A stretch of 39,386 bases of DNA from K189A clade bacterium. GTDB lineage: Bacteria; Pseudomonadota; Gammaproteobacteria; Pseudomonadales; Azotimanducaceae. Both the position numbers and the translations under genes were made by a program. Positions 1 to 39,386 of the stretch are shown piece by piece. Location: the NCBI GenBank assembly GCA_018607725.1, contig JABBAY010000154.1:1-39386 (forward strand), in the 5' to 3' direction. Position 1 is the first letter of the stretch; the number at the start of each line of letters is the position of its first letter. A model generated the notes under the pieces. That model did not search any database. It was not told the DNA's origin and saw only the letters and a program-made list of their open reading frames with translations.

Positions 1-1
1 C

Positions 2-29
2 AAAGGAGACTGGGCAAAGGAGACTGGGT
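2..29. repeat. 14-bp tandem duplication
   Basis: Two adjacent copies of AAAGGAGACTGGG followed by C or T, at 2-15 and 16-29. They differ only in the last base. The unit contains a Shine-Dalgarno-like AAAGGAG, but no convincing gene follows. The repeat may extend left of the window. It is one of several such arrays in this window. Confidence 0.85.
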
Positions 30-134
30 AAAGAAGATAATGTTGAACTCGGAATTTGATTGTCACATCAAAGCCAACATCCGGCGAGTTTAGGCCATCA
101 CACTGCCCCATTATTTCTTAAAAGAAGCTGCGTA

Positions 135-187
135 AAAACATCTACCAAAAACCATCTACCAAAAACTATTTGCCAAAAACCATGGAG
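135..187. repeat. degenerate 13-14-bp tandem repeat beside the tRNA terminator
   Basis: Three and a half copies of a unit AAAAACCATCTACC (135-147, 148-161, 162-175, then a partial copy from 176). Read on the minus strand each copy supplies a run of five T residues. The copy nearest the hairpin therefore forms the U-tract of the tRNA-Lys terminator, and the others repeat that U-tract downstream. Confidence 0.75.
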
Positions 188-224
188 AAGCACCCCCGAT
201 TTTGCATCAGTGGGGGTGATCTCC
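176..224 (-). terminator. Rho-independent terminator of tRNA-Lys
   Basis: A strong stem-loop at 184-224. On the minus strand GGAGA and CACCCCC pair with GGGGGTG and TCTCC (12 bp, with one unpaired A/AG interruption). ATGG and then TTTTT (complement of 176-180) follow. It lies about 48 bp beyond the 3' end of the minus-strand tRNA, so it fits as that transcript's terminator. Confidence 0.75.
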
Positions 225-271
225 ATTTGTGGGGGCACTTCTTAGGGGGTAACCACCTGTACGTCTTGAAA

Positions 272-347
272 TGGTGGGCCGACCGCGACTCGAACGCGGG
301 ACCTACTAGTTAAAAGCCAGCTGCTCTACCAACTGAGCTATCGGCCC
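272..347 (-). tRNA. tRNA-Lys (anticodon TTT)
   Basis: On the minus strand the sequence folds as a complete cloverleaf. The acceptor arm GGGCCGA (complement of 341-347) pairs with TCGGCCC (complement of 276-282). The D-arm contains AGCTCAGTTGGTAGAGC, the anticodon loop CTTTTAA carries TTT, and the T-arm contains GTTCGAGTC. The 3' CCA is encoded (complement of 272-274) after an A discriminator. Length is 76 nt with CCA. A promoter (363-390) and a terminator (176-224) flank it, so it appears to be a single-gene transcription unit. Confidence 0.97.
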
Positions 348-362
348 AAAAGAAGAGCGGGT

Positions 363-390
363 ATCATAACGGTTTGCGTTTAAAACTCAA
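363..390 (-). promoter_or_regulatory. tRNA-Lys promoter with GC-rich discriminator
   Basis: On the minus strand TTGAGT (complement of 385-390) and TATGAT (complement of 363-368) are separated by 16 bp, a sigma-70-type pair just upstream of the tRNA. The bases after the -10 are ACCCGC. A GC-rich discriminator is typical of tRNA/rRNA promoters under stringent (ppGpp) control; that role is inferred here. Confidence 0.65.
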
Positions 391-410
391 GCGCGAGTTA
401 CGTTATTTGT

Positions 411-1385
411 TTAGTGTTTGATGCTGCCGGCTGGACGATGAGCAGAGGGAGTGAAAATCTGCTCAATTATTCGCTGGCAATGATCTGCGCCCGTAAGCTG
501 CTCGATGGTGAGTAACCCACCTGGGTTAATGACATTAAACTCGATGACCCAAGGGTAAGCCAGGTCTAACCCGGCAAACTCAACGCCTTGCTCGACAAGA
601 AATGCGCCGATTTTTCGACAATAAGCCCGTTCCATGCTGCTCAGTTCGCAGGCGCTGAGCGCTGCGCCTTGCATCCGATTAGTGCGATGGTCCTTTGCCG
701 CTCGGCGCAAATATTGGCCTACAGGCTCGCCGCCGGCAATCAGGACCCGCTTCTCACCAGCTTCGATTTCCTTTACATAGGGCTGCATCAAGCAGTACTG
801 ATCAGCGTCAACACCTGTCAGTGTCTCGAGAATCACCTGCGCGTTAGGGTCTTTGACACTGAGCAAAAATACGCTGCGACCCAGACTGCCTGCCGGTGGT
901 TTGACTATCCAGCGCTGGCCAGGATCGACTCGTTCACGCTCAAGCATATGCTGGTAGAGTGCCTGTGGGTCTGTTGCTGCAAACAATTCGGGGTGTTGGA
1001 AAACCTGCGGATGACTGGCGAGCAAGTACTTGCTCTTGAAGTGCATGATGGCTGTCAGAGAATTGATGATTCGACATTGCCCCTCCAGGGCATACAGCAG
1101 TTGGAACTTATCGAGAAAGTTGTTGCGTAAACCCAGGGATAAAAGCCAAATGTTGTCGAGCGTCTGGAGTGGCATGGTCGTCATTGCAGGAAAGGGCGTG
1201 CCCGCGATTAGTGGTGTCTCCAGCAGGCAAACATTGGCAACCACCTGGGAGGCCTGCATAGCCAGGGAGTCGGTAAAGCCGATATAGACTGCGTAGTTCT
1301 GTTTACGCATTTCATTGGCGAAGCGTAGGTAATTATCGTCGATGACAAAGTCGGTTTTGGCGATGAGAAAAGCGATGCTTGGCAT
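411..1385 (-). CDS. GshB-like ATP-grasp ligase
   Basis: 324 residues, related to prokaryotic glutathione synthetase, which joins glycine to gamma-glutamylcysteine using ATP. The C-terminal half follows GshB closely: the ATP-grasp glycine-rich loop VKPPAGSLGRS (161-171), then ILETLTG..YCLMQPY, then EKRVLIAGGEPV (211-222), then the metal-binding EFNVINPGG (282-290). The N-terminal third is divergent. The loop differs from the GshB form (PLDGMGGxSIF), and EFNV-NPGG replaces EINVTSPT. It may therefore be a paralogue using another carboxylate/amine pair rather than the housekeeping enzyme. It stands alone, divergent from nadA. ATG at 1385 has only a weak GAGA-type ribosome site. Family is sure, substrate is not. 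Confidence 0.75.
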   Translation of the reverse strand: MPSIAFLIAKTDFVIDDNYLRFANEMRKQNYAVYIGFTDSLAMQASQVVANVCLLETPLIAGTPFPAMTTMPLQTLDNIWLLSLGLRNNFLDKFQLLYALEGQCRIINSLTAIMHFKSKYLLASHPQVFQHPELFAATDPQALYQHMLERERVDPGQRWIVKPPAGSLGRSVFLLSVKDPNAQVILETLTGVDADQYCLMQPYVKEIEAGEKRVLIAGGEPVGQYLRRAAKDHRTNRMQGAALSACELSSMERAYCRKIGAFLVEQGVEFAGLDLAYPWVIEFNVINPGGLLTIEQLTGADHCQRIIEQIFTPSAHRPAGSIKH

Positions 1386-1444
1386 GGAGTGTGCGTCTCT
1401 TAATGTTGCCCCAGTTTACTCGCAGTCCTGATGGTCTGCCTATA

Positions 1445-1475
1445 TTGATCTATCTTTTGGCGAATTAGGTATAAT
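1445..1475 (+). promoter_or_regulatory. nadA promoter
   Basis: A perfect -10 box TATAAT (1470-1475) lies 33 bp upstream of the nadA ATG. The best -35 is TTGATC (1445-1450) with a 19-bp spacer, longer than ideal, so the -35 assignment is uncertain. Transcription would begin near 1482 with a leader of about 25 nt. Confidence 0.6.
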
Positions 1476-1507
1476 GACTCATCGAATTTCCGTGAGGTAC
1501 GAAGAAC

Positions 1508-2548
1508 ATGGCTAATATTGCATTTGATGTACCGCTGCACCAGAGCCAGACGATGACGGTGGCTGAAGTTCAGGATTATAAAATCAGGATCAAGGAACTG
1601 CTCGAAGCTCAAAATGCGGTTTTGGTGGCGCATTATTATACGGCTGATGTCATTCAAGAGTTGGCAGAGGAGACCGGTGGTTGCGTCGCTGACTCGCTCG
1701 AGATGGCACGTTTTGGCAGCCAGTCAGACGCCACCACGCTGGTGGTGGCGGGTGTGCGCTTTATGGGTGAGACCGCAAAGATTCTCAGCCCACAGAAGCG
1801 GGTATTGATGCCGACGTTGGAGGCGACCTGTTCATTGGATCTGGGCTGCCCGATAGGCGAGTTTTCTGCATTTTGCGATCAGTACCCTGATCGTACCGTT
1901 GTGGTTTATGCCAATACATCAGCGGCAGTCAAGGCCCGTGCAGATTGGGTAGTGACTTCCAGTATCGCTTTGGAGGTCGCCGAGCATTTGATGGACCAGG
2001 GAGAGAAAATTCTCTGGGCGCCGGATAAATATCTGGGTAGCTATATCCAGAGTGAGACCGGTGCGGATATGGTGATGTGGGACGGCGCCTGTATCGTTCA
2101 TGAGGAGTTCAAGGCCAAAGGCCTGCGAGATCTGATGAATGTTTATCCTGAGGCCGCGGTACTGGTTCATCCAGAATCACCGGCAGGGGTTGTGGCCTTG
2201 GCGGATGTTGTGGGTTCCACAACCCAAATTATCAATGCGGCCAGAGACCTGCCGAATAGCCATTTCATTGTTGCCACCGATCGAGGGATTTTCCACAAAA
2301 TGCGTCAGATGGCGCCGGGTAAGACGTTTATCGAAGCGCCCACGGCCGGTACCAGTGCGACCTGTCGTAGCTGCGCTCATTGTCCCTGGATGGGCATGAA
2401 TGAGCTGCAAAATCTTTACGGGAGCCTGGCCGCGGGTACTAATGAGGTAATAGTTGATACCGAGATCGCCCGCCGAGCCTTAGTGCCGCTTGAGCGCATG
2501 GTGTCTTTCGCCAACTCCGACGATTATCGTCTGCGAGCCAAGCGGTAA
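1508..2548 (+). CDS. nadA: quinolinate synthase A
   Basis: 346 residues, full length for the gammaproteobacterial enzyme. NadA condenses iminoaspartate (from NadB) with dihydroxyacetone phosphate to quinolinate in de novo NAD synthesis, using a cytosolic [4Fe-4S] cluster. Visible signatures are LVAHYY (39-44) near the N-terminus, [10 protein letters not shown] (105-114), [20 protein letters not shown] (132-151), GACIVHEEF (193-201), VHPESP (220-225) and the C-terminal [10 protein letters not shown] (286-295). Cys114, Cys195 and a cysteine of the last motif match the three cluster ligands. GAGGTACGAAGAAC precedes the ATG. It is followed by convergent bepA, as in Pseudomonas. Confidence 0.97.
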
Positions 2549-2578
2549 TCGTGCAATCCCTAAAAATGCATATAGCTG

Positions 2579-2622
2579 AGCGTGTAACAAGCGTGTCATA
2601 AGCGTGTCATAAGCGTGTAATA
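2579..2622. repeat. 11-bp tandem repeat, four copies
   Basis: Four adjacent copies of AGCGTGTMATA (2579-2589, 2590-2600, 2601-2611, 2612-2622). The two central copies are identical; the outer two have one or two changes. It lies in the short gap between the convergent genes nadA and bepA. A period of 11 bp is close to one helical turn. Confidence 0.9.
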
Positions 2623-2677
2623 GATGAGGGGCACTAGCCGGTGGTTACGGCGACACTGACCTTCGCTAGCAACACAA

Positions 2678-4189
2678 TCAGGATGTGCGTTGGCCGCGGC
2701 GAAGCTCATGAATAGTTTTGATTCGCTCGCGAAGTCTGGCGGTGAGGCTGAAGTTGTCTCGGGCCAGCGGAATGGCGTAACCCAGCTGTTTGATCGCTTG
2801 GTCAAGGTTGCCAACCATGACGAAGTATTCGGCGCGCGCTTCATGAACACCAATAACATCGTTGGCCATGCCATAGGCTTCCGCTAACAGGTACCAGACA
2901 TTAATATCGTTAGGGCGTTCTTTGGTGAGTTTGCCGAGTTCCGCGACGGCCTTGTCAGCCTGCTTAGTTTGCATCAGGACGTTGGCATAACTCATTGTCA
3001 GTGGATAATTATTAATGTTGATGCTGAGTGCCTGCTGCAATATAGCCTCGGCTTGTGCATAGCGCTGGGCCTTGATGTTCAATGTTGCCGCCGCGAGCGT
3101 GAATGCGATTTTACCTTCGTATTGTGCCATCAAAGGCTCCAGTAGGCGTTGCGCGTCGTCGACCCTGCCCGCGTCTATATGTGCCAGAACCTGACCGTAT
3201 TGGTAGGCGGTTTTGATCACAGGATCTGAGCTCTTTGCGCCGGCCTCGAAACGTTTAATGAGATCAGTGTTCGTTTCGTTGCCCCTGGCTATGGCCCGTA
3301 CTTTCATTAATTGGAAATCAAGATTCTGCGGCCAGATGCCTGCGGGGTAGCCGCGGGTCTGGTTGTAGGAGTCGGCGATACGATCCTTGGTGACAGGATG
3401 AGTTAAAAGGAATTCAGGTATGCGGGTGGTATTGAAGCGATTTGCACGCTCCAGCCGCTCGAACATATAAGCCATGGCGCGCGGGTCCATGTCTGCGTCA
3501 ACCAGCGTATCAATTCCTACTCTGTCTGCTTCGGCCTCTCGTGAGCGACTGTAGCGTAGGCGCTCGTTTACGGCGAGGCCTTGACCCGCACTGATAGCTG
3601 CCATGCCTGCACCACCGCCGCTGGTTGACATTAGCACCACGCCCGCCAACAGGCCGGCCAGATTTTTCAAATTAGCACCACGACCTGCCTCAAGACCGCG
3701 GGCAAAATGGCGTTGGCTCAGGTGGGCCAGTTCGTGAGCGAGAATCGATGAAATTTCATTTTCACTCTCGCCTACCAGGAACAAACCGAGGTTGACGCCA
3801 ATAATGCCGCCTGGCGCGGCAAAGGCGTTCAGCGCAGTATCATCAATGATCAGCAGATCCAGCCGTCGGTCTTCGAGCCGGCTGTGAGAGGCGAGTTTGT
3901 AAATCAGATGCTCCAGATAGCTCTGCATCAGAGGGTCTTGGACCTGAGGTGCCTGAGCGCGCAGCGAACGCAGGAATTCCTGGCCCAATTCGCGTTCTTC
4001 AGCCAGGGAGATAATGGCTGATGTGGTATCGCCAAATTGGGGCAGATTTTGGTTTCGCGCTGCCTGAGCCACAGGTATGCCGGCGAGCATGAGAGACAGG
4101 ATCAGCCAGGGCGTGGCGAATGGTGAAAAATCAAGTCGTCGCCAAGGCAAAATCAGCTTGGGAATCCTAGCGGGGTACAAGGCAGTCAT
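2678..4189 (-). CDS. bepA: periplasmic M48 metalloprotease/chaperone BepA
   Basis: About 503 residues from the ATG at 4189; an in-frame TTG four codons earlier is less likely. BepA (YfgC) is a periplasmic zinc protease with C-terminal TPRs that assists LptD maturation and degrades stalled outer-membrane proteins at the BAM complex. A signal-peptide-like segment PWLILSLMLAGIPVAQA ends near residue 43. The zinc motif HELAH follows around residue 152-156 within SSILAHELAHLSQRHFARG, and the third ligand is in SREAEADRVG about 62 residues later. From about residue 290 the chain is helical TPR-like sequence. Length and domain order match the family. It is divergent from the tusA-like gene and convergent with nadA. 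Confidence 0.93.
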   Translation of the reverse strand: MTALYPARIPKLILPWRRLDFSPFATPWLILSLMLAGIPVAQAARNQNLPQFGDTTSAIISLAEERELGQEFLRSLRAQAPQVQDPLMQSYLEHLIYKLASHSRLEDRRLDLLIIDDTALNAFAAPGGIIGVNLGLFLVGESENEISSILAHELAHLSQRHFARGLEAGRGANLKNLAGLLAGVVLMSTSGGGAGMAAISAGQGLAVNERLRYSRSREAEADRVGIDTLVDADMDPRAMAYMFERLERANRFNTTRIPEFLLTHPVTKDRIADSYNQTRGYPAGIWPQNLDFQLMKVRAIARGNETNTDLIKRFEAGAKSSDPVIKTAYQYGQVLAHIDAGRVDDAQRLLEPLMAQYEGKIAFTLAAATLNIKAQRYAQAEAILQQALSININNYPLTMSYANVLMQTKQADKAVAELGKLTKERPNDINVWYLLAEAYGMANDVIGVHEARAEYFVMVGNLDQAIKQLGYAIPLARDNFSLTARLRERIKTIHELRRGQRTS

Positions 4190-4336
4190 GATGAGAGGCA
4201 AGCCAAAAAGTGAGTGTCAGATTTGACCCTATCAGTATCGATACGTTCCCGGCAAGGGAGATTAGACAGGGCGGTCGATGGCGAGTCGGCGAAGTTCGTT
4301 TCCAGCCCGAATAACAGATATAATCTTGGCTTTACG

Positions 4337-4618
4337 ATGATGAGCACCACCATGAGCAGTGAAACTTCGAATGACAGCCTCGAGGAGATCGATATTGACG
4401 AGTCTCTGGATGCCGTGGGTCTGACTTGTCCGTTGCCATTGCTGAAGGCCAAGCAAGCGTTGAACAAAATGCGCCCGGGTCAGGTACTGTCAGTGGTCTG
4501 TACTGACCCAGGGTCAGTGCGTGACTTTCAGGTGTTTGCCAATCAAAGTGGGCACCTGTTGATGCGATCGACTGCCGTTGAGGGCCGGTATGGCTTCTGG
4601 TTGAAAAAAGTCGGATAA
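4337..4618 (+). CDS. TusA/SirA-family sulfur carrier
   Basis: About 93 residues. The core LDAVGLTCPLPLLKAKQALNKM carries the CPxP motif, whose cysteine holds a persulfide in TusA-family sulfur transferases. It is followed by the typical beta strand GQVLSVVCTDPGS and ends WLKKVG. Of the in-frame starts, GTG 4214 would add a non-homologous 41-residue tail. ATG 4337, 4340 and 4352 all suit the family length of roughly 80 residues, and none has a clear ribosome site. In Pseudomonas the homologue between bepA and perM (PA1006) is linked to molybdenum/sulfur metabolism; a role other than tRNA 2-thiolation is therefore possible. Confidence 0.9.
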   Translation: MMSTTMSSETSNDSLEEIDIDESLDAVGLTCPLPLLKAKQALNKMRPGQVLSVVCTDPGSVRDFQVFANQSGHLLMRSTAVEGRYGFWLKKVG

Positions 4619-4711
4619 CCCGGTTAACCCGGATAAAGCGACTTCTCGATGAGCCAGGTCCGCGATCTACGGCAGGCACACAGTAAATCACACAGCAAGG
4701 AACACGATTTT

Positions 4712-5782
4712 ATGTTTGAAGTGATGCGCGGTTGGATTAATCGCTTTCTGTCTGATGAGGAGGGCGTTTTGCTGGCAGCCATACTCCTGGCTTCCACCTT
4801 GATTATTATCTTCATGGGCAATGTGCTGGCGCCTTTGCTGACCGGTGTTGTCCTGGCCTATGTTATGCAGGGCAGTATCAAGATGTTGAAACGATTTCGA
4901 ATCCCCAATGGCTTGGCCGTGGCGCTGACCTTCAGTTTATTTATGGGCGGTTTCGTGGCGCTGCTATTTTTTATTATCCCCAGAGTCTGGCGTCAGATGC
5001 GGTCGTTGTTTGATAACCTGCCGAATATGATCGAGCAAACTCGCGCCCTACTGTTGACGTTGCCAGATGAATATCCAGTGCTCCTAAGTGAGCAGCAAGT
5101 GGGTAGCTGGATTGAGATGTTGAATACTGAAGCCAGTGGAATCGGCCAATGGTTAGTGTCGTTCTCATTGTCCCAGCTACCGGTCATTGCCGCTGTCACG
5201 GTGTATACCATGTTAGTGCCAATCCTAGTGTTTTTCCTGTTGAAGGATCAGAAGGCTATTTTGGGCTGGTGCTCGTCGCTTTTACCCAGCCGCCGACCTT
5301 TGTTGAACCAGATTGGCGCGGAGATGGATCAGCAGATGGCGAACTATATTCGTGGCAAGGTGATGGAAATCATCGTGCTAGGTGTGGTGAGTTACATCTT
5401 CTTTAAAGTTGTCGCTCTCGATTACGCCGCCTTGCTGGCCTTTTTGGTGGGTTTGTCAGTGATCGTACCCTATGTGGGTCTGGTGGCCGTGACGGTACCC
5501 TTGGTTATTATTTCTTATCTGCAATTTGGTTGGGGTCCGGATTTTTTCTACATTATGCTGGGTTACACCATTATCCAAGGTATTGATGGTCTGGTCATAG
5601 TTCCTTTGTTGTTCTCCGAGGCCGTCAACTTGCATCCGATCGCCATTATCACAGCGGTGTTGGTGTTCGGCAGCTGGTGGGGGTTGTGGGGTGTGTTTTT
5701 TGCGATTCCCCTCGCGACACTGGTCAAGGCAGTTATGACGTCTTGGCCCCAGAAGGGGGCTGAGGCCTCAACCTCCTTGTGA
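4712..5782 (+). CDS. perM: PerM / AI-2E family inner-membrane transporter
   Basis: 356 residues from ATG 4712, chosen because AAGGAA lies 9 bp upstream and because the 21 residues that an upstream start at 4649 would add are hydrophilic and atypical. Hydrophobic segments include LLAAILLASTLIIIFMGNVL and VLAPLLTGVVLAYVM near the N-terminus, then GGFVALLFFIIP, a central VTVYTMLVPILVFFLL, and a cluster of four to five helices after residue 215. This is the usual AI-2E_transport topology. The substrate of PerM proteins is unsettled; export and permease roles have both been proposed. Same strand and neighbourhood as the tusA-like gene. Confidence 0.92.
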   Translation: MFEVMRGWINRFLSDEEGVLLAAILLASTLIIIFMGNVLAPLLTGVVLAYVMQGSIKMLKRFRIPNGLAVALTFSLFMGGFVALLFFIIPRVWRQMRSLFDNLPNMIEQTRALLLTLPDEYPVLLSEQQVGSWIEMLNTEASGIGQWLVSFSLSQLPVIAAVTVYTMLVPILVFFLLKDQKAILGWCSSLLPSRRPLLNQIGAEMDQQMANYIRGKVMEIIVLGVVSYIFFKVVALDYAALLAFLVGLSVIVPYVGLVAVTVPLVIISYLQFGWGPDFFYIMLGYTIIQGIDGLVIVPLLFSEAVNLHPIAIITAVLVFGSWWGLWGVFFAIPLATLVKAVMTSWPQKGAEASTSL

Positions 5783-5868
5783 TCCAGCAGAGACACCATT
5801 AAGATTGTCGCTCGTGCGATTCCACCCTGCCGTCGTCATCCTGCGACCGGCACTAATTAGGCTAGAAG

Positions 5869-6750
5869 ATGATCTCAGGTAGTATAGTAGCGCTAGTTAC
5901 TCCCATGCATTTGGATGGCGCAATTGATTGGCAACGCCTCGATGAATTAGTTGAGTGGCATGTGGCCAGCGGTACAGATGGGTTGGTGCCGGTGGGTACC
6001 ACTGGTGAATCTTCGACGGTTGACATCAACGAGCACTGCGAAATAGTTAAACGGGTGGTCAAGGTCGTTCAAGGGCGTATCCCGGTGATCGCTGGTACTG
6101 GCGCGAACGCCACCAAGGAAGCCATCGAGTTGACGCTGGCAGCTAAGAATGCCGGTGCTGATGCGTGCCTGTTGGTGACGCCCTATTACAATAAGCCGAC
6201 CCAGGAAGGTCTGTACCAGCATTATCGGGCCATTGCTGCTGCAGTAGATTTGCCTCAAATTTTATATAATGTGCCGAGTCGAACAGCCTGCGATATGTTG
6301 CCCGCAACCGTTGCCAGATTGGCCGAGCTTGATCAGGTTATCGCCATCAAGGAAGCCACCGGCAATATCGACAGGACACGTGAGATTCTGGCACTCTGTA
6401 AGACGCCGATTGAGGTTTTTTCCGGTGATGATGAAACTGCGCTTGAGCTCATGTTAGCCGGGGCTAGCGGTACCATCAGTGTCACTGCGAATGTCGCGCC
6501 AGCTGAGATGGCGAGGATTTGTAAGCTCTTGCGCGAAGGCAAGATTGACGAGGCGCGTGCGCTGGATCATCGCCTGCTGGGCTTGCACCAAAATCTTTTC
6601 CTAGAGTCTAATCCCATACCAGTTAAGTGGGCGCTGATGGAAATGGGAAAAATCGATCGGGGTATTCGTTTGCCCCTCACTGAACTATCACCGCAATACC
6701 ATCAAGCTGTTCGTGATGCACTGCAACAAGCTGGAGTAGTAAACTCGTGA
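5869..6750 (+). CDS. dapA: 4-hydroxy-tetrahydrodipicolinate synthase
   Basis: 293 residues, the normal length. DapA condenses pyruvate with aspartate semialdehyde, the first committed step to diaminopimelate and lysine. All catalytic residues are at E. coli numbering: Thr44-Thr45 in GTTGES, Tyr107 in TPYYNKP, Tyr133 in ILYNVPSRT, Arg138, and Schiff-base Lys161 in AIKEATGN. The start GATG at 5869 follows AGGCTAGAAG. Its stop overlaps the bamC start (TGATG), the usual dapA-bamC coupling. The gcvR and bcp genes found upstream in Pseudomonas are absent; only 86 bp separate it from perM. Confidence 0.98.
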   Translation: MISGSIVALVTPMHLDGAIDWQRLDELVEWHVASGTDGLVPVGTTGESSTVDINEHCEIVKRVVKVVQGRIPVIAGTGANATKEAIELTLAAKNAGADACLLVTPYYNKPTQEGLYQHYRAIAAAVDLPQILYNVPSRTACDMLPATVARLAELDQVIAIKEATGNIDRTREILALCKTPIEVFSGDDETALELMLAGASGTISVTANVAPAEMARICKLLREGKIDEARALDHRLLGLHQNLFLESNPIPVKWALMEMGKIDRGIRLPLTELSPQYHQAVRDALQQAGVVNS

Positions 6751-7880
6751 TGCAAAGAGTTAGCTCTTTTTACGACGTGATTGATGCCGCTGCGATACGT
6801 CGCGGCTGCGTGATAACAGTCTCATCCTTACTGATTTCCGGCTGTAGCTGGTTCGGGATTGAAAATAATAGTGATAATTACTTAGAGTCTGATTCGATTC
6901 CTCGAGTGACGATTCCGGAAAGTCTCGACACACCGGCATTTACCGATGCACTTGTTATCCCTGTGGTAAATGACGCTCGTGGCCTGATGGGTGAGAAGAT
7001 GACGATTGGCTTGCCGGAGCCGTTGAGCACGGCATCGGGCGTCGAACAGATTGTTATTCGAAAGCTCGGCGAAGAGCGCTGGATATTTATCGACACCCCA
7101 CCGGCAGCAGTATGGCCTAAAATCAGGCTCTTCTGGGAAGTGAACAATATGGAGTTGCAGTCGGCCGATGCTCGCCGCGGTGTTCTGGAAAGTGTCTGGC
7201 TGGCATCCGTGGCTGGCGAGCCCGATAAGGTCTTTGAAAGCTTAATAAGTGGCGTTGCATGGGCGGATTCGAACGCGACGGTACAAAATAAATTTCGCTT
7301 GAGTATTGAAGCGGGTATTCGTTCGGGCAGCTCCGAGGTTCATCTAGAGCACAAGCAGGTTCCTCGCGGTGCACCCGTCAGGCAGGATACTGCGAACTGG
7401 AACGGTACATCAGACGACGTCGAAATTGAGTCGAAGGTGTTGTCGGAACTGGCTTATTTTCTCGGCGAGACGATTCCTCAGGGGTTTTCCATATCCCAGG
7501 GTGCCATGAGTATACGTAGCAGTCGGATTGAGTTGCTGCCAGATAGAAAGAAACCGGTGCTTCGTTATAAGCTCGACTTTGATCGCGCCTGGGCTACCGT
7601 CGGCAAAGCGTTGGCTGATGCGTCGATTAATATCGACGACCGAGATCGGACTTCCGCAAATTATTATGTGCTCTATGACGCGACGGCTAATCGGCAACCG
7701 GGTTTTCTCGCTCGGCTTTTCACTGACGAGACGGTGCTTAGTGACGAAAACAAATATCAGGTACACCTCGAGGAGCTTGACGATGGCGTGCATGTGATTA
7801 TTTATAAAAATCAGACGAGCTTGGCTGACCCATTGGTGGCAGAACGGTTGCTGAAAATCATTAGAGAGTACTCTAGCTAG
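6750..7880 (+). CDS. bamC: outer-membrane assembly lipoprotein BamC
   Basis: 376 residues from ATG 6750, which overlaps the dapA stop (a GTG at 6747 is also in frame). BamC is a lipoprotein of the beta-barrel assembly complex. The N-terminus has an arginine pair, a hydrophobic stretch CVITVSSLLIS and the lipobox LISGC with Cys32 as the likely lipidated residue. A flexible segment rich in Ser/Asn/Asp and Pro follows, then two helix-grip-like halves (about 100-215 and 255-375) as expected for BamC. It contains the family-like phrases WIFIDTPPAAVWPKIRLFW and EYSS at the end. Sequence conservation of BamC is low, so the call leans on architecture and the dapA linkage. Confidence 0.9.
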   Translation: MQRVSSFYDVIDAAAIRRGCVITVSSLLISGCSWFGIENNSDNYLESDSIPRVTIPESLDTPAFTDALVIPVVNDARGLMGEKMTIGLPEPLSTASGVEQIVIRKLGEERWIFIDTPPAAVWPKIRLFWEVNNMELQSADARRGVLESVWLASVAGEPDKVFESLISGVAWADSNATVQNKFRLSIEAGIRSGSSEVHLEHKQVPRGAPVRQDTANWNGTSDDVEIESKVLSELAYFLGETIPQGFSISQGAMSIRSSRIELLPDRKKPVLRYKLDFDRAWATVGKALADASINIDDRDRTSANYYVLYDATANRQPGFLARLFTDETVLSDENKYQVHLEELDDGVHVIIYKNQTSLADPLVAERLLKIIREYSS

Positions 7881-7896
7881 GAAGCATTAATTTATC

Positions 7897-8676
7897 GTGC
7901 GTATTACATCCCTGGGTAGTGGAAGTCGTGGAAACTGCACGCTCATCGAAGACGAGAAAACCTGTGTTCTCGTCGACCTAGGTTTTACCCTGAAAGAAAT
8001 TGAGCGGCGTCTACATCGAATCGGACGAACTCCGCAGGACATCAGCGGCGTGCTGGTGACCCACGAACACTCAGATCATATTCATGGCGTCGGTGCATTC
8101 GCCCGTAAGCATAAGACCGCCGTTTATCTGACGCCGGGCACTTATAGCGCCAAGCGTATGGGTGAGGTGCCGAAGCTCAACCGGATCAATTGTCATCGCC
8201 CCTTCGAAATTGGTAGTTTATCGATTGAGCCGGTGGCCGTTCCTCATGACGCCCGCGAACCGTGTCAGTACGTCATTTCCTCTGGGCGAGTCACTATCGG
8301 AGTGCTGACGGACCTGGGTCATATTACGCCCCATGTTGAACGTCACTACGAGCAATGTGATGCGCTGTTATTGGAGTGCAACCATGATCTCCAGATGCTC
8401 TCTGACGGTCCTTATCCTTATTCCTTAAAGCAGCGGGTGGGTGGTCTGCGCGGTCACCTGAACAATCAACAAGCGGCAGGTTTGCTGCAGAAAATCGATT
8501 TGCCGCGCTTGCAGCATTTAGTGATATCCCACATCAGCGAAAAGAACAACGCTGATCATCTTGCGCTCGAGGCGGTCAACGAGATCCTGCAGGCCGACGC
8601 TAGTGGCTGGCAAGGGGAATTACAGATCGCCCAGCAGGAGACAGGCTTTGACTGGCTCGATATCTCCGCCACCTAA
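7897..8676 (+). CDS. MBL-fold metallohydrolase (YycJ/WalJ-like)
   Basis: 259 residues starting with GTG at 7897, 16 bp after bamC, with AGGAAG upstream. The opening MRITSLGSGSRGNCTLIE and the dinuclear metal motif THEHSDH (His56, His58, Asp60, His61) are typical of the YycJ-like branch of the metallo-beta-lactamase superfamily. Later ligands are probably His in VPHDAREP, Asp in VLTDLGH and His in VISHIS. Members are proposed DNA exonucleases/phosphodiesterases. It is the third gene of the dapA-bamC-MBL unit; in Pseudomonas purC comes next but here it does not. Confidence 0.9.
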   Translation: MRITSLGSGSRGNCTLIEDEKTCVLVDLGFTLKEIERRLHRIGRTPQDISGVLVTHEHSDHIHGVGAFARKHKTAVYLTPGTYSAKRMGEVPKLNRINCHRPFEIGSLSIEPVAVPHDAREPCQYVISSGRVTIGVLTDLGHITPHVERHYEQCDALLLECNHDLQMLSDGPYPYSLKQRVGGLRGHLNNQQAAGLLQKIDLPRLQHLVISHISEKNNADHLALEAVNEILQADASGWQGELQIAQQETGFDWLDISAT

Positions 8677-8716
8677 GTATTTCTAAAAAACGGTTGTCCA
8701 CTGAGTTAATATACAG

Positions 8717-8736
8717 TACTGTACTGACATACAGTA
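8717..8736. promoter_or_regulatory. LexA (SOS) box
   Basis: TACTGT, eight bases, then ACAGTA: both outer arms of the gammaproteobacterial LexA operator (TACTG-(TA)5-CAGTA, as known from E. coli) are perfect, with correct 20-bp length. A second perfect palindrome TACAGTACTGTA (8712-8723) is nested over its left half. The site lies 50 bp upstream of the small ORF at 8786 and beyond the stop of the MBL gene. A control role over the small ORF is inferred from position. Confidence 0.8.
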
Positions 8737-8785
8737 TTAACCGGCATTGCACGGTCGACTTAACATCAGGTAGGGGCAGAGCATC

Positions 8786-8938
8786 ATGAAAATCAAACAT
8801 ATTCAGTCCATGGATCTCTGGCTGCTGACGAAAGGTGACAAGGTACTTTATCGAGGTAAGCGCAATCCTTGGAAGTCTCCTGGTATTATCGCCAGTGTGC
8901 TTCGAAGTGAAGGGAAGCTGTTCCGCTACTTTGGTTAG
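8786..8938 (+). CDS. predicted SOS-controlled 50-residue basic protein
   Basis: A 50-codon ORF with a strong ribosome site (AGGTAGGGG at 8768-8776, 9 bp before ATG). It begins MKIKHIQSMDLWLLTKGDKV and ends GKLFRYFG. It has eleven Lys/Arg against three acidic residues. The segment GDKVLYRGKRN..SPGII resembles the strand pattern of a small SH3/KOW-like barrel, but I do not recognise a family. The perfect-armed LexA box 50 bp upstream suggests induction by DNA damage. After the TAG the same frame stays open to 9253 and begins DGLPVQ. The ORF could thus be a shortened version of a longer protein, or that extension may be accidental because it runs into 20-bp and 14-bp repeats and opposes the next gene. 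Confidence 0.6.
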   Translation: MKIKHIQSMDLWLLTKGDKVLYRGKRNPWKSPGIIASVLRSEGKLFRYFG

Positions 8939-8951
8939 GATGGGTTGCCGG

Positions 8952-8991
8952 TGCAAGGCGCTGCCAGTAGCTGCAAGGCGCTGCCAGTAGC
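8952..8991. repeat. 20-bp perfect tandem duplication
   Basis: TGCAAGGCGCTGCCAGTAGC occurs twice back to back (8952-8971 and 8972-8991) with no mismatch. It follows directly after the small LexA-associated ORF. A partly symmetrical GCAGCAATA..TATTGCAGC hairpin comes next. Perfect identity suggests a recent slippage event. Confidence 0.95.
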
Positions 8992-9062
8992 AGCAATATA
9001 TTATTGCAGCACCGTACCAACCGGCACCACCGAAAGATTCAACGGGCGTTTGCCTTGCAGCC

Positions 9063-9104
9063 AACTATTTTGCTGCAGCTATTTTGCTACAACTAGTCCG
9101 CTAC
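9063..9104. repeat. degenerate 14-bp tandem repeat, three copies
   Basis: Copies AACTATTTTGCTGC (9063), AGCTATTTTGCTAC (9077) and AACTAGTCCGCTAC (9091), followed by a partial AATTAGCC. It lies in the gap before the convergent chaperedoxin gene. The remaining bases 8939-9190 hold only this array, the 20-bp duplication and no gene I can support. Confidence 0.8.
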
Positions 9105-9190
9105 AATTAGCCTGTCTTGGTAAAAATTCTTCGACAAGCGCTTCCGCAAACGCGCTGCTAGATCGGGTTGGCCGAGCGGATAAACCCGGG

Positions 9191-10045
9191 CTAGTGCAAA
9201 AAGGTGAACATTTTGCGCCGGTACGCGGTGGCAGTGGAGTCGCCTTTTCCTAACAACTCAAATATCTTTACCATCGTGCGTCGAGCCAGTGCCTCGTCAT
9301 AGTCTTTGTCGATTTTCAGCATCTCGAGCAATACTTCTAACGCCTCCTCAATCTGATCATTGGCAACCAGTCGAACAGCTAATTGATATTTCAAGGGTAG
9401 GTCTTCGGGCTGTTGGGTGACGCTGTCAAGCAACTCCGTTAGGGCCGGCAAGCTGGCAGATAATTCACTGAACTCAATGCGGTTTTTTGGCTTGCCAATA
9501 CCGATAGTATCGCTGGGCAGAGTGGCAAGTAGCTCGCGAGCTTCGTCTATTCGACTCTCCATGACCAGCAGGTCAGCAAGTTCAACATGCAGGGCATGGT
9601 TTTGCGGTTCCTGACTGATGGCTTCCTGAAGCATTTGGATTGCGCCCTGACGGTTACCAGCGAGCAATAGCAGGTTGATCTGTTCTCGAATGCGCTCTAT
9701 CGGGCTCATTGTCAGTGATTCAAGGAGCTCCCGCAGCTGGGTTTCTGTTTGCTCGCCTTCCAAGTCATGGGCCATCTGTGCATTCACGATGATCTTTATC
9801 GTCGGCAGGGTTCGTACGCCCAGCTGCTGAACGATCTGCTGATTTTCCTGGACGTTGACCCGCGCCAAGAGGAACTTGCCATTGAATTCGACTGCCAGTT
9901 TCTTCAGGACAGGCGCCTGAAGTTCTGAGGGCGCGGCGCCGGGTGCGTAGAATTCCAGCATGACAGGGATCTGTCTGGATTTCTCGACGACGTCCTGTTG
10001 AAAGTCCTTTACGGAGACTTCGATAATATTTTGAGACGCATTCAT
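9191..10045 (-). CDS. cnoX: CnoX/YbbN-like chaperedoxin without active-site cysteines
   Basis: 284 residues from ATG 10045; a TTG at 10084 would add 13 unrelated residues. An N-terminal thioredoxin fold (about 1-110, with LPTIKIIV holding the cis-proline) is followed by TPR-like helices to the end, the CnoX (YbbN) architecture. CnoX holds unfolding proteins and hands them to GroEL or DnaK; in E. coli it also forms mixed disulfides through the second active-site cysteine. Here the WCGPC position reads GAAPSE (36-41), so both cysteines are missing. Holdase function is plausible, redox function through this site is not. Divergent from rmuC. Confidence 0.88.
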   Translation of the reverse strand: MNASQNIIEVSVKDFQQDVVEKSRQIPVMLEFYAPGAAPSELQAPVLKKLAVEFNGKFLLARVNVQENQQIVQQLGVRTLPTIKIIVNAQMAHDLEGEQTETQLRELLESLTMSPIERIREQINLLLLAGNRQGAIQMLQEAISQEPQNHALHVELADLLVMESRIDEARELLATLPSDTIGIGKPKNRIEFSELSASLPALTELLDSVTQQPEDLPLKYQLAVRLVANDQIEEALEVLLEMLKIDKDYDEALARRTMVKIFELLGKGDSTATAYRRKMFTFLH

Positions 10046-10188
10046 ATAGTTAATTGACCCGGTCGAAAGTGCGTAGCCTACCAAAGCGGAGCCCAGATTT
10101 CCTGCGTTATTTGGCTGTATATATTGACAGTCAGACGGTAGACTCTAGAGGTTTCTCAAGGGATTGTCTCAGTCATGCGTCGTGCATC

Positions 10189-11727
10189 ATGGGTATAGAT
10201 AGTATTGTCACGATCGCTATCGTAGCGGGTTGTAGCATGTTGCTCACGGCGTTGCTGGCGTGGCTTTGGGCTCGTCTCAAAATGCAGCGTGAGCGCGATC
10301 AATGGGCCTCTGATGCCGGGGTTCAGCAGGCGCTGACACAAGTCAGTGTCGCTACCCATCAGCGGGATCGTGAAGATCTGATGCAACGACTGCAAGCTGT
10401 GCAACAACAGCTTGCAGATCGCTCAGTGACGTTAGAGCGTGCGTTGATCAGTGAGGCCGGGTTGAAGTCTCAAGTCGAGCAACTTCAACAGCAAACTCTT
10501 GGCCTGGAAGGGCGACTGACGGCGGGGGCTCGGGAAACCGATCAATTACGAGCTGACAACGCCAGCCACCGGGAAAAAGTCAGTCATCTGCAAACAACGC
10601 TGCTAGAACAACAAAAACAAAATGAGGAGAAGTTGGCTCTACTGCATCAAGCGCGAGAAAGTCTCAACGCCGAGTTCAAAAACTTGGCCAATGAAATTTT
10701 TGATGCCAAGCAAAAGAGTTTCAAGGAACAGAATCAGATGCAGATGGATGGCTTGCTCAAGCCACTCGGGGAGAAGATCAAGGATTTTGAAAAACGGGTC
10801 GAGGAGACCTATGACAGAGAGAGCAAAGAACGATTCTCACTGGCCAAGGAAGTCCGTGATCTACAGACTTTGAATGTTCGAATCAGCCAGGATGCAGTCA
10901 ACCTCACGAATGCCCTTAAGGGTGAAAACAAGACCCAGGGTACCTGGGGCGAGGTTATTCTTGAACGGGTACTGGAAAAATCTGGGCTTGAAAAGGGTCG
11001 CGAGTATGAGGTTCAGGTCAATTTAAAAAATGAACAGGGGCAGCGCTTTCAGCCCGACGTGGTGGTGCACTTACCGGAAGGTAAGGACGTTATTATTGAC
11101 TCTAAGGTCTCGCTGGTGGGCTATGAACGTTATTGTAGTGCAGAGCCAGGGTCACAACAGCAGGAGGCTTTAAAGGCGCATATTCAGTCCTTACGCCAAC
11201 ATGTCAAACAGCTCAGCGAGAAGGATTATCAGAACCTTGAAAATGTTCGAACGCTGGATTTCGTTTTGTTGTTCGTGCCGGTAGAGGCGGCGTTTACGCT
11301 GGCGGTTCAGCAAGACAATGAAATATTTTCTAATGCCTTTGATAAAAATATTGTTCTGGTCGCACCTTCGACGCTGCTGGCAACGCTGCGGACTATTCAA
11401 AACATTTGGCGTTATGAACAACAAAATAAGAACGCGCAGGAGATCGCTGGCAAAGCCGGGGCGTTGTATGACAAATTTGTTAATTTCGTCACTGACCTGG
11501 AGGATATCGGCGGTAAGCTCGATTCGGTGCAGGCGGTTTATGCCAAGGCGCACAATAAATTAATATCGGGTAAAGGCAATCTGGTGACTCGCGCTGAAAA
11601 CATGCGTGAACTTGGCGCGCGAGTGACCAAAAGCTTGCCCGTCAGTCTGGTTGAGTTGGCCTCTCAGGAGCAGGCGATCCAGATCAGCAAGAGTGCTGTG
11701 CGCAGAATTGAAAATGATAAAAGTTAA
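10189..11727 (+). CDS. rmuC: DNA recombination protein RmuC
   Basis: 512 residues from ATG 10189; an upstream ATG at 10054 would place 45 non-hydrophobic residues before the membrane anchor and overlap the start of the divergent gene. One N-terminal transmembrane segment (SIVTIAIVAGCSMLLTALLA) is followed by a long Gln-rich coiled coil to about residue 175. The nuclease-like RmuC core comes next, with LKGENKTQGTWGEVILERVLE, FQPDVVVHLPEGKDVIIDSKVSL and LLFVPVEAAF. RmuC limits inversions and other rearrangements at repeats in E. coli, which is notable in a window full of small tandem repeats. TTGACA at 10124-10129 may be its -35 element, though no good -10 accompanies it. Confidence 0.93.
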   Translation: MGIDSIVTIAIVAGCSMLLTALLAWLWARLKMQRERDQWASDAGVQQALTQVSVATHQRDREDLMQRLQAVQQQLADRSVTLERALISEAGLKSQVEQLQQQTLGLEGRLTAGARETDQLRADNASHREKVSHLQTTLLEQQKQNEEKLALLHQARESLNAEFKNLANEIFDAKQKSFKEQNQMQMDGLLKPLGEKIKDFEKRVEETYDRESKERFSLAKEVRDLQTLNVRISQDAVNLTNALKGENKTQGTWGEVILERVLEKSGLEKGREYEVQVNLKNEQGQRFQPDVVVHLPEGKDVIIDSKVSLVGYERYCSAEPGSQQQEALKAHIQSLRQHVKQLSEKDYQNLENVRTLDFVLLFVPVEAAFTLAVQQDNEIFSNAFDKNIVLVAPSTLLATLRTIQNIWRYEQQNKNAQEIAGKAGALYDKFVNFVTDLEDIGGKLDSVQAVYAKAHNKLISGKGNLVTRAENMRELGARVTKSLPVSLVELASQEQAIQISKSAVRRIENDKS

Positions 11728-11752
11728 GCGGCCTGTACCCTAACATTCGCTC

Positions 11753-11799
11753 ATTTATAGGCCCAAAATAATATCGAAGATTGAGGTAGGCCTATAAAT
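11753..11799. repeat. 11-bp perfect inverted repeat
   Basis: ATTTATAGGCC (11753-11763) and GGCCTATAAAT (11789-11799) are exact reverse complements separated by 25 bp. The inner or flanking GCCCAAA and TTTGGGC add a second overlapping complementarity. It begins 25 bp after the rmuC stop. There is no U-run, so it is not a standard terminator; a protein-binding site or RNA hairpin are both possible. Confidence 0.75.
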
Positions 11800-11841
11800 T
11801 TGGGCGTCTGCGCGTTGGTAGCTACTCACCTCGTCATTAAG

Positions 11842-12035
11842 TTATTCACAACCTGACCCAGAATGTAAAAAGCCACTATTCATCCTTGGAAATTAAAATT
11901 CAGATCTGAAATTCAGCTTAACATGTTGATTTTAAATGCAAAAAACAATATGTATGAAAAATAAACAAACCATTATGTGGCGAAAAAGTCGAGGTTTTTA
12001 CTTTAGTAAGGAAACTATCCCCAGAGTTATCCACA
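11842..12035. other. AT-rich gene-free interval with DnaA-box-like sites
   Basis: The 476-bp gap between rmuC and the DUF4212 gene contains no gene I can support. It holds TTATTCACA (11842-11850) and TTATCCACA (12027-12035). The second equals the strongest E. coli DnaA box and the first fits the relaxed TTATNCACA form. A near match to the reverse box (TGTGGACAT) is at 12041-12049. Between them lies a markedly AT-rich stretch (about 11885-12000). It could be a DnaA-titration or regulatory locus; two good boxes alone do not make an origin, and the usual origin neighbours (dnaA, mnmG, parAB) are absent. Confidence 0.45.
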
Positions 12036-12203
12036 GAAAATGTGGACATCTCTGTTGCGTCGCATCAATTAGGTGGTTGAAAAGACTGGGGTGAGCAGCG
12101 CAAGCCTGCGAAATAGATTCTCGAAAGTCGTTATTCTGTATACTCGTGCGGCAAGCGCTTACCGAGCGTACGCTGGCAAGTTAAATAGTGCGGAGGTGAA
12201 GAC

Positions 12204-12488
12204 GTGACCGATAATAACCCTGATAAGCAACCCGGACATGAGAATCGGGAATATTGGCGTGCCAATATTCGTCTGATGTCAGGTTTACTGTTGGTCTGGT
12301 TCCTGGTGTCATTTGGCTGTGGCATCCTGTGGGTTGATTACCTTAACCAATGGCATTTTTTTGGCTTCAAGTTAGGTTTTTGGTTCTCTCAGCAGGGATC
12401 TATTGTGGTCTTCGTTATCCTGATTTTTGTTTACGCTTGGCGCATGAACCAGCTGGATAAAGTTCACGGCGTAGATGAGCAGGAGTAG
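12204..12488 (+). CDS. DUF4212 small subunit of sodium:solute symporter
   Basis: 94 residues, GTG start with an excellent GGAGGTGA five bases upstream. Two hydrophobic helices are visible: LMSGLLLVWFLVSFGCGIL and GSIVVFVILIFVYAWRM. They are preceded by the family-typical YWRANIRLM and separated by FFGFKLGFWFSQQG. DUF4212 proteins are small membrane partners encoded directly upstream of VC_2705-type symporters, exactly as here (3-bp gap). Confidence 0.93.
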   Translation: MTDNNPDKQPGHENREYWRANIRLMSGLLLVWFLVSFGCGILWVDYLNQWHFFGFKLGFWFSQQGSIVVFVILIFVYAWRMNQLDKVHGVDEQE

Positions 12489-12491
12489 GCG

Positions 12492-14255
12492 ATGAGCGCT
12501 CAAGTATTAACTTATCTATTCGTCGGCTTATCCTTTGCGCTGTATATCGGCATCGCGATCTGGAGCCGATCATCTTCAACCAGTGAGTTTTATGTTGCCG
12601 GTGGCCATGTGCATCCCTTGGCGAATGGCGCGGCCACTGCAGCTGACTGGATGTCTGCCGCCTCGTACCTGTCGATGGCTGGTATTATTGCCTTTGAGGG
12701 CGCAGATGGTGCTCGTTATCTGATGGGCTGGACTGGCGGCTATGTTCTGTTGGCGTTATTGTTGGCGCCTTATCTGCGAAAGTTCAATAAGTTTACGGTG
12801 CCAGACTTTGTCGGTGATCGCTACTATTCACAAGCTGCACGATTAGTGGCAGTGGTTTGCGTGATCTTTATTTCTTTCACCTATGTTGCCGGTCAGATGC
12901 GCGGCGTGGGTGTAGTATTTTCGCGCTTCCTGGAAGTTGATATTAATACGGGCGTCGTCATTGGTATGGGTATCGTGTTTTTCTATGCGGTACTGGGGGG
13001 CATGAAGGGTATTACCTACACCCAGGTTGCGCAGTATTGTGTGCTGATTTTTGCCTACCTGGTGCCTGCGATCTTTATCTCTCTGACATTGACGAATAAC
13101 CCGATCCCGATGTTGGGGCTGGGTAGTACCCTTGCCGCAGAGCCGGTGTACCTGCTGGATAAACTCGATGGTTTAACCACTGAGCTGGGGATGACGGCGT
13201 TTACCGCAGGGAATAAGTCGACCATCGACATGTTCTTTATTACCGCTGCGCTGATGGCGGGGACCGCGGGCTTGCCTCATGTCATCGTGCGGTTCTTTAC
13301 CGTCCCACGGGTTAGAGACGCCAGAATATCAGCGGGCTATGCGCTGGTATTAATAGCCTTGTTATACACCACAGCGCCAGCGGTGGCGGCCTTTGCTCGA
13401 GTTAATATCATTAATGCCATGGATGGATTGCACTATAGCGAAGCGCCTGAGTGGTTTGGTAAGTGGGAAAACAGCGGGCTGATCGCTTGGATCGATAAAA
13501 ACAATGATGGTGAGATTCAATACCGCGGCGGTGCTGCTATGGAGCAAAAGCCAGTGTATGACCTCGGTCGAGGTGCGAGTGGTGAGCGCTTACTCACTAA
13601 TAAAATTACCTCGAATGACAACGAACTCTATATCGACCGAGACATTATTGTGCTTGCTCACCCGGAAATTGCTCAACTGCCTAACTGGGTGGTGGCGCTG
13701 GTGGCAGCGGGTGGGTTGGCTGCGGCCTTATCGACGGCGGCGGGTTTGTTATTGGTGATCTCCACGGCGATTGCTCATGACCTGTTGAAAAAGACTTTTC
13801 GGCCAAATATTACGGAGCGCCAAGAATTGCGTTACGCGCGCCTGGCCGCTGCCGTGGCAATCGCCATTGCGGGGCTGTTTGGTATCTATCCGCCGGGTTT
13901 CGTCGCAGAGGTGGTTGCCTTCGCCTTTGGTCTGGCGGCGGCTAGCTTTTTCCCTGTCATTCTCCTGGGTATTTTCTCGACCCGGATGAATAAGGAAGCC
14001 GCCATCAGCGGTATGCTCACCGGTTTGATCTTCACCTTCAGTTATATCGTTTATTTCAAATTCATTAGCCCGGAAACCAATAGCGCGGCTCACTGGTGGT
14101 TGGGTATATCGCCAGAAGGTATTGGCAGCCTGGGCATGATCCTGAATTTCATGGTGTCGTTCGTCGTCATGCGTATAACACCACCGCCACCCCAGGAAGT
14201 TCAGGATCTTGTCCAGCATATCCGGGTTCCACAAGCGAGGCCTAGCAGTCAATGA
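12492..14255 (+). CDS. VC_2705-type sodium:solute symporter
   Basis: 587 residues with about 13 hydrophobic helices, the solute:sodium symporter (SSS, ActP-like) fold. AGGAG precedes the ATG and overlaps the end of the DUF4212 gene. Typical phrases are FYVAGGHVHPLANGAATAADWMSAASY near the N-terminus, VPDFVGDRYYS, and AAALSTAAGLLLVISTAIAHD. A hydrophilic insert (about residues 318-390) contains DKNNDGEIQYRG (335-346), which matches the start of an EF-hand calcium loop except for Gly instead of Glu at position 12. ActP homologues take up acetate, but here the stop overlaps the start of a glutamine-synthetase-like ligase (ATGA), so an amine or amino-acid substrate is also plausible. Confidence 0.9.
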   Translation: MSAQVLTYLFVGLSFALYIGIAIWSRSSSTSEFYVAGGHVHPLANGAATAADWMSAASYLSMAGIIAFEGADGARYLMGWTGGYVLLALLLAPYLRKFNKFTVPDFVGDRYYSQAARLVAVVCVIFISFTYVAGQMRGVGVVFSRFLEVDINTGVVIGMGIVFFYAVLGGMKGITYTQVAQYCVLIFAYLVPAIFISLTLTNNPIPMLGLGSTLAAEPVYLLDKLDGLTTELGMTAFTAGNKSTIDMFFITAALMAGTAGLPHVIVRFFTVPRVRDARISAGYALVLIALLYTTAPAVAAFARVNIINAMDGLHYSEAPEWFGKWENSGLIAWIDKNNDGEIQYRGGAAMEQKPVYDLGRGASGERLLTNKITSNDNELYIDRDIIVLAHPEIAQLPNWVVALVAAGGLAAALSTAAGLLLVISTAIAHDLLKKTFRPNITERQELRYARLAAAVAIAIAGLFGIYPPGFVAEVVAFAFGLAAASFFPVILLGIFSTRMNKEAAISGMLTGLIFTFSYIVYFKFISPETNSAAHWWLGISPEGIGSLGMILNFMVSFVVMRITPPPPQEVQDLVQHIRVPQARPSSQ

Positions 14256-15625
14256 AAGACGCGTCTGATCTTATTGCCCAGTACCAGAGTGAGGGCATCA
14301 AAAGAATTAAATTTGCTGTCTGCGACATCGACGGGGTGTTGCGTGGAAAATACATCAGCCTGGAGAAATTCGCTGCCATCGCGGCGGGCACTTCGGGTTT
14401 TTGTGACTGCGTACTCGGTTGGGACGTAGACGATCAGCTTTACGACAACGGGACCTTCACAGGCTGGCATACGGCCTATCCCGACGCTTTGGTACGACTT
14501 GATCTAAGCACTGAGCGAAGACTACAGGATGAAGGTAATATGCCATTCTTTCTCGGTGACTTCGTCATTCAGGAGCAACAAAAGTTTCATCCAATTTGTC
14601 CTCGAAGTCGTCTCAAGGAGGTCTTGAGCCGAGCACAGCAGGCAGGTTTGGGTGCGAAATTAGCCTTCGAATATGAGTTTTTTGTTTTCGACGAAACGCC
14701 CCATTCAATCCGTGAAAAAAACTACCGCAACTTGGTGCCTCTGTCGCCGGGTAATTTTGGTTATTCCATCCTGAGGACGAATACCCATGCTGATTTGTTC
14801 AACGAGTTGATGGACTACTGCATAGCGCATAATTTTCCGCTGGAATGTCTGCATTGTGAAACAGGTCCCGGTGTCTGGGAGGGCGCTATTGCCGTTGATG
14901 ACGCCTTGGCTGCGGCGGATAAAGCGGTGATGTTCAAGACCTTCGTGAAATCCTTCTTTCAACGTAAAGGCTTGGTCGCAACGTTTATGGCCAAATGGTC
15001 CATGGACTATCCAGGCCAAAGTGGCCACTGTCATCAATCGCTCCAACATCTGAATAATGGTGAGAGTGCATTTTTTGATTCAAATGCGGCCTATTCCATG
15101 AGCGAATTGCAAAAATCCTATGTCGCGGGTCAGCAAAAATACCTACGCCAATTATTGGCAGTCACTTCACCGACCATTAACAGTTATACGCGGCTGGTTA
15201 AAGGAGCTTGGGCGCCAACGGCAGCCACATGGGGCGTCGAAAATCGTACCACTGCATTACGCGTGATTCCTGGTTCTGCAAAAAGTCAGCGAGTTGAATT
15301 CAGGGTTGGCTCGGCTGATGCGAATCCTTATCTCGTGGCTGCAGCGACTCTGGGGGCTGGGTTGCTCGGCATTGAGGAAAGGCTTGAATTGACGGCTCCG
15401 ATCGTGGGGGATGCTTATGCAATCCAAGATCAGCTGCCGCCTGACTGGCAGTTTCCGACGAATTTGCGAGATGCAAATCGAGCCTTGGCAACGTCGGAAG
15501 CGGCAAAAAATCTATTTGGCGAGCCCTTTGTTGCGCACTATGTTGCTAGCCGAGACTGGGAAGTTCGGCAGTATGAAAAGCAGGTGACTGACTGGCAACT
15601 ACAACGCTATTTTGAAATTATTTAG
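14252..15625 (+). CDS. PuuA-like gamma-glutamyl-amine synthetase (GS family)
   Basis: 457 residues, full-length glutamine-synthetase fold. The N-terminal beta-grasp has CDIDGVLRGKYI (24-35). The catalytic domain has EYE (140-142), CETGPG (202-207), SGHCHQSL (257-264), NSYTRLVKG (310-318), NRTTALRV (331-338) and RVEFRVGSADANPY (347-360). The ammonium-site motif of true GlnA (DGSS) is replaced by GWDVDDQLYDN (56-66), as in PuuA-type enzymes that glutamylate putrescine or other amines. No adenylylation Tyr motif is evident. Its start overlaps the symporter stop by 4 bp, so transport and glutamylation are probably coupled. The acceptor amine is unknown. Confidence 0.85.
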   Translation: MKDASDLIAQYQSEGIKRIKFAVCDIDGVLRGKYISLEKFAAIAAGTSGFCDCVLGWDVDDQLYDNGTFTGWHTAYPDALVRLDLSTERRLQDEGNMPFFLGDFVIQEQQKFHPICPRSRLKEVLSRAQQAGLGAKLAFEYEFFVFDETPHSIREKNYRNLVPLSPGNFGYSILRTNTHADLFNELMDYCIAHNFPLECLHCETGPGVWEGAIAVDDALAAADKAVMFKTFVKSFFQRKGLVATFMAKWSMDYPGQSGHCHQSLQHLNNGESAFFDSNAAYSMSELQKSYVAGQQKYLRQLLAVTSPTINSYTRLVKGAWAPTAATWGVENRTTALRVIPGSAKSQRVEFRVGSADANPYLVAAATLGAGLLGIEERLELTAPIVGDAYAIQDQLPPDWQFPTNLRDANRALATSEAAKNLFGEPFVAHYVASRDWEVRQYEKQVTDWQLQRYFEII

Positions 15626-15651
15626 GCGCGGCATAACTGGCGGAGCAAGTA

Positions 15652-16392
15652 TTGAAAATCGGCATTCTAAAAGCAGACTCTGTCCTCGAGCAGTTTCAAG
15701 TGGATTTCGGCGAGTATCCGGAAATGGTATCTCGAGTTTTAAGCGCAGCCACGCAGGTTGAAGACGATGATACGCTTGAGTTTATTGCTTTTGATGTTGA
15801 GCATGGTCAATATCCTGAAGGCATTGGCGATTGTGACGGCTATATCATCACTGGCAGCAAAAAAAGTGTTTACGACGATGAGCCCTGGATTCACCGATTG
15901 CGAGAGTTTGTGGTTGAGCTGGATCAAACCCAAACACCAACAGTGGGTATTTGCTTCGGCCACCAGATGATGGCGGAAGCGTTAGGGGGCAAAACCGAAC
16001 CTGCCGATGCGGGCTGGCGGGTCGGCGTGCATAACGCGGAAGTGCTCGCCAAGGCCGAGTTCATGAGTCCCGTCGCGAATCAATTTGCGCTACTGTACTC
16101 CCACAAAGACCAGGTAAGCATTCTACCGCCAGGCGCCAAGCTGCTGGCGAGCAGCGACAATTGCCCGAATGCGATGTTCACGGTGGGCGAGCATATGCTG
16201 GCGCTACAGGGGCATCCGGAATTCATCAAGGAATATTCACAGGGCCTGATGGAGCTACGCCAGGAAATGCTCGGTGCTGAAAAATTTAACGCAGGTATCG
16301 CCTCGCTCAATAGGCTGACTGACCAGCCACTGATCGCGGCCTGGATACTTCGGTTTCTGACGACCAGTCGTCCTCAAGCTTGCCTCGAATAG
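15652..16392 (+). CDS. class I glutamine amidotransferase (GuaA-N-like)
   Basis: 246 residues from TTG 15652. A CGGAG sits 7 bp upstream and the next residues KIGILKADSV match the usual opening, so TTG is preferred. The catalytic triad is visible: Cys101 in GICFGHQ, His188 and Glu190 in LQGHPEF. An oxyanion-type loop IITGSKKSVYDD (65-76) is present. It resembles the stand-alone GMP-synthase-like amidotransferases rather than the compact PuuD family. Lying 26 bp after the GS-like gene, it may hydrolyse a gamma-glutamyl product (as PuuD does) or supply nitrogen; both are inferences. Confidence 0.85.
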   Translation: MKIGILKADSVLEQFQVDFGEYPEMVSRVLSAATQVEDDDTLEFIAFDVEHGQYPEGIGDCDGYIITGSKKSVYDDEPWIHRLREFVVELDQTQTPTVGICFGHQMMAEALGGKTEPADAGWRVGVHNAEVLAKAEFMSPVANQFALLYSHKDQVSILPPGAKLLASSDNCPNAMFTVGEHMLALQGHPEFIKEYSQGLMELRQEMLGAEKFNAGIASLNRLTDQPLIAAWILRFLTTSRPQACLE

Positions 16393-16529
16393 CAATTGTA
16401 CGGTTTCTGTCGACCAATTCTCGTGGTGTTATCGATGGTGCCGGCAATACAGAAGCTAAAATTAGCCGCCAGTCTAATTCGGTTGTGATTCATCGCGGCT
16501 TAGTGCAAATTCTGTCGCTTTATGAATAT

Positions 16530-16565
16530 CTTTACTAGAACCTTTACTAGAACCTTTATTAGAAG
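16530..16565. repeat. 12-bp tandem repeat, three copies
   Basis: CTTTACTAGAAC at 16530-16541 and 16542-16553 is exact; the third copy CTTTATTAGAAG (16554-16565) has two changes and runs straight into the AGAAGGAAG ribosome site of the next gene. It therefore lies in the 5' leader or promoter of the MBL hydrolase and could alter its expression by copy number. Confidence 0.92.
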
Positions 16566-16577
16566 AAGGAAGCCGTC

Positions 16578-17633
16578 GTGGTGGATAACATGTCTCGCCG
16601 GGGTTTTGACCCTTTGACCTATTATTTCGAAGATCAGGCGCCGGGTAGTGGCGAAGTGACAAAGGTCGCTGAGGGCTGTTATTGGGCGCGCTTACCCATG
16701 GGTGGGCGCCTGAATCACATCAACGTCTGGTTGCTGAAAGATCATGATGGCTGGACGATTGTGGATACCGGCCTGAATTCGCCGGATGTTCAGCAAGACT
16801 GGCAGGCTATTTTCAAGCAACACCTTGGCGGGCTACCTGTTATCCGAGTGATCGCGACGCATTTGCACGCAGATCACACGGGTAATGCCGGTTGGCTCTG
16901 TCGTCAATGGGGTTGTGAGCTCTGGATGAGTCGCAGTGATTTTTACATGTGTAAGGTGATGGCTGCCGATGGACCTGCTGACGTGCCGGATGACGCCATC
17001 AAGTTCTACCGTCAGGCTGGCTTTGATGAGGCCCGACTGGATCGATATCGCAGTCGCTTTGGTCAGTTCGGTGCCAATATCACGCCTTTACCAGCGGGCT
17101 ATCGACGGATCAAAGATGGTCAGTACATAGATATCGGTGGCCGCGAATGGCGAGCATTGATCGGTCATGGTCATGCGCCGGAACACGTCTGCTTATATTG
17201 TCCGGAGCTCAAGATCATTATCGGCGGTGACCAACTGCTACCAAAAATCACGCCTAATGTCGGGGTCCAGCCCTCGGAGCCGCAGGCTAATCCGTTGAAA
17301 GACTGGATCAACTCCTGTATTCGTTTCAGGGAATACCTGCCGCCAGATTTAATGGTTTTGCCTGCCCATGAAAGTATCTATACCGGTGTTCATGAGCGAT
17401 TGACCGCGTTAATCGACTGGCACGAGGTGGCACTCTTGAAGCTCTATGATTTATGCGCAGAGCCGCAACGCGCCGTCGATGTTTTCCCGGCATTGTTTCG
17501 CAGCAAAATTACGGATTGGACATATTTCCCGGCGACAGGCGAGGCCATAGCCCATCTGCATTGCGCCCTTGAGCGCAGAATGCTGAAGGTCGAAGTGGAT
17601 GCCGATGGGGTTGCCTGGTGGCGGCAGGCGTAG
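16578..17633 (+). CDS. MBL-fold hydrolase
   Basis: 351 residues. GTG codons at 16578 and 16581 are both well placed after AGAAGGAAG; ATG 16590 is too far. The zinc motif THLHADH (His95, His97, Asp99, His100) is followed by IGHGHAPEHV and IIGGDQLLPKITPNVG, giving further ligands. A C-terminal helical region (WHEVALLKLYDLCAEPQRAVDVFPALF) is typical of the larger glyoxalase-II-like or lactonase-like members. Substrate unknown. It is on the same strand as the amidotransferase but separated by 185 bp, and it sits beside acyl-CoA genes, so a thioesterase-type role is possible. Confidence 0.85.
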   Translation: MVDNMSRRGFDPLTYYFEDQAPGSGEVTKVAEGCYWARLPMGGRLNHINVWLLKDHDGWTIVDTGLNSPDVQQDWQAIFKQHLGGLPVIRVIATHLHADHTGNAGWLCRQWGCELWMSRSDFYMCKVMAADGPADVPDDAIKFYRQAGFDEARLDRYRSRFGQFGANITPLPAGYRRIKDGQYIDIGGREWRALIGHGHAPEHVCLYCPELKIIIGGDQLLPKITPNVGVQPSEPQANPLKDWINSCIRFREYLPPDLMVLPAHESIYTGVHERLTALIDWHEVALLKLYDLCAEPQRAVDVFPALFRSKITDWTYFPATGEAIAHLHCALERRMLKVEVDADGVAWWRQA

Positions 17634-17654
17634 CGGTTTTTTGTTCGAGTTGAT

Positions 17655-17682
17655 GCGGGCACACCCTATAGGCTGAGCCCGC
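17655..17682. terminator. possible bidirectional terminator hairpin
   Basis: GCGGGC (17655-17660) pairs with GCCCGC (17677-17682), and CCTATAGG inside the loop is itself palindromic. It lies in the 61-bp gap between the convergent MBL and SDR genes. A T-run (TTTTTT) lies upstream rather than downstream on the plus strand, so as a minus-strand terminator it would have a U-tract about 13 bases on. Tentative. Confidence 0.4.
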
Positions 17683-17694
17683 GAGTCACTCGAC

Positions 17695-18456
17695 TTACTT
17701 GGGGGCGAAACGCACGCCGGCATCAACTCGGATAGTGCTGCCGTTCATCATGCAGTTCTCGTAGATAGCGACTGCCATCTTGGCATACTCGATCGGACGG
17801 CCCATGCGCTTCGGAAACGCTGCGTCTTTGACCAGATTTTGCGACGCAGCTTCAGGAATACCCTTGGTAATGCCAGTGCTGAATAGACTGGGAGCTATAG
17901 TCATCACCCGTACACCCATGCTGCCAAGATCTCGGGCCATTGTCAGCGTCATAGCCGCTATGCCGCCTTTAGCTGCGGAGTAAGCCACTTGGCCGATTTG
18001 GCCCTCGAATGCCGCGATGGATGCCGTATTGATAATCACGCCCCGCTCACCATCTTCGTTAGGCTCGTTGGTGCCCATTTTTTCTGCTGTCAGCCGAGAG
18101 ATATTGAAAGCGGAAATCAAATTGAGATCAATGACTCTTTGAAAGTCTGCTAACGGGTGGGCCCCGTCCCTGGCAACTGTGCGCTTGGCGAGACCGCCGC
18201 CGGCTGTGTTACAGACAAAGTGGACGCCACCGAGTTGTTCGACAGCTGCATTGATCGCGGCTTCCGTACCTTCATAGTCCATGACGTTGCAAGGATAAAA
18301 GGTGGCACCCAAACGTTCTGCAACGGCGGCACCGTCAGACGTGGGCAAGTCCAGTATGGCGAGCTTGCCGCCTTTCTCTACCCACAGTTCGGCGGTTGCC
18401 AAGGCCATGCCGGATGCGCCACCGACTATAATTGCGCTGTGATCTTTAATTTCCAT
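17695..18456 (-). CDS. short-chain dehydrogenase, HSD10-like 3-hydroxyacyl-CoA type
   Basis: 253 residues from ATG 18456 (AGAGAG upstream); an upstream ATG at 18492 adds 12 residues before the first strand. The Rossmann motif is GGASGMA (12-18), the Asp after the second strand (LDLP) suggests NAD, and the catalytic set is Ser146, Tyr159 and Lys163 (AYSAAK). The phrases [36 protein letters not shown] and IRVDAGVR match the type-II 3-hydroxyacyl-CoA dehydrogenase (HSD10) branch, which oxidises 3-hydroxyacyl-CoA or 3-hydroxy-2-methylacyl-CoA. Divergent from two acyl-CoA dehydrogenases, which fits a beta-oxidation role. Confidence 0.88.
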
Positions 18457-18597
18457 GGTTCTCTCTTTGATTGCGATGGTGAGTGTCTGCAAGGCATCAC
18501 GGGGTTTCCGGGCCTGGCGGTTTTTTATATCGTCATGATCATACTTACCCAGATTTCAGTCTGACTCAAGCCAACTTTCACAAAAATGCCCCGTCGG

Positions 18598-18613
18598 TGA
18601 CGTTCGAGCGTCA
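18598..18613. promoter_or_regulatory. palindromic candidate operator TGACG-N6-CGTCA
   Basis: TGACG and CGTCA arms are exact, with TTCGAG between. The site lies in the 418-bp gap between the divergent SDR and acyl-CoA dehydrogenase genes, where a TetR- or GntR-type repressor could control both. No regulator gene is in the window next to it. The rest of the gap shows no gene I can support. Confidence 0.4.
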
Positions 18614-18874
18614 TGTCTGCTTTTTTCCACAGGACGGCTCTGATGCTGGCAGGTGAGGGAATGTCGTGACAGCCTGCAGTTGCAGCCGAGTTTGATGTTC
18701 TGGCCGTGTCTGGGGTACAGTGCGCTTCTGGCTGGCTCGGGACTGAATTGATGAGTGACCGGATTTTTCTCTGCAAACGGATTCCGTCAATTAGTCCTTT
18801 AATATATTGTTAGACGCAAAAAAAACAGTACCGATGGTGCGACATATCAACGACAGAAATTGGAGCATGTGGAC

Positions 18875-20095
18875 ATGGTTGAACTCAGTGACGAGCAGGA
18901 GGCATTCCGCCAGTCAGTACGAACTTGGCTAGACGAAAATTTCCCACCGAGGTTAAAGGGTAAAGGCGCTGAACTGTTGGGCTATGGTGAGTATACCGGT
19001 CCACTGCAGGACGACGCGTCACTTTGGCAACAGCGGCTGGGAGGCAAAGGCTGGGGCACGCCCACTTGGCCGAGCCAATATGGCGGTGGCGGTCTTGATC
19101 ATATTCAGACCAAGATCCTACATGAAGAAATGAATCGGATTGGTGCTTTTAACCCGATTATTGTGTTGGCGGGCATGGGTGTCACGATGGTTGGCCCGAC
19201 GATTCTCGAATACGGCACCGAAGATCAGAAGATCCGCCATCTGCCGCCCATGTGTCGTGGTGAAATACGCTGGTGTTTGGGTTATTCGGAGCCAAATGCG
19301 GGCTCTGACCTAGCTTCACTGGCGACTAAAGCTGAAGATCAGGGTGATAGCTGGGTGGTCAATGGGCAAAAGGTCTGGACCTCTGGGGCCGATATTTCGC
19401 AATGGTGTGGCGCGCTCGTGCGTACCGACAGTAAGGCCAAGAAGCGTAACGGGATCAGTTTTCTGATGCTGAAAATGGATCAACCAGGCATCGAAACGCG
19501 ACCCATCAAGCTGATCGCTGGAGCTTCACCATTTTGTGAGACATTTTTCACCGATGCTCGAGCCGACAAGACCGATATGCTGGGTAATTTGAATGATGGC
19601 TGGAGTGTTGGCAAACGCTTGCTGCAACACGAACGCGCGAGCCAAACCGGCGTACGGAATACCGGTGGCGGCAAGTCAGAGGCGTTGCAAGACATGGCTA
19701 AGCGTTATGTGGGTGCAGATGCCGAGGGGCGTCTGGATGATGCAGATCTGCGTTTACGACTGGCAAACCACTTAATGGATGCGCAGGCGCATGGCTTGAC
19801 CATCAGTCGGATTGCCGCAGAGGCTAGAGGCAATGTCGAGGTTAGTGCCTCGGCGTCGATATTGAAAAATTCAGCCACGCATGTGGCCCAAACCCAATCG
19901 GAACTGACCCTTGAGTTGATGGGGCATAGCGGTCTCGGCTGGGAAGGCGAGGGCTTTAATGATGCTGAGCTTGCAACGGTCCGCAACTGGCTGTCAGGTA
20001 AAGCCATGTCGATCTACGGGGGTTCATTTGAGGTGCAGAACAATATCATCTCGAAAAATATTTTAGGTCTCCCGGAAAATACCCAAAAGGGCTGA
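18875..20095 (+). CDS. acyl-CoA dehydrogenase, larger partner
   Basis: 406 residues from ATG 18875, chosen because GGAG is 9 bp upstream; TTG 18860 and GTG 18869 are less likely. Flavoprotein that introduces an alpha-beta double bond in acyl-CoA. Features are an N-terminal helical domain (LSDEQEAFRQSVRTWLDENFP), the FAD/substrate middle domain with CLGYSEPNAGSDLASLATKAE and WVVNGQKVWTSGA, and the C-terminal helical domain ending IYGGSFEVQNNIISKNILGLP. It is 27 bp from a second, shorter acyl-CoA dehydrogenase. Such tandem pairs often form heteromers in side-chain or cyclic acyl-CoA (for example steroid) catabolism, which is inferred here. Confidence 0.92.
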   Translation: MVELSDEQEAFRQSVRTWLDENFPPRLKGKGAELLGYGEYTGPLQDDASLWQQRLGGKGWGTPTWPSQYGGGGLDHIQTKILHEEMNRIGAFNPIIVLAGMGVTMVGPTILEYGTEDQKIRHLPPMCRGEIRWCLGYSEPNAGSDLASLATKAEDQGDSWVVNGQKVWTSGADISQWCGALVRTDSKAKKRNGISFLMLKMDQPGIETRPIKLIAGASPFCETFFTDARADKTDMLGNLNDGWSVGKRLLQHERASQTGVRNTGGGKSEALQDMAKRYVGADAEGRLDDADLRLRLANHLMDAQAHGLTISRIAAEARGNVEVSASASILKNSATHVAQTQSELTLELMGHSGLGWEGEGFNDAELATVRNWLSGKAMSIYGGSFEVQNNIISKNILGLPENTQKG

Positions 20096-20122
20096 TCCCT
20101 ACAAATTAAGGAAGTCGTCAGG

Positions 20123-21259
20123 ATGGCAGCATTAACGGAAGAACAAACAATGATCAAAGACCAGGCGCAGGCCTGGGTTACCGAACAGGCCCCGGTCGCC
20201 AAGTTTCGTGCGATGCGCGACAGCGGTGTTGAACAAGGGTTTCAAGTGGAAACCTGGCAGGCTATGGTCGACATGGGCTGGACCGGAATTATAGTGCCTG
20301 AGCAATATGGTGGTTCAGATCTTGGCTACCTGACATTTGGCATCGTCCTGGAGGAAACCGGCAAGCACCTGACCGCCTCACCATTACTGGCTTCGGCCCT
20401 GGTGGGCGCGTCTGCGCTATTGTTGGGTGGCACTGAAGCTCAAAAGCAGGCTTGGCTGCCTAAAGTCGTCGACGGCTCTGAAATTTTGACGCTTGCAGTG
20501 GATGAAGGCCCCAGGCATGCGCCCAATGTCATCGCGCTACGTGCAGAAAAAACCGCTGACGGTTTTAGTTTGACGGGCCGTAAGACGATGGTACTCGAGG
20601 GTGGTGCGGCGACGACATTGATTGTCGCGACTCGGACCAGTGGTTCGGCAGGGGATGCGGGGGGTATTACTGTGTTTTTGCTGCCAGCGGATACTGCCGG
20701 AATCAGTCGGCAAGTGCTCAAAACTGCGGATAGCCGTGGCTATGCCAATATTGATTTTGAGGGTGTTATCGTCGGTGAAGACGCGATCCTCGGCGAGCTA
20801 GATCAAGGCGCAGGTTTACTGACAGACATTCTGGATCGGGGCCGAGCGGGTCTGGCGGCGGAGATGCTGGGAACGGCGGCGCAGGCGTTTGCGATGAACC
20901 TGGATTACCTGAAAACCCGAGTTCAGTTCGGTCAGGTGATCGGCGCTTTTCAAGCCTTGGGTCACCGTGCAGCCATATTGTTTTCAGAGATGGAGTTGGC
21001 TCGATCCTGCGTTGAAGCCGCACTGCAGGGCATTGATGGGGAGGTGCCGAGCCAGGCACAATTGTGTTCCCTGTCGAAATGTCAGGCTGGCGCTTTCCTG
21101 CACCATATGTCGAACGAGCTAATCCAGATTCATGGTGGTATTGGTATGACCGATGATTTTGATGCCGGCTTCTATCTCAAGCGCGCTCGGGCTGTAGAGG
21201 GTGCCTATGGCAACCAGGCATTTCATCGTAACCGCTACGCGCAATTGCTTAATTTTTAG
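20123..21259 (+). CDS. acyl-CoA dehydrogenase, smaller partner
   Basis: 378 residues; AAGGAAG upstream of ATG 20123. N-terminal helices are followed by MGWTGIIVPEQYGGSDLGYLTFG. The middle domain is less conserved than in the preceding gene: the usual AxTEPxAGSD loop is replaced by AVDEGPRHAPNV. This suggests altered FAD or substrate contacts. The C-terminal domain keeps QFGQVIGAFQALGHRAA, IQIHGGIGMTDDFDAGFYLKRA and a RN-type end. Divergence in the middle domain with conserved interface segments is what one expects from the non-equivalent subunit of a heteromeric enzyme; that is inference. Confidence 0.9.
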   Translation: MAALTEEQTMIKDQAQAWVTEQAPVAKFRAMRDSGVEQGFQVETWQAMVDMGWTGIIVPEQYGGSDLGYLTFGIVLEETGKHLTASPLLASALVGASALLLGGTEAQKQAWLPKVVDGSEILTLAVDEGPRHAPNVIALRAEKTADGFSLTGRKTMVLEGGAATTLIVATRTSGSAGDAGGITVFLLPADTAGISRQVLKTADSRGYANIDFEGVIVGEDAILGELDQGAGLLTDILDRGRAGLAAEMLGTAAQAFAMNLDYLKTRVQFGQVIGAFQALGHRAAILFSEMELARSCVEAALQGIDGEVPSQAQLCSLSKCQAGAFLHHMSNELIQIHGGIGMTDDFDAGFYLKRARAVEGAYGNQAFHRNRYAQLLNF

Positions 21260-21305
21260 TCGAATTCAGGCGTGGGTTGATCCTGTTTGATGGGCTGAAA
21301 GCCGC

Positions 21306-21329
21306 GCGAGCCGGTGATTACCGGCTCGC
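21306..21329 (+). terminator. 10-bp hairpin after the acyl-CoA dehydrogenase operon
   Basis: GCGAGCCGGT, loop GATT, ACCGGCTCGC: a perfect 10-bp GC-rich stem 47 bp after the stop. No U-tract follows (CCCCGG comes next), so it may act as an RNA 3'-end protector or Rho-assisted terminator rather than a classic intrinsic one. Confidence 0.6.
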
Positions 21330-21546
21330 CCCCGGTGGGTGGGCGGGCAGATCGTCCCCGTTTGAATTTAAAATGCAATTAATTCGCCATTTCGTGGACT
21401 AATAGTCAAATTCGTGATGAGTTACGCATGATGGCCGGCATTGTGTGATAATCCCCCTTAGCATTGACGCGAGCCGCGCTTTGAGCGCGCGCCTGTGGTA
21501 CATGTGAGCAGTAATGTCGGTTATAGAGCGATACTTAAGAGGTTGC

Positions 21547-22410
21547 ATGAAAATTCCGAAACGACTCCAGCCATTGCTGGAAGACGGCTTGATCGATGAG
21601 GTCCAGGGTCGATTGATGAGTGGTAAGGAAGCGGATGTCTTTATCGTTCGCTGCGGCGCTGAGGTGCGCTGTGCAAAAGTTTATAAGGAAGCCAACAAAC
21701 GTGGTTTTAAGCAGGCCGTCACTTACCAGGAAGGCCGTAAAGTGCGGAATACACGGCGAGCTCGAGCGATGGAGAAGGGCTCGAAGTTTGGTCGACAGCA
21801 GCAAGAAGAAACCTGGCAGACCGCCGAAGTGGATGCTTTAAAGCTCTTGGCCAGTGCCGGCGTGCGAGTGCCGGTGCCCTACAGCTGCGTCGATGGTGTG
21901 TTGTTGATGGAGATGATCTTTGATGCCGAAGGCAGCGTCGCGCCGCGATTGAGTGAGGTGACCTTCACGCGAGAAGAGGCCCTTCGAGATCATGCAGTGA
22001 TGATGCATTACGTTCAGCTAATGCTTTGCGCGGGTATTATTCATGGTGATCTTTCAGAGTTTAATGTCTTGGTGGACTCCAATGGTCCCGTGATTATAGA
22101 TTTACCGCAGGTTGTTGATGCCGCGGGTAATAACCATGCCGAGGCGATGCTGGCTCGGGACGTGAACAATATCACAGGGTATTACGGGCTGTTTGCCTCC
22201 GAACTGCTCGACACCCGCTATGCACAAGAAATGTGGGCGCTTTACGAAGAGGGCACGCTTGAGCCAGATACCCCGCTGACGGGTGAGTTCGAGGAAAGTA
22301 CCGAGCTGGCAGACGTTGATGCCGTGATGGCCGAAATAGACGCGGTCAGAATGGAAGAGATGGAGCGGTTGGAGCGTCTACGAGAGGCAGAATCTGACCT
22401 GGAATCTTAG
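21547..22410 (+). CDS. PA4780-type RIO-family serine protein kinase
   Basis: 287 residues from ATG 21547 (AAGAGG upstream); an ATG at 21514 adds 11 residues not seen in the Pseudomonas homologue. Atypical RIO kinase fold: nucleotide loop SGKEADVFIV (25-34), Lys44 in AKVYKE, catalytic loop HGDLSEFN (166-173) and metal Asp185 in IIDLPQ. The stretch NKRGFKQAVTYQEGRKVRNTRRARAM is highly like PA4780. Acidic C-terminus with coiled-coil character (MEEMERLERLREAESDLES). Substrates in bacteria are poorly known. It stands alone. Confidence 0.93.
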   Translation: MKIPKRLQPLLEDGLIDEVQGRLMSGKEADVFIVRCGAEVRCAKVYKEANKRGFKQAVTYQEGRKVRNTRRARAMEKGSKFGRQQQEETWQTAEVDALKLLASAGVRVPVPYSCVDGVLLMEMIFDAEGSVAPRLSEVTFTREEALRDHAVMMHYVQLMLCAGIIHGDLSEFNVLVDSNGPVIIDLPQVVDAAGNNHAEAMLARDVNNITGYYGLFASELLDTRYAQEMWALYEEGTLEPDTPLTGEFEESTELADVDAVMAEIDAVRMEEMERLERLREAESDLES

Positions 22411-22508
22411 TGATAAATGTAAGTCACTGAATGATTTTACCCACAGCCCGCCATTGCGTTTGCGCCCACGCTCGAATTGTTCCGGGTGCTCCAGTGAATT
22501 CCGAAGAA

Positions 22509-22525
22509 AAGTGAGACGCTCACTT
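22509..22525. repeat. 7-bp hairpin AAGTGAG-ACG-CTCACTT
   Basis: Exact inverted repeat with a 3-nt loop, 99 bp after the RIO kinase stop in the 240-bp gap before the next gene. No U-tract follows. It may be a weak terminator or an operator for the small downstream gene. Confidence 0.4.
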
Positions 22526-22650
22526 GCTGTGTGACCAGGCAAAGTGTTGATGCCGATCGGGTCAGCCACTAGAGAGATCCGGTAGGGTTTCTTCAGACAG
22601 AACTACTAACCGAATTTACAACTCATACATTATTTAGCGAGTAGACAAGC

Positions 22651-22917
22651 ATGCAGGCGAAAGTTGACAAGATTTTAGTTTACCTGAATAAGGTAACGAC
22701 CCGTTGCACCTACGGCGCAGTTGCTAAGGTATTAGGCATTAATGCCCGTTCAGTGAGTCAGTTGCTCGGCGAGCACCGGCCTGAGGCGTCTTGGGTTGTC
22801 AGTGCCACCAGTGGCGATCCGACAGACTATCTTGATAGTGAGAAACATCCAGAGCTGTACCGCACCACCCGCATTATTACCTCAGCTGAGGTCCTCAAGC
22901 GAAATCTCGGTCTGTAA
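22651..22917 (+). CDS. small MGMT-like winged-helix protein
   Basis: 88 residues. The segment TRCTYGAVAKVLGINARSVSQLLG (17-40) resembles the DNA-binding helix-turn-helix of O6-alkylguanine transferases (YGxxAxxxG..ARxVGxxL). The alkyl-acceptor motif PCHR is missing; PEASWVVSATSGDPTDY follows instead. This is the pattern of small conserved proteins related to, but distinct from, alkyltransferase-like (ATL) proteins. A role in sensing or binding DNA lesions is a guess from that similarity. ATG 22651 has no strong ribosome site. It is flanked by gaps of 240 and 505 bp. Confidence 0.7.
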   Translation: MQAKVDKILVYLNKVTTRCTYGAVAKVLGINARSVSQLLGEHRPEASWVVSATSGDPTDYLDSEKHPELYRTTRIITSAEVLKRNLGL

Positions 22918-23090
22918 TCACGGCGACTCTTTCTCGGTGTCGGACCATTGTGTCTCCGGCACCCGTGAAGTTGAACAGAAGTTGAGCGAAAGTTACAAAA
23001 CGTTAGTGGTGACGAACAGCTGGACTTCGAGGTCGTAAAATCTATACCTCTTGGAAGTATTCGTGCGAAAACTGCGGGCGTCACATCAAG

Positions 23091-23115
23091 CCCGACCTCG
23101 GTTGGGGCATTTTTT
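23091..23115 (+). terminator. Rho-independent terminator-like hairpin
   Basis: CCCGACC, loop TC, GGTTGGG (one G-U pair), then GCATTTTTT. It lies 174 bp after the small MGMT-like gene. The rest of 22918-23422 contains no gene I can support. Confidence 0.5.
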
Positions 23116-23422
23116 ATGCCCGTTCTGGCGCTCAAGTGAGCTGGGTTGGTGTCGCAAACCCTGTAGTTGAGCCGAATGCGAGTTGGTCGCTGATGTCTGT
23201 CGGCCGCAGCTCAGTCGGAGTGCCGCGAGCGATGGTGATGTGGCCGTGAACCGCGATGCATGGACGCTCGGTAGTCAATGTCATAGCGAGAGTCGTCTGA
23301 ATAGGACCAGGGTAATTGTAGACGAGTTATATTGTCAGGATAAAAAATAACCATTAAACGTTAGTGTACAAACGCGACTTAGATCGCGATCAGAAGGCCT
23401 GCGAAAACTCGCCACGGACTCT

Positions 23423-24844
23423 CTAAGTGCGAGCGAGCGTATGGCTGGCTTTGAGTACGGATTGCTGATTCCAGTACCAGGCCCCGGTGCCCACCAAGAC
23501 ATTAGTGACCGCGGTTGCCACGAAGATGCCCACATAACCCCAATAAGTATTGGCGATGATGGCCAATGGAATGTAAACAATCACAGTTCTGACGATTGAG
23601 ATAACCAGGGCTGGCATTGGCAGCCCTCGAGCATTAAAGCTCGAACTGGCAATCTGCATGATGCCCATAAAGCCAATGCTCAAAGGTATAATCAGGAAAA
23701 ATGCCCGGGCGACCTCATGGACAACCTGGTTATCGTCTATCAACGTCACGACCAAGTCACCGATTAACATCATCGTCACGAAAGTGAATAGGCCCCAGCC
23801 GAGGCTGAACCAATTGGTCAGGAACAGGGCGCGCTTAACCCGGTCAATGCGACCGGCGCCCCAGTTCTGACCGATAAAGGGCTCTACTGAGGATGATGCG
23901 GACCAAAGAATCATATGGGCCATGGTTTCTACTCGGGTTGCGACGTTATATCCCGCCACTACCTCATGTCCGTGGCCCGCAAGTAAGCGGGTGATGATCA
24001 ACATGGAAGCTGGCATCACCAGGCCACTCATGACGGCCGGGCCGCCAACGTGCAGGATTGCGGCCCATGACTTAAAGATGCCGGTAAGTGATAGCTGCAT
24101 CATGCGAGATCGGTACAATAAGATGCTGTACAGGGCGATGCTCCAGAACCGCGAGATGACATACGCCCAGGCGGCACCGGCGATGCCCATTTCGGGAATG
24201 CCAAACCAGCCAAAGATCAGTACGGGGCCTAGAAGGATCTGTATGACCGAGCCAGTGGTCATGATGATGCCGGGACTCGCGGCGCTGCCGGTAGCCCTGA
24301 GCAGGGTAGAACCGACCATCGATAACACAAAGAAAGGCACGCCGAGCATGTAAACTCGTAAATAGGCCGTCGTCATCTCGAGCACAAGACCTTCCGCACC
24401 GAGACTGCTGACAATAGCGTCTGCAAAAACCGCCGCCAGCATGCCCAGGATACCACCGATGACCACGGCCATAATCTGCGCGTGGGTAACCAACAGTTTG
24501 ACGCGCTCGTTGTCGCCGGAGCCCATGGCTCGAGCAATAACCGATGACGCACCTGAGCTAATGCCGCCAGCAAAAGCAAACAGCGTAATCGTGATCGGAA
24601 AGGCGAAACCCATGGCGGCCAGCGCCTCGGTGCCGACGATGCCCAAGTAGATAGCCTCAGCGAGTTGGGCAATGTTCATCGTGACAGTGCCCATGGCCAT
24701 AAATGAGCCCAAGCGAATCAAATGTTTGCCGACCGGGCCGCGGGTAAACCCTCCTCTTATTGTCGGTGCTGCGGGTAGGGGCTTAGTCGCCACGCTGGCA
24801 GTAGCCGTCACCGGTTGTGGATCGTCAGCGTGGTTATTGGTCAT
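23423..24844 (-). CDS. MATE-family efflux transporter
   Basis: 473 residues with about twelve hydrophobic helices in two six-helix halves. Typical MATE phrases are the N-terminal LGSFMAMGTVTMNIAQLAEAIYLGIVGTEALAAMGFAFPI and, between helices, SSGASSVIARAMGSGD, then LRATGSAASPGIIM, and VEPFIGQNWGAGR in the second half. MATE proteins export cationic drugs or metabolites by sodium or proton antiport. The first 34 residues are hydrophilic and Pro/Thr-rich; a later start is possible since no ribosome site is clear at 24844. It follows the enolase-superfamily gene on the same strand after 338 bp. Confidence 0.92.
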   Translation of the reverse strand: MTNNHADDPQPVTATASVATKPLPAAPTIRGGFTRGPVGKHLIRLGSFMAMGTVTMNIAQLAEAIYLGIVGTEALAAMGFAFPITITLFAFAGGISSGASSVIARAMGSGDNERVKLLVTHAQIMAVVIGGILGMLAAVFADAIVSSLGAEGLVLEMTTAYLRVYMLGVPFFVLSMVGSTLLRATGSAASPGIIMTTGSVIQILLGPVLIFGWFGIPEMGIAGAAWAYVISRFWSIALYSILLYRSRMMQLSLTGIFKSWAAILHVGGPAVMSGLVMPASMLIITRLLAGHGHEVVAGYNVATRVETMAHMILWSASSSVEPFIGQNWGAGRIDRVKRALFLTNWFSLGWGLFTFVTMMLIGDLVVTLIDDNQVVHEVARAFFLIIPLSIGFMGIMQIASSSFNARGLPMPALVISIVRTVIVYIPLAIIANTYWGYVGIFVATAVTNVLVGTGAWYWNQQSVLKASHTLART

Positions 24845-25080
24845 CGGGTACGCGCCTCACTCGATTTTACTCAGACGTCATGATACACATAAATACCGAT
24901 CTAAGAGCGATGCTTTGCGGGTCTTTTCTAGTTGCTCGACAGCAATGGTCGTCTGAGTGAATAATTGAAGGGTTGTGGCTAAGCCGGATCGCCACTAAGC
25001 CTAAACGATGCCAGCCGCTAATAAAAAAATACTCGAGTGCCAGCTTTAGGTGAGGGCACATGTGGGCTGATGTGGAGCCG

Positions 25081-25107
25081 GCTCACAACGGTGTTACCGT
25101 TTTGAGC
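25081..25107 (-). terminator. 12-bp hairpin after the enolase-superfamily operon
   Basis: GCTCACAACGGT and ACCGTTTTGAGC pair over 12 positions with one mismatch and a GTT loop. It lies 76 bp beyond the stop of the minus-strand dehydratase-like gene, in a 338-bp gap before MATE. No U-run follows on either strand. Otherwise this gap shows nothing I can assign. Confidence 0.5.
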
Positions 25108-25182
25108 GGCCCACTCAATCCTGATAGCCCCTGATGGCGGACAAATTTCTAGTGGTCATGCGAGGCAGGGCCCCGTGCAAGA

Positions 25183-26400
25183 CTATACCAGGGCTGTATT
25201 TGTCGATTCTAGGTGGAGCTGACTGCCTTGCCAGGGATTGGCATCGCAGACGGTTTCATTCAGTTCGACACCTAAACCCGGTTCCGTGGAGATGATGACG
25301 TGACCGTCTTGCCAGCCGATTTTGCGTGTTAGTAGTTCAGCATGAAAACCATCCCAGGTTTTGATCGATTCCAGAATTAAAAAATTAGGTAACGTTGCTG
25401 CGACCTGAATGTTGGCTGCGCCGACAATTGGACCGCAATAGCAATGGGGCGCGATTTGGATCTGGTAAGTTTCTGCGTGAGAGGCAATTTTTTTGGTTTC
25501 CAGTATGCCGCCAGAACGTCCTGTGTTGGGTTGTAAAATAGCCGCCGCGCGAAGCGCGATAACCCGTGCAAACTCTGAACGGGTCGTCAGGCGCTCGCCG
25601 GTAGCGATGGGAATCGAAGTAGAACGGGCAACTTCGGCCATCACCTCAGGCATGTCGGGGGGCACGGGTTCTTCAAACCACAAGGGGTCAAAGGCTTCAA
25701 TGGCGCGTGCCATGCGTCGCGCACCTGCGGCAGTAAATTGCCCGTGGGTGCCAAATAAGATATCCGCCCGATGGCCCACTGCGTCACGAACGGCGCTGCA
25801 GATAGCGGTAGCGCGCTCAATGTCGGCAAGACGAGGCATATGGCCGTCAAAAATAGTATAGGGTCCTGCTGGATCAAATTTGACTGCATCGAAACCCTGC
25901 TCGACACAAGCGCTGGCCGCTGCTGCTGCCATCGCCGGATCGTTATAAACATTCCGACTATTAATAGCATCAGCCTCATCGGGGTAAACGCTGCCTGACT
26001 GAGGATAAAGATAAGTATAAGTGCGCAGTGTTTCATGCACCCTGCCACCGAGGAGCTTATAGACGGGTTGACCCGCTTCCTTGCCGATAATGTCCCAGCA
26101 GGCAATTTCCAGCGCCGATACGCAGCCCATCATAGAGATGTCAGGCCGTTGAGAAAATCCGGATGAGTAGCAGTTGCGGAAAAATGTTTCGATGTCGTGA
26201 GGATCGCGACCGATCAAATAACGAGCGGCAACGTCTTCTATTAGCTTGGCTGTTAGGTGCGGATCGAAGGTGGCACTGTAGGCTTCACCGTAGCCAACGA
26301 CACCACCATCAGTAACCAGTTTGACGAATATAAAATAACGCCCGCCCGTTTGTGGCGGCGGATTGCCCACCACCCAGGTCTTAATATCTTGAATAATCAT
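25183..26400 (-). CDS. enolase-superfamily sugar-acid dehydratase-like protein
   Basis: 405 residues; GGAG is 6 bp before ATG 26400. The mandelate-racemase/muconate-lactonising fold is clear: N-terminal capping domain, then a barrel with GFDAVKFDP (169-177), WFEEP (241-245), ATGERL (266-271) and APHCYCGP (317-324). The position that holds the first metal Asp and a catalytic His in D-galactonate dehydratase (DxHG) reads GTHG (217-220). Glu244, Glu269 and His319 remain. Members abstract the proton alpha to a carboxylate, usually dehydrating aldonates. Likely in one operon with the ADH (33-bp gap) and Mak kinase. Exact substrate unknown. Confidence 0.85.
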   Translation of the reverse strand: MIIQDIKTWVVGNPPPQTGGRYFIFVKLVTDGGVVGYGEAYSATFDPHLTAKLIEDVAARYLIGRDPHDIETFFRNCYSSGFSQRPDISMMGCVSALEIACWDIIGKEAGQPVYKLLGGRVHETLRTYTYLYPQSGSVYPDEADAINSRNVYNDPAMAAAAASACVEQGFDAVKFDPAGPYTIFDGHMPRLADIERATAICSAVRDAVGHRADILFGTHGQFTAAGARRMARAIEAFDPLWFEEPVPPDMPEVMAEVARSTSIPIATGERLTTRSEFARVIALRAAAILQPNTGRSGGILETKKIASHAETYQIQIAPHCYCGPIVGAANIQVAATLPNFLILESIKTWDGFHAELLTRKIGWQDGHVIISTEPGLGVELNETVCDANPWQGSQLHLESTNTALV

Positions 26401-26432
26401 AACAGTCTCCGCGGCCTTCTTGATTGAGAGGT

Positions 26433-27515
26433 TCAGTCAAAGACAATGACGTTACGCTTCACAGTACCTGACTTAACCTCGGCAATAGCCTTGTTGATCT
26501 CAGCTAATGGATAGGTATTAGATATCAGCTCATCCAGTAATAACTCGCCCCGTTGGTAAGCTTCGGCGAATTTCGGAATGTCACGCGAGATGATCGCCTC
26601 ACCCATTTTTGAGCCGATGATTCGCTGGTTCCAGGCCGCCAAGGTACCCGGGTCATATTCTGCCATGACGCCAGTGGGTGGCATGCCCACCACAACCACG
26701 GTGCCATTTTTAGCAATGTAGTTAAATGCCTGATTGAACACCGGTCGTGCGCCGACCGTCACAAAAACAAAGTCGACCCCGCGTCCCGCGGTGAGTTCGT
26801 TGACCTTCACTGCCGCATCCTCAGTGGTCGAGTTGATGCCATGTGATGCCCCGAAAGCGCGCGCGTCACTGAGTTTGCTCTCGGTCAGATCAATGGCGAT
26901 GATTGTTGCTGCGCCGGCATGGACTGCGCCCTGAATCGCGTTTAATCCCACGCCACCGCAGCCCACCACGGCGACAGATTGCCCCGGTCTGACGCCTGCG
27001 GAGTTAACCACTGCACCAAAGCCCGTGATGACCCCGCAGGCCAGTAAGGAAGCGCTGGCAAAGGGTAGCGACTTTGGCACCTTAACCATCTGGCTATGGT
27101 GCACCACAATCCGTTCGGCAAAAGCGCCGGTGCGCATAGACTGTTGGATAGGTATTCCGTGAGTCGAACTGATGGGGCCTTGCTCGTCCAGCGCAAAGCG
27201 GGTCTCGCACATCACCTGACTGCCTTGTTGGCAATAGTGACAGTCACCACAATACCGAATGAGTGTAACCACGACGTGATCGCCTGGTTTCACCTGCGTC
27301 ACGCCCTCGCCAACCCGGGAGACGACCCCTGCGGCTTCATGGCCAAATACCGCCGGGAGTTCACCCCCCCAGTGGCCCTCGGCAAAAGTGATATCGGAAT
27401 GGCAAATCGCGCAGGCTTTGACGGCCACTTCTACCTCGTCGGTACCGGGGTTCGCCAAGTTGATGTCTTCGATAATCAATGGCTGACCAAAGGCATGACA
27501 GACGGCTGCTTTCAT
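26433..27515 (-). CDS. zinc-dependent alcohol dehydrogenase (MDR family)
   Basis: 360 residues. Catalytic zinc ligands are Cys38 (CAICHSD) and His59-Glu60 (GHEAAGVV). The structural zinc loop CGDCHYCQQGSQVMC supplies Cys89, Cys92, Cys95 and Cys103. The Rossmann motif is GCGGVGLNAIQG near residue 190, followed by Asp in IAIDLTESKL, indicating NAD. It resembles class III-like zinc alcohol dehydrogenases acting on primary or hydroxymethyl alcohols. Located between the enolase-superfamily gene (33 bp) and the S4 gene, so it probably oxidises an intermediate of the same catabolic route. Confidence 0.9.
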   Translation of the reverse strand: MKAAVCHAFGQPLIIEDINLANPGTDEVEVAVKACAICHSDITFAEGHWGGELPAVFGHEAAGVVSRVGEGVTQVKPGDHVVVTLIRYCGDCHYCQQGSQVMCETRFALDEQGPISSTHGIPIQQSMRTGAFAERIVVHHSQMVKVPKSLPFASASLLACGVITGFGAVVNSAGVRPGQSVAVVGCGGVGLNAIQGAVHAGAATIIAIDLTESKLSDARAFGASHGINSTTEDAAVKVNELTAGRGVDFVFVTVGARPVFNQAFNYIAKNGTVVVVGMPPTGVMAEYDPGTLAAWNQRIIGSKMGEAIISRDIPKFAEAYQRGELLLDELISNTYPLAEINKAIAEVKSGTVKRNVIVFD

Positions 27516-27564
27516 AGTGAGATCTGCTCGTTCAATGATTTTGCGAGTGACGCGCCAGGAAAAA

Positions 27565-27915
27565 CTATCCGGTGACGTCCGCTTCGGGTGGCTGCTCTTT
27601 CAAAAGAATATTCAGCGTGTCCTCGCGGAATTCGATGACGTCGCCGGCAAGAATTTTTTTACTCTTCTGCGTCTCAATTTCGCCATTGAGCCGAACCTGA
27701 CCATCCTGAATGACCACCTTAGCCTCGCCGCCAGAGCCTACCAGGCCTTCAAATTTGAGAATCTTGAACAGCTCAATGGGCTGTCGATTGATTTCTACTA
27801 TGCGCGTTGTTGTGATGTTATGTGCTCCAGAAGTGTGAACTGCGAAACAGAGTATGGGATTGAAAACGATTTTGCTACCGAACTTACCAGAGCCATGCAG
27901 CCCCGCGCACACCAC
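27565..27915 (-). CDS. S4-domain RNA-binding protein (YbcJ-like), start uncertain
   Basis: The core EINRQPIELFKILKFEG..SGGEAKVVIQDGQVRLNGE..TQKSKKILAGDVIEF is a clear stand-alone S4 domain like E. coli YbcJ, a predicted RNA binder. The start is problematic. No ATG, GTG or TTG lies at the expected N-terminus. The nearest usable canonical start is GTG 27915 with GGAG 6 bp upstream; it overlaps the end of mak by 32 bp and adds about 33 non-homologous residues. Alternatively translation starts at a non-standard ATC (27816-27814), which has GGAG 8 bp before it. The C-terminal tail EQPPEADVTG is acidic. Confidence 0.75.
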   Translation of the reverse strand: MVCAGLHGSGKFGSKIVFNPILCFAVHTSGAHNITTTRIVEINRQPIELFKILKFEGLVGSGGEAKVVIQDGQVRLNGEIETQKSKKILAGDVIEFREDTLNILLKEQPPEADVTG

Positions 27916-28831
27916 TGGAGTCTCCGTGCACCGCCTGCTTGATGCGAGTGTTGACGTGATCTGAAAATACGTACCGCGGCAGGTAGTGAGGCACGAGCTC
28001 ATAGAGCCCTTGGATATTCGACATACCACCGCCCAAGACGATGACCGCCGGGTCGATGATATTAATCACGGTGGATAACGCCAAGGCCAAAAGATTGCAG
28101 TATTGGTGGAACAAGGCGGTTGCTTGAGCGTCTCCCCGGTCAATGAGCGCGGCGATGTCGATCGCTTTTAGTGGTTGGCCGGCGAGGGCCAAATAGCTTT
28201 GTTCGAAGGCGGGTCCCGCGAGCCAGGTCTCTACACAGTCATTGCGGCCACAATAACAGCTTCGCGGGTGATCGATCACAGGTAAGTCATTTTCGGGCAT
28301 AGGCTGATAAGCCAACAGCGGTAAGGGGTTGTGGCCCCATTCGCCGCTGATAGCATTGATGCCTCGTAATAGCTGGCCGTCATACACGAGGCCACCGCCA
28401 ACGCCCGTTCCCAGAATCACGCCCAACACTGAGTGCGCACCGGCAGCTGCGCCATCGCTGGCCTCAGACAGCGCAAAGCAGTCAGCATCATTGGCAATTC
28501 TGACCGGGCGCCGCAGCAGCGCCTCGAGATCTTCGCGCAGTGACTGACCATTCAGACAGGTACTGTTGCAATTTTTTAATAACCCAGTCTCGAATGAGAC
28601 TGCGCCAGGAGTACCGATACCAACAGGTATGTGAGTGTCGATGCCAAACTCGTGCTGTAGCCCCTCCACTAATCCGGCAATGCTAGCTAAGGTGGCGGCA
28701 TAGTCGTCGGTTGGCGTCGGCACCCGTTTGCGAGCAATGATCTGACCATCACCATTCATGATGACCGCTTCGATCTTGGTGCCACCGAGATCGATACCTA
28801 TTCTGGGTGTTTTGGTGGGTTGTTTATGCAT
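27884..28831 (-). CDS. mak: ROK-family fructokinase
   Basis: 315 residues, very close to E. coli Mak, which phosphorylates fructose (weakly other hexoses) with ATP. Phosphate loop IGIDLGGTK (11-19), KNCNSTCLNGQ (86-96), catalytic Asp115 in ANDAD, GTGVGGGLVYDG (141-152), His167 in EWGHNPLP, the ROK zinc-type motif CYCGRNDC (192-199) and the C-terminal HGDSSGVRGAAWLW, which matches Mak almost exactly. It appears to lead the minus-strand unit mak, S4 gene, ADH and enolase-like gene. Divergent from the amidohydrolase by 121 bp. Confidence 0.92.
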   Translation of the reverse strand: MHKQPTKTPRIGIDLGGTKIEAVIMNGDGQIIARKRVPTPTDDYAATLASIAGLVEGLQHEFGIDTHIPVGIGTPGAVSFETGLLKNCNSTCLNGQSLREDLEALLRRPVRIANDADCFALSEASDGAAAGAHSVLGVILGTGVGGGLVYDGQLLRGINAISGEWGHNPLPLLAYQPMPENDLPVIDHPRSCYCGRNDCVETWLAGPAFEQSYLALAGQPLKAIDIAALIDRGDAQATALFHQYCNLLALALSTVINIIDPAVIVLGGGMSNIQGLYELVPHYLPRYVFSDHVNTRIKQAVHGDSSGVRGAAWLW

Positions 28832-28952
28832 AAGCGGATATTAGCACAGGCCCAGTTGCCGACGGCAGTGCCAACAATGACTTGAGGTGTGTTCAGGCTC
28901 TTTGTAGACTCGCAAAACATCATCCGTTCGATCACGCATACAGGTATTAGTC

Positions 28953-30773
28953 ATGTTTGAAGACGCGCAACTATCTTTTGGCTCGACTCAGGCGGCCTGC
29001 GAACACTCGGGTAAACCCCATCAACATGAGCATGAACACGCCGCTTGCGCCTGCTGCTCGCCAGTATTTGCAAAGCTGCAGTCAGCGATGAAGGTCACGG
29101 ATTTACAGCTTCGAGATGCCGATCACTGGCGATCCAGGGGGCGCGACTTGCCCGCAGTCGCAACCCATACCCAAGTGTTTATCAATGCTAAAATTCTTAC
29201 CATGGACGACGACGGCAGTGAGGCCGATGCGATGGCGATCAAGGATGGCAAAATTGTCGCAGTCGGTTCGAAAGCGAACATTGTGAGCCAAGCGGATGAC
29301 ACGGCGCAGGTGATTGATTGTCAGGGCAAGTTATTGCTGCCGGGATTTATTGAACCACACTTTCATTTTCTGCCGGTGGCGACGCTGGGTCAGTTTGAAG
29401 ATGTGGGACCGTTTCGATATCCGACGGTGGAAGGCGCTCTTGGCAGACTCAGGCAACTGGCCGATGCCGCAGGCCCAGGTGACTGGATCATGGGGCGCCA
29501 ATTTGATCCGTCGCTGCAGGAAGGCGCGGACACCTTGACCCGCGAGATGTTGGATAAGGTGTCTACCACTCAGCCGATTTATGTCTACAACGCTTCTTTA
29601 CATTTTGCTTACTGCAACAGCAAGGCCTTCGAGGTCGCTGGTATTCACCGTGATTCACCAGATGATGCCTCGTCGGCTTATGGTCGCGATGCCAACGGTG
29701 AACTCAATGGTGTCTTGCAGGGCGGTAAAGTCATGAATTCGGTGATTCGCCATAACCTGGCGCAACGTGACTATGACCTGGCGAGTGCCTGCCTGGATGT
29801 CTGCGCCAAGGCTAACGCGTTGGGCATCACCACCTTCTGTGATCAGGCGACGGGCATGTCTCGTGGCGTGAGTGAGGTCGATTTATACCGGGCCCTGGCC
29901 GACTCGGGCAACATGACTGCCAGACTGCGGTATTCGCCCAGTTATATGCTACAGGCGCGTTTCGATGAGTCTGGGTTGCAATGTGGTGATGGCGACGAGA
30001 TGGTTCGCGCCGTGGGTTGGAAGATCGTCTCAGATGGTTCTAATCAGGGTTTCAGCGGTCTGCAGCGTGAGCCTTACCTGCACTCCGAGCATAAAGGTGT
30101 GGCCTATGTTGAGGCTCAAGCGTTGACGGCCCTGGTGGAAGAACGGTTGAGTCGAGGCTGGGCAGTAGTGATACATGCCAATGGTGATCAGGCAATTGAC
30201 AACACCTTAGACGCCTATGAGTCAGCCTGGAACAAGGGCTTGATGACCAATACACCCTGCCGAATTGAACACTGCTCGATTTTACATGATGAGCAAATTG
30301 ACCGAATTGCAAAAATGAATCTGTCACCGAGCTTTCTTATCGGCCATGTATATTATTGGGGACAGGCGATGCGGGATAAGGTCTTTGGCGAGATTAAGGC
30401 GACGCTGCTCGATCGGACCAAGGCGTGTGAGGATAAGGGTATCCGTTGGACCTTGCACTCAGATGAACCCGTGACTGAAATGGGTCCGTTGCGTTGTATT
30501 GAAAATGCAGTGACCAGAAAAATGTGGAAGGAGCCGCAGACTATATTGGCAGCTGACGAGTGCATCTCCGTTGACGTGGCGTTGCGAGCCATGACTCGAG
30601 ATGCGGCATGGCAATGCCACTCAGACCATGAGGTAGGTAGTCTCGAGGTGGGTAAATTTGCTGACTTCGTGATTCTCGATGAAGATCCACGGTCGGTCAA
30701 TCCGGATTATATCAGCCAGATAAAAGTCCTTGAAACCTGGATGGGCGGCCGCCAAGTTTACACGGCTGCATAA
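28953..30773 (+). CDS. YtcJ-like amidohydrolase with His/Cys-rich N-terminus
   Basis: 606 residues. The amidohydrolase-superfamily fold has HFH (His136, His138) in FIEPHFHF, then later HANGDQA, RIEHCS and HSDEP, giving the remaining metal ligands, and ends in the composite sandwich SLEVGKFADFVILDEDP. This is the YtcJ/N-substituted formamide deformylase-like group; the substrate is unknown. Unusually, residues 16-35 hold five histidines and four cysteines (C16, H18, H23, H25, H27, H29 region, CACC at 32-35), followed by SPVFAKLQSA. This may be a metal-binding tail. No signal peptide is seen. The neighbours suggest catabolism of an N-acyl or cyclic amide compound. Confidence 0.85.
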   Translation: MFEDAQLSFGSTQAACEHSGKPHQHEHEHAACACCSPVFAKLQSAMKVTDLQLRDADHWRSRGRDLPAVATHTQVFINAKILTMDDDGSEADAMAIKDGKIVAVGSKANIVSQADDTAQVIDCQGKLLLPGFIEPHFHFLPVATLGQFEDVGPFRYPTVEGALGRLRQLADAAGPGDWIMGRQFDPSLQEGADTLTREMLDKVSTTQPIYVYNASLHFAYCNSKAFEVAGIHRDSPDDASSAYGRDANGELNGVLQGGKVMNSVIRHNLAQRDYDLASACLDVCAKANALGITTFCDQATGMSRGVSEVDLYRALADSGNMTARLRYSPSYMLQARFDESGLQCGDGDEMVRAVGWKIVSDGSNQGFSGLQREPYLHSEHKGVAYVEAQALTALVEERLSRGWAVVIHANGDQAIDNTLDAYESAWNKGLMTNTPCRIEHCSILHDEQIDRIAKMNLSPSFLIGHVYYWGQAMRDKVFGEIKATLLDRTKACEDKGIRWTLHSDEPVTEMGPLRCIENAVTRKMWKEPQTILAADECISVDVALRAMTRDAAWQCHSDHEVGSLEVGKFADFVILDEDPRSVNPDYISQIKVLETWMGGRQVYTAA

Positions 30774-30829
30774 CAACGCAGCTGAGTCGTCGCTGCTGAT
30801 AACTCAGTTATTTTTGAGTTCACGGCCAG

Positions 30830-32314
30830 TTATTCCCCGTAAGCTGTGCGCCGGTAGCGTAGCATCTTGCCGCCGCCAACCCCCGTGTGTTGGCCATTAT
30901 TCAGTGCTACCTGGCCGTTAACGATGACGGTGCTGATGCCGATGGGTTCCTGCTTTGGGTCATCGTAGGTCGCTTTGTCGATCACAATGTCGGGGTCAAA
31001 CATTACCAGGTCGGCCCAGTAGCCCGCCTTAATTTTGCCTCGTTCCACCAAGCCAAAGGTCTGTGCCGACAGCGATGTCATGCGTCGCACGGCTTCGGGC
31101 AAGGACAAGACGCCGTCTTCTCTAACGTACTTACCTAACACTCTAGGAAAGGTGCCGAAGAGTCGTGGATGGGGGCGGCCGCGGAGATCCGGTATGCCGT
31201 CAGAGCCCACCATCATGTCGGCGTGACGTAGATTGGTCGCGATATCTTCTTCGTCGATGATGAAGTGAATGCAAATGGTTCGCTCGCCTTTCGGTGCTGT
31301 CAGAATCGTGCGTACCAAATCACTGATATCGATCGCCTGTTCTGAGGCGATGTCGATCAGCATACGGCCCTCATAGTCTCTGAATGGCGGGCAACTCGCG
31401 ATTCGAATCACTTCGGCAAAATCCCGATTAATATTTTCCAGATTGAAGTATTCGATCATCCGGCCGCTACCCGCGGTATAGGGATAAACATCAAGGGTAA
31501 CTCGCTGACCACGACCCAGTGCGGCATCAATTTTAGCGAGGGAGTCCTTGACCTTGCCCCAGTTTTGTTTGCCGGCTGATTTGTGGTGGGAAATATGGAC
31601 ATGCACATCACTTTCAAGGCCGATGGTCAGGCTCTCGTCGATCGCTTCTAGAAGACGGTCACCTTCGTTGCGCATATGGGTGGTATACAGGGCGCCCGTG
31701 GTTTTCGCTGCCCGTGCCAGGGTGATGATTTCCTCAGTCTGGCTCCACTTTCCCGGGGTGTATATCAGTCCGGTGGAGAAGCCACAGGCACCTTGCTCCA
31801 TGGCCTGCTCAACCAAGCCATACATATGTTGTAATTCCGTCTGAGTGGGCGCGCGCTTTGCCATGCCCATGACGATGGCGCGCACCGTATTATGGCCTAC
31901 CAGCATCATATTGTTGATTCCCGGTTGCTTGCCCATGACCGCCTCGAAATAGCCGTTCAAGTCGGTAAACCCAGCCTCGACACCAGCCAGTATGCCGCCG
32001 CTGGCGCGGGCCGGATCAATACTCGGGTCCGCTGGAATGGCGCTGAAACCACAATTGCCAGCGACAACGGTGGTGACCCCCTGGGCAAGCTTGAAGGCCA
32101 TGCCTGGGTAGCGAAAAAAGGCGCCATCGTCATGGGAATGCGTATCAATAAACCCTGGCGCAATGTGAGCACCCTGGCCGTCGATTTCAAGTTTTGCCGG
32201 TCCGGCTGTGCCCACAGTTTTAATGCGGCCATCTTGAATTTCTATGTCGGCGTCGAAGGCGGGACTGCCAGTGCCGTCGAGTACCTTGACGTTCCTGATG
32301 CTGATATCTGTCAT
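30830..32314 (-). CDS. D-aminoacylase-type N-acyl-D-amino-acid deacylase
   Basis: 494 residues; AAAGGA is 9 bp upstream of ATG 32314. Amidohydrolase superfamily: DTHSHDD (His59, His61), metal-binding Cys88 in AGNCGFS, HISHHKSAG giving two further histidines, and catalytic Asp in MVGSDGIPDLRGRPHPR. The order and the Cys ligand are typical of N-acyl-D-amino-acid deacylases, which release D-amino acids from acylated forms. It ends 57 bp from the convergent YtcJ-like amidohydrolase. The short leader contains a 13-bp triplicated repeat. Confidence 0.9.
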   Translation of the reverse strand: MTDISIRNVKVLDGTGSPAFDADIEIQDGRIKTVGTAGPAKLEIDGQGAHIAPGFIDTHSHDDGAFFRYPGMAFKLAQGVTTVVAGNCGFSAIPADPSIDPARASGGILAGVEAGFTDLNGYFEAVMGKQPGINNMMLVGHNTVRAIVMGMAKRAPTQTELQHMYGLVEQAMEQGACGFSTGLIYTPGKWSQTEEIITLARAAKTTGALYTTHMRNEGDRLLEAIDESLTIGLESDVHVHISHHKSAGKQNWGKVKDSLAKIDAALGRGQRVTLDVYPYTAGSGRMIEYFNLENINRDFAEVIRIASCPPFRDYEGRMLIDIASEQAIDISDLVRTILTAPKGERTICIHFIIDEEDIATNLRHADMMVGSDGIPDLRGRPHPRLFGTFPRVLGKYVREDGVLSLPEAVRRMTSLSAQTFGLVERGKIKAGYWADLVMFDPDIVIDKATYDDPKQEPIGISTVIVNGQVALNNGQHTGVGGGKMLRYRRTAYGE

Positions 32315-32328
32315 GCTGTGTTGTCCTT

Positions 32329-32367
32329 TGTCCGTTTCATATGTCCGTTTCAGATGTCCGTTTGTCA
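32329..32367. repeat. 13-bp tandem repeat, three copies
   Basis: TGTCCGTTTCATA (32329), TGTCCGTTTCAGA (32342) and TGTCCGTTTGTCA (32355). On the minus strand these lie 15 to 53 bp upstream of the D-aminoacylase start, adjoining its AAAGGA ribosome site, in the 86-bp gap after the GMC oxidoreductase gene. Confidence 0.9.
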
Positions 32368-32400
32368 GGGCTTGGTGGAAAATGCCCCGCTAGGCCATAT

Positions 32401-33945
32401 CTAGAGTCCGTATCGTGTTGGTGATTGGCGCAGCCACTCACCGATTTTTTCCCCGATCATAATGCAGGTGAGATTGGTGTTGGCCCTGGGTACGAAAGGC
32501 ATAATGGAGGCGTCGGCGACGACCAGATTGTCGATGGTGTGACAGCAGCCGAATTGATCCACGACCGCGCGGGGGTCTTCTTTGGGGCCCATCTTGACTG
32601 TGCCGCAGGGATGGTAACCGCTGGCGGAAAATTTGCGGACCAGTGTGTCCAGGCTCGCTGCGTCAAAGCCTCTGGCAGGATCAGGAAAGACGACGGAATC
32701 AATCATGTCAGACAAGGGTCCGGATTGAGTGAATCTTAAAATATCCTGTAAGCAAGTGACCAGTCGACTGGCATCACGGCTGTCTTCGCAAAAGCGATTG
32801 TCAATGATCGGATTGACCATAGGGTCCGCTGAGGCGAGGCGTATTTCTCCGCGTCCATATTGGTATTCGACGACTCCGGCGATGGCAAACCTGGGTGGAT
32901 CCTGGCGCCTACCGGCGAAGCTCAATTGCTCGATCTGTAAATCGTTACGTTTGTTCGAGCCTGCACAGGTATAGCGCAAAATGGTTTGGATGATAGGGTC
33001 GTCGTGATTGATGTTGACGCCAGCCTTGACGTTCGCGACAACTGACAGCGCCGGATGATCACTCAGGTTTTGGCCGACCGCTGGAATATCTTCAACCACC
33101 GGAATGCCGAACTGACTGAGTTGCGCGGCAGGGCCAAGGCCGGAACGCATCAATATCGCTGGCGACATAATGGCGCCGGCACTCAGGACAATGGTTCGGG
33201 CGAACAACTGTTCGGTCTGTCCCGCGCTATTCTCGACCTCAACGCCAATGCAGGCTCTATGCTTGATCAGCAGTCGACGAACATGGGTCTCGGCGCGAAT
33301 AGTCAAGTTTGGCCGCAGTCGGGCTGGCGCAAGATAGGCCAGCGCGCTGGATATGCGCAGGCGTCCGAGCTTGTTCATCGGTTGGGGGCCGGCGCCAGAA
33401 CCAGTGGGGTCGTTAGCGTCGGGACAATCGTCATATCCCAGTTGCCCAGCAGAAGCCAGGAAGGCTTGGTGTGCAGGCAATAACTCAGCGTGGGGGTAGC
33501 GGCGGATAGAGACAGGTCCCGCATCACCATGGTACGCCTTGTCGCCATAATCGAGATCCCGTTCAAGGCGATTGAACGTGGGTAGTACCTCATTCCAGGA
33601 CCATGCGTCGTTGCCGAGGTCGGCCCACTCGTCATAGTCTTCGGGTATGCCCCTCAACGCGATTGTTGTATTGACGGAACTTGAGCCGCCCGTCACCTTG
33701 CCGCGAGGGAAGGGTGAAGTGCGATATTGTGTGGGATGATAGTTGAGCCCCCAGTCGTGAGCGGTATAAGAATTATTGTGGCTGTTGATGATGTCTTGCG
33801 GGGTGCTGTTGGTGTCACGGTAGTCTGGCCCCGCTTCAATCAGCAGAATACTCAGGTTTGGATTTTCTGAGGCTCTGGCCGCAATGGCCGAACCACTGCT
33901 GCCAGCACCGATGATGAGTAGGTCGTGCATAGGATCAGTCGCCAT
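32401..33945 (-). CDS. GMC-family FAD oxidoreductase (choline-dehydrogenase-like)
   Basis: 514 residues from ATG 33945; an upstream start at 33990 adds 15 residues before the first strand. The FAD fold has LIIGAGSSGSA (10-20) and the Glu of LLIEAGPD. GMC signatures are PRGKVTGGSSSVNTTIALRG and, later, LSAGAIMSPAILMRSGLGP. The C-terminal HPCGTVKMG and NTNLTCIMIGEKI carry the conserved His and Asn of the active site. GMC enzymes oxidise primary or secondary alcohols; the electron acceptor and substrate are not evident. Likely transcribed with the D-aminoacylase. Confidence 0.92.
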   Translation of the reverse strand: MATDPMHDLLIIGAGSSGSAIAARASENPNLSILLIEAGPDYRDTNSTPQDIINSHNNSYTAHDWGLNYHPTQYRTSPFPRGKVTGGSSSVNTTIALRGIPEDYDEWADLGNDAWSWNEVLPTFNRLERDLDYGDKAYHGDAGPVSIRRYPHAELLPAHQAFLASAGQLGYDDCPDANDPTGSGAGPQPMNKLGRLRISSALAYLAPARLRPNLTIRAETHVRRLLIKHRACIGVEVENSAGQTEQLFARTIVLSAGAIMSPAILMRSGLGPAAQLSQFGIPVVEDIPAVGQNLSDHPALSVVANVKAGVNINHDDPIIQTILRYTCAGSNKRNDLQIEQLSFAGRRQDPPRFAIAGVVEYQYGRGEIRLASADPMVNPIIDNRFCEDSRDASRLVTCLQDILRFTQSGPLSDMIDSVVFPDPARGFDAASLDTLVRKFSASGYHPCGTVKMGPKEDPRAVVDQFGCCHTIDNLVVADASIMPFVPRANTNLTCIMIGEKIGEWLRQSPTRYGL

Positions 33946-34023
33946 GATTCGATAGTGCCATTGTGCATGTAATTGTGCACTTGGCGCCATCCCTCAAGGG
34001 AGATACATTATCGATCGAGACGC

Positions 34024-34245
34024 TTACTCCAAAATAAGGTAAGCCAAGCCGTAAACGGCGAGTGCGGCATGGGGTGCCAGCAACAGGCCGATGACTGCTG
34101 CCAGTCGCACAAATACCGCGTGGGTTCCCCAATAGCGCGCCAATCCGGCGCAGACCCCGGCGATTTTACGATTTTTATTGTCGAGCCTGAGACGGCTCGA
34201 ATCTGTACTGCTGCTATTTGAGGCATATCTCTGTTCTCTTCTCAT
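34024..34245 (-). CDS. PspC-domain protein
   Basis: 73 residues with GGGAG 8 bp upstream of ATG 34245. A basic, Ser/Arg-rich N-terminus is followed by the PspC signature RKIAGVCAGLARYWGTHAVFVRLA and one transmembrane hairpin or helix with LIGLLL..HAALAVYGLAYLIL. PspC-domain proteins take part in envelope (phage-shock) stress responses; no pspA or pspB is next to it here. The similarity is strong but the protein is short, so it may be a stand-alone stress-membrane protein. Confidence 0.9.
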   Translation of the reverse strand: MRREQRYASNSSSTDSSRLRLDNKNRKIAGVCAGLARYWGTHAVFVRLAAVIGLLLAPHAALAVYGLAYLILE

Positions 34246-34302
34246 GGGTCTTGCTCCCTTAATCTAATAGGTTCGGGGCCGTATCAGGCTCTGAATCAGT
34301 TG

Positions 34303-34395
34303 TTAGACGTTCTGGTCGAAGGTGTTGCCGTTAGGGTGTCTTGCGTCCCGTCGCTGTTGTGTTTGATTCCAGGTGCTGATCTCGACCGGCCGCAT
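34303..34395 (-). CDS. possible 30-residue leader ORF upstream of pspC
   Basis: ATG at 34395 opens a 30-codon frame starting MRPVEISTWNQTQ and ending with DQNV, 57 bp before the PspC start on the same strand. AAGG lies about 10 bp upstream. It is hydrophilic and Arg/Asn/Gln-rich, unlike a membrane peptide. I do not recognise it; it may be a short gene, a leader peptide or chance. The rest of 34396-34690 is AT-rich with no gene. Confidence 0.25.
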   Translation of the reverse strand: MRPVEISTWNQTQQRRDARHPNGNTFDQNV

Positions 34396-34690
34396 CTTTA
34401 ATAGACCTTCGAGGTAAGGTTCGATTGTCCTTGAATGTTGTAATACATGATTTGTGCCAGAATTGCCGTACGTTATTAACTTATTGTTATTTAACGTAAA
34501 AATGAGATTTTCATTATTTTTATAAGCTGCAATAGGGCGCTAAATGCAAAAATAACTGAAAAATCGGCGAATTTCGCCAACAGCAGATAGAGTCTGCCGC
34601 GCAAAGCCGGACTTATTCCTCGTTGGGCACTAGCCGACAGGAGGGCCGAGTGCGCTATACTCGGGCTTTTATTAGGTGGGAGACAAAAGC

Positions 34691-36238
34691 ATGAATGGCG
34701 CCGAGAGCTTAGTAGCGACTTTGATCAATAATGGGGTTGAGGTGTGTTTCACCAACCCGGGGACCTCTGAGATGCATATGGTTGCTGCTATCGGTCAGGT
34801 GGAGGGTATGCGTTCGATTCTGGGTTTGTTTGAGGGCGTCTGTACTGGCGCGGCCGATGGTTACGGGCGAATGGCAGGTAAGCCGGCTTGTACTCTGCTG
34901 CATCTGGGTCCAGGCTTGTCTAACGGTTCTGCAAATTTACATAATGCTAAAAAAGCGAACTCACCGGTTTTGAATCTCATTGGTGACCATGCGACCTACC
35001 ATAAAAAATATGACGCACCACTGACCTCCGATATTATTGGCCTGGCCCAGCCAGTTTCCCATTGGGTGCGGACGACCGAGACCGCGGCTAATTTGCCTAA
35101 GGATGCGGTGGATGCCGTGGTGGAAACGAATACCGGTGCCGGTAGAATCGCCACCATGATCGTGCCGGCAGATTGTGCTTGGAATGATTCTATTGAGCCG
35201 CTGGCGATGCAAACTGCGCCTGCGCCAGGGTTGGTAGGCGAGGCCGCCGTAGGCCAGGCGGTGGAATTATTGAAAAATGGTAAAGCCACCATGTTACTGT
35301 TGGGAAATATGGCGCTGACAGAACGTAGTTTAGAGCTGGTGAATAAAATCTCGCAGGCGACAGGCGCTCGCATCTTTTGTGACACATTTTTTAAGCGGAT
35401 GCCGCGGGGTGAGGGACGGTGCCAAATAGAGCGCCTGGCTTATTTCGCCGAGCAAGGCGTCGAGCAGATCAAGGACATGGAGCAGTTGATCATGGTCGGG
35501 ACCAAGCCCCCGGTTGCCTTTTTTGCCTATCCAGGTAAAGCCAGTGAATTTTACGCGCCAAATAGTGCCCTGCACACCTTGGCAGGGGTTGATCAGAATG
35601 CTGAAGACGCCCTGGGCCGACTGGTGGCGGCGCTGGAGGCTGATCACTTCGAGCCGATCAAGAATAAACTGAATAAGTCGCCGAAGGGTACGGGGGAGCT
35701 TAACTCCCGAACCGTCGCGATGAGCTTTGCCCATTACTTGCCAACTCAAGCGATTGTCATCGACGAGAGCGCGACTGCTGGCGGTGGCTGTTACCCGAGC
35801 TCTGCCGAGTCAGAGCCCCATGACTGGCTGACGTTGACCGGCGGCTCCATCGGTTTTGGATTGCCCACGGCTATGGGGGCTGCGGTTGCCTGCCCTGACC
35901 GGAAAGTGGTCTGTATTCAGGGCGATGGCGGGGCGATGTATACAATTCAGTCATTGTGGACCATGGCCCGTGAAAATCTTGATGTCTGCGTCATTATTTT
36001 CGCCAACCGCAAATACCAGATACTGCAGATTGAGTTGGCGCGAGTCGGTGCGCAGTCGATGACCAAAAAAACCCTGGATATGCTGGATATTGGTAATCCA
36101 GATCTAAATTTTGTCCAGTTATCCGAGGGTATGGGAGTCAAGGCCACACGGGTCACGAGTATCGAGGATTTCAACTCGGTTTATGCGTCGGCGATGACGA
36201 CATCTGGGCCACAACTGATTGAGGTTGTTCTGCCCTAA
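34691..36238 (+). CDS. ThDP-dependent enzyme, acetolactate-synthase-like
   Basis: 515 residues from ATG 34691; AGGTGGGAG is 9 bp upstream. Three-domain ThDP fold: N-terminal Pyr domain with TNPGTSEMHM and catalytic Glu48 in GLFEGVCTGAADGYGRM, a central domain, and the C-terminal PP domain with GDGGAMYTIQSLWTMA (411-426) followed by the metal-binding IIFANRKYQ. There is no adjacent small regulatory (ilvH/ilvN) subunit, and the phrase PPVAFFAYPGK is typical of IlvX-like stand-alone members of the IlvB family. It may be a decarboxylase or carboligase of a 2-oxo acid rather than branched-chain acetolactate synthase. The stop codon overlaps that of the convergent GNAT gene by 4 bp. Confidence 0.85.
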   Translation: MNGAESLVATLINNGVEVCFTNPGTSEMHMVAAIGQVEGMRSILGLFEGVCTGAADGYGRMAGKPACTLLHLGPGLSNGSANLHNAKKANSPVLNLIGDHATYHKKYDAPLTSDIIGLAQPVSHWVRTTETAANLPKDAVDAVVETNTGAGRIATMIVPADCAWNDSIEPLAMQTAPAPGLVGEAAVGQAVELLKNGKATMLLLGNMALTERSLELVNKISQATGARIFCDTFFKRMPRGEGRCQIERLAYFAEQGVEQIKDMEQLIMVGTKPPVAFFAYPGKASEFYAPNSALHTLAGVDQNAEDALGRLVAALEADHFEPIKNKLNKSPKGTGELNSRTVAMSFAHYLPTQAIVIDESATAGGGCYPSSAESEPHDWLTLTGGSIGFGLPTAMGAAVACPDRKVVCIQGDGGAMYTIQSLWTMARENLDVCVIIFANRKYQILQIELARVGAQSMTKKTLDMLDIGNPDLNFVQLSEGMGVKATRVTSIEDFNSVYASAMTTSGPQLIEVVLP

Positions 36239-36762
36239 AGTGCCAGTTCACGCTTGGCGAGGGTTTTTGACATGTGGAAGTCATCCATGTAGAAACCCTC
36301 ACCGATGTCTGTGAAGGTCGAGCGCCGAATGATGAAGCCGTTGCGGCGGTAGGCTTTGATGGCCTCGGTGTTGTGTTTGTTGACGTTCAGCGCCAGAGTT
36401 GATTGGTCCAACTTAAGGCATTGGTTCTCAGCCTGTCGCAAAAGCGTTGAACCAATTCCCTTGCCATGAAATGATGTGCGCAAATACAACTTGTGAAGGT
36501 GCGCGGCGCGTGGTTGATCTGCAGTGGCGACTGCCGTGCTGTAGGCACTAAAGCCAGCGGGTTCACCGGCGATGTACAGTAGATGGTAGAAAATATTCTC
36601 ATCGACATCCTGCAATAAGCGGTTCGTGGAATAACCTTGTTCCAGCATATAGCTCACCTGGCGATGACTGATAATGCCGGGGTAGTGTTCAAACCAGATT
36701 TTGTACGCCAACGACTGAACTGTCAGCAGTTCTGAAAGAGAGCGTGCGGGTATGAAGTTCAA
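36235..36762 (-). CDS. GNAT-family N-acetyltransferase
   Basis: 175 residues. The acetyl-CoA-binding motif A reads LYLRTSFHGKGIGSTLLRQAE (HGKGIG at 99-104), preceded by beta strands YIAGEPAGFSAYS and followed by LALNVNKHNTEAIKAYRRNGFII, the usual motif B. Acetyl acceptor unknown; such proteins acetylate small amines or protein N-termini. Its stop overlaps the stop of the convergent ThDP enzyme (CTAA), leaving no terminator space. Confidence 0.9.
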   Translation of the reverse strand: MNFIPARSLSELLTVQSLAYKIWFEHYPGIISHRQVSYMLEQGYSTNRLLQDVDENIFYHLLYIAGEPAGFSAYSTAVATADQPRAAHLHKLYLRTSFHGKGIGSTLLRQAENQCLKLDQSTLALNVNKHNTEAIKAYRRNGFIIRRSTFTDIGEGFYMDDFHMSKTLAKRELAL

Positions 36763-36875
36763 TATCGACCTGCGTTCGTATGTAGGATGTGATTCAACAT
36801 CGCAGACGGAGCCTGAGTTTCCGTGAAGGTCGTCGTTTGAGACATTGAGTTGAGAGTAACAGCAAAAATATTACC

Positions 36876-38495
36876 ATGGATTTTATGAAATCGAGCGCTA
36901 GAGATCAGACACTGGAAACTCTTGAGGGTCAGGTTTACGACCTGATAGTCATTGGCGGTGGCATTACAGGTGCTGGCATTCTTCGTGAGGCGGCATTGCG
37001 CGGGCTTTCGGTGGCATTGCTCGAGGCGGCAGATTTTGCATCAGGGACCTCCAGTAAGTCGACTAAATTGATTCATGGCGGCTTGCGTTATTTGGCGATG
37101 GGTCATGTTCAACTGGTTCGTGAGGCTGCGCTCGAGCGCAAGCGGGTCAATCAATTAGCGCCACACCTTGCCGAACCCCAATGGCTCATGGTGCCAACTA
37201 ACAATTATTTCGAGTATATGAAGTATCTGGTAGGTATCTCTGTCTATGAAAGTTTGGGTCAGGTGGCGGAGCCAGACCGACACTTTAATCTGAGCGGTGA
37301 AGCGCTTAAAGCCTTTGAGCCTGAGCTCGATGCGTCGGCGTTTCCACGATCGAGTGTTTATCTTGAATATCTCACTGACGATGCGCGGCTGGTCATGGCG
37401 AATATTCGTGCGGGTATTGAGGCTGGCGGCATCGCGGTCAACAAGTTGGCGGTGACTGGCGTCATCAAAGATCGGCGCCAGGTCTCAGGCGTGGCGGCGA
37501 AATGCGCAATATCCGGCCGAGAAATTGTGGTCAAAGCCCGGGGCGTCATTAATGCTGCCGGACCTTGGGTTGAGAAAATCTGCGCGCTGGACGGGCTCGC
37601 CATGACTAAGTCCATGGTGTTGTCAAAAGGGGTTCATCTGGTGGTTCCGCGAGCAAAACTGCCTATTCAACGCATGGTTTTCACCCAAAGTCTTGACCAA
37701 CGACCCGTGTTTGCAATTCCCAGAGGCGATGTGGTGTATATCGGCACCACGGATTCAGTCTACGAGCAGGGTGCCCAGATCTGGCCCGAAGTCTTGCCTG
37801 AAGAAGTGCGATATCTGTTGGAGCCCATGCAGCGTTATTTTGGCGTCCGGCTAACGCAAGCAGATTGCCTGACGACATGGGCGGGATTGCGGCCTCTCAT
37901 CTCTGAAACGGGTAAGTCCTCGAAAGAGATCTCGCGTAAGGATGAGGTCTGGATCAGTCAAAGTGGCCTGATTACGATTGCCGGTGGTAAGTTAACGGGT
38001 TATCGAAAGATGGCTGAAGACACGGTAGATGCAGCGAGTCGATTGATTGGCTTGGCACAAGCTGATGGTGGGGATGATACGCCATTGCCAGGTGGGGATT
38101 TTACTGGTGGTATCGATAACCTGTTGCTGCATCTGACTCAAAAGTATCCTATGAATGATGCTGCAGCCCTGCGCCTGGTGCGTTTATATGGTGCAGAGGC
38201 TGAACAGGTCCTGGCGCTTGGCGCTGAGTCGCTGGTGACGACGGGTAATGTGCTGAGCGGCGAAGTCGCCTGGGCCCTGCAAAAAGAGGGTGCGCAAAGC
38301 TTAGAAGATGTTATTTACAGGCGGACCCGTGCTGCGCTTTACCAGCCAGAGGAGGCTGCCGCTATAGTGCCGCGTCTCGCTGATCTGATGGGTGCTGAGC
38401 TTGGTTGGGCTGAAGACAAGAAAGCCAGGGAGATAGCGCAGGTTACGGCGTTACTGAATGCCGACAAAACCTCACTATTGTCGTCGGTCGCTTAG
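36876..38495 (+). CDS. glpD: aerobic glycerol-3-phosphate dehydrogenase
   Basis: 539 residues, the normal length. FAD-dependent membrane-associated enzyme that oxidises sn-glycerol-3-phosphate to dihydroxyacetone phosphate and passes electrons to quinone. N-terminal FAD motif YDLIVIGGGITGAGI (GGGITGAG at 27-34), FASGTSSKSTKLIHGGLRYL (55-74), later GDVVYIGTTDSVYE, WAGLRPLI and IAGGKLTGYRKMAEDTVD, all GlpD signatures. A second ATG at codon 4 (36885) is also possible; neither has a strong ribosome site. No glpF, glpK or glpR is adjacent. Confidence 0.95.
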   Translation: MDFMKSSARDQTLETLEGQVYDLIVIGGGITGAGILREAALRGLSVALLEAADFASGTSSKSTKLIHGGLRYLAMGHVQLVREAALERKRVNQLAPHLAEPQWLMVPTNNYFEYMKYLVGISVYESLGQVAEPDRHFNLSGEALKAFEPELDASAFPRSSVYLEYLTDDARLVMANIRAGIEAGGIAVNKLAVTGVIKDRRQVSGVAAKCAISGREIVVKARGVINAAGPWVEKICALDGLAMTKSMVLSKGVHLVVPRAKLPIQRMVFTQSLDQRPVFAIPRGDVVYIGTTDSVYEQGAQIWPEVLPEEVRYLLEPMQRYFGVRLTQADCLTTWAGLRPLISETGKSSKEISRKDEVWISQSGLITIAGGKLTGYRKMAEDTVDAASRLIGLAQADGGDDTPLPGGDFTGGIDNLLLHLTQKYPMNDAAALRLVRLYGAEAEQVLALGAESLVTTGNVLSGEVAWALQKEGAQSLEDVIYRRTRAALYQPEEAAAIVPRLADLMGAELGWAEDKKAREIAQVTALLNADKTSLLSSVA

Positions 38496-38645
38496 GCGGC
38501 AAAAGGTTGAGTGAGACCCGAGGTTGGTCGAGCATGCAATTAAGATATACGTAAATAGCAATTTAAGCTATGGTACCACCGGTTTTTGATTGTAAATCAG
38601 CGCGTTGGGTTAATGGTATCGCCTGATGAGTCGAGCGCTAGCAAG

Positions 38646-38681
38646 TTGAAAGTAAACTAGAAAGTAAATTAGAAAGTGAGA
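38646..38681. repeat. 12-bp tandem repeat, three copies
   Basis: TTGAAAGTAAAC (38646), TAGAAAGTAAAT (38658) and TAGAAAGTGAGA (38670), followed by a partial AGTAAAAAG. It lies in the 422-bp gap after glpD, 26 bp before the hexanucleotide array. Confidence 0.85.
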
Positions 38682-38707
38682 AGTAAAAAGACCGTCGGCG
38701 ACTAACG

Positions 38708-38767
38708 TAGTGCTAGTGCTAGTGGCAGTGGTAGTGGTAGTGGTAGTGGTAGTGGTAGTGGTAGTAG
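38708..38767. repeat. hexanucleotide (TAGTGG)n array, about ten copies
   Basis: Ten 6-bp units run without break: two TAGTGC, one TAGTGG, one CAGTGG, five TAGTGG and one TAGTAG, then TGG. The unit includes the stop codon TAG in one frame and the array lies outside any supported gene. A six-base array like this is prone to copy-number change. It sits about 150 bp before the next start codon. Confidence 0.95.
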
Positions 38768-38826
38768 TGGCTTTCAGGCCCAGAGGCCTATCGATGTCGA
38801 CAGTTTATCTCCGTTATCTCGAACCA

Positions 38827-38835
38827 CCCCCCCCC
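38827..38835. repeat. nine-C homopolymer tract
   Basis: A run of nine C residues, 82 bp upstream of the TPR gene start and about 60 bp after the hexanucleotide array. Homopolymers of this length can change length by slippage. The remaining gap bases 38496-38917 hold no gene I can support. Confidence 0.8.
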
Positions 38836-38917
38836 TAGGAGCATTCAAGTGCGTTTTATGAACGCGAATATTGGTATTTGGCGCCTGTGTCGAGTCGTTA
38901 ATTGAGTAGAAAGGGTT

Positions 38918-39386
38918 ATGTGTAAAGTGGTAGAGAATAGGGCTCTGCGTAGATGGATGCTTGGAACCACGATGGCACTCAGCGTGCTGCTATCGATGAC
39001 TGCGCTCGCGGCGGAGAGCCTCGCGCCTCAAAAACTCGCGCCTCTAAAACTCTATGAACAAGCCAAAGAACTCCTCCGGCAGGGCCAGGCCGCTCAGGCG
39101 TTTGCTTTGCTGGCCGCGCAAGAAGGCGAGCTTTCTGGTGAAGATGAGTTTGATTACCTGTTCGGTGTGGCCGCGCTTGACTCTCAACAAGCCGGTGAGG
39201 CGATCTTTAGCTTGCAGCGCCTGGTCGCCCGTAAAGCGGATTTCTCAGGTGCTCGGCTTGAGTTAGCCCGAGCCTATTTTGATGTGGGCGACGACGAACT
39301 GGCGAGTGTTGAGTTTGCTCGCGTCTTGACAGAAAACCCACCAGCGAATGTGGTGGATGCTGTGACCAGCTACCAAGAAGCAATCA
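38918..39386 (+). CDS. exported TPR protein, partial (Slam/DUF560-like N-terminus)
   Basis: Runs off the right edge after 156 codons. A basic N-terminus (RALRRW) precedes a hydrophobic segment TTMALSVLLSMTALAAE, a signal peptide probably cut after ALA near residue 32. The mature part is TPR-like: LYEQAKELLRQGQAAQAFALL, then FGVAALDSQQAGEAIFSLQRLV, then GARLELARAYFDVGDDELASVEFARVL..NPP. This last block resembles the TPR region that leads into the beta-barrel of DUF560 (Slam-type) outer-membrane proteins, but the barrel would be outside the window. AAGGG lies only 2 bp from ATG 38918, so ATG 38957 is also possible. Confidence 0.65.
   Translation, partial: MCKVVENRALRRWMLGTTMALSVLLSMTALAAESLAPQKLAPLKLYEQAKELLRQGQAAQAFALLAAQEGELSGEDEFDYLFGVAALDSQQAGEAIFSLQRLVARKADFSGARLELARAYFDVGDDELASVEFARVLTENPPANVVDAVTSYQEAI
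39019..39050. repeat. 15-bp near-tandem duplication inside the TPR gene
   Basis: CTCGCGCCTCAAAAA is followed by CTCGCGCCTCTAAAA and CTC. The duplicated amino acids are LAPQK and LAPLK, just after the predicted signal-peptide cleavage site. The 15-bp unit keeps the frame. Confidence 0.7.

Follow-up and report, generated by a model that had tools for sequence, protein, structure and literature searches.

A conserved 50-codon gene downstream of tandem LexA boxes in a clade of uncultured bacteria

A small ORF between an MBL-fold hydrolase gene and cnoX

The window, by which we mean the whole stretch of 39,386 nucleotides that was analyzed, carries a 50-codon ORF preceded by a Shine-Dalgarno-like sequence and two LexA boxes, with the SOS gene rmuC nearby (Table 1). 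The canonical gene order is bamC, an MBL-fold hydrolase gene, the small ORF, cnoX (ybbN), and rmuC. The idea that the ORF stands where purC would be expected derives from the known gene order of Pseudomonas; the genes found 3′ of it in this clade are cnoX/ybbN and rmuC. cnoX is inverted in the window and at loci L005, L010, and L020, and the MBL-fold hydrolase gene was not seen after bamC at L027 and L068. Immediately 3′ of the small ORF, at 8952 to 8991, lie two head-to-tail 20-bp units (TGCAAGGCGCTGCCAGTAGC); a short stem-loop whose tail is AT rich comes next.

Table 1. Features of the small-ORF locus and of the neighboring rmuC gene, in window coordinates
Feature	Position	Strand	Basis or remark
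Putative −35 hexamer, TTGTCC	8694-8699	+	17 bp 5′ of TACTGT; TTG equidistant in tandem-box relatives
LexA box 1, degenerate, CTGAgttaatatACAG	8701-8716	+	One mismatch; within the −35/−10 spacer
LexA box 2, TACTGT-ACTGACAT-ACAGTA, written TACTGTactgacatACAGTA	8717-8736	+	Arms exact; conserved in relatives
Shine-Dalgarno-like AGGTAGGGGC	8768-8777	+	Sequence
Small ORF, 50 aa, basic, predicted β-β-β-α	8786-8938	+	Conserved homologs, purifying selection, AlphaFold2
LexA box 5′ of rmuC, CTGTatatattgACAG	10115-10130	+	Exact; neighboring SOS gene, positive control
rmuC	10189-11727	+	Pfam RmuC, E 5e-108; likely ATG at 10189, mechanical ORF start at 10054

The original prediction that this ORF is a gene depended on the frame being kept in sister genomes and on selection that was not neutral. 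Both proved to be the case. The frame was recovered by tblastn and by a profile search of the family, and between the window (locus L001) and its close relative L004, 12 codons carried silent changes and 2 carried replacements (dN, 0.017; dS, 0.54), a dN/dS of ~0.03. Third-position changes were in excess in every close pair of homologs. In genome G004 the 153-bp ORF was identical to that of the window, while 47 of 780 bases differed in the upstream gene and 13 of 109 in the intergenic region. With its frame kept and its changes concentrated at silent sites, the ORF at 8786 to 8938 is, judged by its sequence, a real protein-coding gene.

Tandem LexA boxes at the promoter

It had been claimed that the LexA box has exact, correctly spaced TACTGT and ACAGTA arms, that a second palindrome overlaps its left half, and that a ribosome site and a 50-codon basic ORF follow within 50 bp. 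The arms at 8717 to 8736 are as described. The palindrome, TACAGTACTGTA (8711 to 8722), is real and is explained as the junction, ACAG-TA-CTGT, of two boxes: box 1 is offset from box 2 by 18 bp and, degenerate in the window, is exact in several relatives (L004, L010, L020, L022, L023, and L028). The ATG lies 49 bp 3′ of box 2, behind AGGTAGGGGC, and the encoded protein is indeed basic, with a pI of 10.5 and a net charge of ~+7.6 (homologs, pI 10 to 12). The TACTGT of box 2 can double as a −10 hexamer, and in the promoter alignment this CTGT-N8-ACAG box overlaps the promoter. Exact CTGT-N8-ACAG sequences occur twice in the window, each time at a promoter, once before the small ORF and once before rmuC.

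Among 40 homologous loci, which share ancestry and are therefore not independent events, 27 had an intergenic exact CTGT-N8-ACAG (0.11 loci expected from shuffles), 39 had a box with at most one mismatch, and 31 had two boxes 17 to 19 bp apart. The sole locus without a box was L063, for which we did not see the upstream gene. Joint absence and the constant layout weigh as much as these locus counts. For 25 sampled genomes, the MBL locus was read and lacked the ORF; the 700 bp 3′ of the MBL gene held no exact box in any of them. As had been proposed, ORF and LexA box are conserved jointly, and both are absent together in the sampled genera. When the relatives were aligned on box 2, they shared a TTG 17 bp 5′ of TACTGT, with a column consensus of CTTGA-N..-TACTGTAT, so that box 1 occupies the −35/−10 spacer and box 2 starts at the putative −10. 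To judge from this layout, the tandem boxes should allow tight shut-off by LexA.

The genome encodes a standard LexA, and its own lexA promoter has two exact boxes of the same type, 19 bp apart. Genome-wide, CTGTAT-N6-ACAG was found 14 times, against once for the reversed control (strands counted separately). Since rmuC is an established SOS gene with a box of its own, it provides a local positive control: it was upregulated 19.7-fold with mitomycin C in Vibrio cholerae (PMC5963079), it is induced as an SOS gene in Escherichia coli (PMC11002266), and about half of the relatives have a LexA box at its promoter. The rmuC box is of the same kind as that of the small ORF, but rmuC has its own promoter and its protein is unrelated to the small-ORF product.

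Direct repression by LexA, with release upon DNA damage, is very probably the only reading that fits the small-ORF promoter. By analogy with established LexA biology, LexA dimers bound to the two abutting boxes in undamaged cells would block the σ70 promoter, covering the −35/−10 spacer together with the −10 and start region. DNA damage would then lead to RecA-stimulated cleavage of LexA, the promoter would become accessible, and the product would be a soluble, strongly basic protein of 50 residues with a β-β-β-α fold. Alternatively, the boxes might serve a regulatory RNA or a 5′ leader, the ORF being incidental, as could be read from the promoter-to-ATG distance, which ranges from 35 to ~500 bp across the homologous loci; but the length of such a leader is not conserved, and the strong protein-level conservation and silent-site excess make this explanation most improbable. 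We consider it highly likely that this small gene is genuine and that LexA controls it directly. Because a real gene has been kept together with two side-by-side LexA sites, we are almost certain that its product is a small, new component of the clade's DNA damage (SOS) response.

Distribution and inheritance of the gene

By tblastn, each of the six genomes in the genus contained the small ORF, as did further genera of the family. A profile search found the protein encoded in 59 of the 207 genomes of the GTDB family, 7 of the 59 holding divergent members (genera g35 and g26). Homologs were 46 to 64 aa long, and the start codon was ATG in nearly all of them. Wherever the contig was long enough, canonical members lay 3′ of the MBL gene and 5′ of cnoX/ybbN, with rmuC as the next downstream neighbor in most. 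On a tree of the MBL proteins, the ORF-bearing genomes formed one cluster, with 3 state changes versus 19 when labels were shuffled; L100 to L102, which fall inside this cluster, seem to have lost the small ORF.

Outside the family, 392 genomes at the order level and 369 at the class level yielded no genuine homolog. Phage, plasmid, and IMG/VR viral collections also yielded no homolog, and we rejected an origin from a mobile element on this ground. We think it highly probable that the gene is vertically inherited in one clade of uncultured, largely marine bacteria. Those relatives that carry names are MAGs labeled Pseudomonadales or Gammaproteobacteria, with one labeled OM182 clade; OM182 is placed in the GTDB family Pseudohongiellaceae. 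Among the papers searched, none named OM182 or Pseudohongiella along with SOS or LexA.

The divergent g35 and g26 homologs (L126 and L138 to L143) lie in other gene contexts and have no exact CTGT-N8-ACAG box, and LexA control is therefore dispensable for the protein family. It follows that the protein may predate its LexA control or that the control may have been lost in g35 and g26. In place of a LexA box, the stretch 5′ of the start codon in most g35 members contains a TATATT-like −10 together with an inverted repeat, GGAC...GTCC.

The protein and its possible role

The core motif of the family is W-x-L-[ST]-x-G-x3-L-Y-R-G-x2-[NS]-P-W-x-[ST]. Residues H5, S8, W12, G17, L21, Y22, G24, P28, and L39 are invariant in canonical members, W12, L21, Y22, G24, and P28 are also kept in divergent members, and W29 is near-invariant. 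AlphaFold2 models of two different members (mean pLDDT, 82 and 88) placed strands at residues 2 to 6, 11 to 16, and 19 to 24 and a helix at residues 32 to 41, a compact β-β-β-α fold that is confidently predicted. Three members have 10 to 14 extra residues after the first strand, the indels sitting in the turn between strands 1 and 2. The small protein contains no hydrophobic stretch of 15 or more residues.

The original prediction matched the ORF with no recognized small SOS protein, and our comparisons agreed. The protein had no significant match in Pfam, NCBIfam, PHROGs, or PADLOC, and structure searches of the PDB and BFVD returned nothing at an E of ≤0.001. A Pfam hit to SH3_TNRC18 (E 0.066) was under its cutoff and was not repeated in homologs. 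Like YebG (PF07130) of E. coli and Vibrio, the protein is small, LexA-controlled as we read its promoter, and without an enzymatic domain, and in V. cholerae YebG carries an annotation as a double-stranded-DNA-binding SOS regulon protein (PMC5963079). YebG has 96 aa, however, and shows no sequence similarity to the small protein. We discarded this identity, there being no Pfam match, an hhalign value of 0.6%, and no BLASTP alignment; none of the 207 genomes of the family had PF07130.

The best PDB sequence match of the small protein was LptC (E 0.15). Thirty residues are 47% identical to Pseudomonas-type LptC, with an hhalign probability of 93%, and a different family of the order gave LptC matches with a per-genome E of ~2e-4. 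It is nevertheless scarcely credible that the ORF descends from LptC as a relic or mimics it. Corrected for how many genomes were searched, the match is marginal, no LptC match at an E of ≤0.001 was found in the 207 genomes of its own family, and the small protein has no signal or membrane segment, its C-terminal half being a helix without an LptC counterpart. We rejected the relationship as chance or convergence. The LptC of the other family (L127 to L131, L134, and L135) shares K-x-E-H-I-K-A-S-D-I-T-L-L...L-Y-R-G...P-W-H with the small protein family.

Our leading guess, a tentative one, is that the protein is a small nucleic acid- or nucleoprotein-binding modulator of the SOS response, favored because of its charge and its sheet-plus-helix fold. 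Nucleic acid binding is suggested by the charge and by a loose likeness of the predicted structure to small DNA-binding folds made of a sheet and a helix. Folds of the AP2 and integrase-arm type also combine a three-stranded sheet with a C-terminal helix and are basic, and the AP2 structure 3igm, together with AP2/ERF or HNH phage proteins, was among the nonsignificant structural matches, but no structural or sequence match to such a fold was significant (Foldseek E >1 in the PDB). A modulator of this sort would act like the small accessory SOS proteins while belonging to none of the families compared.

About equally likely, and just as tentative, is that the protein binds not nucleic acid but one partner enzyme (RmuC, RecA, a polymerase, or a protease adaptor) and modulates it, for which DinI, a modulator of RecA, is the model. 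The invariant W12, L21-Y22, G24, and P28 and the near-invariant W29 could form a binding surface. The lasting neighborhood with LexA-boxed rmuC would suit such a partnership but fits simple vertical inheritance equally well.

The protein might instead be the clade's LexA-induced SOS cell division inhibitor, blocking septation as a stand-in for SulA, SidA, or SosA/YneA. These too are lineage-specific small LexA-controlled proteins, but no homology to the small protein was detected. SulA is larger and has another fold. SidA and SosA/YneA are membrane anchored, whereas the small protein, a predicted sheet plus helix, has neither an N-terminal membrane segment of their type nor any other hydrophobic segment. 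Many lineages do have unrelated small LexA-controlled division inhibitors, among them SidA in Caulobacter and SosA in Staphylococcus aureus (PMC4211646 and PMC6851548). The small ORF had no Pfam match to SulA (PF03846) at the gathering score, and the window's own genome likewise had no PF03846 match. The PF03846 matches within the family are frames of mostly 250 to 300 aa, probably ImuA, so that a true absence of SulA is unproven and the pattern of presence and absence is uninformative; we dropped the argument from complementarity with SulA for this reason. Nothing ties the small ORF to division, and another LexA-boxed protein of the same genome is an at least equally good candidate, and we regard a role as division inhibitor as unlikely. 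Less likely still is that a new lineage-restricted fold family forms the clade's SOS checkpoint effector, a division or replication inhibitor whose evolution was independent of that of SulA and other known inhibitors.

As a small LexA-controlled protein, whatever it binds, the ORF product would add to the SOS regulon a family that matches nothing in four family libraries, and it indicates that LexA box conservation can pick out genuine genes of ~50 codons in uncultured bacteria. The homolog set, predicted fold, and promoter architecture are ready for a direct test.

A second small lineage-restricted LexA-boxed protein adjoins clpA (L032:3-314, minus strand; G000:C2), with homologs at L187 to L197. 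It has two exact boxes 26 bp apart, and several relatives have a 25- to 26-bp tandem that is exact or has one mismatch. Its core reads HSxLAMxAAxxM..RQKxKTGRxVCHHLLxML, and it has no Pfam match. In most of the homologs, a C-terminal hexapeptide similar to Q[FY]SLxF looks like the binding motif for DnaN, the sliding clamp; the copy in the window's genome runs off its contig, and its own C terminus was not seen. Together with this second protein, the small ORF suggests that SOS effector content varies between lineages more than model organisms show. A 110-aa ORF with no family above its cutoff (L045:753-1082, minus strand; G000:C204) looks rich in coiled coil and lies 40 bp 3′ of a perfect palindromic box, TACTGTATTAATATACAGTA.
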